Assembly: GCF_027532185.1 (NCBI RefSeq)
Contig: NZ_JAPZSV010000003.1
Location: 496,001 to 560,000 of the forward strand
Direction of reading: 5' to 3'
DNA from: Hylemonella sp.
GTDB taxonomy: Bacteria; Pseudomonadota; Gammaproteobacteria; Burkholderiales; Burkholderiaceae_C
Length of the DNA: 64,000 nucleotides
This document shows, piece after piece, positions 1 to 64,000 of this stretch. The stretch's first letter is position 1; each line of letters starts with the position of its first letter. Under the pieces are notes generated by a model that had not been told where the DNA came from, did no database searches, and was given only the letters and a program-made list of their open reading frames with translations. Both the position numbers and the translations under genes were made by a program.

Positions 1-1973
1 GTGTCGCTCTCGTTGAGGTCTTCGAGCATCACCACGAACTCGTCGCCGCCAAAGCGCGCGGCCGTGTCACCCTCGCGCAGGCAGGACACCAGGCGCAGCG
101 CCACCTGTTCGAGCAGCAGGTCGCCCACATCGTGGCCCAGGGTGTCGTTGAGGTCCTTGAAATTGTCCAGGTCGATGAAGAGCAGCGCACCATAGCGTTT
201 GCTGCGCGCGCTCGTGACCTGGGCGTGGGCCAGCCGGTCCATCAGCAGGCGGCGGTTGGGCAGGCCCGTCAGCGTGTCGTAGAAGGCCAGGCGCTGGGTC
301 TCGTCTTCGGCGCGCTTGCGCTTGCTGATGTCACGCCCGATGCCGCGGTAGCCCTTGAAGACGCCGCGCTCGTCGAAGAAAGGCGCCCCGCTCACGGCGA
401 CCCAGTAGGTCTGGCCTTCAGCGTCCAGGCGCTGCATCTCCAGATCGCGGAAGGGCTGGTGCGATTCGAGCACCCGGCGGTGCAGGGCCCAGTCCTCCTC
501 GCTCAGGTTCATGGCCCCGAGCTCCCAGCGCGTCTTGCCGATGCTGTCAGCCTGGGTCATGATGGACTTGCCCTCGCGGTAGCCCGCAAAGCTCGTGAAG
601 CGGAACTGCGCGTCGGTTTCCCAGTACCAGTCGGACGACAGGTCGGTGAGGCTGCGGAAGCGGGACTCGCTCTCCTGCAGGCGCTGCTCGGCCAGCTTGC
701 TCTCGGTGATGTCACGCACCGCGCCATACGAGGCCAGCTTGCCGTCGGCCTCGCGCACCGTGACCGAATTGCCGCGCACCCAGCGGGTGCCGCCCCCGGG
801 CTGGCGCACGCGGAACTCGTGCTGCCAGACCCCACCGTCATGATGCGAGGCGCGCATGGACTCGAACAGCGCGGGCATGTCCTCGGGCTCGATCGACGCG
901 AACAGCGTACGCGCATCTTGCCGTACCGCCTCAGGTCGGACGTGGAACATGCTGCGCACGCTTTCGTTGATGAAAGGAAAGCTCACATGGCCGTCGTCGC
1001 GCTGCTGGTACTGGAACAGCACGTCCGGCACGCGGCTGGTGAGCTTCTCGATGAACTCCAGCTTGTCCTGCAGTGCGCTGGTAGCCTGGCGCTCGGCGGT
1101 GATGTCCTGGATCACGCCAAAGTCGATGGGCTCACCCCGGGCGTTGAACTGGCGGTGCAGACTGGAGCGCAGCCACACCTGCGCACCGTCGACGCGGAAG
1201 GCGCGGTATTCGAAAGGTACGCCCCGCATCGCGAGACGCTCTTCGCTGAACATGGCCAAGTCATCCGGGTGGATGGATCGCCGGGCCTGCTCGCTGCTCA
1301 TCACCGACGTGCTGTCCGGGTCCAGGCCACGGATCATGCGCAAGCCCTTGGACCAGACGATCGTCTGCCCATCCGGCGAGGCGATCCAGTAACCAACGCC
1401 GGCCAGGCGCTCGGTCAGTTCATGCAGGGCCAGCTGCTGGCTCAGCTGCTCGTTGGCTTGCGCCAGCGCCAGCTCGCCCGCGCGCAAGGACTCCTCGGCC
1501 ATGCGCTCGATCGTGACGTCCTTGACGTACATCAGGATGTGCTTCTCGCCCGCCACATCGATCAGGGTGCCGTTGAGACGCACCAGGCGCTTGCCCTTGT
1601 CCTTGAAGGAGACGATGACGTCCTGGTCCCGCAGACGGCCGCTGACCCTGAGCTCGGCCAGGGCCGCGTCGCGGGTGTCGTGATCCGACCAATAGCCGAT
1701 CTCCACCACCGTGTGGCCGATGACCTCGTCGCGCGTGAACCCTGTGAGCGCCAGCCACTCGCGATTGACGTCAACGATCAGGCCGTCTTCCAGGCGCGAC
1801 AGGCCGATGGCCTCGGGGCTTTCGTCGAAAGCGGCCGTGAACAGCTGCTCCGTGTGGCGACGCTGGCGCTCCAGCAACTCCCAGTCCCGCTCGCGCAGCT
1901 GCAGGCGTGCCTCGGCCTCACGCAACTGTGCGCGCAGTCGTTCCAGCTCACCCTTGTCGTCTGAAGAACCCAT
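1..1973 (-). CDS. Multi-PAS sensor diguanylate cyclase, 3' end outside the window
   Basis: About 657 residues are visible, starting at the ATG at 1973 and running off the left edge. A short charged, probably coiled-coil N-terminus (about residues 5-40) is followed by about four PAS/PAC units (roughly 40-160, 180-300, 310-440 and 440-565). A GGDEF domain begins near residue 570: it contains DTLTGLPNRR, IDLDNFKDLND and the intact active-site motif FGGDEFV near residue 638. The family makes cyclic di-GMP, and the PAS domains would sense a cytosolic signal or redox ligand. No membrane segment is visible, so it is probably cytosolic. An EAL domain could follow outside the window. The start is clear of the divergent gene at 2217. 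Confidence 0.93.
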   Translation of the reverse strand, partial: MGSSDDKGELERLRAQLREAEARLQLRERDWELLERQRRHTEQLFTAAFDESPEAIGLSRLEDGLIVDVNREWLALTGFTRDEVIGHTVVEIGYWSDHDTRDAALAELRVSGRLRDQDVIVSFKDKGKRLVRLNGTLIDVAGEKHILMYVKDVTIERMAEESLRAGELALAQANEQLSQQLALHELTERLAGVGYWIASPDGQTIVWSKGLRMIRGLDPDSTSVMSSEQARRSIHPDDLAMFSEERLAMRGVPFEYRAFRVDGAQVWLRSSLHRQFNARGEPIDFGVIQDITAERQATSALQDKLEFIEKLTSRVPDVLFQYQQRDDGHVSFPFINESVRSMFHVRPEAVRQDARTLFASIEPEDMPALFESMRASHHDGGVWQHEFRVRQPGGGTRWVRGNSVTVREADGKLASYGAVRDITESKLAEQRLQESESRFRSLTDLSSDWYWETDAQFRFTSFAGYREGKSIMTQADSIGKTRWELGAMNLSEEDWALHRRVLESHQPFRDLEMQRLDAEGQTYWVAVSGAPFFDERGVFKGYRGIGRDISKRKRAEDETQRLAFYDTLTGLPNRRLLMDRLAHAQVTSARSKRYGALLFIDLDNFKDLNDTLGHDVGDLLLEQVALRLVSCLREGDTAARFGGDEFVVMLEDLNESD

Positions 1974-2216
1974 GTGTATCGATGCGCACGGCTCGCCGCC
2001 GCGTCAGGACGCGGCACGGGTCACCCGTGCATGGTGCATGTTAATCGACCACTCCCGCCCCTCGGTCCGCGCGGGCCCAATAAATGCGCAAAGCCGGTAT
2101 TCCTGCCGCCTTGCGGTGGATCCATCTACCCGCTCGCGGCGCAGGGGCATGCCGTGCCCCGCACGACAGTGCGCGGCCCAGCGGCTAGAGTGACGCCCGA
2201 GGATCCCGTCCCCACC

Positions 2217-2387
2217 ATGTCCAAGCCCACCGGCCACAAAGGCAACAAGCAGTCCCTGCCCAGCAAGCCCTGCACAGCTTGCGGCCGGCCCATGAGCTGG
2301 CGCAAGAAGTGGGAAAAGAACTGGGAGCAGGTCAAGTACTGCTCCGAAGCCTGCCGCCGTGCCGGCGCGGTGCGCCCGTCCGCATGA
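2217..2387 (+). CDS. DUF2256 small zinc-ribbon-like protein
   Basis: This 56-residue basic protein has two Cys pairs, CTAC near residues 19-22 and CSEAC near 42-46, around a WRKKWEKNWEQVKYCS core. That is the signature of DUF2256, a family often found beside photolyase/cryptochrome genes. The paired cysteines suggest metal binding; the role is unknown. Its TGA overlaps the ATG of the photolyase gene (ATGA), so it leads a translationally coupled operon. The start is the ATG at 2217, which is the only start that leaves a compact family-length protein. Confidence 0.85.
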   Translation: MSKPTGHKGNKQSLPSKPCTACGRPMSWRKKWEKNWEQVKYCSEACRRAGAVRPSA

Positions 2388-3934
2388 GCCCGCTGCGCGC
2401 CCTCGTCATCGTGCTGGGCGACCAGCTCGACCTGCAGGCCGCCGCCTTCGACGGCTTTGATCCCGCGCAGGACCGCGTCTGGATGGCCGAGGTGGCCGAG
2501 GAATCCACCCACATCCCCTCGGGCAAGCCGCGCAGCGTGCTGTTCCTGAGCGCCATGCGCCATTTCGCGCAGGAACTCGCCGCGGCCGGCCGGCCGCTGC
2601 ACTATGTGCGGCTCGACGATGCCGCCAACCGGGGCAGCCTGGCCGCCCAGCTGGCGCAGGACCTGAAGCAACTGCGGCCGCAGCAGCTGATCCTGACCGC
2701 GCCGGGCGACTGGCGCGTGCTCAAGGCCCTGCAGGCCACGGCCGCAGCGGCCGGCCTGCCCCTGGAGCTGCGCGACGACCGCCACTTTTACACCACGGTG
2801 CGCGACTTCGCCGCCCATGCCAAGGGGCGCAAGAGCCTACGCATGGAGTACTTCTACCGCGAGCAGCGCAGGAAGCACGGCGTGCTCATGGAGGGCGACC
2901 AGCCCGCCGGTGGCCAGTGGAATTTCGATGCCGAAAACCGCCAGGCCTTCGGCCCCCAGGGCCCGGGCTTCGTGCCGTCGCGCAGCCGCTTCGAGCCCGA
3001 CGACATCACGCGCGAGGTCATGGCCCTGGTGCAGCAGCGTTTTGCCTCGCACCCGGGCGAGCTGGAGAGTTTTGCCTGGCCTGTCACACGCGCCCAGGCC
3101 CTGCAGGCGCTCGACGACTTCATCACGCAGCGCCTGCCCGATTTCGGTCGCTGGCAGGACGCCATCTGGCCCGGTGAACCCTGGCTCTACCACGCGCAAC
3201 TCGGTGCGGCGCTCAATCTCAAGCTGCTGAACCCGCGCGAGGTCGTGGCCGCCGCCGAGGCCGCCTACCGCGCGGGCCGGGTGCCATTGGCGAGCGCCGA
3301 AGGCTTCATCCGCCAGATCCTGGGCTGGCGCGAGTACGTGCGGGGCATCTACTGGACGCAGATGCCGGACTATCTGGAGCACAACGCGCTCGACGCCCAT
3401 CAACCCCTGCCCGCCTGGTACTGGGACGGCCGCACCGACCTGGCCTGCCTGCGCGACGCCATCACCCAGACGCTGGAACACGGCTACGCGCACCATATCC
3501 AGCGCCTCATGGTCACCGGCCTCTACGCGCTGCTGCTCGGTGTGGAGCCGAAGGAGGTGCACGCCTGGTACCTCGGCGTCTACGTCGATGCCGTGGAATG
3601 GGTGGAGCTGCCCAACACCCTGGGCATGAGCCAGCATGCCGACGGCGGCCTCATGGCCAGCAAGCCCTACATCGCCAGCGGCAAGTACATCGAACGCATG
3701 AGCCCGCTGTGCCGCGGCTGCCGTTACGACCCGGCGCAGCGCACGGGCGAAACTGCCTGTCCCATCACCACGCTGTACTGGGACTTCCTGCTGCGCCACG
3801 AGGCGCGGCTCGCGGCCAACCCGCGCACCGCCCTGCAGGTCAAGAACCTCGCGCGGCTCGACGCCACCGAACGCCAGGCCATCGAGCAGCGTGCCGACGC
3901 CATCCGCCGCGGCGAGGTCGGGGCACTGCCATGA
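2384..3934 (+). CDS. Cryptochrome/photolyase of the iron-sulfur bacterial type (FeS-BCP)
   Basis: The 516-residue product starts with a VIVLGDQLD strand of the N-terminal Rossmann domain and continues into the FAD-binding helical domain. It has the features of the prokaryotic (6-4) photolyase group (PhrB-like, COG3046): EGFIRQILGWREYVRG, the SASGKYIERMSP-type region, and four cysteines placed like the 4Fe-4S ligands of that group (one in ACLRDA, then CRGCRYDP and TACP near the C-terminus). Such enzymes repair (6-4) photoproducts with blue light and FAD, and usually carry a lumazine-type antenna. It overlaps the genes on both sides by ATGA. Confidence in the family is high; the exact lesion repaired is inferred. 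Confidence 0.93.
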   Translation: MSPLRALVIVLGDQLDLQAAAFDGFDPAQDRVWMAEVAEESTHIPSGKPRSVLFLSAMRHFAQELAAAGRPLHYVRLDDAANRGSLAAQLAQDLKQLRPQQLILTAPGDWRVLKALQATAAAAGLPLELRDDRHFYTTVRDFAAHAKGRKSLRMEYFYREQRRKHGVLMEGDQPAGGQWNFDAENRQAFGPQGPGFVPSRSRFEPDDITREVMALVQQRFASHPGELESFAWPVTRAQALQALDDFITQRLPDFGRWQDAIWPGEPWLYHAQLGAALNLKLLNPREVVAAAEAAYRAGRVPLASAEGFIRQILGWREYVRGIYWTQMPDYLEHNALDAHQPLPAWYWDGRTDLACLRDAITQTLEHGYAHHIQRLMVTGLYALLLGVEPKEVHAWYLGVYVDAVEWVELPNTLGMSQHADGGLMASKPYIASGKYIERMSPLCRGCRYDPAQRTGETACPITTLYWDFLLRHEARLAANPRTALQVKNLARLDATERQAIEQRADAIRRGEVGALP

Positions 3935-5169
3935 ACGCGCCCCCGGGCCAGGCCGCCGCCCGCGCGCGGCTGGCCGCGGTGCGCCCGCAGGACTACGCGC
4001 GCACGCGCAACCACCTCGACGGTGCCGTCACCGGCCTCTCGCCCTACCTCACGCACGGCCTGCTGACCTTGCCCGAGGTCCTGGCCGACGTGCTGGCGCG
4101 TGAGGAGCTGCCGGTGCAGCACAAGCTGGTCTTCGAACTCGGCTGGCGCGCCTACTTCCGCCATGTCTGGGCGCACCGCGGTGCGGGCATCTTCGAGTCG
4201 CTGCACCCAGGGCCGCTGCCCGATGCCGCCTACGCGCGCGCGCTGCCCGCCGACCTCCGCGAGGCGCGCACCGGCCTGCCCGTGATCGACCAGGCAGTGC
4301 GCACGCTCTACGCCACGGGCACGCTGCACAACCATGCGCGCCTGTGGCTGGCCAGCTATGTGGTGCACCTGCGCAAGGTGCACTGGCGCGCCGGCGCCGA
4401 CTGGCTCTACGCCCACCTGCTCGACGGCGACCTCGCGAGCAACCACCTGAGCTGGCAGTGGGTGGCGGGCACCGGCAGCCACCAGCCCTATCTCTTCAAC
4501 GCCGAAAACGTGGCACGCCACGCGCCGGCGGCCTGGCACTGCGCGGGCTCCGCCCTCGACACCTCCTACGAGCAGCTGCAGGCCTGGGCGCGCGATGCGC
4601 AGCTGGTGCTTGCTCACACGGACGCGCCGGGCGTCGTCGAACCGGCGCTCTGCACTGAAGCGCCTGCCACGCTGGCCCTGTCGCCGCCCGATCCCGCGGC
4701 GCTGCAGGGCTGCAGCGTCTGGCTCATCCACCCGTGGTCGCTGTCGGCGCCGCCCGACGACCTGCCCGCCGACACCGTGCTGCTCGGCGTCTACCCGGCG
4801 GACTTCCACCGGCAGCATCCCTGGTCGTCCGCGCGCTGGCATTTCGTCGATGCCGGCATGGCCGAACTCACGCCCTGGCGCTGTCTCGCCGACGCCCGGA
4901 CACTGCAGCCCCTGCTGGCCGGCGCACGGCAGGTGCTGGCCTGGGCCGAGCCCCATCTGCCCCACTGGCTGGGCCAGGTGGCACAGCTGCGCCAGCCCGT
5001 GCCGCTGTTCGCGCCCGAGCCGCGGCGCTGCGACTCCTTCTCGCAATGGTGGACCCGCGCCACCCGCGGCCGGCGTCAGGCCAGCGAGCTGCTGCAAGAC
5101 CACGGCGCGCGCAAGGCTGCACTTTTGGACTATCCTCTGCCCCGCTCCCAACCCTCATCCGGACCATGA
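3931..5169 (+). CDS. Photolyase-like FAD-binding protein without an N-terminal photolyase domain
   Basis: In this 412-residue protein, residues 10-225 match the FAD-binding helical domain of class I photolyases: GLSPYLTHGLL, ELGWRAYFRHVWAHRG, TGLPVIDQAVRTL, TLHNHARLWLASYVVH and GDLASNHLSWQWVAGTGS. The usual N-terminal Rossmann antenna domain is missing. Residues 235-412 instead look like an alpha/beta domain (CSVWLIHPWSL, DTVLLGVYP, WHFVDAGMAEL, ARQVLAWAE), which may be the missing domain moved to the C-terminus. It is coupled by ATGA to the photolyase upstream and to DUF2237 downstream. Flavin binding is likely; whether it repairs DNA or senses light is unknown. Confidence 0.85.
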   Translation: MNAPPGQAAARARLAAVRPQDYARTRNHLDGAVTGLSPYLTHGLLTLPEVLADVLAREELPVQHKLVFELGWRAYFRHVWAHRGAGIFESLHPGPLPDAAYARALPADLREARTGLPVIDQAVRTLYATGTLHNHARLWLASYVVHLRKVHWRAGADWLYAHLLDGDLASNHLSWQWVAGTGSHQPYLFNAENVARHAPAAWHCAGSALDTSYEQLQAWARDAQLVLAHTDAPGVVEPALCTEAPATLALSPPDPAALQGCSVWLIHPWSLSAPPDDLPADTVLLGVYPADFHRQHPWSSARWHFVDAGMAELTPWRCLADARTLQPLLAGARQVLAWAEPHLPHWLGQVAQLRQPVPLFAPEPRRCDSFSQWWTRATRGRRQASELLQDHGARKAALLDYPLPRSQPSSGP

Positions 5170-5546
5170 CCGCGAAAAACGTCCTGGGCACGCCGCTCGT
5201 GCCCTGCTCCTACGACCCGCTGACCGGCTACTTCCGTGACGGCTGCTGCAACACCGACGCACAGGACAGCGGCTCCCACGTGATCTGTGCCCGCGTCACA
5301 CAAGCCTTCCTTGAGTTCTCCTCGGCTCGCGGCAATGACCTCTTCATGCCACGGCCCGAGCATCGCTTCCCGGGCCTCAAGGCCGGTGACCGCTGGTGCC
5401 TGTGTGCGCTGCGCTGGAAAGAGGCCTTCGAGGCCGGTGTCGCGCCCCCGGTGGTGCTCGAGAGCACGCACGCACGCGCGCTGGACTACGTCACCATCGC
5501 GCAGCTGCGCGCGCACGAATACCAGCGCCAGCCGAGCCAGCCATGA
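5166..5546 (+). CDS. DUF2237 family protein
   Basis: The 126-residue protein begins NVLGTPLVPCSYDPLTGYFRDGCC and continues with SHVICARVTQAFLEFS and GDRWCLCALRW, the conserved cysteine-rich pattern of DUF2237. The function of this family is not established. It is the fourth gene of the photolyase operon, with ATGA overlaps on both sides, which suggests it works with the photolyases or with light/oxidative stress response. It has no signal peptide or membrane segment and is presumably cytosolic. Confidence 0.85.
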   Translation: MTAKNVLGTPLVPCSYDPLTGYFRDGCCNTDAQDSGSHVICARVTQAFLEFSSARGNDLFMPRPEHRFPGLKAGDRWCLCALRWKEAFEAGVAPPVVLESTHARALDYVTIAQLRAHEYQRQPSQP

Positions 5547-6010
5547 ACCAGCCCCCTCGCGTCGTCGCACTGCTGGGTTACGGTGGCCTGCTGCCCTTTG
5601 CCCTGGGCGCGCTGGGCCTGCTGCTCATGCCCAAGGGCCACGCACTCTGGCAGGCCATGCTGCTGGGCTATGCCGCCATCATCCTGAGCTTCGTCGGCGC
5701 CCTGCACTGGGGTTTCGCCATGAGCGCCTCCGCGGCCGACGCCCCCGGGCTCTACAGCTGGAGCGTGGTGCCGGCGCTGCTGGGCTGGGTGGCCCTGCTG
5801 CTGCCCGGCGTGCTGCCCTTGCTGGGCAGCGATCTGCGTTCAGGCACGGTGCTCGCGGCCGCGCTGCTCATCGTGGCCTATGCCGCGCACTACCTGCAGG
5901 ACCGGCGCTTGACGCGCCGGCAGGCGCTGCCCGCCTGGTACCTGCCGCTGCGTCTGCGTCTGAGCAGCGGTGCCGTGCTGGCCCTGGCCGTGCTGATCGC
6001 ACAGGCCTGA
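5543..6010 (+). CDS. DUF3429 membrane protein
   Basis: This 155-residue protein is strongly hydrophobic, with about five membrane segments (roughly residues 8-28, 37-58, 68-88, 95-115 and 138-153). The pattern GYGGLLPF near the N-terminus and SFVGALHWGFAM near residue 50 is typical of DUF3429. Genes of this family are often found beside photolyase genes, and here it is the last cistron of the photolyase operon, overlapping DUF2237 by ATGA. The molecular role is unknown. It ends 13 bp from the end of the convergent AtzH-like gene. Confidence 0.85.
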   Translation: MNQPPRVVALLGYGGLLPFALGALGLLLMPKGHALWQAMLLGYAAIILSFVGALHWGFAMSASAADAPGLYSWSVVPALLGWVALLLPGVLPLLGSDLRSGTVLAAALLIVAYAAHYLQDRRLTRRQALPAWYLPLRLRLSSGAVLALAVLIAQA

Positions 6011-6023
6011 ACCGTCCCCAGAC

Positions 6024-6419
6024 TCAGCGAGGCGCGGCGAGCAGGCTCACGTGCGCGGCCACCACGCGCCAGCCCGCGGGTGTGCGCATCCAGGTCTGGC
6101 TCTGGCGGCCCGTGGCCGTGCTGCCCTCGCGGCGGAACTCGGTGTTGGCGGTGGCGAAGTCGCGTCCGTAGGTGGTGATCACCGTGTTGTAGATCTCGCG
6201 CATCAGCCCGGCCGAGGGGCGGCCCGCGCGGAAGTCCTGGATCGCCTTGTAGCCATACAGGTTCTCGGTGGCGCCATAGCGCAGCGTGTGCGGGCTGTCC
6301 CAGAACAGCTCGTCGAGCACCTCGACCTTGTTGTGCACCAGTGCGTCTTCGTAACGGGCGAAGGCGGCCTGCATTTCGGCCAGCACCTCGGGCAGATTGA
6401 TGTCCATGGCGGTGTTCAT
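6024..6419 (-). CDS. AtzH/HpxZ-like protein (DUF3225, NTF2 fold)
   Basis: The 131-residue protein matches the DUF3225/AtzH group: an N-terminal helix ([19 protein letters not shown]), then [22 protein letters not shown] and [20 protein letters not shown]. Homologues (HpxZ of the oxalurate pathway, AtzH of the cyanuric acid pathway) are encoded with amidases that hydrolyse small ureides. The gene is the last of the ABC importer operon and overlaps the fused LivMGF gene by ATGA. An amidase sits in the divergent operon at 12614, so the two arms probably serve one pathway. Whether it is catalytic or an accessory subunit is unknown. Confidence 0.85.
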
Positions 6420-8956
6420 GCGGCGAGTTTCGCCGATTCGGCGGTCTCACCCAGGTAGGCCTGGGCCAGCGCCCCATCGGCCGCGATCTGCGCCGCCGTG
6501 CCCTGGGCCACGATGCGCCCACCTTCGATCACATAGGCGCGGTCGGCCAGGGCCAGCGCCAGGCCGGCCATCTGGTCCACCAGCAGCAGGGTCATGCCTT
6601 CCTTGCGCAGCTGGTCCAGTGCGGCAAAGAGCTCGGCAATGATCTTGGGCGCCAGGCCCAGCGAGGGCTCGTCCAGCAGCAGGATGCGCGGGCGCGACAT
6701 CAGCGCACGCGCGATGGCCAGCATCTGCTGTTCACCGCCCGAGAGCAGGCCTGCACGCTGGTGCAGGCGCTCGCGCAGGCGCGGGAAACGCTGCAGCTGT
6801 TCTTCCACGCGCGCCTCGCGGTCCGCGGGCTGCAGGAAGGCGCCGAGGCGGATGTTGTCGAGCACGCTGAGTTCGGGGAAGACCTGGCGGCCTTCGGGCA
6901 CCAGCACCACGCCCTGGGCCACCACCTGCTCGGCGCCCAGGTTCTTGAGCTCGCGCCCTTCGAGATGGATGCCACCCTGCACCGGCCTATGCAGACCGGC
7001 CAGCGCCTTCATCAGCGTAGACTTGCCCGCGCCGTTGGCACCCAGCAGAGCCACGACCTCGCCCTGGCGCACCTGCAGATCGATACCGTGCAGCACGGGC
7101 TCGGCGCCATAACCGGCCACGAGCTGGCCCACGCCCAGCATCTCCGGGCGCTCCGTCGTGTCAGTTGCGCGCGGTCCGCCGCCCTCCAGGGACTCACCGA
7201 GGTAAGCCTGCTGCACCGCCGGGTTGGCCTGCACCTCGGCGGGCGTGCCCACGGCCAGGCGCACACCGGCGTCGAGCACCACCACCTGGTCGCTGATGCC
7301 CATCACCAGCGTCATGTCGTGTTCGACCAGCAGCACGGTCACCCCCGCGTCGGCAATACGCCGCAGCAGCGTGCCCAGACGCTCCTTGTCCTCACGCGAG
7401 AGGCCAGCCGCGGGCTCGTCGAGCAGCAGGGCCTCGGGGTCGCTCGCCAGCGCACGCGCAATCTCCACCAGGCGCCGGTCCACATGCGGCAGGTCGGCCG
7501 CCAGCGTGTCCGGGTGGCCCGTATAGCCACAGTACGCGATGAGTTCACGGGCGCGCGCCGTCAGCGCCGGATCGACGCGACCTGCCGCACCCAGCAGCGG
7601 GCCCAGGCGGCCGCGGTGCATGGCCAGCACCACGTTGTCGAGCACGCTCAAGGAACCGAAGAGCTGCGAGGTCTGGTAGGTGCGCGCCACGCCGCGGCGC
7701 GCGATCTGCATCGCACTCTGGCCGGTCAGGGGCGCATCGCCCAGCGCAAACGCGCCGCTCGTGGGCAGGTAGAAGCCACCCAGCATATTGAGCGCGGTGG
7801 ACTTGCCCGCGCCGTTGGGCCCGATCAGGCTGGTCACGGCCGCGGCCGGTGCGCTGAAGTGCAGCTCGGACACGGCACGCACGCCGCCGAACTGCATGGT
7901 CAGGCCCTGGGCGGCGAGGGACTGGCGCGGACGCTGCGGCAGGCTCAGCGTCTCCACCCGGGCGGCCACCGCACTGACCGGCAGTGCCGGCCACAGGCGC
8001 AGCTTGAGACGCCGCGCCAGGCCCGCCACGCCATCCGGCGCCACCCAGAGCACGACGAGCAGCAGCACGCCGAAGAAGAGCAGACGGTATTCCTCCATGC
8101 CGGCCAGCAGCTCGGGCAGCAGGCCCACGATGACCGCGCCCACCAGCGGGCCGGCCACCGAGCCCGCGCCGCCGAGCATGACGACGAGCACGAACAGAAT
8201 CGACTGGATGAAACCGAAGGTGTGCGGCGTGACAAAGCCCGAGAGCGGCGCAAACAGCGCACCCGCCGCCGCCGCGCACAGCGCGGAGACCGCAAAGGCC
8301 ACGGTCTTGATCGCCAGCGGGTTCAGGCCGATGGATTCAGAGGCCGTCTCGGCGTCGCGCACCGCGCGCATGGCGGCGCCCCAGGTGCCGCGCGAGAGCC
8401 AGGCATAGACCGCCAGCGCCAGACCGGCGGCAGCGATGGCCAGCAGGGCCATGGCGCGTTCGCCCTGGGCCAGGCCGCCCAGCGCCGGGCCGGTGATGCC
8501 CATGATGCCGTTCTGCCCACCCGTGAGCGCCCCGGCCTCGACGATGCTGTGCTCGACGATGAAGCCGAAGGCGATGGTGATCATCGCGAGATAGGGGCCT
8601 TTGACGCGCAGCGCAGGCAGCGCCAGCAGCGCGCCGCAGACCGCACCCAGCAAGGCCGCCAGCGGCCAGGCCAGCCAGAAGCTCACCCCGGCCTTGGTGG
8701 TGAGGATGGCCACGGTGTAGGCGCCGATGGCGTAGAAGCCCACATGGCCGAACGACATCTGGCCCGTGAGGCCGATGAGCACATTGAGGCCCACGCCCAC
8801 GATGACCAGCAGCGCCACCTGGGCCAGCACGAAGACCCAGTAGCCGTTGAGCGCGAGCGCCAGGCTGGCCCCCAGGCCCAGCACCAGCATGAAGGCGAGG
8901 ATCTGCAGCGGCGAACCCAGGCCCAGCAGGGCAGCATTCTTGTTTTTCATCGTCAT
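6416..8956 (-). CDS. Fused ABC importer: LivM permease + LivG ATPase + LivF ATPase
   Basis: One uninterrupted frame of 846 residues joins three proteins normally encoded separately in Liv (HAAT) importers. Residues 1-320 are a LivM-type permease with many membrane spans ([32 protein letters not shown]). Residues about 345-590 are a LivG-type ATPase with Walker [10 protein letters not shown] near 377 and Walker [10 protein letters not shown]. Its ABC signature reads LPHVDRR instead of the usual LSYGQQR. Residues about 605-835 are a LivF-type ATPase with Walker [10 protein letters not shown] near 637, signature LSGGEQQ near 737 and LLLDEPSLG. It overlaps livH-like and AtzH-like genes by ATGA. 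The degenerate signature in the G half suggests one weak ATP site. The substrate is probably an amide/ureide rather than leucine, given the neighbours. Confidence 0.92.
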
Positions 8957-9831
8957 ACCTTCTTCACCTCCGCGCGGCCGAAGAGGCCGTTGGGCCGCCA
9001 GGCCAGCGCCGCGATCACGAGCGCGAAGGTCAGGATCTGCGTGTAGCCCGAGCCCAGGGTCGAGGTGATGGTGGCTTCCACCAGGCCGAAGATCAGGCCG
9101 GCGATCATCACGCCCCAGGCGCTGGTGATGCCGCCGAGGATGGCCACCGCAAAGGCCTTGAGGCCGAACAGCGTGCCCATGTCGGAGTGCACATTCATCA
9201 GCGGCGCGATCAGCACACCCGCGATGCCCGCGAACAGCGCCGAGAGCGCAAAGGCCAGTGCCACCGCGCGGCGGATCGGGATGCCCATGAGGCGCGCGGC
9301 CGCGCGGTTCTGCACCACGGCCAGCATGGCCGTGCCCCAGCGTGTGCGGCGCGACACATAGTGCAGCGCCGCCGCCAGCGCCAGGCCCACGATGGGGATC
9401 AGCAGCTGTAGCGGGTACACCCCCAGGCCCAGGCCGCCCACTTCCAGCGGCGACTGCGCCAGCGACGAGGGCAGGCTGCGCGGCTCCTTGCCGTAGGTCG
9501 CCATGACCACGTTGTCGAGCACGATGCCCAGCGCCACCGTGGCCATGAGCCAGGCGTCCGAGCCGCGGTTGACGAAGGGCCGCACCGCCAGCCACTCGAC
9601 CAGCAGGCCATAGAGCGCACACAGGGCCAGGGCCAGCAGCACCGCTGCATAGCCCGGCCAACCGAAGGTCTGTGCGAAGGTGTAGGTGAGCACCGCGCCC
9701 AGCATCATGGAGCTGCCCTGGGCAAAGTTGACCGTGCCGCTCACGGCATAGGTCACGTAGAACCCCAGGGCCATGAGCCCGTACATGCTGCCCAGCCCCA
9801 GGCCGCTGACCAGCGCGGATAACACCAGCAT
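8953..9831 (-). CDS. LivH-type ABC permease
   Basis: This 292-residue membrane protein has about eight spans and the LivH motifs GLGLGSMYGLMALGFYVTYA, GTVNFAQGSSMMLGA and FGLKAFAVAILGGITSAWG. It would pair with the LivM part of the downstream fusion to form the transmembrane channel. A good ribosome site, GAGGAG, precedes the ATG at 9831. Its stop overlaps the start of the fusion gene, and the binding-protein gene lies 29 bp upstream, so all four genes form one operon. Confidence 0.94.
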   Translation of the reverse strand: MLVLSALVSGLGLGSMYGLMALGFYVTYAVSGTVNFAQGSSMMLGAVLTYTFAQTFGWPGYAAVLLALALCALYGLLVEWLAVRPFVNRGSDAWLMATVALGIVLDNVVMATYGKEPRSLPSSLAQSPLEVGGLGLGVYPLQLLIPIVGLALAAALHYVSRRTRWGTAMLAVVQNRAAARLMGIPIRRAVALAFALSALFAGIAGVLIAPLMNVHSDMGTLFGLKAFAVAILGGITSAWGVMIAGLIFGLVEATITSTLGSGYTQILTFALVIAALAWRPNGLFGRAEVKKV

Positions 9832-9860
9832 CGTCGCGTCTCCTCTATTTACTCAGGCAC

Positions 9861-11045
9861 TCAGTTCAGGCCGACCGGAACAATTCGGTTGTCGACGAAC
9901 TGCGCCCAGACGTAGTCGTTGGCCTGCACGGCGTCGTGCACGGTGGGCGTGAAGGGCTTGACGTAGGTCTTGATCAGGCCTTCGTACTTGTCGATCTTGT
10001 AGAAACCCTGGCGGATGTCGTCGCCCTTGGTGGAGCCGGCGGCCTGGATGGCCAGCGCCGTCAGGTGCATGCCGTCGTAGGCATTGGCCACGCCCACGGC
10101 CGGGGTGATGTCGCCCGGGCCCTTGACGTTGGGGTACTTGGCCATCATGGCCTTGATCACGCGCTCACCCACGGGCGACTGCTTGCCGAAGAAGCTGTAG
10201 GTCTGCACGAAGTGCACGTCCTTGGCCATGGCACCGGCCAGCTCGGTGAAGCGGCCCCCGGCCGGACCCCAGTGCGAAACCACCGGCACCTTCCAGCCCA
10301 TGCGCTCCAGCGACTTGACCACCTGGGCCGAGGGGCCAACGTTGCCCACCATGAACAGCGTGTCGGCGCCCGCAGCCTTCAGGCGTGTGAGCTGCGGCAC
10401 CATGTCCACGTCATTGGCCTCGAACTTCTCCACGCCGGCAGGCGTGACGTTCTTGGCGGCCATCGCGGCCTTCAGGCCCTTCTCGTTGCTCTCGCCCCAG
10501 GGGTTGTTCACCAGAATCAGACCGGGCTTCTGCGTCTTGAAGGTCTTCTGCGCATAGGCCAGCATGCCCACGTCCACGATCTCGTCCACGGCCGAGACGC
10601 GGAAGGCGAAGTTGGGATTGGCGCCGTTCTGGGTGATGCCCGTGCCTGCGGCCCAGGGGCCCATGAAAGGCACTTTCTCCTGGTTCATCAGCGGCACGAT
10701 GGCCATGGACACCGGCGTGTCCAGGCCGCCGAAGACCACCGCCACCTTCTCGCGGTAGATCAGTTCGCGCGCGGCCACCACACCCTTGGCGGGGTTGGCC
10801 TCGTCGTCACGGCGCACCAGCTCCAGCTTGCGGCCGCCGAGCAGGCCGCCCTTGGCATTGATCTCGTCGATGGCGATCTGCATGCCGCGCGTGATGGCCT
10901 CACCGGCCAGGGCCGACTGGCCCGACAGCGCGGTGACCAGGCCGATCTTGATGGGTTCATTGGCCAGCACCGGGGTGGCGGCGGCCAGCGCCAGGCCGGC
11001 GGCCAGCAGGGTACGGCGACCGAAGGAGAAGGAAGAACGGGTCAT
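9861..11045 (-). CDS. Periplasmic substrate-binding protein of the Liv-type importer
   Basis: The 394-residue protein has a signal peptide at residues 1-28 (RRTLLAAGLALAAATPVLA followed by NEPIKIG), then the type 1 periplasmic binding fold: IGLVTALSGQSALAGEAITRG, EINAKGGLLGGRKLELV, and AYDGMHLTALAIQAAG. It would capture the ligand outside the inner membrane for the LivH/LivMGF importer. The ATG at 11045 is chosen because AGGAG precedes it and the signal peptide follows immediately. The ligand is not readable from sequence; the adjoining amidase and deacetylase suggest an amide or ureide. Confidence 0.93.
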   Translation of the reverse strand: MTRSSFSFGRRTLLAAGLALAAATPVLANEPIKIGLVTALSGQSALAGEAITRGMQIAIDEINAKGGLLGGRKLELVRRDDEANPAKGVVAARELIYREKVAVVFGGLDTPVSMAIVPLMNQEKVPFMGPWAAGTGITQNGANPNFAFRVSAVDEIVDVGMLAYAQKTFKTQKPGLILVNNPWGESNEKGLKAAMAAKNVTPAGVEKFEANDVDMVPQLTRLKAAGADTLFMVGNVGPSAQVVKSLERMGWKVPVVSHWGPAGGRFTELAGAMAKDVHFVQTYSFFGKQSPVGERVIKAMMAKYPNVKGPGDITPAVGVANAYDGMHLTALAIQAAGSTKGDDIRQGFYKIDKYEGLIKTYVKPFTPTVHDAVQANDYVWAQFVDNRIVPVGLN

Positions 11046-11163
11046 GGCAGGACTCCTGTGATGGGGGTGGATGCGGGCAAGCCCGCGGGCCCCATCTGCC
11101 ATGCAAGGGCCGTGCCAGTGTCGCCACGGCGGCTATCTCTTTGTTTTCATACTGATATTCAGA

Positions 11164-11173
11164 TTGTTGACAA
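11164..11173. promoter_or_regulatory. Candidate operator in the divergent control region of the amide locus
   Basis: The 226-bp gap 11046-11271 separates the importer operon from the hydrolase operon. It contains TTGTTGACAA, an inverted repeat with arms TTGT/ACAA, close to the TTGT-N-ACAA type of site bound by many FCD-family GntR regulators. One such regulator is encoded at 13800. The minus strand also offers TTGTCA, 16 bp, TATGAA as a possible promoter overlapping the site. This is inference from pattern and context. Confidence 0.4.
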
Positions 11174-11271
11174 GATGGCACACTCTTTGCACGCACTTGG
11201 ATGGACCGTCCCCGGCAGACCCGTCTGGTGCATGTGGCACCAAAGCGGGGACGAAACGAGAGGAATTGAAG

Positions 11272-11682
11272 ATGTCCAGCACCAAGATGAGCCCTGGCGC
11301 CATCGTCGACGAGTACCTGCGCCTGCTGATGATCCCGGACCCGGCCGCCGCCAGCCAGTACGTGGCGCCCGGCCTGCAGATCCGCTTCACCGGCGGCCGC
11401 GCCATGAAGGCCCCGGCCGAATGCGCCACCTTCAACGCCACGCGCTACCAGTGGGTCAAGAAGAAGATCGACGCCACCGAGACCGTGGCTGGCGGCACGG
11501 AAGACGAAACCATCGTCTACAGCCGCGGCACGCTCTACGGCGCCTGGCCCGACGGCACCCTCTTCGAAGGCAACCGCTATGTGGACCGCTATGTGGTGAA
11601 GCAGGGCTTGATCACGCAGATGGACGTCTGGAACGACAGCGCCGAATGGCTGCTGGTGCGCGCGGGTCTTGCAACACTGTGA
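11272..11682 (+). CDS. SnoaL/NTF2-like protein
   Basis: This 136-residue protein starts at the ATG at 11272, preceded by a GAGGA ribosome site. The pattern fits the SnoaL-like NTF2 fold: a helical N-terminus (IVDEYLRLLMIPDPAAASQYV), then ALQIRFTGG-type strands, and a C-terminal sheet (NRYVDRYVVKQGLITQMDVWND). Such folds serve as isomerases, hydrolases or binding subunits. It is the first gene of the divergent catabolic operon, 11 bp before the deacetylase gene. It is distantly reminiscent of the AtzH-like protein at 6024, so the locus has two NTF2-like proteins. Function unknown. Confidence 0.75.
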   Translation: MSSTKMSPGAIVDEYLRLLMIPDPAAASQYVAPGLQIRFTGGRAMKAPAECATFNATRYQWVKKKIDATETVAGGTEDETIVYSRGTLYGAWPDGTLFEGNRYVDRYVVKQGLITQMDVWNDSAEWLLVRAGLATL

Positions 11683-11693
11683 GGTACAGCACC

Positions 11694-12617
11694 ATGCCGG
11701 CGATCTACCCTGGCCTCCTTCCCGACCACGGGCGCTTCCCCTACCGCCCCATCACCCGCCGCGCGGACTACCACTGGCCCGGCGGCGCACGCCTGGCCGT
11801 CTACCTGGCGTTCAACATCGAGCACTTCGCGTTCGGTGAAGGCCTGGGCGCCATGATCGGCCCGGCCTCGCCGCAGCCCGACGTGCTCAACTACTCCTGG
11901 CGTGAGTACGGCAACCGCGTAGGTGCCTGGCGCTGCCTGGAGCTCTTCGACCAGCTCAAGCTGCCCGCGGCCGCCCTCATCAACACCGCGCTCTACGACC
12001 ACTGCCCCGAGCTCGTGGCCGCCTGCGCCGCACGTGGCGACGAACTCGTGGGCCACGGCCACAGCAACGCCGAACGCCAGGGCGTGCTCGACGAAGAGGC
12101 CGAGCGCGAGCTGCTCGTGCTCTGCCGCGACCGCATCCGCGCGCGCAGCGGCACCGCGCCCGCGGGCTGGCTCTCGCCCTGGATCAGCGAGAGCAAGCTC
12201 ACGCCCGACCTGCTGGCCGAGACCGGCTACCGCTACACGCTCAACTGGTGCCACGACGACCAGCCCGTGCGCATGAGCACGCGCAAGGGCCAGGGCCTGT
12301 GGTCCATCCCCTACCCGCAGGAGCTCAACGACATCCCCATGATCGTGGCCCGCCAGATGGACGGCAAGGACTTCGCGCAGATGATCGTCGACAACTTCGA
12401 CGAAATGCTGGAGCAGTCGCGCCAGCAGCCCCTGGTCATGGGCATCGCCCTGCACCCGTATCTGGTGGGCCAGCCCTACCGCCTGCGCCACCTGCGCCGC
12501 GCGCTGCAGCACCTGGCGGCCGCACGGGATCGCGGCGAGGTCTGGTTCGCCACCCCCGGCGCCATCTGCCAGCACATGGACAAGCTTGCTGTTCAAAACC
12601 CCGAGACCGTCGCATGA
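11694..12617 (+). CDS. Polysaccharide deacetylase-family hydrolase, PuuE-like
   Basis: The 307-residue protein carries the NodB-type fold of the PuuE subgroup: GRFPYRPITRRADYHWPGGA, YLAFNIEHFAFGEG, DELVGHGHSNAE, GWLSPWISESKLTPDLLAETG and GIALHPYLVGQPYR. PuuE members are metal-independent allantoinases or related cyclic amidases in purine catabolism, which suggests ring-opening or deacylation of a small amide. The ATG at 11694 gives the family-typical start; the TGA overlaps the amidase ATG. With the neighbouring amidase it could open and then cleave the same substrate. True allantoinase activity is not shown by the sequence. Confidence 0.85.
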   Translation: MPAIYPGLLPDHGRFPYRPITRRADYHWPGGARLAVYLAFNIEHFAFGEGLGAMIGPASPQPDVLNYSWREYGNRVGAWRCLELFDQLKLPAAALINTALYDHCPELVAACAARGDELVGHGHSNAERQGVLDEEAERELLVLCRDRIRARSGTAPAGWLSPWISESKLTPDLLAETGYRYTLNWCHDDQPVRMSTRKGQGLWSIPYPQELNDIPMIVARQMDGKDFAQMIVDNFDEMLEQSRQQPLVMGIALHPYLVGQPYRLRHLRRALQHLAAARDRGEVWFATPGAICQHMDKLAVQNPETVA

Positions 12618-13825
12618 ACGCCCCCCTGCCCTTCCCCATCAACGACACCGTGGGCGCCTGGGTGCCACACGGCAAATTCACGGTTGCCGGCCAGCCCGGC
12701 GGCCCGCTCAGTGGCCTCACCTTCGCGGCCAAGGACTTGTTTGACGTGGCCGGCCATCCCACGGGCGCTGGCAACCCCAGCTGGCTCGCCACCCACCCCG
12801 TGCCCACGCAGCACAGCGCCGTGGTCGCACAGCTGCTGGCAGCCGGCGCCACGCTCATGGGCAAGGTGCTGACCGACGAGCTGGCCTACAGCCTGCACGG
12901 CGACAACACGCACTACGGCACGCCCCTCAACACGCGCTACCCCGATCGTGTGACCGGCGGCTCGTCCAGCGGCTCGGCCGCCGCCGTCACCGCCGGCCTG
13001 GTGGACTTTGCGCTGGGCACCGACACCGGTGGCTCCACCCGCGTGCCCGCCAGCTACTGCGGCCTCTGGGGCCTGCGCACCACGCACGGCCTGGTGTCGG
13101 CCCAGGGCCTCGTGCCCCTGCACCCCAGCTTCGACACCGCCACCTGGCTGGCGCAGGACGCCGAGGTGTTTGAGCGTGTGGGCCGCGTGCTGCTGCCCGC
13201 CAGCCACCACGCCCCGCGCCGCCTGCTGCTGCCGCTGGACGCCTGGGAACTGGCCGACGAGATCTTCCAGGCGCCGCTGCAACGCGCCCGTGACGCGCTG
13301 GCCCACCAGCTGGCCTGCGTGCCCGAGGGCCTGCGCATCGCCGGAGACACGGGCCTGCCCGCCTGGCGCCAGACCTATGTGACGGCCGGCGCCTATGAAG
13401 GCTGGCAGGTGCACGGCGAGTGGATCACGAAGGCGCAGCCCGTCTTCTCCCCGGCCATCGCCGGCCGCTGGAAGGCCGCAAGCCAGGTCACGGCCGAAGC
13501 CTCCGCCGCTGCACGCGCCACGCAGGCACAGATCCGCGCCCACGTGCACCACCTGCTGGGCACCGACGGCCTGCTGCTGCTGCCCTCGGCCGCCAGCCTG
13601 GCGCCGCTGCGTAACGCCAACCCGGCTGACGTGGATGCCGTGCGCCTGCGCACCATGGCCATCACCTGCATCGCGGGCCTGTGCGGCCTGCCGCAGATCA
13701 GCCTGCCGGTGCCCACCACGGGCGGTGACATACTTGGCGTCTCGCTGCTGGGACCGGCCGGCAGCGACCTGGCCCTGATCCAACTCGCACGCCGCCTGCA
13801 TGCCCAAATCGTCTCCGCCTCGTAG
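12614..13825 (+). CDS. Amidase signature family hydrolase
   Basis: The 403-residue protein has the Ser-cisSer-Lys amidase machinery: Lys40 in TFAAKDLFDV, the GGSSSGSAAAV motif at about 115-125, and Ser141 in GTDTGGSTRVP. The product is shorter than many amidases (450-500 residues), as in the group linked to ureide catabolism (AtzE/HpxY-like). It would hydrolyse an amide bond in the cytosol. It overlaps the deacetylase gene by ATGA and the regulator gene by 26 bp. The AtzH-like partner lies at the end of the divergent operon. The substrate is not identified. Confidence 0.92.
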   Translation: MNAPLPFPINDTVGAWVPHGKFTVAGQPGGPLSGLTFAAKDLFDVAGHPTGAGNPSWLATHPVPTQHSAVVAQLLAAGATLMGKVLTDELAYSLHGDNTHYGTPLNTRYPDRVTGGSSSGSAAAVTAGLVDFALGTDTGGSTRVPASYCGLWGLRTTHGLVSAQGLVPLHPSFDTATWLAQDAEVFERVGRVLLPASHHAPRRLLLPLDAWELADEIFQAPLQRARDALAHQLACVPEGLRIAGDTGLPAWRQTYVTAGAYEGWQVHGEWITKAQPVFSPAIAGRWKAASQVTAEASAAARATQAQIRAHVHHLLGTDGLLLLPSAASLAPLRNANPADVDAVRLRTMAITCIAGLCGLPQISLPVPTTGGDILGVSLLGPAGSDLALIQLARRLHAQIVSAS

Positions 13826-14579
13826 CACCGCTGCACGACCTGCCCGGCGCGCACCCCCGCCGCGCCAGCGCACGCCCGCGCCGCCCGTGGAGGACAGCGC
13901 CGAGGGCGACAGCGCGGACGTAGAGGCCCGCATCTACCGCGCCGTGTTCGAGAGCGTGATGAGCCAGCGCCTCAAGCCCGGCACCAAGCTGCCCGAGGCG
14001 CCGCTATGCGAACTCTTCAAGGTGAGCCGCTCGGTGGTGCGCAAGGTGCTGCAGAAGCTCGCGCACGACCACATCGTGCAGCTGCGCCCCAACCGCGGCG
14101 CCATCGTGGCCGTGCCCACGCGCGAGGAAACCCGCCAGATCTTCGAAGCCCGCCGCGCGCTGGAAGCCGCCATCGTGCGCCTGGTGACAGAACGCGCCAC
14201 CGCGCGCGACCTCAAGGGCCTGCGCGAACAGCTGCGCGCCGAACACGAGGCCATGCACCGCTTCGACCAGCCCGCCTGGGCCAGACTCGCCAGCGCCTAC
14301 CACCTGCGCCTGGCCGAACTCTCGGGCAACCCCATCCTGCAGCGCTACCTGGCCGAAATCGTCTCGCGCTGCTCCCTCATCGTCGCCGTGCACCAGCCCC
14401 CGGGCAACGCGGCGTGTGAGCATGACGAACACGAACGCATCGTGGACTGCATCGCCAAGGGCGACGCCGAAGGCGCGGTCAAGCTCATGGACCAGCATCT
14501 GCGCGAGCTGGAAGAACACCTGATGCTGGTGTCGCCGGGGGATGAGAAGAGTCTGGCGAAGTTGTTGGGGTTGGGGTGA
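13800..14579 (+). CDS. GntR-family (FCD) transcriptional regulator
   Basis: This 259-residue protein has a proline-rich basic tail (1-40), a winged helix with the GntR pattern LKPGTKLPEAPLCELFKVSRS and VVRKVLQKLAHDHIVQLRPN at about 50-105, and an FCD ligand domain (EARRALEAAIVRLVTE, ASAYHLRLAELSGNP, EHERIVDCIAKGD). The FCD histidines suggest a metal-assisted carboxylate-type effector. It overlaps the amidase gene, so it is co-transcribed with the pathway it probably controls, acting on the region 11046-11271. The start at 13800 overlaps the amidase end; a shorter start is possible. Confidence 0.9.
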   Translation: MPKSSPPRSTAARPARRAPPPRQRTPAPPVEDSAEGDSADVEARIYRAVFESVMSQRLKPGTKLPEAPLCELFKVSRSVVRKVLQKLAHDHIVQLRPNRGAIVAVPTREETRQIFEARRALEAAIVRLVTERATARDLKGLREQLRAEHEAMHRFDQPAWARLASAYHLRLAELSGNPILQRYLAEIVSRCSLIVAVHQPPGNAACEHDEHERIVDCIAKGDAEGAVKLMDQHLRELEEHLMLVSPGDEKSLAKLLGLG

Positions 14580-14686
14580 AGCTGGGCGGCTGCAATTGAG
14601 CGCTTGCTACCGCCATTGATGGCGCCGTGACATAGCGATATCAGCCGCGTAGCAGCCCTCAAGCTACAAGCAACCTCACCCAGCCA

Positions 14687-15859
14687 TCAATCACAAAACG
14701 GCCGTATTGACTTGCTATAGCCGTACTTGATTGCTGACGAGAAGAAGCCGCCACACTCAGATTTCTTTTTGCATGGTTCGCATTCCGGCGCATATTCATT
14801 CTTCCAGTCAGAAATCGATTTGACGTAGAACGGATAAACATCCGGATCAACGAGACAGAGCGGCAGGTTGTATATCGAAACAGGAATCCTGTGTGCAGAA
14901 AGAATACGAGCAGCCTGACTCAGCTCTCTCTTGTACTCGATTGGGTCAATCCATAGCGCATCCAGATTGGCGCGGGTGAAGCCCATCATCTCCAAGCCCA
15001 TTAGTGCCACTTGATCAACGAACAGCAAATTGCGAGCTATGTACTCTGCAAGCTTGGGCAAACCGGCGGCTGTCTGCTTGTGAAGTACCACCCGGATTTC
15101 CACCTTCTGCCCGAGTCGTTTGAGATTTAAAACACCACGAACAGTTTCGTCGAATGCGCCATCTGCTTGAACAACATAGTCGTGAAGAGCGGGATCTTCT
15201 GAGTAGATGGGGATGCCAAGCATGACGTCAGGATGGTTGACGGCAGCGTAGGCATCGGCGAACGCAGGATTAGAAAAGTAGCGTCCATTAGACAGAATGT
15301 GCAGCGAAGTAGTTGGCAGCCAGTTTTTGACATGCCGCACGAGAGCGATGAAGTCTTCGCCAAATAGAGTGGGCTCACCTCCGGTGATTCCCAGAGTCCG
15401 TGTATCTCTGGGAATGAGACGAACGAGATCCATAGCCTCGTCAAGTAGCCACTTGTCATCGATGCGTTTTGGGGGTTGTGAGCACATTAAGCAGTAGTTG
15501 TTGCATTGCTCAGTTAGCAGAATGCTGTTGTGCTCCGAATTCGCGCGGAATAATGATCGGAGATGTCCTTCCGACAAGGCCACCACGTCACCTTCCGCCA
15601 GGTAGCCGAATTCGGCGCCCATAACCGTCCAGTCTCCAGAGAATCCTTCAGGCTTAGGGCCGAAGGCAAAGTAGTGCGAATAGCCAGTCGGGATATCCGT
15701 GAATCTATCTTGAACAAGTAGGGCCTTCTGGCTTCGCAACCCAGGAGGGAGATCGGCGTTAGTTGTCAGGCTATAAAGACCTCTTCCGTCGCGCTTTAGC
15801 CCCAGTGGCTTCGGCGCTTCCGACTCTATCCGGATGACTCGGCCAGACAGTGTCAGCAT
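14687..15859 (-). CDS. hxsC: His-Xaa-Ser system radical SAM maturase HxsC
   Basis: The 390-residue radical SAM protein has the cluster motif CNNYCLMC (Cys119, Cys123, Cys126) and then TLGITGGEPTLFGEDF, the SAM-binding GGEP region. A C-terminal cysteine cluster (CEPCKKKSECGGFF and a last FCD) probably binds an extra iron-sulfur centre. The pattern and the neighbours identify HxsC of the Hxs system. A TTG at 15871 is an alternative start, but the ATG at 15859 has AGG upstream and overlaps the end of hxsB by only a few bases. Gene G+C is clearly lower than in the flanks. The reaction on HxsA is unknown. Confidence 0.9.
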   Translation of the reverse strand: MLTLSGRVIRIESEAPKPLGLKRDGRGLYSLTTNADLPPGLRSQKALLVQDRFTDIPTGYSHYFAFGPKPEGFSGDWTVMGAEFGYLAEGDVVALSEGHLRSLFRANSEHNSILLTEQCNNYCLMCSQPPKRIDDKWLLDEAMDLVRLIPRDTRTLGITGGEPTLFGEDFIALVRHVKNWLPTTSLHILSNGRYFSNPAFADAYAAVNHPDVMLGIPIYSEDPALHDYVVQADGAFDETVRGVLNLKRLGQKVEIRVVLHKQTAAGLPKLAEYIARNLLFVDQVALMGLEMMGFTRANLDALWIDPIEYKRELSQAARILSAHRIPVSIYNLPLCLVDPDVYPFYVKSISDWKNEYAPECEPCKKKSECGGFFSSAIKYGYSKSIRPFCD

Positions 15860-17313
15860 TTCTGCACCCAACCTCGGAAGATGTCGTGGGCTTCCTGGTC
15901 CTTACGCATGGTTTCGAGCAGGTATTGAACCGCTCCCATCGTGCGCTTACAGAAATCGGATTCAGGCTTGCGGCCCAGTACATCGCCAAAGACTGCATGG
16001 TGAAAGACAGGATCTGCACCGCACCAAGGTTCAAAGGCGCAGTCCGAGCACATCGGCGCAGAAAGCGTGAAGGAGTCTTCTAACGCATCGAGCAGCTTGG
16101 TAGACGTAAAGATGTCGGTGTAATTGTCAGTGTGGACATCACCCAGCCTAAAACTTGCATCCCCCATCTCTTGAAGCATGCGGCTTTCATCGGATGCGTA
16201 AACTCCACCGTCGTAGTTGAAAACTACGGCAGCAATGCCCGCTCCAGCTGGACTCATGAGATCAACGTACCCAGGGTCATTGGAAGTCAGCATCTTGGTC
16301 AGGAGAACCGATGAAAATTGCTCGGAGAAGGGGATACCTTTCTTATTCAAATCCAGGATGTAGTCCATTCCTTCTCGGTAGAAATCCAGCCAACGCGCCG
16401 AGCCATAGGCTTGGTAACTCTTGGTCTTGAGTGCGAAGCCGTAGGGAGACAGATTCCGCAGAAAGACACTGGTGAATCCCTGGCGGACGTATTCGTCGAT
16501 GATCTCTTTGACCCGGTCCAGACTGGCCGGCGACGTTGTCATCAGGGCTGAGACGGAGTCATATCCCAGATAGTCTCGGGCTCGTCGAAGACCATCGGCG
16601 AACCGGGCGTAGCTATCTCGGCCCGGACGAGGTCGATTGGTATTGTGGAGATCCTCGGGGCCATCCAAGGACGTCGAAAGGTAGATCTGATGATCGCGGC
16701 AAAAATCAAGGATGTCGTCAGTCAGCAGTGAAAGCGTCGTGGCAATCACGAATTGCAGTTCGCGCCCCTCAGTCAAGTTCCTTTCTTCTGCAGCCTCGAC
16801 AATCTCACGAATCAGATCAAAATTGAGCAGAGGCTCACCACCTTGGAATTCGATCTTGATGGCGGGATTAGGGGAGCGAAATACCAGGTCCAGCGCCCGT
16901 TGAGCCGTTTCGCTACTCATGTTGAAGGCGGCTTTGTTTTCCGATTGCCTCGACACTTGGCAATACGGGCAGCTATGGTCGCAGCGTAGGGTGACTACAA
17001 AGATGTGAAGGTTTGTGAAGTTGCGGAGGTTTTGATACTTTGTGCGATTTTTCAGCGCCAGGAGTTGAACGCTAGCCGCATCGCCAGGCTCTTGAAGAAA
17101 GTGCTTGGCTCGCAGCTCTGAATAGCTGGGATCGGATGAGGGTAGTCGTTTAGCGACGAAATTGTCCAGCTTGTCTCGTTTCAGGAACGTGAACTCACCA
17201 ACGGCGTTTGTCAGGACAACCTCATCCTCACCAAAGCGTTCAAAACGAAAAGGCAGAAGAGAGTAGCTTCCCAAGTCTGACCTGTACGCCTCAATCGACT
17301 TGAACTGACTCAC
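15853..17313 (-). CDS. hxsB: His-Xaa-Ser system radical SAM maturase HxsB
   Basis: The 486-residue protein has radical SAM motif CDHSCPYC (Cys111, Cys115, Cys118), the EFQGGEPLLNFD segment, and a SPASM-like C-terminus (MCSDCAFEPWCGADPVF and a later FCKRT) for auxiliary clusters. SPASM enzymes modify ribosomal peptides, often by crosslinking or epimerising residues. It starts with GTG at 17313, overlapping the hxsD stop (GTGA), and runs into hxsC. The N-terminal 100 residues could hold a peptide-recognition region. The two radical SAM enzymes are predicted to act on the H-x-S repeats of HxsA. Confidence 0.92.
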   Translation of the reverse strand: MSQFKSIEAYRSDLGSYSLLPFRFERFGEDEVVLTNAVGEFTFLKRDKLDNFVAKRLPSSDPSYSELRAKHFLQEPGDAASVQLLALKNRTKYQNLRNFTNLHIFVVTLRCDHSCPYCQVSRQSENKAAFNMSSETAQRALDLVFRSPNPAIKIEFQGGEPLLNFDLIREIVEAAEERNLTEGRELQFVIATTLSLLTDDILDFCRDHQIYLSTSLDGPEDLHNTNRPRPGRDSYARFADGLRRARDYLGYDSVSALMTTSPASLDRVKEIIDEYVRQGFTSVFLRNLSPYGFALKTKSYQAYGSARWLDFYREGMDYILDLNKKGIPFSEQFSSVLLTKMLTSNDPGYVDLMSPAGAGIAAVVFNYDGGVYASDESRMLQEMGDASFRLGDVHTDNYTDIFTSTKLLDALEDSFTLSAPMCSDCAFEPWCGADPVFHHAVFGDVLGRKPESDFCKRTMGAVQYLLETMRKDQEAHDIFRGWVQKC

Positions 17314-17600
17314 TGCTGAAGTCCCGATCTGGAGAAAGCCAGCGACAAAATCAGATTGCGGACAGGTTCTGTCTCCTGCTTGATCTGGTGGCGGAGTTTT
17401 TGGTCGAGTAGTTCTCGCTTGAAGTCCGCGATCACGATTTCAACCGATGTGTCATTGCCTGTCAGGTCACTGACATCACACATGATCTGGCTCTCGGTCT
17501 GCGAGATCACGATAGTCAATCGATCAATGAACCGGTAAGCGGCCTTCTCGACGACTTCTAACGGATAGACCGACTTGTCCAACGTCACGGTATGCGACAT
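17310..17600 (-). CDS. hxsD: His-Xaa-Ser system protein HxsD
   Basis: This 96-residue protein begins SHTVTLDKSVYPLEVVEKAAYRF and holds ELLDQKLRHQI near residues 67-77, which corresponds to the conserved LLNDYxLRE-type block of HxsD. The size and the place before hxsB are also right. It may be a peptide-recognition or scaffold partner for the maturases; no activity is known. A strong GGGGG ribosome site lies just upstream of the ATG at 17600. It overlaps hxsB by GTGA. Confidence 0.88.
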   Translation of the reverse strand: MSHTVTLDKSVYPLEVVEKAAYRFIDRLTIVISQTESQIMCDVSDLTGNDTSVEIVIADFKRELLDQKLRHQIKQETEPVRNLILSLAFSRSGLQQ

Positions 17601-17623
17601 TGTGTCCCCCTAATTAATGGAAA

Positions 17624-17644
17624 GGCCGGCTACATTGGCCGGCC
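17624..17644 (-). terminator. GC-rich hairpin between hxsA and hxsD (possible attenuator)
   Basis: GGCCGGC at 17624-17630 pairs perfectly with GCCGGCC at 17638-17644 around a 7-base loop. In the direction of transcription it is followed by TTTCC, a short U-run only. It sits after the hxsA stop and before the hxsD ribosome site. It would allow much hxsA mRNA but less of the maturase message, or protect the hxsA 3' end. Confidence 0.6.
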
Positions 17645-17667
17645 ATATTTAACCTACGCAGTACGCA

Positions 17668-17961
17668 TTACCGACTTGAATAATGCGAACGGTGTGAAGA
17701 GTGTGAGCGATGCGAGGAATGGGAACGGTGGTAGGCCATCATGGCTCCCGTCTCAGTAGAGCGTTTGAGAACGAACTCAAAAGCATCGCCTTTTTCGTCT
17801 ACGACAGATACCAAGCCGTCAGGCCGAATCTGATTTGGCTCGACCGTTGCCTGGTTCGAATCGAGCGACTTTTCTTGCGTGGCGGGCGCGATCGCAGCAT
17901 TGCTTGTCTGGCTGGCAAAACCAGCTGCAACAGCGGCGAACGCGAGCATGAATTTTTTCAT
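17668..17961 (-). CDS. hxsA: His-Xaa-Ser repeat peptide HxsA (exported precursor)
   Basis: The 97-residue protein has a signal peptide at about 1-22 (KKFMLAFAAVAAGFASQTSNA), a short middle part with VSVVDEKGDAFEFVLKR, and a C-terminal tail of six consecutive H-x-S units at residues 78-95 (HRS HSS HRS HSS HRS HYS) ending SR. This is the defining feature of HxsA. The tail is the expected target of HxsB and HxsC before or during export to the periplasm. The ATG at 17961 has a GGGGG ribosome site and a consensus-like promoter upstream. Confidence 0.92.
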   Translation of the reverse strand: MKKFMLAFAAVAAGFASQTSNAAIAPATQEKSLDSNQATVEPNQIRPDGLVSVVDEKGDAFEFVLKRSTETGAMMAYHRSHSSHRSHSSHRSHYSSR

Positions 17962-17987
17962 TTGTCCCCCTTCTTTACGACCGACCC

Positions 17988-18016
17988 AATATGCCGCACA
18001 TTTTGTTACATGTCAA
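17988..18016 (-). promoter_or_regulatory. Sigma-70-type promoter of the hxsADBC operon
   Basis: On the minus strand TTGACA (18011-18016) and CATATT (17988-17993) are separated by exactly 17 bp. The -10 element lies 26 bases before the hxsA ATG, leaving a short leader with its ribosome site. This is the best consensus promoter seen in the window and fits strong constitutive expression. It is a sequence prediction only. Confidence 0.65.
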
Positions 18017-18127
18017 CAAGCGAGAAGAGTGGACCTTAAGCCTCAAAACTGGCGAACGTTAGGTATCAACCAGACTTGTCATCCGCCGGCGGAACTTATG
18101 CAACAGCTCCCAACCTACAACAGCCCC

Positions 18128-19234
18128 TCAAGACCCCGCCGGCACCACCCTTAACACCCGCCCCTGCGGACTGTCCGTCAACAGATAGACCGCACCATCC
18201 GGCCCCACCCGCACGTCACGCAGGCGTTCGCCCAGCTCCTTGAACAGCAGCTCCTGCGGGCCGGGCGTGCCGTTGGTCATGGGCACCCGGCGAACGCTGC
18301 GCTCGGCCAGTGCGGCCACCAGCAGGCTGCCGCGCCAGGCGGGGAACAACGCGCCCTCGTACCAGGCCAGCCCGGCCGGTGCGATGGAGGGCGTCCACTC
18401 CGTCAGCGGCTCGGTGATGCCGGGCAGGCTGCGGTAGGGGGTGATGCGGGCGTAGGTGTAGTCCACGCCGCCGGTGGTGAGGGGCCAGCCGTAGTTGGCG
18501 CCGGGCGCGAGGCGGTTGAGTTCGTCGCCGCCGCGCGAGCCGTGTTCGTGCGCATAGGGCACGCCGTTCACCACCACCACGCCCTGCGGGTTGCGGTGGC
18601 CGATGCTGTAGATCTCGGGCAGGGCGCCATCGCGGCCCACAAAGGGGTTGTCGGCGGGCACGCGGCCGTCGGGGTGGATGCGCAGGAACTTGCCCAGGTG
18701 GGTGTGCAGGCGCTGGGCATCGGTGCGCTCGTGGTTGCCGTCGCCCATGCCGAAGAGCAGCGTGCCGTCGGGCAGCCAGGCCATGCGGCCGCCGAAGTGC
18801 TGGGTGTCGGCTTTGGCGGGCTTGGAGGTGAAGACGGGGCGCACGTCCAGCAGCTGGCGCCCATCAAAGCGGGCGCTGGCCACGCGCAGGTGGTTGGCCT
18901 CGCGCGTACCGTGGGCGTAAGAGAGCCACAGGCGCTGGTTGCTGGCGAAGTTGGGATCGAGCAGGAGGTCGAACAGACCGGCCTGCCCCAGCGCCAGCAC
19001 GGGCGGCACGCCGGCCACGGGCTCGGGGCGCAATTGCAAGCGGCCGTCGGCCCCGCGCTCGATCACGCGCAGGCGGCCGGCGCGCTCCGTCACCAGCAGG
19101 CTGCCACCCGGCAGGAAGGCCAGCGACCAGGGGTGCACCAGGCCGCTGGCCACGGTCTCGACGCGGTAGGCCACGGTCTGGGCTGGTGTGGCCATGGCGA
19201 ATGCCGTCAGCAGCAAAGCGAGCAGGTATTTCAT
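18128..19234 (-). CDS. PQQ-dependent sugar dehydrogenase (Asd/YliI-like)
   Basis: The 368-residue exported protein has a signal peptide (KYLLALLLTAFAMATPAQT) and a six-bladed beta-propeller typical of soluble aldose sugar dehydrogenases: ASGLVHPWSLAFLPGG, LLVTERAGRLRV, GQAGLFDLLLDPNF, LPEIYSIGHRNPQG, EHGSRGGDELN and GANYGWP. HRNPQG and HGSRGGDE are the usual PQQ and calcium site segments. It would oxidise sugars or aldehydes in the periplasm with PQQ. The ATG at 19234 begins the signal peptide; an ATG at 19246 is an alternative and overlaps the divergent gene. No PQQ synthesis genes are in the window. Confidence 0.93.
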   Translation of the reverse strand: MKYLLALLLTAFAMATPAQTVAYRVETVASGLVHPWSLAFLPGGSLLVTERAGRLRVIERGADGRLQLRPEPVAGVPPVLALGQAGLFDLLLDPNFASNQRLWLSYAHGTREANHLRVASARFDGRQLLDVRPVFTSKPAKADTQHFGGRMAWLPDGTLLFGMGDGNHERTDAQRLHTHLGKFLRIHPDGRVPADNPFVGRDGALPEIYSIGHRNPQGVVVVNGVPYAHEHGSRGGDELNRLAPGANYGWPLTTGGVDYTYARITPYRSLPGITEPLTEWTPSIAPAGLAWYEGALFPAWRGSLLVAALAERSVRRVPMTNGTPGPQELLFKELGERLRDVRVGPDGAVYLLTDSPQGRVLRVVPAGS

Positions 19235-19244
19235 AATCCCACGC

Positions 19245-19724
19245 ATGAACAACGATGCCCGCCATGATGCCCCAAGGCCCCGCTGGACGCGACGTGCAGG
19301 GCTGTTGCTGGGGGCCTGGGTGCTGGCTGCGGCCTGGGGCTCGGTGGTGCAGACCGTCTGGAACCTGCGCGCGCTGGTGGACGTGGGCGTCAACATCCCG
19401 GCCGCCGACTGGCTGCGGGTGCTGGGGCAGGACCTGATGGGTTTTGCGCCGGTCTACGGCGGCATCCTGGCCGCGGGCTGGCTGGTAGCGCTGCCGGTGG
19501 CCAGCGGCCTGGCGCGCTGGTGGCCGACGGGCCGCAGCGCCCTGCTGGCCGCAGCTGCGGGCGTGGGCATGGTGGCCGCGGTGCGCGCGGTGGACGCCGC
19601 GGCGCCCATGCCGGTGTTCATCGACGCCACGCGTGGCCTGCCCGGCCTGCTGGCCATGGCAGCGGGTGCGGTGCTGGCGGGCTGGCTCTATGGCAAGTTG
19701 TCCGCGCGGCTCTCCGCGCGCTGA
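19245..19724 (+). CDS. Hypothetical four-span membrane protein
   Basis: This 159-residue protein has four hydrophobic segments (about 18-38, 58-82, 92-115 and 130-150) and charged ends. I do not recognise a family. It starts at the ATG at 19245, divergent from the sugar dehydrogenase with almost no gap, so their promoters must overlap the opposite coding region. The spacing of the segments resembles other small unannotated proteobacterial membrane proteins. Confidence 0.75.
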   Translation: MNNDARHDAPRPRWTRRAGLLLGAWVLAAAWGSVVQTVWNLRALVDVGVNIPAADWLRVLGQDLMGFAPVYGGILAAGWLVALPVASGLARWWPTGRSALLAAAAGVGMVAAVRAVDAAAPMPVFIDATRGLPGLLAMAAGAVLAGWLYGKLSARLSAR

Positions 19725-19740
19725 ACAACCCCTTGCCTGA

Positions 19741-19783
19741 GCCACCGAGAAACAGCGCTCGGGCGGCACCGCAAGGGCCGCGT
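19741..19783. repeat. Dispersed intergenic repeat, copy 1
   Basis: This segment shares GCCACCGAGAA-CAG, CTCG-GCGGCA and GGGCCGCGT with 28004-28040, differing by a few substitutions and a small insertion. It lies between converging genes. It may be a REP-like element. Only two copies are visible. Confidence 0.4.
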
Positions 19784-19796
19784 TTCAAGGCCTGAA

Positions 19797-20195
19797 TCAA
19801 GCCGCGCCAGAGGGCGGCAGCGGTTTGTATGAGCCGTGGGCGGCTAATCGTGCCGCCAGGGTGGCGCGAAGCGCTGAGGCACCCTGGTCCAGAAACTGCA
19901 AGTCCCGGTCCTGCTGCTCCTTGAGCGTATGAAAGATCAGGTCCGCGCAGTCGCCGTGCCAGGGACCGTCGGCCGGATAGAGGGTGATCTCGAAGCCGTA
20001 GTCCACCGGGTGGAAGGCGCTTGCCACCAGCAAGGCCAGGTTTTGTCCGCGGTGCGTGTAGGCCAAGGCGTGCCGGTACTGCCCGCCCGCATCAATGGGC
20101 GGCTCGAAACCAAACTCATCCACCAGGAAGCTGTAGAGGTTCGTGACCCTGGCCTTGTAGGCGGCCCCGCTTGCAGCGATCTCGCGCTCATCCAT
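19797..20195 (-). CDS. Hypothetical protein
   Basis: The 132-residue soluble protein contains LYSFLVDEFGFEPPI, LVASAFHPVDYGFEITLYP and a C-terminal helical part (SALRATLAARLAAHGS). I do not recognise a family; the pattern of an acidic helix then strands resembles small proteins of immunity or DUF type, but this is only an impression. The gene starts at ATG 20195, 5 bp after the stop of the upstream gene at 20201, so they are probably co-transcribed. Confidence 0.65.
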   Translation of the reverse strand: MDEREIAASGAAYKARVTNLYSFLVDEFGFEPPIDAGGQYRHALAYTHRGQNLALLVASAFHPVDYGFEITLYPADGPWHGDCADLIFHTLKEQQDRDLQFLDQGASALRATLAARLAAHGSYKPLPPSGAA

Positions 20196-20200
20196 GGCGG

Positions 20201-20875
20201 CTACCGTTGGACATGAGCGTCACCTTGTCGGTGGTCAGAGGATGTCGTGTCAAGCGGGCCCAGCTTCAGCAGCGCACGCGCTTTCTCGACTTCCTGGGCG
20301 ACGACCGCTACAGGCTCCGCGCCCGACGCCAAGCACTCGGCAAACTTCTTCACCTTTTCCTGGAGAGCGATCATGAACGGTGCTTCATCACGTACTGCAA
20401 GTAGCGCGCGGAAGCGCTTCTGCGCATGATCGACATCGCCGATGGCCAGAGCGGCCATGGCCGCGTGGTAGGTGTGCCAGGGGTTGTCATCAGAGTGTCG
20501 GCGTAGATGCGATGCAACGGCCGCCATCGATGGGAAGCGTTGCAGCAACACCTGTACTTCCTCTCGCGCCCTGACGGCCAAAGCCTCTGCTACCTCAGAA
20601 AACTGTTCTGCGTCCTTGAACTCGCGGAAGCTTTCGACGCGGCCACCTTCATCGAACGACCAATAGTCTTTGGCGTTCCACAACCACATCGCGGCCACGT
20701 TCAGGTAGCTCCCCTTGCTCCAGGCGCTGGGCTGAAACTCCACGACGGCCAGCCACCATCCGCGATCGACGAACCAGACGCGAGACTGGCCCTTGCGCTG
20801 CATGCCCATGCCGGCCAGGTGCTGCTTTGCGGCCCTTGCCAGCAGGGTGTTGTGAGAAGGGTGCGTGGTACTCAC
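20201..20875 (-). CDS. Hypothetical protein, DUF4304-like N-terminal half
   Basis: The 224-residue protein contains a block GWWLAVVEFQPSAWSKGSYLNVAAMWLW near residues 39-66 that is reminiscent of DUF4304-type proteins, followed by a helical C-terminal half with repeated-helix character (YHAAMAALAIGDVDHAQKRFRALL). The GTG at 20875 is chosen; a TTG at 20887 is also possible. Function unknown. It lies 20 bp downstream of the membrane-protein gene at 20896 and 5 bp before the next gene on the same strand. Confidence 0.65.
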   Translation of the reverse strand: MSTTHPSHNTLLARAAKQHLAGMGMQRKGQSRVWFVDRGWWLAVVEFQPSAWSKGSYLNVAAMWLWNAKDYWSFDEGGRVESFREFKDAEQFSEVAEALAVRAREEVQVLLQRFPSMAAVASHLRRHSDDNPWHTYHAAMAALAIGDVDHAQKRFRALLAVRDEAPFMIALQEKVKKFAECLASGAEPVAVVAQEVEKARALLKLGPLDTTSSDHRQGDAHVQR

Positions 20876-20895
20876 ATCACCGCCCAAGACCTGCG

Positions 20896-21201
20896 TCAGT
20901 CCTCACGGCCGCGGTCCGCGCCGGCCACCTGTTGGGCCATCCGCTCTGCCTCGGCGATGCGCGTCTGAGCCACCCCGATGCGCCTCTGGACAAGGAAGTG
21001 CGTGGCGAACAGCGTGACGAGCGATAGGCCGGCGGCGGCCGCAGCCGCCCACCACAGCCACGCGGCAGACGGCCAGAAGTGGGCCACCGCGGCGACGATG
21101 CCGAAGCCGATGAGCCAGCGCACGGCACACAAGACGAGCCGCCGCTGAAGCGATTGCGTCAGGCCGGCAGACATGGCGGCGAGTTCTGGGTTGTCGGTCA
21201 T
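20896..21201 (-). CDS. Small two-span membrane protein
   Basis: The 101-residue product has two hydrophobic segments, about 28-48 and 50-72, and a charged C-terminal helix (GVAQTRIAEAERMAQQV). The ATG at 21201 has a GGAAGGA ribosome site, which decides against the longer frame starting at 21258. No family is recognised. It is part of a row of small minus-strand unknown genes. Confidence 0.65.
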   Translation of the reverse strand: MTDNPELAAMSAGLTQSLQRRLVLCAVRWLIGFGIVAAVAHFWPSAAWLWWAAAAAAGLSLVTLFATHFLVQRRIGVAQTRIAEAERMAQQVAGADRGRED

Positions 21202-21304
21202 GTTTTCCTTCCGGTGAGCCCTGGCGTTTGCGCTGGTTCGGTTACGGAAGCGGGCCAAGCCCGCCAGACTGCAGTTGCAGCGAAGAGGCAGGCCGCATGG
21301 CGCC

Positions 21305-21730
21305 CTACTCGCTGGTCACTTCGTAGATGCTACAGCGCTTCTCCTCGACAAGCACCGACGCGTAATGCCGCAGCGTGATGACAGACAGCCCAGGCGCTGC
21401 CTTGAGTGCGGTGACATCGATGGTGTGCCCATGGCCCAGCGTGGCCTCCATGGAGAGACGGCCCAGGCCCGTGAGCAGCGCCTGCGCCTGGGACGCCGAG
21501 AGTGCCAGGCGACACAACAACTCATAGTGATCGCCTTCGGCGCTGAGCCGCTGTTCCGGATACAGCGACAGCTCGCATGTCATGTAGCCTCGCACACCCG
21601 CCTGAACCATGCTCACGGGGCCGCCCGCGCTGAAACCGACGACTCCAGTTGCTGTGGCCTCACCCAGAGGACCGACCTCAGCCACCAGGGGTGCGAAGAG
21701 TGACTCGTAGTAAGCGGCGGCGGTGTTCAT
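21305..21730 (-). CDS. Hypothetical protein
   Basis: This 141-residue soluble protein starts NTAAAYYESLFAPLVAEVG and contains GYMTCELSLYPEQRL and GDHYELLCRLALSASQAQALLTG. It shows alternating strands and helices without a motif I know. The layout loosely recalls suppressor-of-fused-like small domains, but I would not name it so. It heads the small-gene cluster that runs down to 19797. Confidence 0.6.
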   Translation of the reverse strand: MNTAAAYYESLFAPLVAEVGPLGEATATGVVGFSAGGPVSMVQAGVRGYMTCELSLYPEQRLSAEGDHYELLCRLALSASQAQALLTGLGRLSMEATLGHGHTIDVTALKAAPGLSVITLRHYASVLVEEKRCSIYEVTSE

Positions 21731-21855
21731 GCGGGCTGACGTGTAAAAAGGACGCCCTCGTCCCAAGCTGGCCACGGCATGCGGCAGCGAAATGCCATGA
21801 GCAAGAAGTGTTGCGAGTAAGAAGGCACTGTAACTCGGCGCACGGTACGCGAAGC

Positions 21856-22512
21856 CTACGCGGATTCCCGTGGCGAGCCGACGGCCATCAGGTAAGCGCC
21901 GATCATCGCGGACAGCTGGTCTCGAACGTGCTCCACCGTGGTCGTTTGGGCATGAGAGGTCAAAAGACCCTGGATCGGCCCGATGAGGGCCGTTGACACC
22001 ACGTAGCTGACGGTCGCCAACTGGTTGAAGGTCCGATCACTTGCGCTGGCCAGCACTTCGCACAGCATGATCTGCCCCCGCTGGGTCAGCCGCGTGACCA
22101 GCTCTTCCCCTCCGACCGCTGGCGCAACCGCGTAAAGAGCCCGGGAAGCGTCTGCGTCACTGAACTTCGCCCGTACGAACGCTTCGACGAGCGCCGCCGA
22201 GATTTCGAGCACCGTGCGACCTCGATTGGCGCGACACGCCTGCTCGGCAGCCTCGACCACACCCAAGAGATGCCGCTCCAGCACCGCCGCCAGGAGCGCC
22301 TGTTTGTGGGGGAAATACTGATACAGCGTTCCCACCGACACGCCGGCGCGCTCCGCGACACGCGTTGTGGTCAAACCCTCCACGCCCACCGCCAACAAAA
22401 CCTGAATAGTGGCGTCGAAAATGGCCTCGACTGTGTGCGTGGATCGGCTCTGAACCGGCTTCTTTCTTGGGGAAAGGGATGTCTTGGGGCGCATGAGCGA
22501 ATGCGAATTCAT
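21856..22512 (-). CDS. TetR-family regulator
   Basis: The 218-residue protein has a TetR helix-turn-helix at about 25-70 (TVEAIFDATIQVLLAVGVEG, TTTRVAERAGVSVGTLYQYFPHKQALLAAVLERH). The C-terminal domain is helical and of unknown ligand class. It is divergent from the lipoprotein gene at 22564, and a perfect palindrome in the 51-bp gap is the likely operator. The start is the ATG at 22512; a downstream ATG at 22494 is possible. Confidence 0.92.
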   Translation of the reverse strand: MNSHSLMRPKTSLSPRKKPVQSRSTHTVEAIFDATIQVLLAVGVEGLTTTRVAERAGVSVGTLYQYFPHKQALLAAVLERHLLGVVEAAEQACRANRGRTVLEISAALVEAFVRAKFSDADASRALYAVAPAVGGEELVTRLTQRGQIMLCEVLASASDRTFNQLATVSYVVSTALIGPIQGLLTSHAQTTTVEHVRDQLSAMIGAYLMAVGSPRESA

Positions 22513-22519
22513 AAACTGA

Positions 22520-22531
22520 ATGAAGCTTCAT
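22520..22531. promoter_or_regulatory. Perfect 12-bp palindrome, likely TetR operator
   Basis: ATGAAGCTTCAT is a perfect palindrome in the 51-bp gap between the TetR gene and the SRPBCC lipoprotein gene. Its position between both starts suits autoregulation plus repression of the neighbour. TATGAT on the minus strand overlaps it as a possible -10. Confidence 0.55.
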
Positions 22532-22563
22532 ATCATACGCCTCACACAACCAAAGGAATCCCG

Positions 22564-23205
22564 ATGTTCAAGACCTCACCCCTCCGAAACCGAAATCGCG
22601 CCAGCCGCGGGTTCTTGGCGGCCGGCATGGCCAGCCTCGCGACCGCGATCACCGGATGCGCGTCCATCAGCACCACAAGCAACGACGCGAACGACCCGAG
22701 CGCCAAAACCTACGAGGTGGCCATCACGCGCACGGCATTGATCGCCGAGACGCCGGACAAGGTATTTGCCTTTATCGTCGCTGAGGACGTGCTACCCAAA
22801 GTCCTGACGGGCTACGGACCGTTGCCTGCCGTGGTGCGAACCTCCGGCAATACCGGCCCCTGGACCCAGGCGGGGTCATCCCGCGTCGTTCATCTGGCGG
22901 ATGGCACCACCGCACAGGAACAGGTCACGCACTACGCCGCACCCTCGGCCTTCGCTTATCGGGTGTGGGACTTCGGCAACCCCGTGCTGAAGAGACTGGC
23001 GACGCAGGCACGCGGTGCGTGGACCTTCGAGCCGGTGGATGGCGGCACCCAAGTGACGTGGACCTACACCTTCACGGCGCGCAACGCAGCAGCTGCGCTG
23101 CCTTTGTCCGGCATCACACAGATGCTGTGGCGCGGCTATATGGATGTCTGCCTTGCCAACACAAAGCGCCTGCTGGCAACTCCGGTGACGGCATCCAAGA
23201 CCTGA
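22564..23205 (+). CDS. SRPBCC-domain lipoprotein
   Basis: The 213-residue protein has a basic N-terminus and a lipobox-like end (SLATAITGC, Cys32), so it is probably a lipoprotein. The mature part looks like a polyketide-cyclase/START fold: AETPDKVFAFIVAED, the SSRVVHLADGTTAQEQVTHY strands, GAWTFEPVDGGTQVTWTYTF, and a C-terminal helix with LSGITQMLWRGYMDV. Such folds bind hydrophobic ligands. It is under the divergent TetR gene and probably regulated by it. Confidence 0.8.
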   Translation: MFKTSPLRNRNRASRGFLAAGMASLATAITGCASISTTSNDANDPSAKTYEVAITRTALIAETPDKVFAFIVAEDVLPKVLTGYGPLPAVVRTSGNTGPWTQAGSSRVVHLADGTTAQEQVTHYAAPSAFAYRVWDFGNPVLKRLATQARGAWTFEPVDGGTQVTWTYTFTARNAAAALPLSGITQMLWRGYMDVCLANTKRLLATPVTASKT

Positions 23206-23336
23206 GACCTTTCATCCGTGGGCTGATCAGAGCTCAGAAATTCAGCGTGAAGCCGGGCGGATGAAGGAACTCTCTGCGAAGGGGCGAGTCTTTCACCGGC
23301 TCATCTCCTGAACTCCGCCCCCCATCAGGCACCCCT

Positions 23337-24362
23337 ATGCAAACGAATCGCCGACAGTTCAACACCCTGCTGCTCGCGGCTCCATTCGCCGCGGCTCATC
23401 CCTTGGCCTGGGCAGAACCTGCGACGCCCGCCTTTACCGTTTCTGACCATGACTGGATCGACACGGCGCGTGACCGACCAGTGCCTGCGCGGCTTTACTG
23501 GCCAACGCGCACGGCGCAGGACGGGCGGGTACCGCTGGTGCTGTTCTCACACGGCATGGGAGGCTCACGCGCGGGCTACAGCTACCTGGGGCAGCACTGG
23601 TCTGCGCGCGGCGTTGCGAGCCTGCACGTACAGCATGTCGGCAGTGATTCTTCACTGTGGCGCGGCAATCCGTTTGGCGTCACCGGGCGCCTGCAGAACG
23701 CTGCTCAGGACAAGGAGGCCATCGCTCGTGCCGTGGATATCCGGTTCGCCCTGGATCAGATGCTGGCCGGTGAAGCGGGGCGCGATCCGGCGGCGATCGA
23801 CGCGTCACGCATCGCCGCGGCAGGTCACTCTTATGGTGCGAACACGGCACTGCTGACCGCGGGAGCGCAGGTGATGCGCAACGACGTGGCGGTGAGCTAC
23901 CGGGACGCCCGGGTGAGCGCCGCCATCCTCATCTCGGCGCCGCCGTTCTACGGTGAATCCAGTCTGGCCACGGTGCTGGGCGCGGTGTCGGTGCCAACGC
24001 TGCACATCACGTGCTCGGACGACGTCATCCAGATTCCTGGTTTCGTCTCAGGTGTGGAAGACCGGATCGCCATCTTCGACGCCATGGCCGATCCCCGAAA
24101 GTTTCTGACCATCTTTCGGGGCGGCTCGCACAGCATCTTTACCGATCGTGCGTTCACCGGGGGCGTCTCCCTCAACCCTGCCGTCAAAGCCGCCACGGCC
24201 AGCCTGTCCATGGCATTCCTGAACTCGGTCTTCCACTGCGACGAAACCGCGCTTCGGACCTGGCACGGTGACTGGAAGTCTATCGTCGAGAGGACCACGG
24301 AGGTCGCATCCCTCGCTCCTCGGTGCCAAGAGCAGACCGTCCGCGGCGCGGGTGTCAGCTGA
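23337..24362 (+). CDS. Exported alpha/beta hydrolase
   Basis: The 341-residue protein begins NRRQFNTLLLAAPFAAAHPLAWA, a Tat-like signal. The hydrolase fold shows LVLFSHGMGGSRAGY (oxyanion region), AAGHSYGANTALL (nucleophile elbow G-H-S-Y-G), and GGSHSIFTD with the catalytic His. It resembles PAF-acetylhydrolase/dienelactone hydrolase-like esterases that act outside the cytoplasm. It follows the SRPBCC lipoprotein by 131 bp, so it could be in the same TetR regulon. The substrate is unknown. Confidence 0.88.
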   Translation: MQTNRRQFNTLLLAAPFAAAHPLAWAEPATPAFTVSDHDWIDTARDRPVPARLYWPTRTAQDGRVPLVLFSHGMGGSRAGYSYLGQHWSARGVASLHVQHVGSDSSLWRGNPFGVTGRLQNAAQDKEAIARAVDIRFALDQMLAGEAGRDPAAIDASRIAAAGHSYGANTALLTAGAQVMRNDVAVSYRDARVSAAILISAPPFYGESSLATVLGAVSVPTLHITCSDDVIQIPGFVSGVEDRIAIFDAMADPRKFLTIFRGGSHSIFTDRAFTGGVSLNPAVKAATASLSMAFLNSVFHCDETALRTWHGDWKSIVERTTEVASLAPRCQEQTVRGAGVS

Positions 24363-24405
24363 GAGCACAGAGGCCTGGGCCTTCCGCGAGCTTTTCGCGC
24401 AGACG

Positions 24406-25362
24406 TCATGCGCGCCCGAACTCCCGCCGGTAATCCGCGGGCGTCAGCCCGCTGCGCACCCTGAACTCGCGCGTGAAATGCGACTGATCGGCATAACCGC
24501 ACAGAAAACCGATCTCGGCCAGGGGCAGCGTGCCTTGCAGCAGGCAGGCGCCCGCACTGCGGTAACGCGCCTCCGCCTGCAGTTGCCGAAAGCCGGTGCC
24601 CTGCGCCAGCAGGCCGCGCTGCAGGCTGCGCCGCGACTGGCCCAGGCGCTGGGCCAGCTGGTCCAGCGTCCACGGCGCGGTGAGGTTCTGCGCGAGGGCG
24701 GCGTAGGCCTCCTGTACCCAGGCGGGCCAGCGCGCGTCACCCTGAGTCGGCAGCAAAAGCGCGCCTTGCGATGGCGCATCGCGCCCCGTCCAGTCGATGC
24801 GCCATTCATGCGTGCGGCCCTGCTGGATGGCGCGCGCCAGCGCAGCCTCGTCGCAGACGGGATAGACCTGAGCGCCACCCGCCAGGCAGCGCACACCGAG
24901 GTGCCCGTTGGCCTCAAGAAAGGCGGCCAGCACGCCCAGCACCACCAGGTCTTCCACGGGCAGGGGCGGAGACTGCGGACGTAACGACACATGGGCCAGA
25001 CGGGCGTGGCGGGCCTGCACGTCCGCCAGCTGCACGCGATGGCGGGAGTGAATGTAGCGTTCCAGCCGGGCCCAGCGTTGCAGCAGGTCCTGCGCATCCG
25101 CTGCGGCGGCCAGGGCGCTGTGCAGGGGTTCGTGGGCCAGATGGTGCAGGCCCCGGCCCAGCAGGGCCAGGCAGCCCAGGCCGCCCACTTGCACGGCGTG
25201 CGTCAGGAGCGCGCGTTTGCTGTCCAGGCTGACCACGGCACCCTGTGCCGGCTCGGCGGACGGCGCGGGCGCCAGCCCCAGATCCAGCAGGCCCTGGCGA
25301 AGCACGCGCAGCATGGCGGCGCTGGCGAAGTCACCATCGATACGAGGGCGTGATGCGGGCAC
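24406..25362 (-). CDS. AraC-family regulator
   Basis: The 318-residue protein has an N-terminal AraC-like arabinose-binding/OruR-type domain (about 20-205) and a C-terminal double helix-turn-helix (LDQLAQRLGQSRRSLQRGL, LAEIGFLCGYADQSHFTREFRVRSGLTPADYRR). The second repeat is the AraC signature. It lies 39 bp downstream of the molybdoenzyme gene on the same strand and could be its regulator. Confidence 0.92.
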   Translation of the reverse strand: MPASRPRIDGDFASAAMLRVLRQGLLDLGLAPAPSAEPAQGAVVSLDSKRALLTHAVQVGGLGCLALLGRGLHHLAHEPLHSALAAAADAQDLLQRWARLERYIHSRHRVQLADVQARHARLAHVSLRPQSPPLPVEDLVVLGVLAAFLEANGHLGVRCLAGGAQVYPVCDEAALARAIQQGRTHEWRIDWTGRDAPSQGALLLPTQGDARWPAWVQEAYAALAQNLTAPWTLDQLAQRLGQSRRSLQRGLLAQGTGFRQLQAEARYRSAGACLLQGTLPLAEIGFLCGYADQSHFTREFRVRSGLTPADYRREFGRA

Positions 25363-25401
25363 GGCGATCAGCGGCGGGTGGACGATGCGGCATTGTGCCT
25401 T

Positions 25402-27474
25402 TCAAGCGCGCAGCAGGTCAGCCGCGCAGGGCAGCGTCAACAGGCGCACGCCCGTGGCCGCGCGGATGGCATTGGCGATGGCCGCGCCAGCGGCGACGAT
25501 GGCGGTTTCGCCGGCACCCGTGGGCGGCTCGCCGTGGTCCACCAGTGCCACCTCCAGCTCGGGCACGTCGTCCCAGCGCGGGATGGGTGAGGCGGCAAAG
25601 CTGGTGGCGGCCACGCCCTGCCCCTCGAAACGCAGGCCCTCCACCAGTACCATGCCCAGCCCCCAGACCAGGTTGCCTTCGCACTGGGCGCGCACCTGCT
25701 CGGCGTTGATGACCCGGCCGCAATCGTGGGCGCACCAGAGCTTACGCACACGTACCCCACCGGCGGCGTCCACCGTGACGTCGGCCACGACGGCGGCGTA
25801 GCTCATGTCCTTGTAGATGCCGCAGGCCAGGCCGCGGCCGTGGCGCAGGCCGTCGCGGCGGGTGGGCGACGCCTCACCCCAGCGGGCCAGCTGGGCCACA
25901 CGCTGCAGCACACGGGCCAGGCGCGCGTCTTCGATGTGCGCGAGCCGGTAGGCCAGGGGGTCCCGCCCGGCGCGACGCGCGCATTCGTCCAGCACCGACT
26001 CGGTGACAAAGTGGTTGGGACCGGCGCCCAGACCCCGCCAGGGTCCGCTGAGCAGGGGCAGGCGTTCCAGCGCAAAACGGGTTTCCTTGCTGCGAGCACG
26101 GTAAGGCAGGCGCGCGCCGCGGGCGACGCCGTTGTCCCCCAGGAAGTGGCTGATGCTCTGCAGCCAGGGCGGCATGGCGGCGTTGGTGAACAGGATGTGG
26201 CCGCTCACGAAGGCGTGCCACCAGTCCTGCAACTGCCCGTCCTGCAGGCGCACGCGCACCCGGTGGCTGGATGGGGGGCGGTGGAAGGCCTGGCGGAATT
26301 CCTGCGCGCGGGTCCATTGCACTTTCACCGGCCGTTGCACGGCGCGCGCCAGCAAGGCGGCCTCCAGCTCCACGGTGCAGATCGTCCGGCCGCCGAAGGC
26401 GCCGCCCACACGCTGGGCCTGCACGGTGATCTCGTCCTCCCCCAGACCCAGGCGCTTGGCGACCACGTCACGCACATAAAACACATCCTGGTTTCCCACC
26501 CAGAGCTGCAAGTGCCCGCGCGCATGGAACTCCGCCACGGCGGCGCGCGGCTCGATGGCGGCATGCGCAGCGGGCGGGATGTCAAAACGCAGGTCCAGGT
26601 CCCAGGGACCGTCAAGCGCCACGGTCTCGTCGTGCACGCCGTGGGGCAGCTTGCCGTGGCGCGCCAGCGCGCGGTCCACGTCCAGCTGCTCTTGCCAGCT
26701 GGGGCGGGCGCTCACGTCCTGCATCTGCCAGCGCAGGGCCAGGGCCTGTTCGATGCGGTCCAGCGCGCCCGGTGTGCGCGCCACGATGCCCAGGCCCTGC
26801 GCCCGGCCCTGCGAGAAACCGTCGTCACGCACCAGGGCGACGAAACCGGGTACGGCGCGTGCGGCGGCCTCGTCCCAGGACAGGGGCGCAGATTCAAACT
26901 CGGGCGTGGACGGTGCGTAGAGCACCCGGCCATAGACCATGCCGGTCCGCCGTACATCGGCCGCATACAGCGCCTGCCCCGTGACGATGGCGGGCCCCTG
27001 CTCCAGCGGCACATGCTGGGCCAGCGCGCCGGGCTGCAGGAAACGCAGGGCCGTGGCGGGTGGCGCCTCGGCCTTGGCGTCAAAGCCGCCGAGTGCCACG
27101 GCTTCGCGCAGCAGCGCGCAGGCCTGGGCGAGGGGCACGGCGTAGTCCTTGATGGAGTCGCTGCCCACGGTGGCCTTGACGCGGCCGATGTCGCGCGTGG
27201 AGGGCAGGCGGGCGTCCAATAGTTCCCAGGACACCCCCAGCTCGGCGCAGGCGATCTGCTTGAGCGCGGTGAGCACGTTCTGTCCCATCTCCACACGCGG
27301 CAGCCACAGGGTGTAGCGCCCATCGATATATCGGACCCAGCCCAGGGCAGCGTCCAGATCCGGCGCGGGGCGCTTGGGGATGACGGGGATGGCGCAGCCC
27401 GGCAGCAGCACCACGGTGAGCCCGCCGCCGGCCAGGCGCATGAAGTGGCGGCGTGAGAGCGCGGCGGTGTTCAT
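25402..27474 (-). CDS. Molybdopterin-binding large subunit, IorB-like
   Basis: The 690-residue protein belongs to the xanthine dehydrogenase/aldehyde oxidase superfamily, isoquinoline 1-oxidoreductase beta type. It has a twin-arginine-like signal (SRRHFMRLAGGGLTVVLLPGC, the Cys also forming a lipobox), and molybdenum-cofactor regions such as QRVGGAFGGR, GPWRGLGAGPNHF and GAGETAIVAAGAAIANA. Two-subunit enzymes of this kind hydroxylate N-heterocycles or oxidise aldehydes and pass electrons to cytochromes in the periplasm. It overlaps the small subunit gene by ATGA. The substrate is not determined; no accessory chaperone gene (XdhC-like) is nearby. Confidence 0.92.
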   Translation of the reverse strand: MNTAALSRRHFMRLAGGGLTVVLLPGCAIPVIPKRPAPDLDAALGWVRYIDGRYTLWLPRVEMGQNVLTALKQIACAELGVSWELLDARLPSTRDIGRVKATVGSDSIKDYAVPLAQACALLREAVALGGFDAKAEAPPATALRFLQPGALAQHVPLEQGPAIVTGQALYAADVRRTGMVYGRVLYAPSTPEFESAPLSWDEAAARAVPGFVALVRDDGFSQGRAQGLGIVARTPGALDRIEQALALRWQMQDVSARPSWQEQLDVDRALARHGKLPHGVHDETVALDGPWDLDLRFDIPPAAHAAIEPRAAVAEFHARGHLQLWVGNQDVFYVRDVVAKRLGLGEDEITVQAQRVGGAFGGRTICTVELEAALLARAVQRPVKVQWTRAQEFRQAFHRPPSSHRVRVRLQDGQLQDWWHAFVSGHILFTNAAMPPWLQSISHFLGDNGVARGARLPYRARSKETRFALERLPLLSGPWRGLGAGPNHFVTESVLDECARRAGRDPLAYRLAHIEDARLARVLQRVAQLARWGEASPTRRDGLRHGRGLACGIYKDMSYAAVVADVTVDAAGGVRVRKLWCAHDCGRVINAEQVRAQCEGNLVWGLGMVLVEGLRFEGQGVAATSFAASPIPRWDDVPELEVALVDHGEPPTGAGETAIVAAGAAIANAIRAATGVRLLTLPCAADLLRA

Positions 27475-27932
27475 GCGCCCTCCTTCGCCACCGCCTGCAG
27501 CGCCTGGCGGATGCGATGCTGCGTGCCGCAACGGCAGAGGTTGCCGCCCATGGCCTCATCGATCTGTGCGTCCGAGGGTTGGGGCGTGCGGTGCAGCAGA
27601 CCGGCTGCGCACATGAGCTGCCCGGCCTGGCAGTAGCCACACTGCGGCACCTGTTGCTCCAGCCAGGCGCGCTGCAGCGGGTGCAGGGTGCCGTCCGCCT
27701 TAGCGAGGCCTTCCACCGTGGTGATAGCCTGCGTGCCCACGCTGGCCACGGGCAGCACGCAGCTGCGCACGGCCGTGCCGTCGAGCAGTACGGTGCAGGC
27801 CCCGCACTGCCCCGCGCCACAACCGAACTTGGTGCCGACCAGGCCCAGGTGTTCGCGCAGCACGTGGAGCAAGGTTTCGTCGCGCCACTCCGGGGCCACC
27901 GCATGGCGCCGGCCGTTGATCTGCAGTTCCAT
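27471..27932 (-). CDS. 2Fe-2S small subunit, IorA-like
   Basis: The 153-residue protein has all eight cysteines for two 2Fe-2S clusters: the plant-type set at Cys38, Cys43, Cys46 and Cys58 (GCGAGQCGACTVLLDG), and the second set at Cys98, Cys101, Cys133 and Cys135 (CGYCQAGQLM, NLCRCGTQHRI). It would transfer electrons from the IorB-like molybdenum site. The ATG at 27932 gives the usual start MELQINGRR; an ATG at 27953 is a slightly longer option. Confidence 0.93.
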   Translation of the reverse strand: MELQINGRRHAVAPEWRDETLLHVLREHLGLVGTKFGCGAGQCGACTVLLDGTAVRSCVLPVASVGTQAITTVEGLAKADGTLHPLQRAWLEQQVPQCGYCQAGQLMCAAGLLHRTPQPSDAQIDEAMGGNLCRCGTQHRIRQALQAVAKEGA

Positions 27933-28003
27933 GGCCACTCCTTCGTTTGCCATGAGGATGCCGGGGACGCGCAGCGGTGGATAGAACGATTGCGCCAAGC
28001 CTG

Positions 28004-28040
28004 GCCACCGAGAAGCAGGCTTCGAGCGGCAGGGCCGCGT
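28004..28040. repeat. Dispersed intergenic repeat, copy 2
   Basis: Same motif as 19741-19783, here with a small internal deletion. It lies in the 117-bp gap between the patatin gene and the small-subunit gene. It can form a short GAAGC/GCTTC hairpin, so an RNA role is possible. Confidence 0.4.
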
Positions 28041-28049
28041 CAGCGACCG

Positions 28050-29003
28050 TCATGCCAGGGCCCCGTGCTGGCGCAGACGCGCCAGCAGCTCCGGCAGCAC
28101 CACCCGGGCGTGGGCCTCGCCCTGGGCGCGCGCCTGCACGAAGTAGCGCCGGTTCGGGCCGGCCCAGTAATCCATGTCGGGGTGGATCAGGAAATCGGCG
28201 CGGGCCACCTCGGGATCGATGCGCAGGCGGCGGCGCCGGTCGCGCTCGCGCAGAGCGGGAGAGGCTTCCTCCGGCGTGCTGCCGGGGCGGGCCGAGACAT
28301 CGACGGCGATGACGAAATGGGCGCCGGCCGCTCGGGCCACCGAAACCGGCACGGGATAGGACTCGTCGCCGTCTTCGTACTCCACGCCCGCGATCCCCAC
28401 GGGCGAAATGATGCCGGGCATGGCGCTGGAGGCGCGCACGGCCACGCCGGCGTTGCCTTGCAGAAAGTAGCGCGCCTGCTTATCCTCGCGGCGCGTGGCG
28501 ACCACGATCATCCGGCGCGGCAAGTCCTCCAGGCGCCGCCCGCCGAGGCCTTGGTTCACGTAGTCCTGCAGCCGCTGCCCCCGGATCCAGCCGCGGTCTG
28601 CAAACAGAGAGGGATCGAAGACGGTGAGCGGCCCGCCCTGCCAGGACAGCGTGTCGATCTGCGCGGCGCTCAGTCCGCTGGCCCAGAAGCTGCCGATCAG
28701 CGAGCCCACACTGCTGCCCACCACCAGATCGGGCGTGATGCCCGCGTCTTCCAGCACACGCAGCACGCCCAAGTGCGCATAGCCGCGCGGCCCGCCGCTG
28801 CCCAGCACCACCGCGATGCGTGGCCGCGGCTGCAGCGGCCCCACTTCGGCCAGGGCCTGCGGGGCATCGGGCTGCGCGTAGTTGAAGGCGCTGCAGCCTG
28901 CCAGAGCAGCCAGGGGCGACAGCGCGGCCCCCAGCAGCAGCGGGCGACGGTGCAAGCCGAGGCCGCGGGAGGCGGGAGATGGGGAAGCATTTGCAGGGTT
29001 CAT
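28050..29003 (-). CDS. Patatin-like phospholipase lipoprotein (RssA-like)
   Basis: The 317-residue protein has a signal with lipobox (LSPLAALAGC), then the patatin oxyanion motif GSGGPRGYAHLGVL and nucleophile elbow GSSVGSLIGSF. The second catalytic region reads EYEDGDESYPVPVSVARAAGAH, with D-G-D where D-G-G or D-G-A is usual. It probably is an envelope-anchored lipid acyl hydrolase. It shares a divergent promoter region with the SDR gene at 29145. Confidence 0.87.
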   Translation of the reverse strand: MNPANASPSPASRGLGLHRRPLLLGAALSPLAALAGCSAFNYAQPDAPQALAEVGPLQPRPRIAVVLGSGGPRGYAHLGVLRVLEDAGITPDLVVGSSVGSLIGSFWASGLSAAQIDTLSWQGGPLTVFDPSLFADRGWIRGQRLQDYVNQGLGGRRLEDLPRRMIVVATRREDKQARYFLQGNAGVAVRASSAMPGIISPVGIAGVEYEDGDESYPVPVSVARAAGAHFVIAVDVSARPGSTPEEASPALRERDRRRRLRIDPEVARADFLIHPDMDYWAGPNRRYFVQARAQGEAHARVVLPELLARLRQHGALA

Positions 29004-29078
29004 GCCTGGGCTCCTGGTGGTGTCACCCCGGCCGGGCTGGCCCGACGCACCGGCGTCGTCGCCCTGACATGGGCTATG

Positions 29079-29126
29079 GGTTGACAGTGTCTACCACTGT
29101 ACGCACAATGGTAGACACTGTCAACC
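29079..29126. promoter_or_regulatory. Perfect 18-bp inverted repeat with divergent promoters
   Basis: GGTTGACAGTGTCTACCA at 29079-29096 and its exact reverse complement at 29109-29126 are separated by 12 bp. Each arm contains TTGACA; 17 bp further on come CACAAT (plus strand) and TACAGT (minus strand), giving two face-to-face promoters. It is likely the operator of the TetR regulator at 30092, controlling both the SDR and patatin genes. Confidence 0.75.
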
Positions 29127-29144
29127 AACCCCAGGAACACCGCC

Positions 29145-30038
29145 ATGAACACCCCACCGTTGACCCGACCACCCGGCACGCCGAGCGGCGCCACCGCCCA
29201 ACTGCCGCCCATCGGAGCGGTGCGAACGGCTGCCACCGCGCAGCGAGAGCGCTATGGCCCCTGGGCCGTGGTGACGGGCGCGTCCGACGGCATCGGTCGC
29301 GCCTTTGCCCGGGCGCTGGCGGCCGCGGGCCTGAACCTGGTGCTGGTCGCGCGGCGTGCGCATGAGCTGGAAGCCCTGGCGCGTGAGCTGGCCGCGCAGC
29401 ACGCGATCGACTGCCGCGTGCTGGCGGTGGATCTGGCGGACCGCGACGCCATGCTGCAGCTGCAGGACGCCACCTGGGAGCTGGACGTGGGCCTGATGGT
29501 GGCCTGTGCCGGCTTCGGCTCGGCCGGGCCGCTGCTGGAGCAGGAGGCGGCCACGGAGGCTGCGATGGTGGATGTGAACTGCCGCGCCGTGCTGCAGCAG
29601 TGCTGGCATTTCGGGCGGCGCTTCGCTGCACGCGGGCGTGGCGGTGTGGTGCTCATGAGTTCGCTGGTGGCCTTCCACGGCACGCCCTGGTCGGCCAACT
29701 ACGCGGCCACCAAGGCCTATGTGCAGTCCCTCGCCGAAGCCCTGGCCCATGAGTGGCAGTCGCAGCACATCGACGTCATCGCCTGCGCGCCCGGGCCGGT
29801 GGCCAGCGGCTTCGCGCGACGTGCGGGCATGCAGATGGCGCGCGCCGACCGTCCCCAGGTGGTGGCCGAGCGCACCCTGGCGCTGCTGGGCCGGCGCCAC
29901 ACGGTGCGACCCGGCACGCTGTCCAAAGTGCTGGGCTGGTCACTGGCGACAGCGCCGCGCGGACTGCGCGTGGCCATCATGGGCCGGATCATGCGCGGCA
30001 TGGCGGCAGCGCCCGTGGAGCCGGGCCGTGCCGCCTAG
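29145..30038 (+). CDS. Short-chain dehydrogenase/reductase
   Basis: The 297-residue protein has the SDR cofactor motif VVTGASDGIGRAFARALA, AGFGSAG in the fourth strand region, the catalytic serine in VVLMSSLVAFHG, and YAATK with the Tyr and Lys. It is a classical NAD(P)-dependent oxidoreductase of DltE-like type. The N-terminus has a 40-residue extension before the fold. It is followed 53 bp later by a TetR gene in the same direction and probably forms an operon with it. Confidence 0.92.
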   Translation: MNTPPLTRPPGTPSGATAQLPPIGAVRTAATAQRERYGPWAVVTGASDGIGRAFARALAAAGLNLVLVARRAHELEALARELAAQHAIDCRVLAVDLADRDAMLQLQDATWELDVGLMVACAGFGSAGPLLEQEAATEAAMVDVNCRAVLQQCWHFGRRFAARGRGGVVLMSSLVAFHGTPWSANYAATKAYVQSLAEALAHEWQSQHIDVIACAPGPVASGFARRAGMQMARADRPQVVAERTLALLGRRHTVRPGTLSKVLGWSLATAPRGLRVAIMGRIMRGMAAAPVEPGRAA

Positions 30039-30091
30039 AATGGGCCGGGCCGCTGCGTGTGCGGCCTGACCGTGCGACGCAAGCCCCGCCC

Positions 30092-30760
30092 ATGCCCAAA
30101 ACAAGCGACACCCCGATCGATCTGAAGGAAGCCTGCGTACGCGCAGCACACGAGTTCATCGCCGAGCAGGGGGTGGAGCAGCTGAGCCTGCGCGAAGTGG
30201 CACGCCGCCTGGGCGTTTCGCACCAGGCGCCGTACAAACATTACCCGAGCCGCGACCATCTGCTGGCCGAGGTGATCCGCCGCTGCTACCGCGACTTCGC
30301 GCTTTACCTCGACGCGCGCGGTCAACACGATGACCCGTGGGAGGACCTGGCGGCCCTGGGCCGACGCTACCAGGCCTTCGCCGCCAGCCACCCGGTGGAG
30401 TACCGGCTGATGTTCAACACACCCTGGCCGCAGGCGGGCGAAGACAGCGGCCTGGCCGCCGAGGCCACCCACGCCTTCGACGTGCTGCGCGCGGTGCTGC
30501 GGCGCATCCACGGGGCCGACAAGTCACAACGCCCGCAGGTGGACCTGGACGCGCTCTTCATCTGGTCCAACATGCATGGCATGGCCTCGATCGCGCAATC
30601 CAGCGTGATGTCGCACCTGGGCCTGGCCCCGGGAGTCGGCCGACGTGTCCCGGACCATCTGCGCGAGATGATCGGGCATGCCATGGCGCAGTCCATCGCC
30701 CTGCGCGAAGCGCCCCAGGCTCAGGCGGTCTCGGACAAGGGCCGCAGTCGCAAGGCGTGA
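30092..30760 (+). CDS. TetR regulator with WHG-type C-terminal domain
   Basis: The 222-residue protein has a TetR DNA-binding domain (LKEACVRAAHEFIAEQGVEQ, LREVARRLGVSHQAPYKHYP) and a C-terminal domain with WSNMHGMASI, the W-x-x-x-H-G motif of the TetR_C_33/WHG family. It probably binds the 29079-29126 inverted repeat and thereby controls its own operon and the patatin gene. Confidence 0.92.
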   Translation: MPKTSDTPIDLKEACVRAAHEFIAEQGVEQLSLREVARRLGVSHQAPYKHYPSRDHLLAEVIRRCYRDFALYLDARGQHDDPWEDLAALGRRYQAFAASHPVEYRLMFNTPWPQAGEDSGLAAEATHAFDVLRAVLRRIHGADKSQRPQVDLDALFIWSNMHGMASIAQSSVMSHLGLAPGVGRRVPDHLREMIGHAMAQSIALREAPQAQAVSDKGRSRKA

Positions 30761-30882
30761 GCGGAGCACAGCCGGCAAGGACGTCCCCGATGCGCTAACC
30801 TCGGCGCCTCGGCAAACGTCGGCGCCCACTGCATACCGCGGCGAGGGGCCGCGCGCCCTTTCATGTCACAGGAGTCCCCAAG

Positions 30883-31545
30883 TTGGTCAAGGTCCAGGTC
30901 TGGTCTGATTTCGTCTGCCCGTTCTGCATGATTGCCGAGCAGCCCTTGCTGGAGGCCGTGCAGGCCTACGGCGGGCCGGTGGACATCGAATGGATGCCCT
31001 TTGAGTTGCGCCCTCATCCCACCCCCACGCTGCGCCCTGAAGACAGTTACCTGCAGACGGTCTGGCCCCAATCGGTCTACCCGGTGGCAGCGCGCTTCGG
31101 CGTGGCGCTGAAGCTGCCCACCGTCTCGCCCCAGCCTTACACGGCGCTGGCCTGGCAGGGTTACCAGTTCGCCCGTGCCCACGGCCGCGGCCATGAGTAC
31201 AACGACCGGGTGCTGCGCGCCTTCTTCCAGCAGGACCGGGACATCGGGCGCATCGAGGTGCTGACGCAGATCGCCCTGGAATCCGGCCTGGATGCGGTGG
31301 ATTTCGAAGCCGCCCTGCGCGAGGGCCGCTACCGTGAAGCCCACGCGCAGGCGCTGGCCCTGGCACATGCCCAGGGCGTGAGCGCGGTGCCGGCCTTCCG
31401 CATCGGGCGGCATTGGCTGCCCGGCGTGCAGTCGGCCCAGGTGCTGGAGCGTGCGTTGCGGGAGGCCGCGCAGAGCGATTCCGAAAAAGGCGGGCTTGAT
31501 TTTCACGTGGCGACGACGCTGAGCGCTCATGTTGGAGATAAGTGA
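30883..31545 (+). CDS. DsbA-family oxidoreductase (FrnE-like)
   Basis: The 220-residue cytosolic protein shows the thioredoxin-like motif VWSDFVCPFC (Cys12 and Cys15), the FrnE-like GLDAVDFEAAL helix and the cis-Pro region GVSAVPAFRIG. No signal peptide is present, as in the FrnE/2-hydroxychromene isomerase-like group. The start is TTG at 30883, decided by the AGGAG ribosome site 9 bases upstream. The preceding gene ends 122 bp away. Confidence 0.9.
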   Translation: MVKVQVWSDFVCPFCMIAEQPLLEAVQAYGGPVDIEWMPFELRPHPTPTLRPEDSYLQTVWPQSVYPVAARFGVALKLPTVSPQPYTALAWQGYQFARAHGRGHEYNDRVLRAFFQQDRDIGRIEVLTQIALESGLDAVDFEAALREGRYREAHAQALALAHAQGVSAVPAFRIGRHWLPGVQSAQVLERALREAAQSDSEKGGLDFHVATTLSAHVGDK

Positions 31546-31577
31546 GAAGCACCGGCGATCCACCCCCGATGGGCTGG

Positions 31578-31886
31578 CTAGACCACATCATCGCCTCCTT
31601 GAATTGCTCGTTCGACGCGCGCACCGGCAGCGTAGATCAGCCCAAGGGTGGGAACGCCAAGCAGGAGGTAGGCAACTGGCCAGGAGAGCGCGCGCAAGAA
31701 CTCACCCAAGCCCATTGCGGACAGCAAGCCGCCTTGCAATGCGATGGGTATTTGCATCAACACCACTCGGCTCTTCGTATCGTCCGCAACGACGATCCCG
31801 ATGGCAACCAAGGCAGACGAGACGACGACATACAAGATGCAAAGTGCCAGACCGATCCGACTGATGCGGTGGGGACTAGATGTCAT
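31578..31886 (-). CDS. Hypothetical three-span membrane protein
   Basis: This 102-residue protein has hydrophobic segments at about 12-35, 43-60 and 68-90. No family is recognised. It converges on the DsbA-like gene with a 32-bp gap. The composition (fewer C-ending codons) differs slightly from its neighbours. The 200 bp upstream (31887-32086) hold no gene that I can see. Confidence 0.65.
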   Translation of the reverse strand: MTSSPHRISRIGLALCILYVVVSSALVAIGIVVADDTKSRVVLMQIPIALQGGLLSAMGLGEFLRALSWPVAYLLLGVPTLGLIYAAGARVERAIQGGDDVV

Positions 31887-32086
31887 CTCTTGGCGCCGCC
31901 TGACTTGATATCGATGTCAAACCTGTCTGATTCACAAAGTGCTTACTGGAGAAAACAGTCGACGGGGCCACGTGACACCTCTTCCAGACCATAGGCTTCG
32001 CGTGAATCCTGAAACGTCCGAGGCCTGTCGCAACGCGCCTCACCAAGCAACGTGCGCTCCTGACCGCCAGCCGCCACCGCCGCCCC

Positions 32087-34189
32087 TCAGTGCGACAGCT
32101 TGCCCACCGTGGCCAGAAAGCGCTGGCGGTCCTCAGCCTTGTCGATCTCCAGCGCCAGGGCCTGCACCAGCCCGTTCCAGCCCTGGTGCTTCGCGGCCTC
32201 GCGCCGCACCAGGGTGCGGGCTAGAGGGCCGATGTGCTGGCTCAGCGCGCGCTCCAGCGCCTCCAACTGGGCCGGCTCGAAATTCGGCACACCGCTCGCG
32301 GGGCCGCGCCCCGAGATCGGAATGGTGCGCGAGCCGCGCGCGCCGGACACTACCCCTGACGGCGGCTGGGTGGTCAGCGGCTGGGTCATGGGCTGGCTCA
32401 GCGGCTGGCTGCGCACCGAGGCGCTGTGACGGCCCTGGATGAAGGCCTCGCGCGCGGCCGCGTCCTGGATGGAGACCGCGAGCAGTTCGCGCAGGCCTTG
32501 CGCATCGCTCGCGCGGCCCAGGGTCTTCTTCATCAGCACCTGGGCGAGCGGGCCGATGGCGCGCGTGAGTTCGGCCTCGATGCCCTGGACCTCGTCGGCG
32601 GGAATCGAGGGCAGATCCGCGGCAAGCAGCGTCGTGGCCGCGTCATCCACGGGTGCGCGGGCGCCCGGCTGGTCGAGCAGGCGGTAGATCTCGTGGGCCC
32701 GCTGGTGCTTGTCGTAACGCTCGCCGAGAAACTCGAACAGGCCGTCGGCACCGTCGCTGATGCGCGAGATCACGTCGAAATAGGCGCGCGAGACCATGAT
32801 CTGGTTCGCCGTGGAGAAATCCATGATGCGCTGCGCGACGTTGATGCCATCGCCCACCACGTTCACGCGATCGTTGATGTCCTTGAGCATGCGCACCGGC
32901 CCCAGGTGCAGGCCCACGCGCAGCGAGAGTTTCTCGTGGTATTTGTGACGCAGCAGATCGCGCAGCAGGCGGGCTGAGACCAGGGCCTCCTCGGGGTCGC
33001 CCAGGAAACAGATCGCGGCGCCGTCACCCGTGTCGAGCATGATGCGCGAGGAGGCGTCGACACCGTCGATGGCCCGGCTCACGAGCTCGTTGAACTGGGT
33101 CTTGATCGCCACCTGCTGGTCCACGCTGCGCTTGGAGTAACCCACAAGGTCCAGGAACATGATGGTGCCCAGCACGTTCTTGCGCGTCGTGTCGTCGCCG
33201 CGTGCGCTGCTACGCGGCAGATCCATGACCTGCGTCTGCAACTGGGTCTGGACCTGGGTCGCCAGCGCCGTGGGCTCGCTGCCGCGCTCGCGCTCGGCCG
33301 TCCGCAGGGCCTCGCGCAGCGCGGCCACGTTCTGCGGGCGGTTCTGCTCGTGGGGCTCCAGCGCCCAGTCGATCGCGCGCAGCAGCCCTTCACCAAAGGC
33401 CGCGCGGCTGGCCACATCCACCGCCTTGGGCATGCCGTCCTCGCGCACGCGCGAGGCGGCCTCCAGCGGCTTGCGCCCGGTGGCCAGCCAGTACAGCACG
33501 GCGCCCAGCGAATAGAGATCGGTCCAGGGACCCTGGTTGCCCTTGCTGTGGTACTGCTCGAAAGGTGCAAAGCCCGGGCTCACGATATTGGTCATGTCGT
33601 GTTCCTGGCTGACGCGGCGCGCGGCGCCGAAGTCCAGCAGCACGGGGCTGCCGTCGGCGCGGATGTAGATGTTGTCGGGCTTGATGTCGCGGTGCAGGAA
33701 GTTGAGCCGGTGCACCGCCTCCAGCCCATCGAGCAGCGGGAAGACCAGGCGCAGCAGCGCGGCCTGGTCCAGGCCTGGCTGGCGCGAGACCCAGTGCTTG
33801 AGCGGGTCGCCGGACTCGTAGTCCATCACGATATAGGCCGTGCCGTTGCCCTTGAAGTAGCGCAGCACGCGCACGATGTTGGGATGACGGAACGAGGCCA
33901 GCGCGCGCGCCTCGTCGATGAAGCGTTCCAAGCCCCAGTCGAAGCGCTCCGTACCCTCCGAGGAACGCACGCTCACCGCGTTGTCGCTGCCGCGCACGGC
34001 CACATTGGCCGGGAAGTATTCCTTGATGGCCACGGGCAGCTGGAGGTTGACGTCCTGCGCCAGATAGGTGATGCCGAAACCGCCACCGCCCAGCACGCGC
34101 TCGATGCGGTACTCGTGGATGGCCTGGCCCGGCGCCAGTGCCGCCATGTCCGGAACACGCGCCCGACCGGCCTCCTCGCCCGCGCTCAC
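32087..34189 (-). CDS. Ser/Thr protein kinase fused to class III nucleotidyl cyclase
   Basis: The 700-residue protein has a Hanks-type kinase domain (about 27-300): glycine loop VLGGGGFGITY, Lys56 in VAIKEYF, HRDIKPDN near 165 and LLDFGAAR. A cyclase domain follows (about 340-510) with FLDLVGYSK and DTGDGAAICF (two metal Asp), RVGLHLGPVR and VVGDGINVAQRI (Asn and Arg of catalysis). A Ser/Pro/Thr-rich linker leads to two similar helical repeats near 530-575 and 650-690 (IGPLAQVLMKKTLGRA and IGPLARTLVRREAAKH). It would link phosphorylation and cyclic nucleotide signalling in the cytosol. The gene is 40 bp downstream of the HAMP/haem gene and likely in one operon. Confidence 0.9.
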   Translation of the reverse strand: MSAGEEAGRARVPDMAALAPGQAIHEYRIERVLGGGGFGITYLAQDVNLQLPVAIKEYFPANVAVRGSDNAVSVRSSEGTERFDWGLERFIDEARALASFRHPNIVRVLRYFKGNGTAYIVMDYESGDPLKHWVSRQPGLDQAALLRLVFPLLDGLEAVHRLNFLHRDIKPDNIYIRADGSPVLLDFGAARRVSQEHDMTNIVSPGFAPFEQYHSKGNQGPWTDLYSLGAVLYWLATGRKPLEAASRVREDGMPKAVDVASRAAFGEGLLRAIDWALEPHEQNRPQNVAALREALRTAERERGSEPTALATQVQTQLQTQVMDLPRSSARGDDTTRKNVLGTIMFLDLVGYSKRSVDQQVAIKTQFNELVSRAIDGVDASSRIMLDTGDGAAICFLGDPEEALVSARLLRDLLRHKYHEKLSLRVGLHLGPVRMLKDINDRVNVVGDGINVAQRIMDFSTANQIMVSRAYFDVISRISDGADGLFEFLGERYDKHQRAHEIYRLLDQPGARAPVDDAATTLLAADLPSIPADEVQGIEAELTRAIGPLAQVLMKKTLGRASDAQGLRELLAVSIQDAAAREAFIQGRHSASVRSQPLSQPMTQPLTTQPPSGVVSGARGSRTIPISGRGPASGVPNFEPAQLEALERALSQHIGPLARTLVRREAAKHQGWNGLVQALALEIDKAEDRQRFLATVGKLSH

Positions 34190-34229
34190 GCTGCCCCTCC
34201 CCCTGTCGCCCCGATCATCGGCACGGCGC

Positions 34230-35108
34230 TCATTCGCCGCGGTCGATCATCTGCATGGCCTTGTCCAGGCTGCGGCGCATGCGGTTGAAGGCACCGCCGA
34301 GCACGGCCACCTCGTCCTTGCCGCGCTCGGAGAACTCGGGCACATCGAAATTGCCCGTGCTCACCTGGTCGGCGGCTTGCGCCATGCGGCGGATAGGCCG
34401 CACGATGAGCCAGCTCAGCATGAGGTTGAGCACGATGAAGACCATGAGGAAGACGCCGGCCAGCGAGAGCAGGAAGGTCTTGAGCGCGCGGTCGGCGTTC
34501 TGGATCGGGACATCCATGGGCACGGTCACCACCTGCGCGCCGATGATCTCGTTGTGCTTCCAGCCGAAGCCATTGGCCTCGCCGTAGATCTTCAGCATGC
34601 TTGCCGGCGCCGCGGCCGGCACGCTGTGGCAGCTCAGGCAGGCCGCGTTGGTGATCTGGATAGGCTTGGCGATGTAGAGCACGCGGCCGGTGGCGGCGTT
34701 GCGCTCGGAAATCACCTCTTTGGTCTGCTCGTCATTGCGGAACTGGTGCACGATGTCGGCTTCCCAGTCCGTGGTGCGGTCACGCGGATTCGTCGGGTTC
34801 AGCGTCGCTTCCTTGTAGCTGTAGCCCGGGTACTTCTTCTGCACCGAGTGCAGGGTCTCGGTCGCGGCATAGGCCGGTACGGTCTGCGGCAGGAAGACCT
34901 CGGCCAGCATCGGGTCCAGATGCGGCTTGACCTGGTCCACCGTGTAGCTGCGCACGGCCAGCGCCGCCTCCATCATCAGACGGGCGTTGCGCACCACTTC
35001 ATCGCGCGCGTTGTCCTGCAGCAGCTGTCGCGAGATCAGGCCCGCCGCGGCGAATCCGACCAGAAACACTGCCACCAGCACCAGATTGAATTTGAGTCTC
35101 AGGCCCAT
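34230..35108 (-). CDS. DUF3365/Tll0287-like haem sensor with HAMP domain
   Basis: The 292-residue membrane protein has an N-terminal span (about 5-27), a periplasmic DUF3365 domain with the haem c motif CLSCH at 157-161, a second span (about 211-235) and a HAMP domain (RPIRRMAQAADQVSTGNFDVPEF). It has no kinase or output domain of its own. Output is therefore probably through the kinase-cyclase encoded directly downstream. Start at ATG 35108 puts the first span near the N-terminus; a longer GTG-type frame exists. Confidence 0.88.
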   Translation of the reverse strand: MGLRLKFNLVLVAVFLVGFAAAGLISRQLLQDNARDEVVRNARLMMEAALAVRSYTVDQVKPHLDPMLAEVFLPQTVPAYAATETLHSVQKKYPGYSYKEATLNPTNPRDRTTDWEADIVHQFRNDEQTKEVISERNAATGRVLYIAKPIQITNAACLSCHSVPAAAPASMLKIYGEANGFGWKHNEIIGAQVVTVPMDVPIQNADRALKTFLLSLAGVFLMVFIVLNLMLSWLIVRPIRRMAQAADQVSTGNFDVPEFSERGKDEVAVLGGAFNRMRRSLDKAMQMIDRGE

Positions 35109-35243
35109 GGAACCCCCACCGGTATCAAGACGCTGCACCGCCGTGCAGCCGAGCTTGCAAGTGTAGCGGCGCGATCGGTGCCTCCGGCCAGTTCAACTGT
35201 CACGCAGAGGTCTGCACCCCGGTGTTGATAGACTCGAACGCTT

Positions 35244-37844
35244 ATGTCCAACCCGGCCGATCTCGCCTCCCACACCCCCATGATGCAGCAGTACCTGGGC
35301 CTCAAGGCCGGGTACCCCGACACGCTGCTTTTCTATCGCATGGGCGACTTCTACGAGCTCTTCTATGCCGATGCGGAGAAGGCTGCGCGCCTGCTCGACA
35401 TCACGCTCACGCAGCGCGGTCAGTCGGCTGGCCAGCCCGTGGTCATGGCGGGCGTGCCCTTTCATTCGGTCGAGACCTATCTCGCGCGCCTGATCAAGCT
35501 CGGCGAGTCGGTGGCCATCTGCGAGCAGGTGGGCGACGTGGCCACATCCAAGGGCCCGGTCGAGCGCAAGGTGGTGCGCGTGGTCACGCCGGGCACACTG
35601 ACCGACAGCGCCCTGCTGCATGAAAAGAGCGAGTCCCTGCTGCTGGCCGTGCACCAGGGCCCGCGCAACAGCGTGGGCCTGGCCTGGCTCAGCGTGACCC
35701 AGGGGGAAGTACAGCTGGCCGAATGCACGCCCGAGGAGTTGCCCGAATGGGTGGCGCGCATCGCCCCAGGCGAGCTGATCTACAGCGCGGGCTGCACGCC
35801 CGTCTTCGAGCAACGCCTGCAGGCCCTCCAACAGAACAGCGGCATCGCCCTGGCACTGCGGCCCGAATGGCAGTTCGACGCGACCCTCGGCCAGGGCAAG
35901 CTTCTGGAACTGCTCCGGGCCGCCAGCCTGGCCGCCTGGGGCGCCACCGACCTCCCCCAGGCGCATGCTGCGGCTGCCGCCCTGCTGGCCTATGCCGAAC
36001 ACACCCAAGGCCGCGCGCTCAGCCATGTGCATGGCGTGCGCGTGCAGCGTCACGACCAGCTCATCGCCCTGCCCCAGACCACGCGCCGCAACCTCGAACT
36101 CGTGCAGACCCTGCGCGGCGAGGACAGCCCCACCCTGTTCTCCCTGCTCGACACCTGCATGACCGGCATGGGCAGCCGACTGCTCAAGAACTGGCTGCTT
36201 GAACCCGCGCGCGACCGCGGCCCGGCCCAGGCCCGGCTCGATGCCATCACCGCGCTTCGCTCGGGGCCCTGGACCAGGCTGCGCGAACAGCTCAAGGGCT
36301 GCAGCGATGTGGAACGCATCACCGCGCGCATCGCCCTGCGCCAGGTGCGCCCGCGCGAGCTGGTGGCCCTGCAGCAGACGCTACAAAAAACAGAGCAGCT
36401 GGCGCCGGTGCTGGAGGGCCAGACGGGTCTGCTCGGTCAGATCGCCGGGCAGCTGCTGCCCCCCGCAGGCTGCGCCGAGCTGCTGGCGCGCGCCATCCTG
36501 CCCGAGCCGGCCGCGCTGGTGCGCGATGGCGGCGTGATCAACCACGGCTTCGATGCCGAGCTCGACGAGCTGCGCGCCATCCAGACCAACTGCGACGGCT
36601 TCCTGCTCGATCTCGAAACCCGTGAACGCGCGCGCAGCGGCATCGCCAACCTGCGCGTGCAGTACAACAAGGTGCACGGCTTCTACATCGAGGTCACGTC
36701 CAGCAACCTGGACCGCGTCCCCGAGGACTACCGCCGCCGCCAGACGCTGAAGAACGCCGAACGCTTCATCACGCCCGAGCTCAAGGCTTTCGAGGACAAG
36801 GCGCTCTCCGCCCAGGAGCGTGCGCTGGCACGCGAGAAGTGGCTCTACGAACAGTTGCTGGACCAGCTCGAACCGCATATCCCCGCGCTCACGCGCACCG
36901 CGCGTGCCCTGGCCACACTCGATGTGCTGTGCACGCTGACCGAGCGCTCGCTCACGCTGGACTGGTGCGCGCCGGTCTTTGCGGCCGAGCCCTGCATCGA
37001 GATCACGGCCGGCCGCCACCCGGTGGTACAGGCCCGCCTGGCCGAAACGAGTGCCGGCGCCTTCATCGCCAACGACACGCGCCTGGGCGTCAAGCAGCGC
37101 ATGCAGATCATCACCGGCCCGAACATGGGCGGTAAATCAACGTACATGCGCCAGGTGGCCCTCATCGTGCTGCTGGCCTCCATGGGATCGTACGTGCCGG
37201 CATCAAGCTGCCGCCTCGGCCCCATCGACGCCATCCACACCCGCATCGGCGCAGCCGATGACCTGGCCAACGCCCAGTCCACCTTCATGCTGGAGATGAC
37301 CGAGGCGGCGCAGATCCTGCACGCGGCCACGCCGCAGTCGCTCGTGCTCATGGACGAGATCGGTCGCGGCACCTCCACCTTCGACGGCCTGGCGCTGGCC
37401 GGCGCCATCGCCACCCAGCTGCACGACAAGACCCAGGCCTTCACGCTCTTCGCCACGCACTATTTCGAGCTCACCGAGTTTCCGGCCAAGCATCACGGTG
37501 CCGTCAACGTGCACGTGAGTGCCACCGAGTCGGGGCACGACATCGTCTTCCTGCACGAGATCCAGCCTGGCCCGGCCAGCCGCAGCTACGGCATCCAGGT
37601 CGCGCGCCTGGCCGGCATGCCCGCGGCCGTGGTCAACCACGCACGCCATGCGCTCGAAGCGCTGGAAGATTCCGCCAGCCAGACCCAGGCCCAGGTCGAC
37701 CTGTTCGCGCCGCCGCCTGTCGTCGAATCCGCCGGGCCCAGCGCCGTCGAGGCGCAGCTGGCCGAGATCGACCCCGATGCTTTAAGCCCGCGCGATGCGC
37801 TCGACGCGCTGTACGCGCTCAAGAAACTGGCGGCAAAATCCTGA
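35244..37844 (+). CDS. mutS: DNA mismatch repair protein MutS
   Basis: The 866-residue protein has the mismatch-recognition motif FYELFYADA (the FxE Phe) in the first 50 residues, the connector and clamp domains, and the ATPase with [13 protein letters not shown] and [16 protein letters not shown] and ATHYFELT. The length fits the family. The C-terminus ends with a short tail like that of proteobacterial MutS. The start ATG 35244 gives [20 protein letters not shown]. It diverges from the haem/kinase operon. Confidence 0.97.
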
Positions 37845-37849
37845 TCCCT

Positions 37850-38689
37850 ATGAACAGCCACCTGCCCCCCATCATCTTCTCGCACGGCAACAGCTTTCCG
37901 GCCAGCACCTACCGCAAGCTCTTCACCGACCTGCGCCGGCGCGGCTTCAAGGTCAAGGCGATCGAGAAGTTCGGGCACGACGAGCGTTACCCTGTCACCA
38001 GCAACTGGCCGCATCTCGTGCAGCAGCTGGCCGACTTCGCTGCGGCCGAACAGCAGAAGACGGGCGAGACCGCCTTTCTGGTTGGCCATTCGCTCGGCGG
38101 CTTCCTCAGCCTCATGGCCGCGGCGCGCCACCCCGAACTGGCCTGCGGTGTGCTGCTGATCGATTCGCCCATCCTCGGCGGCTGGCGTGCGGCCAGCGTC
38201 AAGGTGGCCAAACGCACGCAGCTCATCGGCGCCGTCTCACCGGGCGCCGTCAGCAAGGCGCGGCGCAACAGCTGGCCCGACGCCGATGCTGCCTTCGAAC
38301 ACCTGCGCCACAAAAAAGCGTTTGCCCACTGGGACGAGCAGGTGCTGCGCGATTATGTGGAGCACGGCATGCACGACGAGGACGGCAAGCGTGTGCTGAG
38401 CTTCACGCGCGAGGTCGAGACCGCGATCTACAACACCATCCCCCACCACCTGGACGGCCTGCTCAAGCGTCATCCGCTCAAATGCCCGGCCGCCTTCATC
38501 GGCGGGCGGCATTCGGTGGAGATGAAGCAGGTGGGCATGGCCATGACCGAGAAGGTCACCAAGGGCCGCATCATGATGCTCGACGGCTCCCACCTCTTCC
38601 CCATGGAACAGCCCATCGCCACGGCGGCCGCCATTGAGGCCGCGCTGCTCAACCTGCAGCGCGTGCGCGAGCTCAAGAGCGCGGGCTGA
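37850..38689 (+). CDS. Alpha/beta hydrolase
   Basis: The 279-residue protein has IIFSHGNSFPASTYRKLF (oxyanion His-Gly), FLVGHSLGGFLSLM (nucleophile elbow G-H-S-L-G) and a C-terminal GSHLFPMEQP with the catalytic His. It begins 5 bp after mutS and is probably co-transcribed. It is a cytosolic esterase or lipase-like enzyme of unknown substrate. It ends 1 bp from the end of the convergent peroxidase gene. Confidence 0.9.
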   Translation: MNSHLPPIIFSHGNSFPASTYRKLFTDLRRRGFKVKAIEKFGHDERYPVTSNWPHLVQQLADFAAAEQQKTGETAFLVGHSLGGFLSLMAAARHPELACGVLLIDSPILGGWRAASVKVAKRTQLIGAVSPGAVSKARRNSWPDADAAFEHLRHKKAFAHWDEQVLRDYVEHGMHDEDGKRVLSFTREVETAIYNTIPHHLDGLLKRHPLKCPAAFIGGRHSVEMKQVGMAMTEKVTKGRIMMLDGSHLFPMEQPIATAAAIEAALLNLQRVRELKSAG

Positions 38690-38690
38690 C

Positions 38691-39176
38691 TCAGCGCAGG
38701 CCGAGCGCGGCGCGTACCGCCGACTCGATGCGCTCGGGCTTGGTCACGGGCGCAAAGCGCTTGATCGGCTGCCCGTCGCGGCCCACGAGGAACTTGGTGA
38801 AATTCCAGCGCACCTTGGCGCCGAACCAGCCGGGCAGCTTCGATTTGAGCCACTGGAACACCGGGTGCGTCTGGGGGCCGTTGACCTCCACCTTGGCGAA
38901 CATGGGAAAGGTCACGCCGTAGTTGATCTGGCAGGTCTGCGCGATCTGTTCCGCGCCGCCCGGCTCCTGGCCACCGAACTGGTTGCAGGGAAAGCCCAGG
39001 ATCACCAGGCCCTGATCCTTGTACTTCTGGTACAGCGCCTCCAACCCTGTGTACTGCGGCGTGAAGCCGCAATGGCTGGCGGTGTTCACGACCAGCACCA
39101 CCTTGTCCTTGTACTGCCCCAGATCCACGGGCTTGCCACCCAGGCTCTCGGCGCTCAGCTGATGGAAATCACTCAT
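38691..39176 (-). CDS. Glutathione peroxidase family protein
   Basis: The 161-residue protein has the peroxidatic Cys36 in NTASHCGFTPQY, the FPCNQFGGQEPG block with the active-site Gln, and WNFTKFLVGRDG with the Trp and Asn. This is the full GPx tetrad with Cys in place of selenocysteine. Such bacterial enzymes usually take electrons from thioredoxin and reduce lipid or hydrogen peroxides. Cytosolic, no signal peptide. Confidence 0.95.
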   Translation of the reverse strand: MSDFHQLSAESLGGKPVDLGQYKDKVVLVVNTASHCGFTPQYTGLEALYQKYKDQGLVILGFPCNQFGGQEPGGAEQIAQTCQINYGVTFPMFAKVEVNGPQTHPVFQWLKSKLPGWFGAKVRWNFTKFLVGRDGQPIKRFAPVTKPERIESAVRAALGLR

Positions 39177-39197
39177 GATCGGCTCCTTGCCTAGTTT

Positions 39198-39214
39198 GCT
39201 ATCAAATCAATAGC
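39198..39214. repeat. Short inverted repeat GCTAT...ATAGC
   Basis: GCTAT and ATAGC, 5-base arms 7 bases apart, lie between the peroxidase and uppP genes. Very similar AT-rich repeats are common in intergenic regions of Comamonadaceae, by my recollection. It may act as a hairpin between the genes. Confidence 0.45.
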
Positions 39215-39220
39215 TTGCGT

Positions 39221-40054
39221 TCAGCCACGCCAGTCCACCACCCCGCTCCAGGCCGTGGCCAGTACCACGATGCCGAAGACGATGCGGTACCAGGCGAAGC
39301 CCACGAAGCTGTGCGTGGAAATGAAGCGCAGCAGCCAGCGCACGCAGAGCCAGGCGCTGACGAAAGAGAAGAACAGGCCCACGCCGAACATGGGCAGATC
39401 GGCCAGGGACAGCAGCGCGCGCTCCTTGTACAGGCTGTAGGCCCCGGCGCCGATCAGCGTGGGGATGGCCAGGTAGAAGGAGAAATCGGTCGCTGCCTTG
39501 CGCGACAGACCCAGCAGCATGCCGCCGATGATGGTGGCGCCGCTGCGGCTGGTGCCGGGGATCATGGCGAGGCACTGCACGAGGCCGAGCTTGAGCGCGT
39601 CCTGCCAGCCCATCTGGTCCACGTCGTGGATGCGCGGCGCGGTCTCGGCACGCGCCTGCCGCTTCTCGGCCCAGAGGATGATGAAGCCGCCGATGATGAA
39701 GGTCGTGGCCACCACCTCGGCCGTGAACAGATTGGCCTTGATGGCCTTGCCGAACAGCAGGCCCAGCAGCACGGCCGGGACAAAGGCGATCAGCACATTG
39801 AGCGCGAAGCGTTGCGCCTGCCGCTCGCTGGGCAGCGCCACCACGGTGTCGCGGATCTTCTGCCAGTAGACCAGGATCACGGCCAGGATGGCGCCGGTCT
39901 GGATGGCAATGTCGAAGACCTTGGCCTTCTCGTCATGAAAACCCAGCAGCGTGCCGGCCAGGATCAGGTGGCCGGTGCTGGAGATGGGTAGGAATTCGGT
40001 CAGGCCTTCGACGATGCCCATGAGGGCGGCCTTGATCAGCAGGGTGAGATCCAC
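39221..40054 (-). CDS. uppP: Undecaprenyl-diphosphatase UppP (BacA)
   Basis: The 277-residue integral membrane protein has the two family motifs: [16 protein letters not shown] with the catalytic Glu, and [16 protein letters not shown] with the catalytic Arg. It recycles undecaprenyl diphosphate for cell-wall synthesis at the inner membrane and can confer bacitracin resistance. About eight membrane segments are visible. Single gene flanked by kup upstream and the peroxidase downstream. Confidence 0.96.
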
Positions 40055-40095
40055 GGAGACTCCAATGAAGACCGTGGATTATCACCCGGCCCTCC

Positions 40096-41982
40096 TCAGA
40101 TCTGCACCCGCGTCCCGAGCTCAATGACGCAGTTGTTGGGCAGGCGGAAGTAGTCCGCCACATTGCCGGCGTTGCGCGACATCCAGGTGAACAGCACCTC
40201 GCGCCAGCGCGCCATGCCCCGCCCCCTCGTGGGCACCACGATCTCACGGCTCAGGAAGTAGGAGGTCTCGAAGAGGTTGATGGCCAGGCCCTGCTCCTGG
40301 CAGAGCTCCAGCGCCTTGGGAATGTCCGGTTGGTCCTGAAAGCCGTAGTTGACCTGCACTTTCCAGAAACCCGACACCAGGGGCGTCACCTGCACCCGCT
40401 CGGCATCGGGCACCCAGGGGACGTCGTGGAAGACCGCCGTGAGGATGATGTTGCGCTCGTGCAGCACCGCGTTGTGCTTGAGGTTGTGCATCAGAGCCTG
40501 GGGCACCGTGTCCGGGTTGGCCACGGTGTAGACGGCCGTACGCGGCACACGCTGGATGCGATCGTTGGAGAGACCACGGACGAAGGGCAGCAGCTCCGGA
40601 TCTCCCTCCCGGATGTTGTCCAGCAGGAGCTCACGCCCGCGCCGCCACGTCGCCATCACGGCAAAGATCAGCACGCCAGCGGCCAGCGGGAACCAGCCGC
40701 CGTCGAGGAACTTGAGCATGCAGGCCACGACCAGCATCGCGTCGACCAGGACGAAGAAGCCCGTGGCAGCCAGCGCCACCGGCAGCGGATAGTGCCAGGC
40801 GTGACGCACGACGAAGAAGGTCAGCACCGTGGTGATCAGCATGGTCACCGTCACGGCGATGCCATAGGCCGAGGCCAGTGCCGACGAACTGCCGAAGCCC
40901 AGCACCGCCAGCAGCACCGCCGCCAGCAGCAACCAGTTGACCTCGGGCATGTAGATCTGTCCCACCTCCTTGCTCGAGGTGTAGCGCACCTGCAAGCGCG
41001 GCAACAGGCCCAGCTGCATGGCCTGCTTGGTCATGGAGTAAGCGCCCGAGATGACGGCCTGCGAAGCGATGACCGTGGCCAGCGTGGCCAGCACCACGGC
41101 GGGGATCAGCCAGGCGACGGGGAAGAGGTGATAGAAGGGGTGCGCCAGCGCCGCGGGGTCACGCATCAGCAAGGCCCCCTGGCCCATGTAGTTCAGCGCC
41201 AGCGCCGGCAGCACCAGACCGGTCCAGGCCAGCTGGATCGGCCGCTTGCCGAAGTGGCCCATATCGGCATACAGCGCCTCGGCACCCGTGAAGGCCAAGA
41301 CGATGGCGCCGAGCGCCACGAACATGTGCCAGCCCTGCGCACGCAGGAACGCCAGCGCCTCCAGCGGGTTGAGCGCCGCGAGGATGCCCGGCTCCTGCAC
41401 GATCTGCAGCACGCCGGTCAGGGCCAGTACGCTGAACCACAGCAGGATGATGGGGCCGAAGAGCCGCCCCACGAGGCCCGTGCCATAGCGCTGCACCGCG
41501 AACAAGGTCACCAGCACGGCAACAGAGATGGGCAGCACATAGGGCTTGAGCAGCGGTGTCACCACCTCCAAGCCCTCCACCGCGCTGAGCACCGAGATGG
41601 CCGGTGTGATCACGCTGTCCCCGTAGAACAACGCCGCCCCGGCCACGCCGGTCAGCAGCAGGGCCACGCGCCGCTGGCGCGTCTTGCCCGCCGCCTGCGC
41701 CGCCAGCGCGGTGAGCGCCATGATGCCGCCCTCGCCGCGATTGCCTGCGCGCAGGATCAGCAGCACATACTTGAGCGTGACGACCAGCATCAGCCCCCAG
41801 AAGATGGTGGAGGTCGCGCCTATCAGATGCGCCGCGTCCAGCGGGATACCTGTGTGCGGGCTGAAAATTTCCTTCATGGTGTACAGCGGGCTGGTGCCGA
41901 TATCGCCGTACACCACACCGAGTGCGCCCAAGGTCAGGGCGGCCAGGCCTTCACGGCCGTGGGTCTGTGTGTTCATGGTCAT
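40096..41982 (-). CDS. kup: Potassium uptake protein Kup
   Basis: The 628-residue protein matches the KUP/HAK/KT family: [23 protein letters not shown] near the N-terminus, [20 protein letters not shown], and [15 protein letters not shown] in the cytosolic C-terminal domain. Twelve membrane segments are expected. It imports K+ with protons. Two ATGs (41982 and 41976) are equally possible starts. The KdpE/KdpD-like genes lie upstream on the same strand. Confidence 0.96.
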
Positions 41983-42071
41983 CCATGCAAAAAGAACAGG
42001 GATGCCACTGTCGCCCCGCGGGCATCAGGAACGCATATGGAAGGCGCCGCGTGCCGCTGGGCGGCAGGGTC

Positions 42072-42758
42072 CTACTCTGCGGCCAGGCGATAGCCCACGC
42101 CGGTCTCGGTGAGCAGGTGGCGCGGCTCGGCCGGGTTACGTTCGATCTTGGCGCGCAGCTGGGCCATGTAGAGGCGCAGGTAATGCGTGTGTTCGGTGTA
42201 TTCGGGTCCCCAGACCTCGGCCAGCAGCTGGCGGTGCGTGAGCACCTTGCCTGCACTGCGCACCAGGCAGGCTAGCAATGCGTACTCCGTGGGCGTGAGG
42301 TGCACAGGCTCACCCGCGCGCGTGACGCTGCGCGTGCCCAGGTTCACCTGCAGGTCGTCCAGCACATGCGTGGTCACGGCCGGGGCCAGCGCCGTGCCGC
42401 GGTGACGCAGGGCCACACGCATGCGCGCCAGCAGCTCGGCCACGCTGAAGGGCTTGCTCAGGTAGTCGTCGGCTCCGGCGTCGAGCAGGGCGATCTTCTG
42501 GGCCTCCTGGTGCCGGGCCGAAATCACCACGATGGGCAGGCTGGACCCTCGGCGCACCGCCTGCACGAGTTGCAGGCCCTCACCGTCGGGCAGGCCCAGG
42601 TCGAGCACGATGAGCGCGGGCGGGCTGTGCTGCACCAATGCCTGGGCCTCGCTCAGCGACACGGCGGTCTGTACCTCGAAGCCTTCGAGCGCCAGCGCAG
42701 ACTGCACCAGCGCGCGGATTTCCTTGTCGTCTTCGACGACCAGCACGCGCAGGCTCAT
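42072..42758 (-). CDS. OmpR/KdpE-like response regulator
   Basis: The 228-residue protein has a receiver domain with acidic pair EDD at 9-11, phosphoacceptor Asp53 in VLDLGLPDGEG and Lys near 100 (LSKPFSVAELLARM), and a winged-helix effector domain (LTPTEYALLACLVRSAGKVLTHR, HTHYLRLYMAQLRAKIE). The sequence is closest to KdpE by pattern. It overlaps its sensor gene by ATGA and precedes kup, so it likely controls kup rather than a kdpFABC operon, which is absent here. Confidence 0.9.
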   Translation of the reverse strand: MSLRVLVVEDDKEIRALVQSALALEGFEVQTAVSLSEAQALVQHSPPALIVLDLGLPDGEGLQLVQAVRRGSSLPIVVISARHQEAQKIALLDAGADDYLSKPFSVAELLARMRVALRHRGTALAPAVTTHVLDDLQVNLGTRSVTRAGEPVHLTPTEYALLACLVRSAGKVLTHRQLLAEVWGPEYTEHTHYLRLYMAQLRAKIERNPAEPRHLLTETGVGYRLAAE

Positions 42759-44239
42759 GCAACAGACTCCGGCGTGTCAGGTTGCGCCTCGATGGGCAGG
42801 CGCAGGCAGAAACTGCTACCCCCGCCTTCGCGCGCGCGCAGCAGCAGCTGCGCACCGTGCGCCCGGGCGATGGCTCGGCACACGGCCAGGCCCAGGCCTG
42901 TGCCGCGACGGCCCGAGCGGTCGCCGCGCACATAGGGTTGGAAGACGGCCTCGCGCTCCGCCTCGGGGATGCCCGGACCGCGGTCGTGCACGCAGAGCTC
43001 CAGCAGCTCGCCCTGCCGGGCCACCACCAGCTCCACCTCGCCCTCGCTGTACTTGAGCGCGTTGTCCAGCAGATTGCTCAACAACTGGGCCAGCAGCACG
43101 GCGTCGGCGCGCAGCAGGGGCAGCCCCTCAGGCACCTGGGAGCGGATACGTCGCGCGGGATCGTGCTGGCGCACGCGCGCCAGCACCGCACCCACGATCT
43201 CCTCCAGCGATTCCCAGTTGAGCTGCAAGGTCTGCCCCGGTTCGCTCAGGCGCAGCAGCTGCAAGGTGTTGTCGCTCATGCTGCTCAGGTAGTCCGCCTC
43301 GTTCACGATGCCCTGCAGCAGCCGCGCCTGCGCCGCAGCGTCCAGACGCTCGCGCTGCGTCTGCAAGGACGATGCCGCGGCCACGATGGCCGCCAGCGGC
43401 GTACGCAGATCGTGCGAGATCGCCGCCAGAAAGGTGCTCTGCATCTGCTGGCGGTCGGCCTCGTGCTGCGCCGCGTGCATGGCCTGGCCCAGGCGCAGGC
43501 GCACCAGGGCCTGCGCCAGCAGGGCGCACAGGGCCTGCGCATGCTCGCGGCCACCTTCGTCGTCGGCTCGGGCCGGACGCACGCAGGCCGCGCCATCGCT
43601 GGCCAGCGGCAGGTACCAGGCGTCCAGGCCGGGCCAGCGTCCGGTGCCTGGCCCCAGCACGGCACGCTCCTTGATGCAACTACGCAGGCCGTCGCGCATC
43701 ATGGGCACCAGCTCGATGGCGGCGACAGGCTCGCCATGCGCGTCGGCCAGCAAGAGCAGGTTCGGCCCGCTGAAAGCGGCATCCAGCGCCGCTTGCCCGA
43801 GGCGCTGGACCTCCTGCGCCGAGGCGGCCACGGCCAGCTCGCCAGCCAGGGTCTGCAACTGTCTCGCCCGCCACTCGTTGAGACGGGCGGTATCGGTCTC
43901 GCGCCGCAGGCCCGTGGCCAGCCGGCTGATCACCAGCGCCACGATCAGCATCACGCCCAGCGCAATCAGGTGCTCGCGGTTGTCGACCTCGAAGGTCCAG
44001 CGCGGGGGGATGAAAAAGAAGTTGAGCGCGATGACGGCGAACACGGCGCAGACCACCGACTCCTGGGCGCTCAGGCGATAGGCGGCGATCACCACCACCA
44101 GCACATAAAGCATGGCCTGGCTGATCAGGTGCACATGCCCCTCGAGCACCAGCCCCAGCCCCGTGGCTGCGGCCAGCAGCAGGGCCACCCAGACCCAACG
44201 CATGGCGGAAGAGGACGCGGCAGATCCTGTCGATGTCAT
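42755..44239 (-). CDS. KdpD-like sensor histidine kinase lacking the KdpD/Usp domains
   Basis: The 494-residue protein begins with four membrane segments of the DUF4118 type (about 12-110, including VFAVIALNFFFIPPRWTF), then a GAF-like part, the HisKA box FLAAISHDLRTPLAAI with His near residue 276, and HATPase_c with LLSNLLDNALKYS, DRGPGIP and GTGLGLAVCR. KdpD normally has about 900 residues with N-terminal KdpD and Usp domains; here they are absent. It would sense a K+ or envelope-related signal. Confidence 0.9.
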   Translation of the reverse strand: MTSTGSAASSSAMRWVWVALLLAAATGLGLVLEGHVHLISQAMLYVLVVVIAAYRLSAQESVVCAVFAVIALNFFFIPPRWTFEVDNREHLIALGVMLIVALVISRLATGLRRETDTARLNEWRARQLQTLAGELAVAASAQEVQRLGQAALDAAFSGPNLLLLADAHGEPVAAIELVPMMRDGLRSCIKERAVLGPGTGRWPGLDAWYLPLASDGAACVRPARADDEGGREHAQALCALLAQALVRLRLGQAMHAAQHEADRQQMQSTFLAAISHDLRTPLAAIVAAASSLQTQRERLDAAAQARLLQGIVNEADYLSSMSDNTLQLLRLSEPGQTLQLNWESLEEIVGAVLARVRQHDPARRIRSQVPEGLPLLRADAVLLAQLLSNLLDNALKYSEGEVELVVARQGELLELCVHDRGPGIPEAEREAVFQPYVRGDRSGRRGTGLGLAVCRAIARAHGAQLLLRAREGGGSSFCLRLPIEAQPDTPESVA

Positions 44240-44401
44240 GGCCGCAGCGTAGCAAATCCCATATCAGGAAGGCATATGGGTTCCCGTCGCGCGCGGCGGC
44301 GGCCCACGGGACGAGGCCCGCGAAGACTCCCATGAAGACGGTGGGTGATCGCTGTCGCTGGCGTGGACCTGAATCCAGTACAGTGCAGAGACAGGTACGC
44401 C

Positions 44402-44892
44402 ATGACACACCGGATCGCTTCCGACGCACCCCCCGTATTTCAGTCCGCGCTCACCCGATGCACGGCCGCTTTTGCACTGGGGATCGGATTTGCCTTGATC
44501 CTGGCCCTCATTGGCCCCCTGCTCAATCCACCCGCACTGGTACGTTGGGACGTCCAGATCATGGAACAGGACGAGTTGCGTGCCGTCCTGGGGCTGATCG
44601 GTATCCGGCATCTCCCCATCTTCCTGCTGGCCTTGGTCCTGGGTCACGGCATTTTCCAGCTGCTACGCAGTACCGGAGCCGACGTCGTGATCGCCGCCGT
44701 GCTACCCTATCTGCTCTACCTCGTGGCCCACGGCGTCTATGACTCGCTCTCGACCGGCGAGCCGCCGTTCAGCTGGGTCAGCTACGAGCCGGCCATCTTC
44801 ATCTGGCCGCATTTCATCGCGGCGCCCCTGGGACTGGTGGCCGCTGCGATCCGCGTCGCGCGCCTGCGCCGCCTAAAGGCCGCGACGAAAAC

Positions 44893-44902
<10 letters not shown>
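44402..44902 (+). CDS. Hypothetical four-span membrane protein
   Basis: The 166-residue protein has hydrophobic segments at about 18-38, 62-80, 86-105 and 130-152. I do not recognise a family. The ATG at 44402 is preferred over 44345 because the hydrophobic profile starts soon after it. It overlaps the 3' end of the convergent MacB-like gene by 10 bp. Confidence 0.7.
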
Positions 44903-46118
<1,216 letters not shown>

Positions 46119-46122
<4 letters not shown>

Positions 46123-46910
46123 GCCATCTTCTCCGGCTGCGAACGGGGACCAGAGCCCGATGTCGTCGCAGAGGCTGTAGCTCCGGACCGAGGTGCGTCC
46201 TGCATCGGGATCGGCCCCCCTGGGTGTCCGCTCTGGCGCACATCCTCCACGATCAACCCGTCGCGGAACACCAGGCGCCGGCGCGCCCAGGCCGCGATGT
46301 CAGCCTCATGCGTGACCAGCACCACCGTCATGCCGCGCGCATTGAGGTCGGTGAGCAGACGCATGATGTCGTCACTGGTCTTCGTATCCAGCGCGCCCGT
46401 GGGCTCGTCGGCCAGGATCAGTTGCGGCTGGTTCACGAGCGCGCGCGCAATGGCCACGCGCTGCTGTTGACCACCCGACAGTTCACTGGGCGTGTGCTGC
46501 CAGCGCTCGCCCAGGCCCACCGTCTGGAGGGCCTCCATGGCGCGCGCCTTGCGCTCGGCGGACTTCACGCCCGCGTAGACCATGGGCAGCTCCACGTTCT
46601 CCAGCGCGCTGGTGCGCGGCAGCAGGTTGAACTGCTGGAACACGAAGCCGATGCGCCGGTTGCGGATGGAGGCCAGCTGCTCCGGCTTCATCGCCTCCAC
46701 CGCCTCGCCCGCCAGGCGGTAATGGCCCGCGCTCGGCTGGTCCAGGCACCCCAGGATGTTCATCAACGTGGACTTGCCCGAGCCCGAGGCACCCATGATG
46801 GCCACGAAGTCGCCCTCGGCAATGTCCAGCGACACGCCGCGCAGCGCATGCACGGTGTTGTCGCCCATGGCGTAGGTCTTGACCAGGTCGCGCGCTTCGA
46901 TCAAAGCCAC
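46119..46910 (-). CDS. MacB-type ABC ATPase
   Basis: The 263-residue protein has Walker A GASGSGKST, Q-loop NRRIGFVFQQFNLLPR, signature LSGGQQQRVAIARALV, Walker B LILADEPTGALD, and the switch His in VLVTHEADIAA. It has an extra 35-residue C-terminal tail. It begins with GTG at 46910, and lies 16 bp after the membrane fusion protein gene. Its partner permease is separate, unlike the classical fused MacB. Confidence 0.95.
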
Positions 46911-46926
46911 GGGCAGACCCTCGGGT

Positions 46927-48519
46927 TCAGAACATCATGCGCGGCGCGCCACCGGGGCGCGGCGCCGAGGCCGCGTTGCCGCCCAGCACGCCCGTGATCA
47001 CCGACGCGCCCTCCTGCAGGTCCGCCGCTTCGGGCGAACCCGGCGCCACGATCAGCTCGGTCTGCGTGCCGTCGGTGATGCCCAGGCGCACGTTCAGCGC
47101 CTTGGGCCTGCCCAGGGCATCGGGCACGTAGATGCGCCCGCGCGTGATGGTGCGGCCGGCCTGCTCGGCCTGCATCTCGGCGTAGCGCTTCTTCTGCTCG
47201 GGGGTCAGCACCTCGGCGATGCGCGCGCGGATGTCAGCCGTGATGCGTTCGCGCGCCTTGGTGCGCTCGGCCTCGGGCAGCTCGCGCAGCTGCATGAAGC
47301 GGGGCCGTGCGCTGGCGTAGATGGCGTCCACCTTCTCGGTCTGCGCGGCGTCGAGCTGCAGCTCGCGCACCAGGCGGTTGCGGAATTCGGTCATGGGGTT
47401 GTTGCCGCCGGCCGCCGGGGCGGCCGCGGGCGGTGCGTCCTGGGGTGCCGGCGCAGCGGCAGCAGCGGGCTCCACGCCTGCGATGCGCACACGCAGCGCC
47501 GCATTGGGCACCTTGAGCACGTTGTCACGCTGGTCGGTGATCACGCGCACGTTGGCGGTCATGCCCGGCAGCAGGCGCCCGTCGGTGTTGGAGAAGGTCA
47601 CCACGGCCACATAGGTCACCACATTGGAGACATTGAGCGCGGCCTTGCGTACCTGGCTGATCTGGCCTTCAAAGGTGCGGCCCGGAAACGCGTCCACGGT
47701 AAAGCTGGCCTTCTGCCCGCTGCGGATGCGGCCCACATCGGCCTCGTCGATGCTGGCCTCCACCTGCATGTCGCGCAGATTGCGCGCAATGATGAAGAGC
47801 TCGGGCGCCTGCAGGCTGGCCGCCACCGTCTGGCCCTTCTCGATGGTGCGCTTGATCACGATGCCGCTGACCGGCGAGGTGATGCGCGTGCGCGCCAGGT
47901 CCACTCGCGCCTGTGCCAGCGCGGCCTCGCGCTGTGCCACGCTGGCCTGCGCGCTCTGCACCTGCGCCTGCGTCACGCCCAGCTGCGCCTCGGCCGCCTT
48001 CACGGATTCGGCACTGGTGTTGACCAGGGCGCTGGACTGGTCCGCCGTGCTCTGGGCGATGAAGCCCTTGTCCACCAGCATGAGGTTACGCTCGTGCGTA
48101 CGGCGCGCCTCGGCCAGATCGGTCTGCGCGCGCGAGACCTGGGCCTTGGCCGCCACCACATTGGCCAGCGCCGTCTGCACCACGGCGCGCGCGGCGTCCA
48201 CATCGGCCTGGGCCGAGCGCACGCGGTATTCAAACGTCTCCGGGTCGATCACGGCAATCAGCTGCCCGGCCTTGACCTCGGAGTTGAAGTCCACGTACAG
48301 ATCCTTGATCTGTCCCGAGACCTGGGTGCCCACCGTCACCTGGGTCACCGGGCTCACCGCGCCGCTGGCCGACACGGCCGACTGCAGCGGCCCGCGCTCG
48401 ACCTTGCCGGTGCGGTACTGCACGTCCGTGGCGCCGCCGCGCTGGCTCCACCACCAGCCCAGGGCCACGGCCAGCAGCACGGCGCCGGCGCCCGCCGCGA
48501 TGAGATAGCTCTTCTTCAT
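46927..48519 (-). CDS. MacA-like membrane fusion protein with a helical insertion
   Basis: The 530-residue protein has an N-terminal span (KKSYLIAAGAGAVLLAVALGWWW), the lipoyl/hairpin part with long coiled coils, and the periplasmic adaptor body (GIVIKRTIEKGQTVAASL). Between residues 345 and 375 there is an Ala/Pro linker, and residues about 376-455 form an extra helical stretch with LQLDAAQTEKVDAIY and LTPEQKKRYAEM, reminiscent of the Spy/CpxP LTxxQ family. MacA is usually about 370-390 residues. The start ATG 48519 is followed immediately by the membrane anchor. Confidence 0.92.
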   Translation of the reverse strand: MKKSYLIAAGAGAVLLAVALGWWWSQRGGATDVQYRTGKVERGPLQSAVSASGAVSPVTQVTVGTQVSGQIKDLYVDFNSEVKAGQLIAVIDPETFEYRVRSAQADVDAARAVVQTALANVVAAKAQVSRAQTDLAEARRTHERNLMLVDKGFIAQSTADQSSALVNTSAESVKAAEAQLGVTQAQVQSAQASVAQREAALAQARVDLARTRITSPVSGIVIKRTIEKGQTVAASLQAPELFIIARNLRDMQVEASIDEADVGRIRSGQKASFTVDAFPGRTFEGQISQVRKAALNVSNVVTYVAVVTFSNTDGRLLPGMTANVRVITDQRDNVLKVPNAALRVRIAGVEPAAAAAPAPQDAPPAAAPAAGGNNPMTEFRNRLVRELQLDAAQTEKVDAIYASARPRFMQLRELPEAERTKARERITADIRARIAEVLTPEQKKRYAEMQAEQAGRTITRGRIYVPDALGRPKALNVRLGITDGTQTELIVAPGSPEAADLQEGASVITGVLGGNAASAPRPGGAPRMMF

Positions 48520-48540
48520 GCCAAGGATTGTAGGAACACA

Positions 48541-48565
48541 AAAAACGGCGCTCTGTGAGCGCCGT
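48541..48565 (-). terminator. Rho-independent terminator after the His-rich protein gene
   Basis: ACGGCGCTC at 48545-48553 and GAGCGCCGT at 48557-48565 form a perfect 9-bp stem with a 3-base loop. On the minus strand the stem is followed by a T tract (the A run at 48541-48544). It ends the transcript of the gene at 48628-49050, and lies just upstream of the MacA-like gene. Confidence 0.8.
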
Positions 48566-48627
48566 GTAATGACCGTGTAAAGGCACACGGTCGGCTGCGG
48601 GGGAGGTCCGCAGCAGGGAACACTGTA

Positions 48628-49050
48628 TCAGCGTCGATTGCCCATGTGCAGATCATGGCGATCCCGTCCGCCGCCGCGATGGGCGTGGTGGTCGCGGTCA
48701 TGGCGGTCGTGCCCACGGCCATGGTGGCGGTCATGATGCCGGTCGTGGCCGTGGCCGTAAGCGTGGCCGTGGTGGTGGTGATGCTTCCAGTGCTTGTGGC
48801 CATGGCCCGAATGGACATGGTAGACCGGATAGGCGGGGGCATAGACCACCCGCGGCGGCACATAGACGCGCGGTGCGTGCACCAGCACGGGGCCATTGGA
48901 CACGCCGACATGGATGCCCGGCTGCGACATGGCGATGGACCAGAACACGTCCGTGCCTGCCTGGGCACTGCCGGCGCCCGCCAGGCCCAGCCCGGCCACC
49001 AGGGCCATGCCGGCCAGCAGGGATTTGGAAGTCTTCACTAGCTTCGTCAT
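48628..49050 (-). CDS. Exported His-rich protein
   Basis: The 140-residue protein has a signal peptide (SLLAGMALVAGLGLAGAGSAQA), a VVYAPAYPVYHVH segment, and a C-terminal half dominated by His, Gly, Asp and Arg (HKHWKHHHHHGHAYGHGHDR and similar). Such tails can bind Ni, Zn, Cu or Co. It is probably periplasmic or cell-surface. A perfect terminator follows. No metal resistance genes are adjacent. Confidence 0.8.
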   Translation of the reverse strand: MTKLVKTSKSLLAGMALVAGLGLAGAGSAQAGTDVFWSIAMSQPGIHVGVSNGPVLVHAPRVYVPPRVVYAPAYPVYHVHSGHGHKHWKHHHHHGHAYGHGHDRHHDRHHGRGHDRHDRDHHAHRGGGRDRHDLHMGNRR

Positions 49051-49172
49051 GAGAGGTCTCCTTAAAGAGCCGCCAAAGGGCCGCCCTGTCCCTACAACGC
49101 AGCTGACCCCCAGCTGACCGCAAAGCGCCCGTGAAGCCCGTAAGCAGATGTAACCGAGGCGGGACGCGCTCT

Positions 49173-50270
49173 TTAAAAGGCGTCCCGTGGCCGCAGGCCC
49201 GCGGGCAACCAGGCGCCCAGCCGCGCCTCGATGGCTTTTTCATGCCGCTGCCACCAGATCCCCAGGGCAATCACGGCCAGCCCCAGGAGAGTGAGCGCAA
49301 ACGGAAACATCAGGCTGTCGCGGAACACCCGGTAGGACAGATAGCCCAGATAGCCCGCCACCCCCAGGGCCCCGAAGACCGTGAACACCCGCCGGCCGAT
49401 GGCCGCGCCCAGGAACACCAGGCCCACATTGATCAGCGCATAGACCGCCTTGCCCCACTCCGTGCCCGAATCCTGCAGGCTCAGACCGCCCCAGAACATG
49501 ATCGCGCCGAAGATGTAGAGCCAGAAGGCAAAGTCCTGCCGCCACTCACCGCTGGCCCGGCGGCTGCGCACGTCCACCCACATCGCGATCAGGCAGGTGG
49601 CGAGGCCGAAGACCAGGGACAGGTCGCGCATGAACTTGTACTCGAAGCCGGCGTGCTGCATCAGCGCATGGGCCACGTCCATCCACAGGTACCAGAGCGT
49701 CACCGCGATGGGCATCACCATGAAAGGCAGACGGTAGCGCCACAGCATCACCACGCCCGCGGCCAGCGTGGCGAACTCCAGCGTGAGCCAGCGCCAGTCG
49801 ATCTGCGTGTGATAGGCCCGGTAGCTGCTGGGCCCGCCGGGCGGCCACAGGCCCAGGCCGCTCTGCAGCGCCCACACCGCCAGCGGCACCAGGCACACGG
49901 CCAGCGTGGCCAGCAGGCCCGCGGGCGTGCGCAGGCCACGGCCCTTGAGGTGGTCCGCCACCAGCAGCGCGCCCACGAGGTAGCCCAGGGCGATGGCCAG
50001 CAAGCCCCAGTCGCCAAACTGGCTCCAGCCCAGGGTCATGAACAGCGTCATGGCGCCGATGGCCACCAGCCCGCCAAAGTAATAGAGCACGTTGGTGAAG
50101 CCAAAGCGCGGCCCGGCCAGATCGGCCGGCGCCGGGGACTGCAGCTGCTCCTGCTGGGTCCAGCGCGCCCAGAGCAGCTTGGCCTGGGTGTTGGTGATCA
50201 GGCCGTCACGGGCGGCGGCGCTCAGCTCGGCGGCCGTCAGGGTGATGCGTTCGTTGCGGACCAGACTCAT
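49173..50270 (-). CDS. DUF2157 membrane protein
   Basis: The 365-residue protein has a soluble N-terminus of about 60 residues (LTAAELSAAARDGLITNTQAKLLWARW, DUF2157-like) and then about ten membrane segments. Function of the family is unknown. The ATG at 50270 with the GCAGGT region upstream fits the family's start. It diverges from glnS. Confidence 0.85.
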   Translation of the reverse strand: MSLVRNERITLTAAELSAAARDGLITNTQAKLLWARWTQQEQLQSPAPADLAGPRFGFTNVLYYFGGLVAIGAMTLFMTLGWSQFGDWGLLAIALGYLVGALLVADHLKGRGLRTPAGLLATLAVCLVPLAVWALQSGLGLWPPGGPSSYRAYHTQIDWRWLTLEFATLAAGVVMLWRYRLPFMVMPIAVTLWYLWMDVAHALMQHAGFEYKFMRDLSLVFGLATCLIAMWVDVRSRRASGEWRQDFAFWLYIFGAIMFWGGLSLQDSGTEWGKAVYALINVGLVFLGAAIGRRVFTVFGALGVAGYLGYLSYRVFRDSLMFPFALTLLGLAVIALGIWWQRHEKAIEARLGAWLPAGLRPRDAF

Positions 50271-50350
50271 GGCAGGCACCTGTTCTAGCTCTTGGGGCAC
50301 CCATGGTAGCAAGCCCTTTTGGCCTGCGGTCGGGCGCGCAGACCGGCATC

Positions 50351-50356
50351 TAAAAT
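50351..50356 (+). promoter_or_regulatory. Candidate -10 element of glnS, almost at the start codon
   Basis: TAAAAT ends only 6 bases before the glnS ATG at 50363. If used, transcription would begin at or near the start codon, giving a leaderless or near-leaderless mRNA. No convincing -35 is visible. Similar elements precede the genes at 61201, 62571 and 63876. Confidence 0.4.
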
Positions 50357-50362
50357 GAGTCC

Positions 50363-52447
50363 ATGAGCAAGCCCAGCACCCCTGATAACAAAGAAGCCCC
50401 CAAGGCCAGCAACTTCCTGCGCCAGATCATCGAGCACGACCTCGCCGCCGGCACCTACAGCGGCCGTACCTGGGGCCACAAGCCCGGCACCGCCACCGAA
50501 CACGCCCAGGCCCCGGGCGCCGGCCCCGACCCGGCCCGCATCCGCACCCGCTTCCCCCCCGAGCCCAATGGCTACCTGCACGTGGGCCACGCCAAGAGCA
50601 TCTGCCTGAACTTCGGCCTGGCGCGCGACTACGGCGGCGTCTGCCACATGCGCTTTGACGACACCAACCCCGAGAAGGAAGAGCAGGAGTACGTGGACTC
50701 CATCACCGACGCCGTGAAATGGCTCGGCTTCAGCTGGGACGCGCACGGCGACAGCCACCTGTACTACGCCAGCAACTACTTCGACTTCATGTACCGCGCC
50801 GCCGAGTACCTGATCGAGACCGGCCACGCCTATGTGGACGAGCAGACGCCGGACGAGATGCGCGCCAACCGCGGCGACTTCACCACGCCCGGCAAGGACA
50901 GCCCCTACCGCACGCGCACACCCGCCGAGAACCTGGCGAGGTTTCGTGAGATGCGCGACGGCAAGCTGGCCGACGGCGCCGCCGTACTGCGCGCCAAGAT
51001 CAGCATGGCCAGCCCCAACATCAACCTGCGCGACCCGGCCATCTACCGTATCCGCCGCGCCACGCATCACAACACGGGCGACACCTGGTGCATCTACCCC
51101 ATGTACACCTTTGCCCATCCCATCGAGGACGCACTGGAGTACATCACCCACAGCATCTGCACGCTGGAGTTTGAAGACCAGCGGCCGTTCTACGACTGGG
51201 CGCTCGAGCGCATCGTGCCCATCCTGCGTACGCCGCAGTTTGAACAGGCCAAGCAGCTGATCGACAAGATCGAAGGCCAGGGCCTGGAAGCGCAGAAAGA
51301 ATTTGCGCTGCACTGCTTCAACCGCGCCGACAAGCTGTTTGCGAGTGAAGCCGAGGGCAAGATGCGCGCCCTGTTCGCCAAGTGGGAACACGACCGTAGC
51401 GCCGTGCTGCAAGACCTGCCCGCCTTCCTCGCCCTGCTGAAGAAGGAAACCGCGCAGTTCACCCCCCTGCTGGCCCACGCCCTGGACGGCCAGCGCCCCA
51501 ACGTTTTCCTGCTGCCGCACCAGCACGAGTTCGCGCGCCTCAACCTCACCTATGTGATCACCAGCAAGCGCAAGCTGGCCCAGCTGGTGAACGAAGGCCA
51601 TGTGAGCGGCTGGGACGACCCGCGCATGCCCACCATCGTCGGCCTGCGCCGCCGCGGCTACACGCCGCAGAGCATCCAGCTCTTTGCCGAGCGCATCGGC
51701 GTGACCAAGGACTACTCCTGGATCGACTACGGCACGCTGGACGGCTGCCTGCGCGAGGACCTGGAAAACCGCGCCCACCGCGGCATGGCCGTGCTGGACC
51801 CGGTGAAACTGGTGCTCACCAACTGGGCCGAAGCCTTTGGCAGCGACAGCTACACCGAAGTCTGCACCCAGCCCGCCCGGCCCCATGTGGCGGAGGGCCA
51901 GCCCACCCCGCCCGCGCGCCAGTTCCTCATCGGCCGCGAGGTCTGGATCGAACGCGAGGACTTCGAGGAAGTGCCGCCCAAGGGCTACAAACGTTTGTTC
52001 CCCGGCAATGTGGTGCGCCTCAAGGGTGGCTACGTGATCGAGTGCACGGGCTGCGCGCGTGATGCGAATGGCCAGGTGACCGAAGTGCACGCCAAGGTCA
52101 TCCCCGGCACCAAGAGCGGCACCCCCGGCGCCGACAGCGTCAAGGCCAAGGCCGCCATCACCTGGGTGGCCGTCGCCGACGGCGTGGCCGCCGAAGTGCG
52201 CCTGTACGACCGCCTGTTCACCGACCCGCAGCCCGACGCGGGTGGCAAGGAATTCCTGGCCAGCCTGAACCCGGACAGCCTCAAGACCGTCACCGCCTAT
52301 GTGGAGCCCTCACTGGCTCAGGCCGAGGCAGACGACAAGTTCCAGTTCGAGCGGCATGGGTACTTTGTGGCGGACCGCAAGGACCACACCAAGGGTAAGC
52401 CCGTCTTCAACCGTGTCACCGGTTTGAAGGATAGTTGGGGGAAGTGA
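50363..52447 (+). CDS. glnS: Glutaminyl-tRNA synthetase with a catalytic-domain insertion
   Basis: The 694-residue class I synthetase has the HIGH-type motif PPEPNGYLHVGHAKS (73-76 HVGH), the KMSKS-type motif VITSKRKL near 398, and the C-terminal anticodon-binding beta-barrel (GYVIECTGCARDANG). It charges tRNA-Gln with glutamine. E. coli GlnRS has 554 residues; part of the excess is an insertion at about 286-380, between YDWALERIVPI and LLPHQHEFARLNL, rich in helices (FEQAKQLIDKIEGQGLEAQ, DLPAFLALLKKE). Short spacing to a -10 element suggests a leaderless transcript. Confidence 0.95.
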   Translation: MSKPSTPDNKEAPKASNFLRQIIEHDLAAGTYSGRTWGHKPGTATEHAQAPGAGPDPARIRTRFPPEPNGYLHVGHAKSICLNFGLARDYGGVCHMRFDDTNPEKEEQEYVDSITDAVKWLGFSWDAHGDSHLYYASNYFDFMYRAAEYLIETGHAYVDEQTPDEMRANRGDFTTPGKDSPYRTRTPAENLARFREMRDGKLADGAAVLRAKISMASPNINLRDPAIYRIRRATHHNTGDTWCIYPMYTFAHPIEDALEYITHSICTLEFEDQRPFYDWALERIVPILRTPQFEQAKQLIDKIEGQGLEAQKEFALHCFNRADKLFASEAEGKMRALFAKWEHDRSAVLQDLPAFLALLKKETAQFTPLLAHALDGQRPNVFLLPHQHEFARLNLTYVITSKRKLAQLVNEGHVSGWDDPRMPTIVGLRRRGYTPQSIQLFAERIGVTKDYSWIDYGTLDGCLREDLENRAHRGMAVLDPVKLVLTNWAEAFGSDSYTEVCTQPARPHVAEGQPTPPARQFLIGREVWIEREDFEEVPPKGYKRLFPGNVVRLKGGYVIECTGCARDANGQVTEVHAKVIPGTKSGTPGADSVKAKAAITWVAVADGVAAEVRLYDRLFTDPQPDAGGKEFLASLNPDSLKTVTAYVEPSLAQAEADDKFQFERHGYFVADRKDHTKGKPVFNRVTGLKDSWGK

Positions 52448-52468
52448 TCAAGAAAAAGGGAGGCATAT

Positions 52469-53209
52469 ATGAGGTTCGGCGACAGACAAATCACAAGCAT
52501 TAGTGATCTTCTTGCCCAGTTGACTATAGACCGTCAACAAACAAACGACAGCCCGATGTGGTTTAGAGGGCAGACCAATGCAGCGTGGAACTTGCAGCCC
52601 AAAGTGCTACGCGGGCCCAACCGCCCTGAATGGGACATCATCGGACGGTTTCAGCAAAATGCGACGCTACTAGTCGAACGTAATCCGACAAGCGATTTTG
52701 ACTGGCTTTTTTTGATCCAGCACTATGGCGGCCCCACCAGATTACTAGATTGGAGCGAATCTCCACTCATAGCACTGTGGTTTGCGATTCACGACGACAA
52801 CACCGAAGACCAGCCAGCGGCCGTCTGGTGCCTACTACCAACAGTTTTAAACCAATACGCAAATTTTCGGGCTGAATTTGACGGCTCAATACCTTCGTTT
52901 GCGGACTCAACTCTGAACTCATACAGCCCTACCTCTCTGCAACAAGAAAAGCGATCGCATCTGATTCCTATGGCAGCTATTGCCTCTCGGAATAACCGCC
53001 GCATACAGGCACAGCAAGGCGTATTTACCATCAGTCATCGCGCCGAAGGAAGCGTTGACAATTTGCCGCAAAACTATCAATCGGATCATGTTTGGCGATA
53101 CGTAATCCCAGCAGATGCAAAGACAACTTTCAAAAGCCAGCTTAAGTCTCTAGGATTTTCAAAATTTCAGCTCTTCCCTGAGCTACCTCATGCATTGGAT
53201 GGAGTCTAA
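52469..53209 (+). CDS. FRG-domain protein of a low-GC two-gene module
   Basis: The 246-residue protein shows the FRG signature: PMWFRGQTNAAWNL near 29-43, LIQHYGGPTRLLDWSESPLIALWF near 82-105, and KFQLFPELP at the end. FRG domains occur in phage-defence and toxin-like proteins; the catalytic role is not settled. A GGGAGG ribosome site precedes the ATG. G+C is near 47%, far below glnS upstream. The next gene starts 2 bp after its stop. Confidence 0.85.
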   Translation: MRFGDRQITSISDLLAQLTIDRQQTNDSPMWFRGQTNAAWNLQPKVLRGPNRPEWDIIGRFQQNATLLVERNPTSDFDWLFLIQHYGGPTRLLDWSESPLIALWFAIHDDNTEDQPAAVWCLLPTVLNQYANFRAEFDGSIPSFADSTLNSYSPTSLQQEKRSHLIPMAAIASRNNRRIQAQQGVFTISHRAEGSVDNLPQNYQSDHVWRYVIPADAKTTFKSQLKSLGFSKFQLFPELPHALDGV

Positions 53210-53211
53210 AA

Positions 53212-54318
53212 ATGGCAACCATTCGCACCTATCCGATGACCAGCAGCGCAATTTTGCGACTGAATTTTCTTAAAAACCGCATTCAAAAAGATCCCACTTA
53301 CCAGAGGAATGGTGATGTCTGGACTCTGGAAAAAAAACAGCTCCTTATTGACTCAATTCTGAATGACTACGATATTCCAAAGCTCTACTTTCATGTGCTG
53401 ACTGGCAGCTCCTCGACCTCTGGCGAACGTAGCTTTGACTACGCAATCATCGATGGTAGGCAGCGATTAGAGGCAATCTGGGGATTCATGAACGATGAGT
53501 GGAGTCTGGCTGATGACTTTGAATACCTAGCAGATCCCAACGTGCAGGCTGCTGGGTTGCGCTATAGCGATCTCGCTCGAAAGTATCCAGAACTCAAGGT
53601 CTTTTTTGACTCATTCAACTTACCTATAACAGTTGTAGAAACAGATGATCTTGATTTGATCGAGGACATGTTCAGCCGACTCAACGAGGCTGTGCCGCTC
53701 AATGCTGCAGAGAAGAGAAACTCACTCGGCGGACCGATGGTTGGTACCATACGTAACGTTTCGGAACATGATTTCTTCGTTCGCTGCATTCGACTGGGCA
53801 ATCGAAGATTTCAACATCGAGAAATTGCAGCCAGGCTATTGTTTATTGAATACGCCTTCATAAAGTATGGGCGCATACTTGACACAAAAAAACCATACCT
53901 CGATTCGATGGTGAAGAGTTTCCGGGACGACGAGGAAATCACCATGGACAGCGTCACCGGTCCAGCAATCATGACTCTTGATGGTCTTGCTGGTATTTTT
54001 CATACAAGGGATGAGTTACTTAATACACAAGCAACTATCCCAATTTTTTATCTATGCGCTCAAAGTGCAATTCAAGCCGGCTCGCTTAATCTCCTAGCGC
54101 GTGAACGGATAATTGAATTTAACAAACTACTGGACGAGAACCGTGTAAAGGCTGCCTCAGACCTTGCTGGAGCCAACTATCGCTTACTTGAATATGAGCG
54201 AATGACGCAGCAGGGAACGAATGACTCGGCGTCAATCAGAGAGCGCACCGCAATTCTTTGCGAGTTCCTCGGAATTCAGCCGAGCGAAAAAATTGCCAAC
54301 TCTGAGCGATCGCATTAA
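53212..54318 (+). CDS. DUF262-family protein
   Basis: The 368-residue protein has the DUF262 N-terminal features KDPTYQRNGDVWTLEKKQLL near 27-48 and YAIIDGRQRLEAIWGF near 77-92, and a helical C-terminus. The DGRQR block corresponds to the DGQQR motif of GmrS/ParB-like nucleotide-dependent proteins. With the FRG gene it looks like an imported defence or toxin module. Low G+C supports horizontal transfer. Activity is not shown. Confidence 0.85.
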   Translation: MATIRTYPMTSSAILRLNFLKNRIQKDPTYQRNGDVWTLEKKQLLIDSILNDYDIPKLYFHVLTGSSSTSGERSFDYAIIDGRQRLEAIWGFMNDEWSLADDFEYLADPNVQAAGLRYSDLARKYPELKVFFDSFNLPITVVETDDLDLIEDMFSRLNEAVPLNAAEKRNSLGGPMVGTIRNVSEHDFFVRCIRLGNRRFQHREIAARLLFIEYAFIKYGRILDTKKPYLDSMVKSFRDDEEITMDSVTGPAIMTLDGLAGIFHTRDELLNTQATIPIFYLCAQSAIQAGSLNLLARERIIEFNKLLDENRVKAASDLAGANYRLLEYERMTQQGTNDSASIRERTAILCEFLGIQPSEKIANSERSH

Positions 54319-54336
54319 GCATACAAATGAGTTTGA

Positions 54337-54618
54337 ATGAAGGCCACCTGGAACAACACCGTCATCGCCGAGAGTGACGACACCGTGCTGGTAGAAGGCA
54401 ACCACTACTTCCCCGAGCACACACTCAAGCGCGAGTACGTCACCTTCAGCAACCATAAGACCACCTGCCCCTGGAAGGGCGAGGCGCATTACTACAGCCT
54501 GCTGGTCAACGGCGACATGCTGCCCGACGCCGTCTGGTACTACCCCGAGCCCCGGGCCGACGCCCACCTCATCCAGGGCCGCGTGGCCTTCTGGAAGGGC
54601 GTAAAGATCGAGGAATGA
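54337..54618 (+). CDS. DUF427 family protein
   Basis: The 93-residue protein is a compact DUF427 domain: WNNTVIAESDDTVLVEGNHYFP, SNHKTTCPWKGEAHYYSLLV, and DAVWYYPEPRADAHLIQGRVAFWKG. The function is unknown, although the conserved CPWKGxAxYY block suggests a small-molecule binding fold. It overlaps the HAD gene by ATGA. The change back to high G+C at this point marks the right edge of the FRG/DUF262 insertion. Confidence 0.9.
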   Translation: MKATWNNTVIAESDDTVLVEGNHYFPEHTLKREYVTFSNHKTTCPWKGEAHYYSLLVNGDMLPDAVWYYPEPRADAHLIQGRVAFWKGVKIEE

Positions 54619-55319
54619 GCGTCGTGACCGCGCCGCAGGTGCTGGCCTTCGACATCTTCGGCACCGTCGTGGACTGGCACGGCAGCATTGCGCGCGAGGT
54701 GCAGGCCCTGCGGCCAGGTGTGGACGGCGCGGCCTTTGCGCGCGCCTGGCGCGCGGGCTACCGGCCGGCGATGGCGCGCGTGATGAGCGGGGAGCTGGGC
54801 TGGACGCTGATCGACGACCTGCACCGCATGATCCTGGACGAGATCCTGCCGCGCTTCGGCCTGCAGGACATGGGCGAGGACGAGCGGCGTCATCTCAACA
54901 AAGCCTGGCACCGGCTGGCTCCCTGGCCCGACACGGTGGCCGGCCTCACCCGCCTCAAGACCCGGTTCACGATCTGCACGCTGTCCAACGGCAACATCGG
55001 ACTGCTCACCAACATGGCCAAGCGCGCGGGGCTGCCCTGGGACTGCATTCTCTCGGCGGAGGTGTTCCGCGCCTACAAGCCGGACCCGGCCACCTACCTG
55101 GGCGTGGCGCGCGTCTTCGACGTGCCGCCCGCGCAGGTGATGCTGGTGGCCACCCACCAGGACGATCTGGCCGCGGCGCGCGCCTGCGGCCTGCAGACGG
55201 CCTACATCGAGCGCCCGCTGGAGCACGGCGGCGGCCACGGCAAGGACGACACGCCCGAGCCCGCCAATACCCTGCACGCACGCGACCTGCTGCACCTGGC
55301 TGAGCAGCTGGGCTGCTGA
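54615..55319 (+). CDS. HAD-family haloacid dehalogenase type II
   Basis: The 234-residue protein has the nucleophile Asp13 in LAFDIFGTVVDW, a helical cap, the Ser/Thr motif LCTLSNGNIGLL, and AEVFRAYKPDPATYL plus VATHQDDLAAARACGL, the type II dehalogenase pattern. It would remove halide from 2-haloacids or act as a phosphatase-like hydrolase. Start overlaps DUF427 stop. The Lys and Asp needed are present. Confidence 0.92.
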   Translation: MSVVTAPQVLAFDIFGTVVDWHGSIAREVQALRPGVDGAAFARAWRAGYRPAMARVMSGELGWTLIDDLHRMILDEILPRFGLQDMGEDERRHLNKAWHRLAPWPDTVAGLTRLKTRFTICTLSNGNIGLLTNMAKRAGLPWDCILSAEVFRAYKPDPATYLGVARVFDVPPAQVMLVATHQDDLAAARACGLQTAYIERPLEHGGGHGKDDTPEPANTLHARDLLHLAEQLGC

Positions 55320-55359
55320 ATCCAGGCGGAGTCATCAGATTGAGGAAAGGACGGACCGC

Positions 55360-55779
55360 ATGAACCCTACCCCCGCCAAGATGACTTTCCACGTGGAAAC
55401 CCGCCGCGTGGACGCGCACAGCAGCCGCGCCGTCTGCAAACAGGCCGAGATCGCGCTGGACACGGACCTGGCCGGCAACCCCGCCGCCTTCAACCCGGCC
55501 GAGCTGCTGCTGGCCGCGCTGTCGGCCTGCATGGTCAAAGGCATCGAGCGCGTGGTGCCCATCCTCAAGTTCCAGCTACGCGGCGTGGAGGTGGTGGTAG
55601 ACGGCGCGCGCCAGGATGTGCCACCCAAGATGGAGAGCATCCGCTACGAGATCATCGTGGACACAGACGAGAGCGAGCAGCGCCTGGCGCTGCTGCACGA
55701 GAACGTGAAGAAGTACGGCACGGTGTTCAACACCGTGGCGCCGGGCACCGATCTGGCGGGCACGCTGCGCCGCAAATGA
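55360..55779 (+). CDS. OsmC-family protein
   Basis: The 139-residue protein has an OsmC/Ohr fold with Cys57 in LAALSACMVKGIERV and an N-terminal second Cys at 26 (RAVCKQAE). The CX pattern is OsmC-like rather than the Ohr type with VCP. It may reduce organic peroxides or act as a redox-linked accessory. A GAGGAAAGG ribosome-like site precedes the ATG. Confidence 0.9.
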   Translation: MNPTPAKMTFHVETRRVDAHSSRAVCKQAEIALDTDLAGNPAAFNPAELLLAALSACMVKGIERVVPILKFQLRGVEVVVDGARQDVPPKMESIRYEIIVDTDESEQRLALLHENVKKYGTVFNTVAPGTDLAGTLRRK

Positions 55780-55795
55780 GCGCGGGTGCGCCGGC

Positions 55796-56326
55796 TCAGT
55801 CCCTGCGCGCGTTGGGGCCCTGGCTGGCGTAGGTCTCCAGCCGCCACTGCTGCTGCTCGTAGTGCAGCTGCGGCAGGTGGATGGAGAACTCGGCCAAGTC
55901 CAGCGCGGCGGCTTCTTCACGGAAGCGTTCGCGCAGGTGCATCAGGTCGCTGGCCAGCTGCACGCGGGCGCGCGCCACGGCGCGCAGTGCGGCCTGGCGC
56001 AGGGCCGCGTCGTCCGGGGCCTTGCGCAGCGTGGCCGAGGCATTGCGCAGCAGCACCAGCGTGCCTTGCACGGAAGCCGCCTGGCCCAGCGCGTCGATCA
56101 GGCAGCGGCGGCCGGCGGCGGTGAAGTCCAGGGTGCGCGTGGCGGGGTTGTCGGCGCGCTGGGCGTCGCAGACGCGGTAGCGCGCCTCGTCCTGCTGCTC
56201 CAGGTAGAGCCGGCGGGTCTGCCAGCCGGGCAAGGTGGCGTTGTCGGCCCAGGCCGGGGCCGCGGCGGCCAGTGCGGCGAGGCTGAGCAGGAGGGCGGTG
56301 ACCTTCATCGTGGGCTTGCGGTTCAT
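55796..56326 (-). CDS. Exported hypothetical protein
   Basis: The 176-residue protein has a signal peptide (KVTALLLSLAALAAAAPAWA), then a helical mature part with two Cys (RVCDAQRADN and RRCLIDAL) that could form a disulfide, in a pattern recalling lysozyme inhibitor LprI-like proteins. The start at ATG 56326 is the longest that keeps the signal; the ATG at 56308 is also possible. Function unknown. Confidence 0.7.
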   Translation of the reverse strand: MNRKPTMKVTALLLSLAALAAAAPAWADNATLPGWQTRRLYLEQQDEARYRVCDAQRADNPATRTLDFTAAGRRCLIDALGQAASVQGTLVLLRNASATLRKAPDDAALRQAALRAVARARVQLASDLMHLRERFREEAAALDLAEFSIHLPQLHYEQQQWRLETYASQGPNARRD

Positions 56327-56535
56327 GGTGGAAAGCAGTATCGAAGGCGCGCACCCATCTGGCATCACTCCGCCCGTGCACAGTTCACGGTGCCGCCCGA
56401 TAAACGCTGCCAACTTTTACCGCTTTGGCCGACGCAGGCATGCGCCGTGAAATATCACCGGAGTCCACGCCGGCAGGCCGCGCTCTGGCGCGCCCCTGCG
56501 CGCGATGAATAATCAGCGGGTTCCGCCCCAACATC

Positions 56536-56862
56536 ATGGCCCGCCGCCCGCACTACCACGTCTACGTGATCGAGCTTTCCAAGGAAGTGCTCGAGGAGCC
56601 GCGCTTTCGCAAGAGCAACCCCAACTACCGCGAGGGCCAGCCCTGCGTCTACGTGGGCATGACGGGGCTGGACCCGGATGTGCGCTTCGACAAGCACAAG
56701 GCCGGCATCCAGGCCAACCGCTATGTCACGCAATACGGCCTGCGCCTGCTGCCCGATCTCTACGAGGGCTTCAACCCCATGCGCTATGAGGAGGCGCAGG
56801 CGCGCGAGGTGGAGATCGGCATCGATCTGCGCTCGGCGGGCTTCGGGGTGTGGCAGGCCTGA
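56536..56862 (+). CDS. GIY-YIG-like small protein
   Basis: The 108-residue protein has YHVYVIELSKEV near residues 7-18 and PCVYVGMTGLDPDVRFDKHKAG near 36-57, matching the two core strands and the Arg of the GIY-YIG nuclease fold. Whether it cuts DNA is unclear. The next gene starts 13 bp after its stop, so the two may be an operon. Confidence 0.75.
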   Translation: MARRPHYHVYVIELSKEVLEEPRFRKSNPNYREGQPCVYVGMTGLDPDVRFDKHKAGIQANRYVTQYGLRLLPDLYEGFNPMRYEEAQAREVEIGIDLRSAGFGVWQA

Positions 56863-56875
56863 AGCGCGGCAAGAT

Positions 56876-57106
56876 ATGGCCCCCTTGACGCTGCACCCCC
56901 TGAGCCCGGACGTGTACGGCGTGCACAGTGCCGAGGGCCTGCACGTGGGCAACCTCAAGCGCGTGGGCGCGGTCTGGAAGTTCAAGGCCATCGGCTATGA
57001 CGCCGCCGGTCAGGTGGAGCCCGGTGGCGGGCCGCTGACCGGGCGGCACAACCTGGCCTTTGCCGCGCCCGATGCGGCCGAAGTCAACCGCCGGCTGCTG
57101 GGCTAA
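56876..57106 (+). CDS. Small hypothetical protein
   Basis: The 76-residue protein (LHPLSPDVYGVHSAEGLHVGNLKRVGAVWKFKA...) is a short beta-rich protein without a known motif. Start is the ATG at 56876, 13 bp after the GIY-YIG-like gene. No membrane segment or signal peptide. Confidence 0.7.
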   Translation: MAPLTLHPLSPDVYGVHSAEGLHVGNLKRVGAVWKFKAIGYDAAGQVEPGGGPLTGRHNLAFAAPDAAEVNRRLLG

Positions 57107-57134
57107 GCTCGCGCGATATACCCAAGGAACCCCC

Positions 57135-57383
57135 ATGAAAAAACTCAAGGTCACCATCCAGCTCGACATGTCCGTGCCCGACAGCTGGGAGCTGGTGCAA
57201 ACTTCCGAAGGCACGCCGGTGATCCGCATGCCCGGCGGCACCTACCTGGACGTGGCCGTGGAGCCGCTCTACGCCGCCGACCCGGAGGGCGACTGGAGCA
57301 GCACCGAGAGCGATGAGGAGCTCGAGGAGTTCCTGGACATGGTGGACAGCGAGGAAGTGAGCTACGAGTTCGTGGCCGGCTGA
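57135..57383 (+). CDS. Small acidic protein
   Basis: The 82-residue protein begins KKLKVTIQLDMSVPDSWELV and ends with a strongly acidic tail (ESDEELEEFLDMVDSEEVSYEF). The first half is probably a beta-sheet. No family is recognised. It lies between the small gene at 56876 and the DUF924 gene, 28 bp and 7 bp from them, in the same direction. Confidence 0.7.
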   Translation: MKKLKVTIQLDMSVPDSWELVQTSEGTPVIRMPGGTYLDVAVEPLYAADPEGDWSSTESDEELEEFLDMVDSEEVSYEFVAG

Positions 57384-57390
57384 GTCGCCC

Positions 57391-57942
57391 ATGCCCACGG
57401 TGCACTCGGCGCAGGAGGTGCTGCGCTTCTGGTTTGAGGAGCTCACGCCCAAGCAGCATTTCGCCAAGGACGCCGCGCTGGACGCGCAGATCGGCGCGCG
57501 CTTTGGCGCCACGCTGCAGGCCGCGGCGCGCGGCGCGCTGCAGCCCTGGCGCACGGACGCGCCGGGGCGGCTGGCCGAAATCATTGTGCTAGACCAGTTT
57601 GCGCGCAACATCCACCGCGACACGCCACAGGCCTTTGCCTGCGATGCGCTGGCGCTGGATCTGGCGCGTGAGCTGGTGGCCCTGGGGCTGGACCAAGCCC
57701 TGCCCACGCCGCACAAGCCGTTTGCCTACATGCCCTATATGCACAGCGAAGACCTGGCGGCGCATGCCGAGGCCCTGCCCTTGTTCAGCCAGCCAGGGCT
57801 GGAAAACAACCTGCACTTCCTGCACCGGCACACGGAGATCCTGCGCCGCTTTGGCCGCTACCCGCACCGCAACGCGGTGCTGGGCCGCCCCTCCACGCCC
57901 GAGGAGCTGGTCTTTCTGCAGCAGCCGGGCTCGTCGTTCTGA
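57391..57942 (+). CDS. DUF924 family protein
   Basis: The 183-residue protein shows VLRFWFEELTPKQHFAKD, EIIVLDQFARNIHRDTP, AYMPYMHSEDL and FGRYPHRNAVLGRPSTPEE, the conserved tetratricopeptide-like DUF924 pattern. Its function is unknown. It is entirely helical and cytosolic. The 150-bp gap after it (57943-58092) holds no gene that I see. Confidence 0.9.
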   Translation: MPTVHSAQEVLRFWFEELTPKQHFAKDAALDAQIGARFGATLQAAARGALQPWRTDAPGRLAEIIVLDQFARNIHRDTPQAFACDALALDLARELVALGLDQALPTPHKPFAYMPYMHSEDLAAHAEALPLFSQPGLENNLHFLHRHTEILRRFGRYPHRNAVLGRPSTPEELVFLQQPGSSF

Positions 57943-58092
57943 GGCCCGCAGCCCCGGGTTTTCCCTCGCAAGAGCGCGCGGCGGCCCAGGCTTGTTGCTT
58001 TTGTCGCGAAGCGAGGCCCCACAGGGGTGGCCCGGCGCGCTTTCTTGGCTACAGTTGCCCGGCGAACAAAAACAGCTGTTGGGAGCACAAGA

Positions 58093-59109
58093 ATGAGAAC
58101 GCAGCCGGGACGCCTGTCTGAGCACCGCCTTCCCCCTTCGAGTCTGAACGAAAAAGGCTTCATCGCCACGGCCATTGGCGTGGTGCTGTTGATCAGCCCC
58201 TATCTGCTCAAGGGCTCAGCCGCGGTCAACGCGGTGATTGCCCAGATCCAGCCCCTGGGCTGGGTGGCCCTGGCGCTGGGCCTGCTGCTCATGGGCCTGC
58301 ACATGCTGCGCCAGCGCCGGCAGGCGACGATGCCGCTGGAGGACGAGGCGCCGGCCTCTCGCTTCCAGCATTCGGTGCTGCCCGAAGAGCTGCTCAACCC
58401 GCCCACGCGCATCCGCCTGGAGCCCATGGCCGAGCCCGACGATGCCTGGGGCTCGCCCACGGACCCGCCCTCGACCATCCCGTCTACCCTGGGCGGTCCG
58501 TCCACCATGCCCTCGACGCTGGACCCGCTGTCCGCACCTGCAACGCGTGTGCGCGCCACGGCCTGGGGGCCGGAGGTGTACGGCCACATCGAGTGGCGGC
58601 GCTTCGAGACGGTTTGCCTGGCGCTGTTCACGCAGGCGGGCTTCCAGCCGCGCGCCCAGCCCCTGGGCGCGGGCGGCGGGGTAGACCTGTGGCTGCACTC
58701 GCGCCACGCGCAGGGGCCGGTGGCGCTGGCGCGCTGCCGCCACTGGCTGGAGCGGCCGGTGGGCCTGCGCGAGCTCAAGGACTTCCAGGGCAAGCTGGCA
58801 GCGCACCAGCTGCGCCGCGGCAGCTATGTGACCAGCGGCGGCTACACGCGCGAGGCGCTGGAGTTCGCGCACCGCGAGGGCATCAACCTGCTCGACGGCC
58901 AGGCGCTGCTGGCGCTGATCGCCAAGCGCCGGCCCGAGCAGCAGCAGGCCCTGCTGGACGCGGCCTACGAGGGCGAGTACTGGCGCCCCACCTGCGCGAA
59001 TTGCGGCACCAAGATGGTGGAGCGCGAATCGGGCGCCGAGGGCAGCTACTGGGGCTGCATGAGCTACCCGCGCTGCCGCCACATGCTGCCGATGGCGCAG
59101 ACAGGCTGA
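58093..59109 (+). CDS. Membrane protein with Mrr-like nuclease domain and zinc ribbon
   Basis: The 338-residue protein has two membrane spans at about 25-45 and 53-72, a Pro/Ser/Thr-rich linker, an Mrr_cat-type domain (RRFETVCLALFTQAGFQPR, GGGVDLWLHS) and a C-terminal topoisomerase-type zinc finger (CANCGTKMVERES and CMSYPRCR). In Mrr enzymes the catalytic strand reads Q-x-K; here it is ARCRHW (about 213-218), so the Lys is Arg and the Gln is lost. The nuclease is probably inactive or altered. The zinc ribbon may bind DNA. It may be a sensor of membrane-bound DNA. Confidence 0.82.
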   Translation: MRTQPGRLSEHRLPPSSLNEKGFIATAIGVVLLISPYLLKGSAAVNAVIAQIQPLGWVALALGLLLMGLHMLRQRRQATMPLEDEAPASRFQHSVLPEELLNPPTRIRLEPMAEPDDAWGSPTDPPSTIPSTLGGPSTMPSTLDPLSAPATRVRATAWGPEVYGHIEWRRFETVCLALFTQAGFQPRAQPLGAGGGVDLWLHSRHAQGPVALARCRHWLERPVGLRELKDFQGKLAAHQLRRGSYVTSGGYTREALEFAHREGINLLDGQALLALIAKRRPEQQQALLDAAYEGEYWRPTCANCGTKMVERESGAEGSYWGCMSYPRCRHMLPMAQTG

Positions 59110-59215
59110 GCCCCGGCGGGGCCGCGGGCGGCAGGTACGCACTAGCCGCAGCGACGCCGGTGCCGGGGTGGCATAAACTGACGGCCTTCGCCCGCACCTG
59201 ACCGCCCTGCCCGCC

Positions 59216-60376
59216 GTGCAGTTCGACCCGACCACCCTGATCTTTCTCAACATCGCCAACCTGCTGGCGATGTCCATGGCCCTGCCGCTGGTGATGGGGC
59301 AGAACCTGAGCCGCGGCGCGCACGACGCGCGGCTGTCCCTGATGATCCATGCCAGCGCCTGGCTGGCCCTGATCTTCGCGGGCTTCTGGCGCGAGCAGTG
59401 GCCAGACTGGCTGCTGTCGACGCTGGCCATGGCGCTGCTGAGCCTGTCCAACTACCTGATCTTCCGCGCGCTGTCGCACTGGCTGGGGCCGCGCCCGCTG
59501 GGCCGCCTGCTCTGGGTGCTGGTGATCGCCACACCCGTGGGCTACGCGCTGAGCTTCCAGAGCTACCCGGTGCGTGTGGGCTGGGCCAATCTGCTGATCG
59601 CGGCGCAGCTGCTGATCCTGGCGCGCGCGGCCTTGTGGCCGCAGACCGAGTTTGGGCGCGGGGCCTGGCGCTACCTGCTGTTCGGCTGCGTGAGTGTGAT
59701 GGCGGTGTTCACGGGCGCGCGCGGCATCCTGGGGGCGTGGTTCACGGAGCTCTACCCTTATTTCCGCGCCCCGACGCCGGTCAACCTGGCGGCGCTGGTG
59801 GCAGCCAACGTGACGCTGGTGCTGGGCAACATCGCCATCCTCGCGGCCTGGCGCGAAGAGGTGCAGCAGCAGCTGCGCACGCTGGTCATCACCGACGCGC
59901 TCACGGGCCTGCTCAACCGCAGCGGCTGGGCCGAGCGTGCCGACAAGGCCCTGCGCCACGCACAACGCCACAGCCAGCCGCTGGGGCTGCTGATGCTGGA
60001 CCTGGACTACTTCAAGCGCATCAACGATACCCACGGCCACGAAGCGGGCGACGAGGCCCTGGCCTTCTTCGGTGCGCTGCTGCAACGCTGCCAGCGCGCC
60101 GGCGACGTGAGCGCGCGCCTGGGCGGCGAGGAGTTCTGCGTGCTGCTGACCCAGGCCGGCCCCGAGGCGGCACAGGCCTTCGACCGTCGCCTGCGCGCCG
60201 AGCTGGTGCACGCCACGCCGCAGGCGCGCAACTACCGCATCGACTTCAGCACCGGACATGCACAGCTCGCGCCGCAGGACACGCTGGAGACGCTGATGGC
60301 CCGCGCCGATGCAGCGCTCTACCGCGCCAAGCACGCGGGCCGCGGGCACCTGGTCTCGGCCGATCTGCCGGCCTGA
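59216..60376 (+). CDS. Membrane diguanylate cyclase
   Basis: The 386-residue protein has about seven membrane segments in residues 5-215, then a GGDEF domain: DALTGLLNRSGW, LMLDLDYFKRINDTHGHEAGDE and active-site GGEEFCVLL. The inhibitory I-site RxxD (RAGD) lies exactly five residues upstream of GGEEF, so product inhibition is likely. It synthesises cyclic di-GMP. GTG start at 59216. Confidence 0.93.
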   Translation: MQFDPTTLIFLNIANLLAMSMALPLVMGQNLSRGAHDARLSLMIHASAWLALIFAGFWREQWPDWLLSTLAMALLSLSNYLIFRALSHWLGPRPLGRLLWVLVIATPVGYALSFQSYPVRVGWANLLIAAQLLILARAALWPQTEFGRGAWRYLLFGCVSVMAVFTGARGILGAWFTELYPYFRAPTPVNLAALVAANVTLVLGNIAILAAWREEVQQQLRTLVITDALTGLLNRSGWAERADKALRHAQRHSQPLGLLMLDLDYFKRINDTHGHEAGDEALAFFGALLQRCQRAGDVSARLGGEEFCVLLTQAGPEAAQAFDRRLRAELVHATPQARNYRIDFSTGHAQLAPQDTLETLMARADAALYRAKHAGRGHLVSADLPA

Positions 60377-60472
60377 GGCGACCGGTCGTCGCTCTCGCCT
60401 CCCATGAACATGGGAGCACAGGGACCGATGCCTTGACGCGCACCGCCGGCCCGGGTGCAATGCCGGGCTGCC

Positions 60473-61090
60473 ATGAAAGAAATCGCCTTCAGCGCTGCTT
60501 CCGACCGCAACAAGCAGCCCATCCTTGAGATGCTGCAGCTGCTGCTGCCCGAGCAGGGCCGCGCGCTGGAGATTGCCAGCGGCACGGGCCAGCATGTCGC
60601 GTGGTTCGCCGCCCACCTGCCGCACTGGCAATGGCAACCCACGGATGGGGATGCACGCATGCTGCCCAGCATCGACGCGCGCAGCAGCGAGGCGCGGCTG
60701 GCCAATGTGCTGCCGGCGCGGGCGCTGGACGTGCTGCAGCAGCCCTGGCCTCTGGGCGATGCGCGGTACGAGCTGATCTTCTGCGCCAACCTGCTGCACA
60801 TCTCGCCGCCGGCCTGCAGCGGTGCGCTCATGCAAGGCGCGGCGCGCCATCTGGCGCCGGAGGGCATGCTGGTCACCTATGGCCCCTACCTGGAGGACGA
60901 GGTGCTGACCACGCCGAGCAATCTGGCCTTCGACGAGAGCCTGCGCGCGCGCCATCCGGCCTGGGGCCTGCGCCGGCGCGAGGACCTGGAAGAGTTGGCC
61001 AAGCAAGCGGGCCTGCACCTGAGCGAGCGCCACGAGATGCCGGCCAACAATCTGCTGCTGGTGTGGCGTGCGGAACGGGAGCAGGACTGA
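60473..61090 (+). CDS. DUF938 class I SAM-dependent methyltransferase
   Basis: The 205-residue protein begins FSAASDRNKQPILEML, the DUF938 signature, and has a Rossmann-type SAM site ALEIASGTGQHVAWFA and ELIFCANLLHISPP. The substrate is not known. The ATG at 60473 is chosen; a GTG at 60455 would add six residues. It precedes the three GGDEF-like paralogues by about 110 bp. Confidence 0.9.
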   Translation: MKEIAFSAASDRNKQPILEMLQLLLPEQGRALEIASGTGQHVAWFAAHLPHWQWQPTDGDARMLPSIDARSSEARLANVLPARALDVLQQPWPLGDARYELIFCANLLHISPPACSGALMQGAARHLAPEGMLVTYGPYLEDEVLTTPSNLAFDESLRARHPAWGLRRREDLEELAKQAGLHLSERHEMPANNLLLVWRAEREQD

Positions 61091-61200
61091 CACGCCAGCG
61101 CACCCGGGCCCGAGTTCATGCGGTCCGGCCGTGAAAAATGACGGTGAACCGCACTGGCCCGGCCGTCCGGAGCGCTGCGGTGCATCAATAATCTCGATTT

Positions 61201-62445
61201 ATGGAATTTCACGAACTGGTGATCTGGTCCAGCATGGCGGGCGGTCTGCTGACCCTGGCGCTGCTGGCCCTGCTCTACGCGCTGTACAGCCGCAACCTGG
61301 GCTCGCTGCAGTACCTGCTGTTCGTCACGGTCACCGGCGCCAGCAGCCTGGTGCGCACGGGTCTGCCCGAGACGCTGTTTCCGACCCTGCCGCTGGGCCT
61401 GCTGTGGATGGCCAAGGTCTGTGCCGGCCCGCTGAGCGCGGCACTGACGCTGCATTTCCTGGGCCTGTGGCTGGGCGGGCCGCAGGAGGACCCGCTGGCC
61501 TGGCGCCTGACAGGCTGGAGTTCCCGCTTCTTCCTGTTGACCGCGCTGGCGCTGGGCGTGCTGGTACTGCAGGCCGATACCACCGAGGAGCTGCGCGGTC
61601 TGCTGCAGATCACGGCCTGGCTCACCGTGCTGGCCGTCATGCTGGGCCTGGGCATCGCGCTACGTGCGGCGGCGCTGGGCGACCCGCTGGCGCCCTGGGT
61701 GGCGCTGGCCGGCGTCTGCCTGGCGATCGAGATCTTCGGTCTGGGCGTCTACAGCTTGGGCGTGCCGGGCTATGGCCTGGGCACCTGGGCGCTGACGGCG
61801 GTGTCCACGGTGCTGTACTTCCTGGTGGGTTCGGTGGTGGTGGTCAAGCGCATCCGCCAGAACCGCCAGCTTGAACGCCTGGCGGCGCTGGAGACACGCA
61901 CCGACAGCACCACGGGCCTGCCCGTGGGTTCGGTGCTGCTGGGCGAGGTGACGCACGCCTTCTGGCGCACCGCGCGCCTGGGCGGCATCTGCACCGTGGT
62001 CTGCCTGCACATTCGCAATCTGTACGAGGGCGCCGACGCGGCGCAGTACGGCGTGGAGCAGCAGATCCAGGCGGCCATGGCCGCGCGCATCCGCCGTGCC
62101 GCGGGCTTTCGCTGCGTGGTGGGTCTCTACCACCCGGGCTGCTTCGTGGTGGTGATCTCGGCGGACAAGCGCCGCCAGTACGTGCACATCACCATCTCGC
62201 GGCTGCGCTCGCTGGTCGCGCAAGTGCTCACGGTGGTGGGCCGCGACGGGGTGGCGGGCGAGTTCCAGCCGCGCCTGGGGGTCGGCGTGGTCACGGTGGA
62301 CCCGGCCACCGCCTCGCCCATGGAGGCCCTGCACGATGCCGAGCGCCAGGCCCTCGGGCCGCCGCGCGGGCGGGTGGAGTCGGAAGACGACATCGTGACC
62401 ATGCCCAGCGACCGGCTCACGACCACCGGGCCCGCCCCGCTGTGA
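61201..62445 (+). CDS. Membrane protein with degenerate GGDEF-like domain, paralogue 1
   Basis: The 414-residue protein has about seven membrane segments in its first 215 residues, then a domain with DSTTGLPVGSVLL (GGDEF-domain start), CLHIRNLYEG and YHPGCFVVVI near residues 309-318. The last stands where the GG[DE]EF active site would be. The catalytic residues are lost, so it is likely a receptor or a regulator rather than a cyclase. A C-terminal extension is present. AATAAT ends 8 bases before the ATG. Confidence 0.8.
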   Translation: MEFHELVIWSSMAGGLLTLALLALLYALYSRNLGSLQYLLFVTVTGASSLVRTGLPETLFPTLPLGLLWMAKVCAGPLSAALTLHFLGLWLGGPQEDPLAWRLTGWSSRFFLLTALALGVLVLQADTTEELRGLLQITAWLTVLAVMLGLGIALRAAALGDPLAPWVALAGVCLAIEIFGLGVYSLGVPGYGLGTWALTAVSTVLYFLVGSVVVVKRIRQNRQLERLAALETRTDSTTGLPVGSVLLGEVTHAFWRTARLGGICTVVCLHIRNLYEGADAAQYGVEQQIQAAMAARIRRAAGFRCVVGLYHPGCFVVVISADKRRQYVHITISRLRSLVAQVLTVVGRDGVAGEFQPRLGVGVVTVDPATASPMEALHDAERQALGPPRGRVESEDDIVTMPSDRLTTTGPAPL

Positions 62446-62570
62446 GCCCGTACGCGGCGATGTCCTGCCCGACCCGCGGCGGCCTGCCGTTGCGGCGCGC
62501 CAACTCTTCGATCCCTTTCGCGGCTGCGCCAGCAGGCGGGCTGCGCACCCCCCAGAGATAATCAAGAACC

Positions 62571-63797
62571 ATGGAGATGGCCGAAAACACGGTCTGGTCC
62601 GTCATGGCCGGTGGCTTGTTGTCGCTGGCCCTGCTGGCCGGGGCCGACGCCCTGATCACCCGCAGCCTGGGCGCCGTGCGCAACGTGCTGCTGGTGAGCT
62701 TCATCGGCAGCGTCTGCGTGCTGATGTCGGGTCTGCCCGAGCTGCTCTTCCCCGATATTCCCGAGCGCCTGCTCATGGTGCTCAAGGCCTCGCTGGGCCC
62801 GCTGGCGGGTGCGCTGGGCCTGCGTTTTCTGGGCATCTGGATCGGCGGCGCGCGCGAGGACCGGGTGCTCTATGCGGTGACGGTCTGGGGCTGCCACCTG
62901 ATGCTGATCGCCGCTGCGGTGCTGGCCATCCTGGCGATGATCAGCCGGGTGGAGGACTTCCGGTCACTGCTGCTGCTGGCCGCGACGGTGAATGCCGTGA
63001 CCGTGCTGCTGATCCTGCTGGTCTCGGTGCGCGCGACGCTCATGGGCGATCCGCTGGCGCTGTGGCTGGTGCTGGCCAGCCTGCTGCTGGCCGGCATGAT
63101 GACGGGGCTGTACCTGCACGCGCTCAAGGTGCACCTGGGCCTGGTCTGGTGGCTGCTGACGGCCAGTGCCGCGCTGCTGTTCGTGCTGATCGTGATGGTG
63201 CTGATCATCGTGCGCAACCGCGCCAACCGCGAGCTGGCGCGCCTGGCCCGGCTCGATGCGGGCAGCGACCCGGTGACGGGCCTGCCCACGGGCGCGCGCC
63301 TGCTGAGCGATGTGGAGCATGCCTTCTGGCGCGCCGGCCGCCTGCGCGGGCAGTGCGTGGTGGTCTGCGTCTACCTGAGCAATCTCTACGAGCTGGGCGA
63401 CTCCATGGGCCGCACCACGGACAACCAGATCCTGGCGGCCACGGCGGCGCGTATCCGCCGCGCAGCGGGCTTTCGCTGCGTGGTGGGGGTCTACCACCCG
63501 CGCTGCTTCATCATCGTCTTCACGCTGGACCGCAAGCGCAGCTTCGATGAGGCGGCGCTGGCACGCATCCGCCACCTGGTCACGCAGCCGCTGCAGGTGG
63601 TGGGCAGCCGCGAGCAGCGCCAGCAGTTCCAGCCGGTGGTCGGCCTGTCGGCCTTGCCGGTACTGCCCGATCTGGTGCAGCCGCTGGACGTGCTCAACGA
63701 GGCCGAGCACCAGGCCATGGACGAGGTGCGGCGCACCAGCCCCTCGCAATACGACGGCGACACGGTGCCCGACGACAGCCGCGACACCACCTGGTAA
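62571..63797 (+). CDS. Membrane protein with degenerate GGDEF-like domain, paralogue 2
   Basis: The 408-residue protein is a paralogue of the previous one: the same membrane plan (WSVMAGGLLSLALLAGADAL first), then DPVTGLPTGARLL, CVYLSNLYELGD and YHPRCFIIVF near 308-317 where GGDEF would be. RIRRAAGFRCVVGVYHP is almost identical to paralogue 1. GATAAT ends 8 bases before the ATG at 62571, and no ribosome site is obvious. Confidence 0.8.
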   Translation: MEMAENTVWSVMAGGLLSLALLAGADALITRSLGAVRNVLLVSFIGSVCVLMSGLPELLFPDIPERLLMVLKASLGPLAGALGLRFLGIWIGGAREDRVLYAVTVWGCHLMLIAAAVLAILAMISRVEDFRSLLLLAATVNAVTVLLILLVSVRATLMGDPLALWLVLASLLLAGMMTGLYLHALKVHLGLVWWLLTASAALLFVLIVMVLIIVRNRANRELARLARLDAGSDPVTGLPTGARLLSDVEHAFWRAGRLRGQCVVVCVYLSNLYELGDSMGRTTDNQILAATAARIRRAAGFRCVVGVYHPRCFIIVFTLDRKRSFDEAALARIRHLVTQPLQVVGSREQRQQFQPVVGLSALPVLPDLVQPLDVLNEAEHQAMDEVRRTSPSQYDGDTVPDDSRDTTW

Positions 63798-63875
63798 GGC
63801 CGGGCCGGCAGCGGTCCGCCGGGCACCAAAAAATTCATGCTCGACAGCCGCTGCGGCGGCTTCATAATGGCGGCC

Positions 63876-64000
63876 ATGTCCTCTGCAGAAACCGCTGTCT
63901 GGTCTGCCATGCTGGGGGGTCTGCTGACCCTGGCCGCACTGGCGTTCTCGGACGCGCTGGTCAACCGCAAGCGCGGCGCCCTGCGCAACGTGGTCTTCGT
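63876..64000 (+). CDS. Third paralogue of the degenerate GGDEF-like membrane proteins, 5' end only
   Basis: Only 41 codons are visible: SSAETAVWSAMLGGLLTLAA followed by FSDALVNRKRGALRNVVF. It aligns with the N-termini of the genes at 61201 and 62571 (WS-M-GGLL-LALLA). ATG 63876 is preferred to 63867 because it matches their length and because CATAAT (63863-63868) overlaps the earlier ATG. The rest is outside the window. Confidence 0.75.
   Translation, partial: MSSAETAVWSAMLGGLLTLAALAFSDALVNRKRGALRNVVF

Follow-up and report, generated by a model that had tools for sequence, protein, structure and literature searches.

The 64-kb window, by which we denote the whole stretch of DNA analysed, encodes a complete four-gene His-Xaa-Ser (Hxs) cassette on its minus strand (14687-17961), with the gene order A-D-B-C and all frames open. 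The cassette encodes a precursor with a tandem HxS core, has a foreign composition, occupies a variable slot and is the lone occurrence among the congeners searched. Our best explanation, to which we assign as a whole a probability of about 0.42, is that this HxsA2 cassette was horizontally acquired, that HxsB, HxsC and HxsD cross-link His(i) to Ser(i+2) in each triplet, and that the product is exported to the cell envelope. A sequence-only reading had already described a complete system here, and family assignment with NCBIfam models identified its components:

17668..17961, minus strand: hxsA2, precursor of 97 aa; NF038296, 93.8 bits (cut-off 48)
17310..17600, minus strand: hxsD, accessory protein of 96 aa; TIGR03976, 74.6 bits (cut-off 50)
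15853..17313, minus strand: hxsB, radical SAM maturase with a GTG start; TIGR03978, 635.7 bits (cut-off 370)
14687..15871, minus strand: hxsC, radical SAM maturase with a TTG start; TIGR03977, 406.6 bits (cut-off 267.9)

HxsB, HxsC and HxsD all exceed the curated cut-offs, bearing out the proposal of HxsD followed by two different radical SAM enzymes. The precursor had been called HxsA; a tandem-HxS precursor is indeed present, but an HMM search against the TIGR03979 HxsA model returned 49.9 bits, below the cut-off of 121.65, and the subtype is HxsA2. Similarly, the genes share one strand and the D/B and B/C pairs overlap as described, whereas hxsA and hxsD are separated by 67 nt. For hxsC, the ATG at 15859 looks likelier as a start than the TTG. 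The locus is hence a further member, of the HxsA2 subtype, of a named and widespread family. Two candidate expression signals were located in the operon:

17988..18016, minus strand: sigma-70-like promoter TTGACA-17-CATATT, with the hxsA ATG 26 nt downstream
17624..17644, minus strand: 7-bp GC hairpin in the 67-nt hxsA-hxsD gap

The end of a Shine-Dalgarno-like AAGGGGG lies 4 nt upstream of the hxsA start codon. Because a 4-kb stretch gave three promoter-like sites where 2.1 were expected, the argument for the hxsA promoter lies in its position and not in the number of sites. The hairpin, a local stem in a region whose overall fold has a z of -0.63, might set precursor expression above that of the enzymes. 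As a conserved regulator it was rejected: the A-D gap, measured between our own A and D open frames, is under 10 nt in 28 of the 36 relatives listed, and folds after hxsA are mixed.

The composition of the cassette sets it apart from its surroundings. The 5 kb adjoining it on each side have G+C values of 0.687 and 0.665, whereas the cassette itself stands at 0.521, and GC3 is 0.55-0.67 in the hxs genes but 0.87 and 0.90 in the two genes that flank them, confirming the low-G+C island that had been noted. Most hxs loci in the family (59 of 64) likewise have a lower G+C than their flanks. In keeping with the sequence-only reading, Pfam searches of the genes between 13800 and 19396 detected no mobility genes; no tRNA genes were found within the window, and the only repeats at the island ends were short two-copy or imperfect ones. 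The slot and its borders are as follows:

14611..18110, no strand: variable slot; in three congeners with other genes here, similarity to the host DNA ends at its borders
13800..14579, plus strand: GntR/FCD regulator (Pfam FCD and GntR), left border, pointing into the slot
18128..19396, minus strand: GSDH-family protein (Pfam GSDH, 370.6 bits), right border, pointing into the slot

In the three congeners (L143, L144 and L145), blastn homology stops at 14607, 14610 and 14572 on the left and at 18111, 18117 and 18122 on the right, respectively. Orthologs of the GntR/FCD regulator, 84-97% identical, were detected in 8 of 25 other congeners (E<=1e-60), and the Hxs cassette in none of the 25. In 60 genomes searched for HxsB, the window's copy was accompanied by six partial radical SAM matches of low score (18.6-40 bits); congeners contributed three. 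The foreign composition, the variable slot and the lone occurrence favor horizontal acquisition of the cassette, as do the plasmid, phage and viral-contig records of HxsB given below. Acquisition is one element of the explanation given above, and the stated figure applies to that explanation as a whole.

The precursor presents the two features anticipated from the letters, namely a signal peptide, with which our judgement by eye agrees (KK, a hydrophobic stretch and S-N-A), and six tandem H-x-S triplets at the C-terminus:

17896..17961, minus strand: Sec-type signal peptide, approximately residues 1-22
17677..17730, minus strand: core HRS-HSS-HRS-HSS-HRS-HYS, residues 78-95 of 97, followed by Ser-Arg

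Single HxS motifs occur 171 times in all six frames of the window, but the run of six is the only tandem run, and shuffling the HxsA letters 20,000 times never yielded a run longer than three. Synonymous codons are mixed across the six triplets, so a simple repeat at the DNA level does not account for them. The window's HxsA2 contains no Cys, ruling out thioether (sactipeptide or ranthipeptide) chemistry for this precursor; in the family, 88 of 99 distinct precursors likewise lack Cys in the core, in the 35 aa preceding it and in everything after it, and 11 contain Cys there.

Hxs cassettes are known from chromosomes, plasmids and phages of many groups. Among 114 loci, a count that includes the window's copy and a few duplicate loci, hxsC was identified in 111, hxsD in 102 and, under a loose screen, an HxS precursor in 108. 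When four or more HxS on the correct strand are required, the precursor lies upstream in 86 of these loci and downstream in 21, and is missing from seven. The 99 distinct cores hold 4-11 abutting triplets each (601 in total), and their His/Ser pairing is partly by construction, since they were collected by the HxS pattern. The X position admits 15 residue types, and never Pro, Lys, Leu, Phe or Trp. Across 88 distinct X strings, the same X recurs two triplets apart 154 times against 122 in shuffles (sd 6.5), above all 2000 of them. Neighbouring triplets, too, have the same X slightly more often than in shuffles (163 against 151, sd 7; 99 of 2000 shuffles reached this count), which blurs the six-residue periodicity, and the periodicity may be created by related cores. 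The last triplet holds 35 of the 49 Tyr at X in these strings.

The closest system compared is an hxsA2-D-B-C cassette on a Paraburkholderia phenoliruptrix plasmid, with the same four families, order and strand, in another genomic site and with an HxsB 62% identical to that of the window. Systems with a long HxsA (TIGR03979) have HxsB, HxsC and the HxS core in common with it. The two long precursors found above the TIGR03979 cut-off (L115 and L119) are encoded downstream of hxsC and have PG_binding_1 at their C-terminal end, unlike the short, upstream, below-cut-off precursor of the window. Other long HxsA lie upstream.

Alignment of 63 HxsB and 61 HxsC sequences highlighted the following conserved Cys residues, with HxsC numbered from its TTG:

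16960..16983, minus strand: HxsB CX3CX2C, residues 111-118, in 63 of 63 sequences
15949..16050, minus strand: HxsB further Cys 422, 425, 431 and 455, kept in 63, 63, 63 and 62 of 63
15482..15505, minus strand: HxsC CX3CX2C, residues 123-130, Cys in 61 of 61
14753..14857, minus strand: HxsC further invariant Cys 339, 364, 367 and 373, 61 of 61 each

A fifth further Cys of HxsB, Cys205, is present in 50 of the 63. The conservation of four further Cys at 98-100% in each enzyme suggests one auxiliary Fe-S cluster apiece, a prediction made from these alignments. The description of HxsB as SPASM-like holds weakly: its Pfam SPASM score is 14.7 bits, below the gathering score of 21.5, and its four extra near-invariant Cys are fewer than the seven of a full SPASM domain. 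No Pfam SPASM match was listed for HxsC. HxsC was modelled with a pLDDT of 93.8, and its core is closest to SkfB, BlsE and viperin among proteins of solved structure, as relatives and in fold, but the sequence match covers only residues ~108-271, leaving out the beta-rich N-terminal portion of ~105 residues and the Cys region at the C-terminus.

HxsD is predicted to adopt a beta-alpha-beta-beta-long helix fold (pLDDT 93.1, pTM 0.79). Its best fold match, to Pcc1 of KEOPS, is weak (TM by query 0.47-0.50, best E 6.5e-3), with no fold match at E below 0.001; no sequence link between the two was found, and Pcc1 function is, as far as known, unrelated to HxsD. Comparison of HxsB, HxsC and HxsD with 16 PqqD domains (hhalign, run without a positive control) gave probabilities of at most 1.4%. 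A role for HxsD as an RRE is hence unsupported by its predicted fold, by the fold matches and by the PqqD comparison. The HxsB N-terminus aligned partially with PqqD in a plausible place, at 1% probability in the same control-free comparison, and a search of PDB sequences for an RRE in this region gave no convincing match (one at E 0.22).

The chemistry of the family had been regarded as unsettled, and the literature matches listed agree: none characterizes HxsB or HxsC or describes a product, and the matched portion of one paper states that the HxS motif relies "putatively" on both enzymes (PMC9062424). The favored explanation would have HxsA2 synthesized in the cytoplasm and its HxS tail modified by HxsB and HxsC, two enzymes with a single auxiliary Fe-S cluster apiece, assisted by the small adaptor HxsD. 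The reaction we think likeliest is a side-chain bond from His (i) to Ser (i+2) within each triplet, and six small rings in a row would stiffen the tail; one enzyme would form the bonds and the other make a second change on the same or alternate triplets. The modified HxsA2 would then be exported via its signal peptide and act in the cell envelope. The cross-link is favored because there is precedent for it: the relevant portion of a study of triceptide enzymes (HaaB, YhhB, MscB) describes aromatic/His bonds between residues i and i+2, a geometry that the HxS spacing permits, as when HaaB links C2(His) to Cb(Ala) and MscB links C4(Phe) to Cb(Ser) (PMC11002830). The envelope role is favored because PG_binding_1 occurs in 7 of 18 long HxsA, a sample chosen for testing.

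Several points weigh against the cross-link, among them the partly built-in His/Ser pairing of the cores, the blurred periodicity of X and the four extra Cys of HxsB where a full SPASM domain has seven. HxsB scores best with PapB (120 bits), nif11 maturase (104) and QhpD (96), and not with the ring-forming models YhhB (59), GrrM/OscB (49), AmcB (48) and FxsB (37); the YhhB cyclophane maturase cut-off of 445 was missed by HxsB (59.3 bits) and HxsC (12.2 bits). In addition, Hxs systems, in contrast to triceptide enzymes, conserve two radical SAM enzymes plus HxsD, whereas a single ring chemistry would need one enzyme. A more elaborate version, which we regard as doubtful, sees in the six contiguous rings a ladder forming a stiff His-lined envelope rod, made by two single-auxiliary-cluster enzymes with a non-RRE, Pcc1-like adaptor and carried as mobile cargo between phyla. 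In relatives, such a rod would be tethered to peptidoglycan.

The main rival, in our view unlikely, is that HxsB (or HxsC) oxidizes the triplet Ser to formylglycine, with His used for recognition or metal binding. Ser is fixed as the third triplet residue, the expected -2 Da per triplet equals the cross-link shift, and the HxsB profile aligns with solved anaerobic sulfatase-maturating enzymes over residues 109-470 (E 3e-21), but it matches 5wgg, which we take to be CteB, slightly better (E 2.3e-24). CteB/PapB-type and anaerobic sulfatase-maturating enzymes are the best sequence relatives of HxsB, among solved structures (5wgg, 4k37) and models (PapB); their substrates carry Cys or a sulfatase motif, unlike the Cys-free HxsA2 of the window. 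Anaerobic sulfatase-maturating enzymes also bear two auxiliary clusters, against four extra near-invariant Cys in HxsB, and pure Ser oxidation would leave the invariant His and the abutting triplets unexplained.

A product acting chiefly as a His-rich peptide of the envelope that binds metal, with its affinity tuned by radical SAM methylation, hydroxylation, epimerization or ligand cross-linking, is also unlikely. The six His within 18 residues, a CCP_MauG di-haem peroxidase gene following hxs in three relatives (L065, L066 and L115) and a siderophore receptor near hxs on one plasmid would fit such a role, but Ser is conserved along with His, and by eye no metal-handling gene stood out in the 45 largest neighbour clusters or among co-directional neighbours, both sets being annotated in part.

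An anti-phage or competition system, in which the peptide, once exported, would block phage or damage competitors, appears improbable. HxsB does occur in two phage records, 15 viral-contig loci and 391 plasmid records, and an LmuB-like ATPase occupies the same slot in one congener. However, no defence-gene enrichment was seen beside hxs when 110 of the 297 proteins close to it and 110 of the 217 farther off, all predicted by approximate ORF calling, were compared: at most 9 of the 110 within 3 kb matched defence models (E<=1e-10), and 21 models were matched among the 110 at least 5 kb away, of which the 12 PDC-S15 models were all matched by one protein and the 5 LmuB models likewise by one. 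HxsB and HxsC match viperin models alone, weakly, and the four-gene operon contains no immunity or export gene. Finally, a decayed or silent passenger, intact by chance and making nothing, would agree with the foreign composition and single occurrence among congeners, but is very improbable given the open frames, the conserved Cys, the placement of promoter-like site and Shine-Dalgarno, and the synonymous variation in the core.

The locus had been put forward as the strongest candidate for undescribed chemistry; being one of very many, it is no stronger than its relatives. It is nevertheless a convenient test case, since the cassette is compact and complete and its short, Cys-free precursor has no domain after the core. 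The cross-link and formylglycine would produce identical mass shifts, with opposite outcomes in fragmentation and aldehyde tests. The comparison furthermore predicts one auxiliary cluster per enzyme, an HxsD that is not an RRE, and a product that would reside in the envelope.

The four genes that the sequence-only reading had described as a His-Xaa-Ser (Hxs) peptide maturation operon are a real hxs cassette, a member of an already known system. Searches with NCBIfam models upheld the identities of HxsB, HxsC and HxsD, and the attribution to the Hxs system stood with the exception of the precursor subtype, which is HxsA2.

17668-17961, minus strand: hxsA2, precursor, named HxsA2 by NCBIfam
17310-17600, minus strand: hxsD, accessory gene, NCBIfam score above cut-off
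15853-17313, minus strand: hxsB, radical SAM enzyme, NCBIfam score above cut-off
14687-15871 (alternatively with an ATG start at 15859), minus strand: hxsC, radical SAM enzyme, NCBIfam score above cut-off

The overlapping gene ends noted earlier hold for hxsD/hxsB and hxsB/hxsC but not for hxsA2/hxsD, which are separated by a 67-nt gap containing a 7-bp GC hairpin. A promoter-like TTGACA-17-CATATT site lies 26 nt ahead of the hxsA2 ATG, and a Shine-Dalgarno-like AAGGGGG 4 nt ahead of it.

At least 566 hxs loci were confirmed, of which the best 80 were kept. The 114 loci compared here (L008-L121) include the window's copy and a few HxsB duplicates (such as L010 and L052, L011 and L062, L013 and L089). 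HxsB was also detected on 15 viral contigs, in 391 plasmid records (316 from Klebsiella, those listed being about 33% identical) and in two phage records; in one of the latter, from a Leptospira phage, an A-D-B-C set is annotated. On one Klebsiella plasmid (L169, 8756-12120), a divergent hxsD-B-C-A set lies between IS1 and IS66, near a resistance integron, and one study places hxsABCD among the genes of a Pseudomonas aeruginosa strain (PMC8446631). Given this breadth across chromosomes, plasmids, viral contigs and phages, the locus in the window is low in novelty. Proteins near hxs at named loci were taken from a rough choice of open reading frames, some of which are not genes. Among 110 encoded no farther than 3 kb away, 5 matched Phage_integrase, 4 matched a methyltransferase model and at most 9 proteins matched a defence model; 21 defence models were matched among 110 proteins at least 5 kb away.

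The island is lower in G+C than its flanks, as first reported (0.52 against 0.67-0.69). Among the named relatives with sufficient flanking sequence, hxsD-B-C had a lower G+C than its surroundings in 59 of 64 and was lower by at least 0.05 in 34, and low G+C is therefore a habit of the hxs family, not peculiar to the window. Among 60 genomes, the window's own included, HxsB was not found in 25 congeners or 10 other family members, and six of the 60 gave weak partial radical SAM matches; it was present in 5 of 399 genomes of the order and 15 of 398 of the phylum (14 above cut-off), the window's counted in both. In a quickly built tree, which has some long branches and is weak at 35 of its 104 inner branches, the window's HxsB falls in a supported set of ten rows: itself, five Betaproteobacteria (Cupriavidus, Pandoraea, Neopusillimonas, Azoarcus), two Alphaproteobacteria, Acidithiobacillus and one row without class. 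Classes are intermixed, with 10 changes for 13 Betaproteobacteria, of which starred branches force 6, a count inflated by 33 rows without class (viral sources among them) that were scored as 'other'.

The cassette occupies a slot (14611-18110) between a GntR-type regulator and a GSDH gene, and the genes in this slot differ between four species of the genus, the window's included. The same two convergent border genes flank other cargo in three congeners, whose homology to the window ends within 40 nt at either edge. The first (L143, 1916-6795) carries a two-gene unit, possibly an undescribed defence system, encoding a 586-aa protein with no Pfam match and a 1040-aa LmuB-like/SMC ATPase; the second (L144) encodes three proteins, none with a Pfam family; the third (L145), whose GSDH frame contains a stop, encodes a DUF6713 protein, a regulator and others. 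Three further congeners (L147-L149) have the regulator, but the 4.6-5.1 kb read beside it showed no homology to GSDH; two others with the regulator (G003 and G007) fell outside this comparison.

The six-fold HxS run of the precursor, encoded by mixed codons, has no tandem counterpart in any of the window's six frames, and none of 20,000 shuffles came near it. Across 99 distinct cores, 601 abutting triplets were counted (4-11 per core), with S (244), A (134), R (94), Y (53), G (27), T (11), V (10) and H (10) at X, followed by Q, N, C, E, M, D and I; Pro, Lys, Leu, Phe and Trp were absent from X in these triplets. Counted from 30 aa ahead of the core up to the end of the protein, 694 His include 71 that lack Ser at +2; those listed either occupy X in an HHS triplet or fall beyond the limits of the core, with one exception, an HRT that directly follows the L112 core. 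The HxS pattern served to locate the cores, and this regularity is therefore partly built in, which does not apply to the make-up of X. Among 88 distinct X strings, agreement between triplets two apart exceeded 2000 shuffles, that of adjacent triplets was slightly above shuffles and Tyr preferred the final triplet (35 of 49), signals to which kinship among cores may add. Three loci each encode two different HxsA precursors (L054, 4926-5534; L058, 277-883; L062, 1895-3289).

Besides CX3CX2C, HxsB retains four Cys at 98-100% (63 sequences), plus a fifth, Cys205, in 50 of 63, and HxsC retains four at 100% (61 sequences). From the four further conserved Cys in each, we infer one putative auxiliary [4Fe-4S] cluster per enzyme. 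The solved proteins nearest to HxsB are 5wgg (CteB) and anSME, and the nearest family models are PapB, nif11 maturase and QhpD. The predicted HxsC structure (pLDDT 93.8) has a beta-rich stretch of 105 residues at its start; its radical SAM core most closely resembles those of BlsE, SkfB and viperin. That of HxsD (pLDDT 93.1), beta-alpha-beta-beta with a last helix of 41 residues, weakly resembles Pcc1, a likeness that is a lead only, since Foldseek returned nothing below E 0.001 for this model.

None of the papers listed in the literature searches, which reached few subscription papers, described a product of an HxsB/HxsC system. One article reports enzymes that bond His C2 to the Cb of Ala at i+2, and others that bond Phe C4 to the Cb of Ser at i+2 (PMC11002830). 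A His-to-Ser bond at the i/i+2 spacing of HxS would unite these two bond types. Against it counts that the cyclophane-type enzymes covered there are not those closest to HxsB, and formylglycine formation is the strongest rival. The conservation of two enzymes suggests two steps in HxS modification.

The signal peptide of HxsA2 (read by eye), together with PG_binding_1 in 7 of 18 long HxsA relatives hand-picked for this test and with PEGA, which passed its cut-off in one long relative (L094; L086 fell just short), points to a probable location of the Hxs product in the envelope. The parts following the core in six long HxsA proteins from planctomycetes, Verrucomicrobiota and actinobacteria (L079, L080, L071, L092, L095, L105) gave no Pfam match at E 0.01. 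In some relatives, two optional neighbours, a CCP_MauG di-haem peroxidase gene and a methyltransferase-like gene, hint at further tailoring. Two marine alphaproteobacterial lineages and one viral contig encode the peroxidase, along with a small protein of about 130 aa, immediately downstream of hxs (L065, 13005-14625; L066, 13038-14613; L115, 13227-14986), and the methyltransferase-like gene, of about 200 aa, overlaps hxsC or lies at most 27 nt from it in Pseudomonas, two methanotrophs and one acidobacterial lineage (L037, 12655-13215; L074, 12613-13140; L081, 12618-13250; L106, 12688-13299). The peroxidase and methyltransferase-like genes are both absent beside the operon in the window. The value of this cassette is that of a clean test case.
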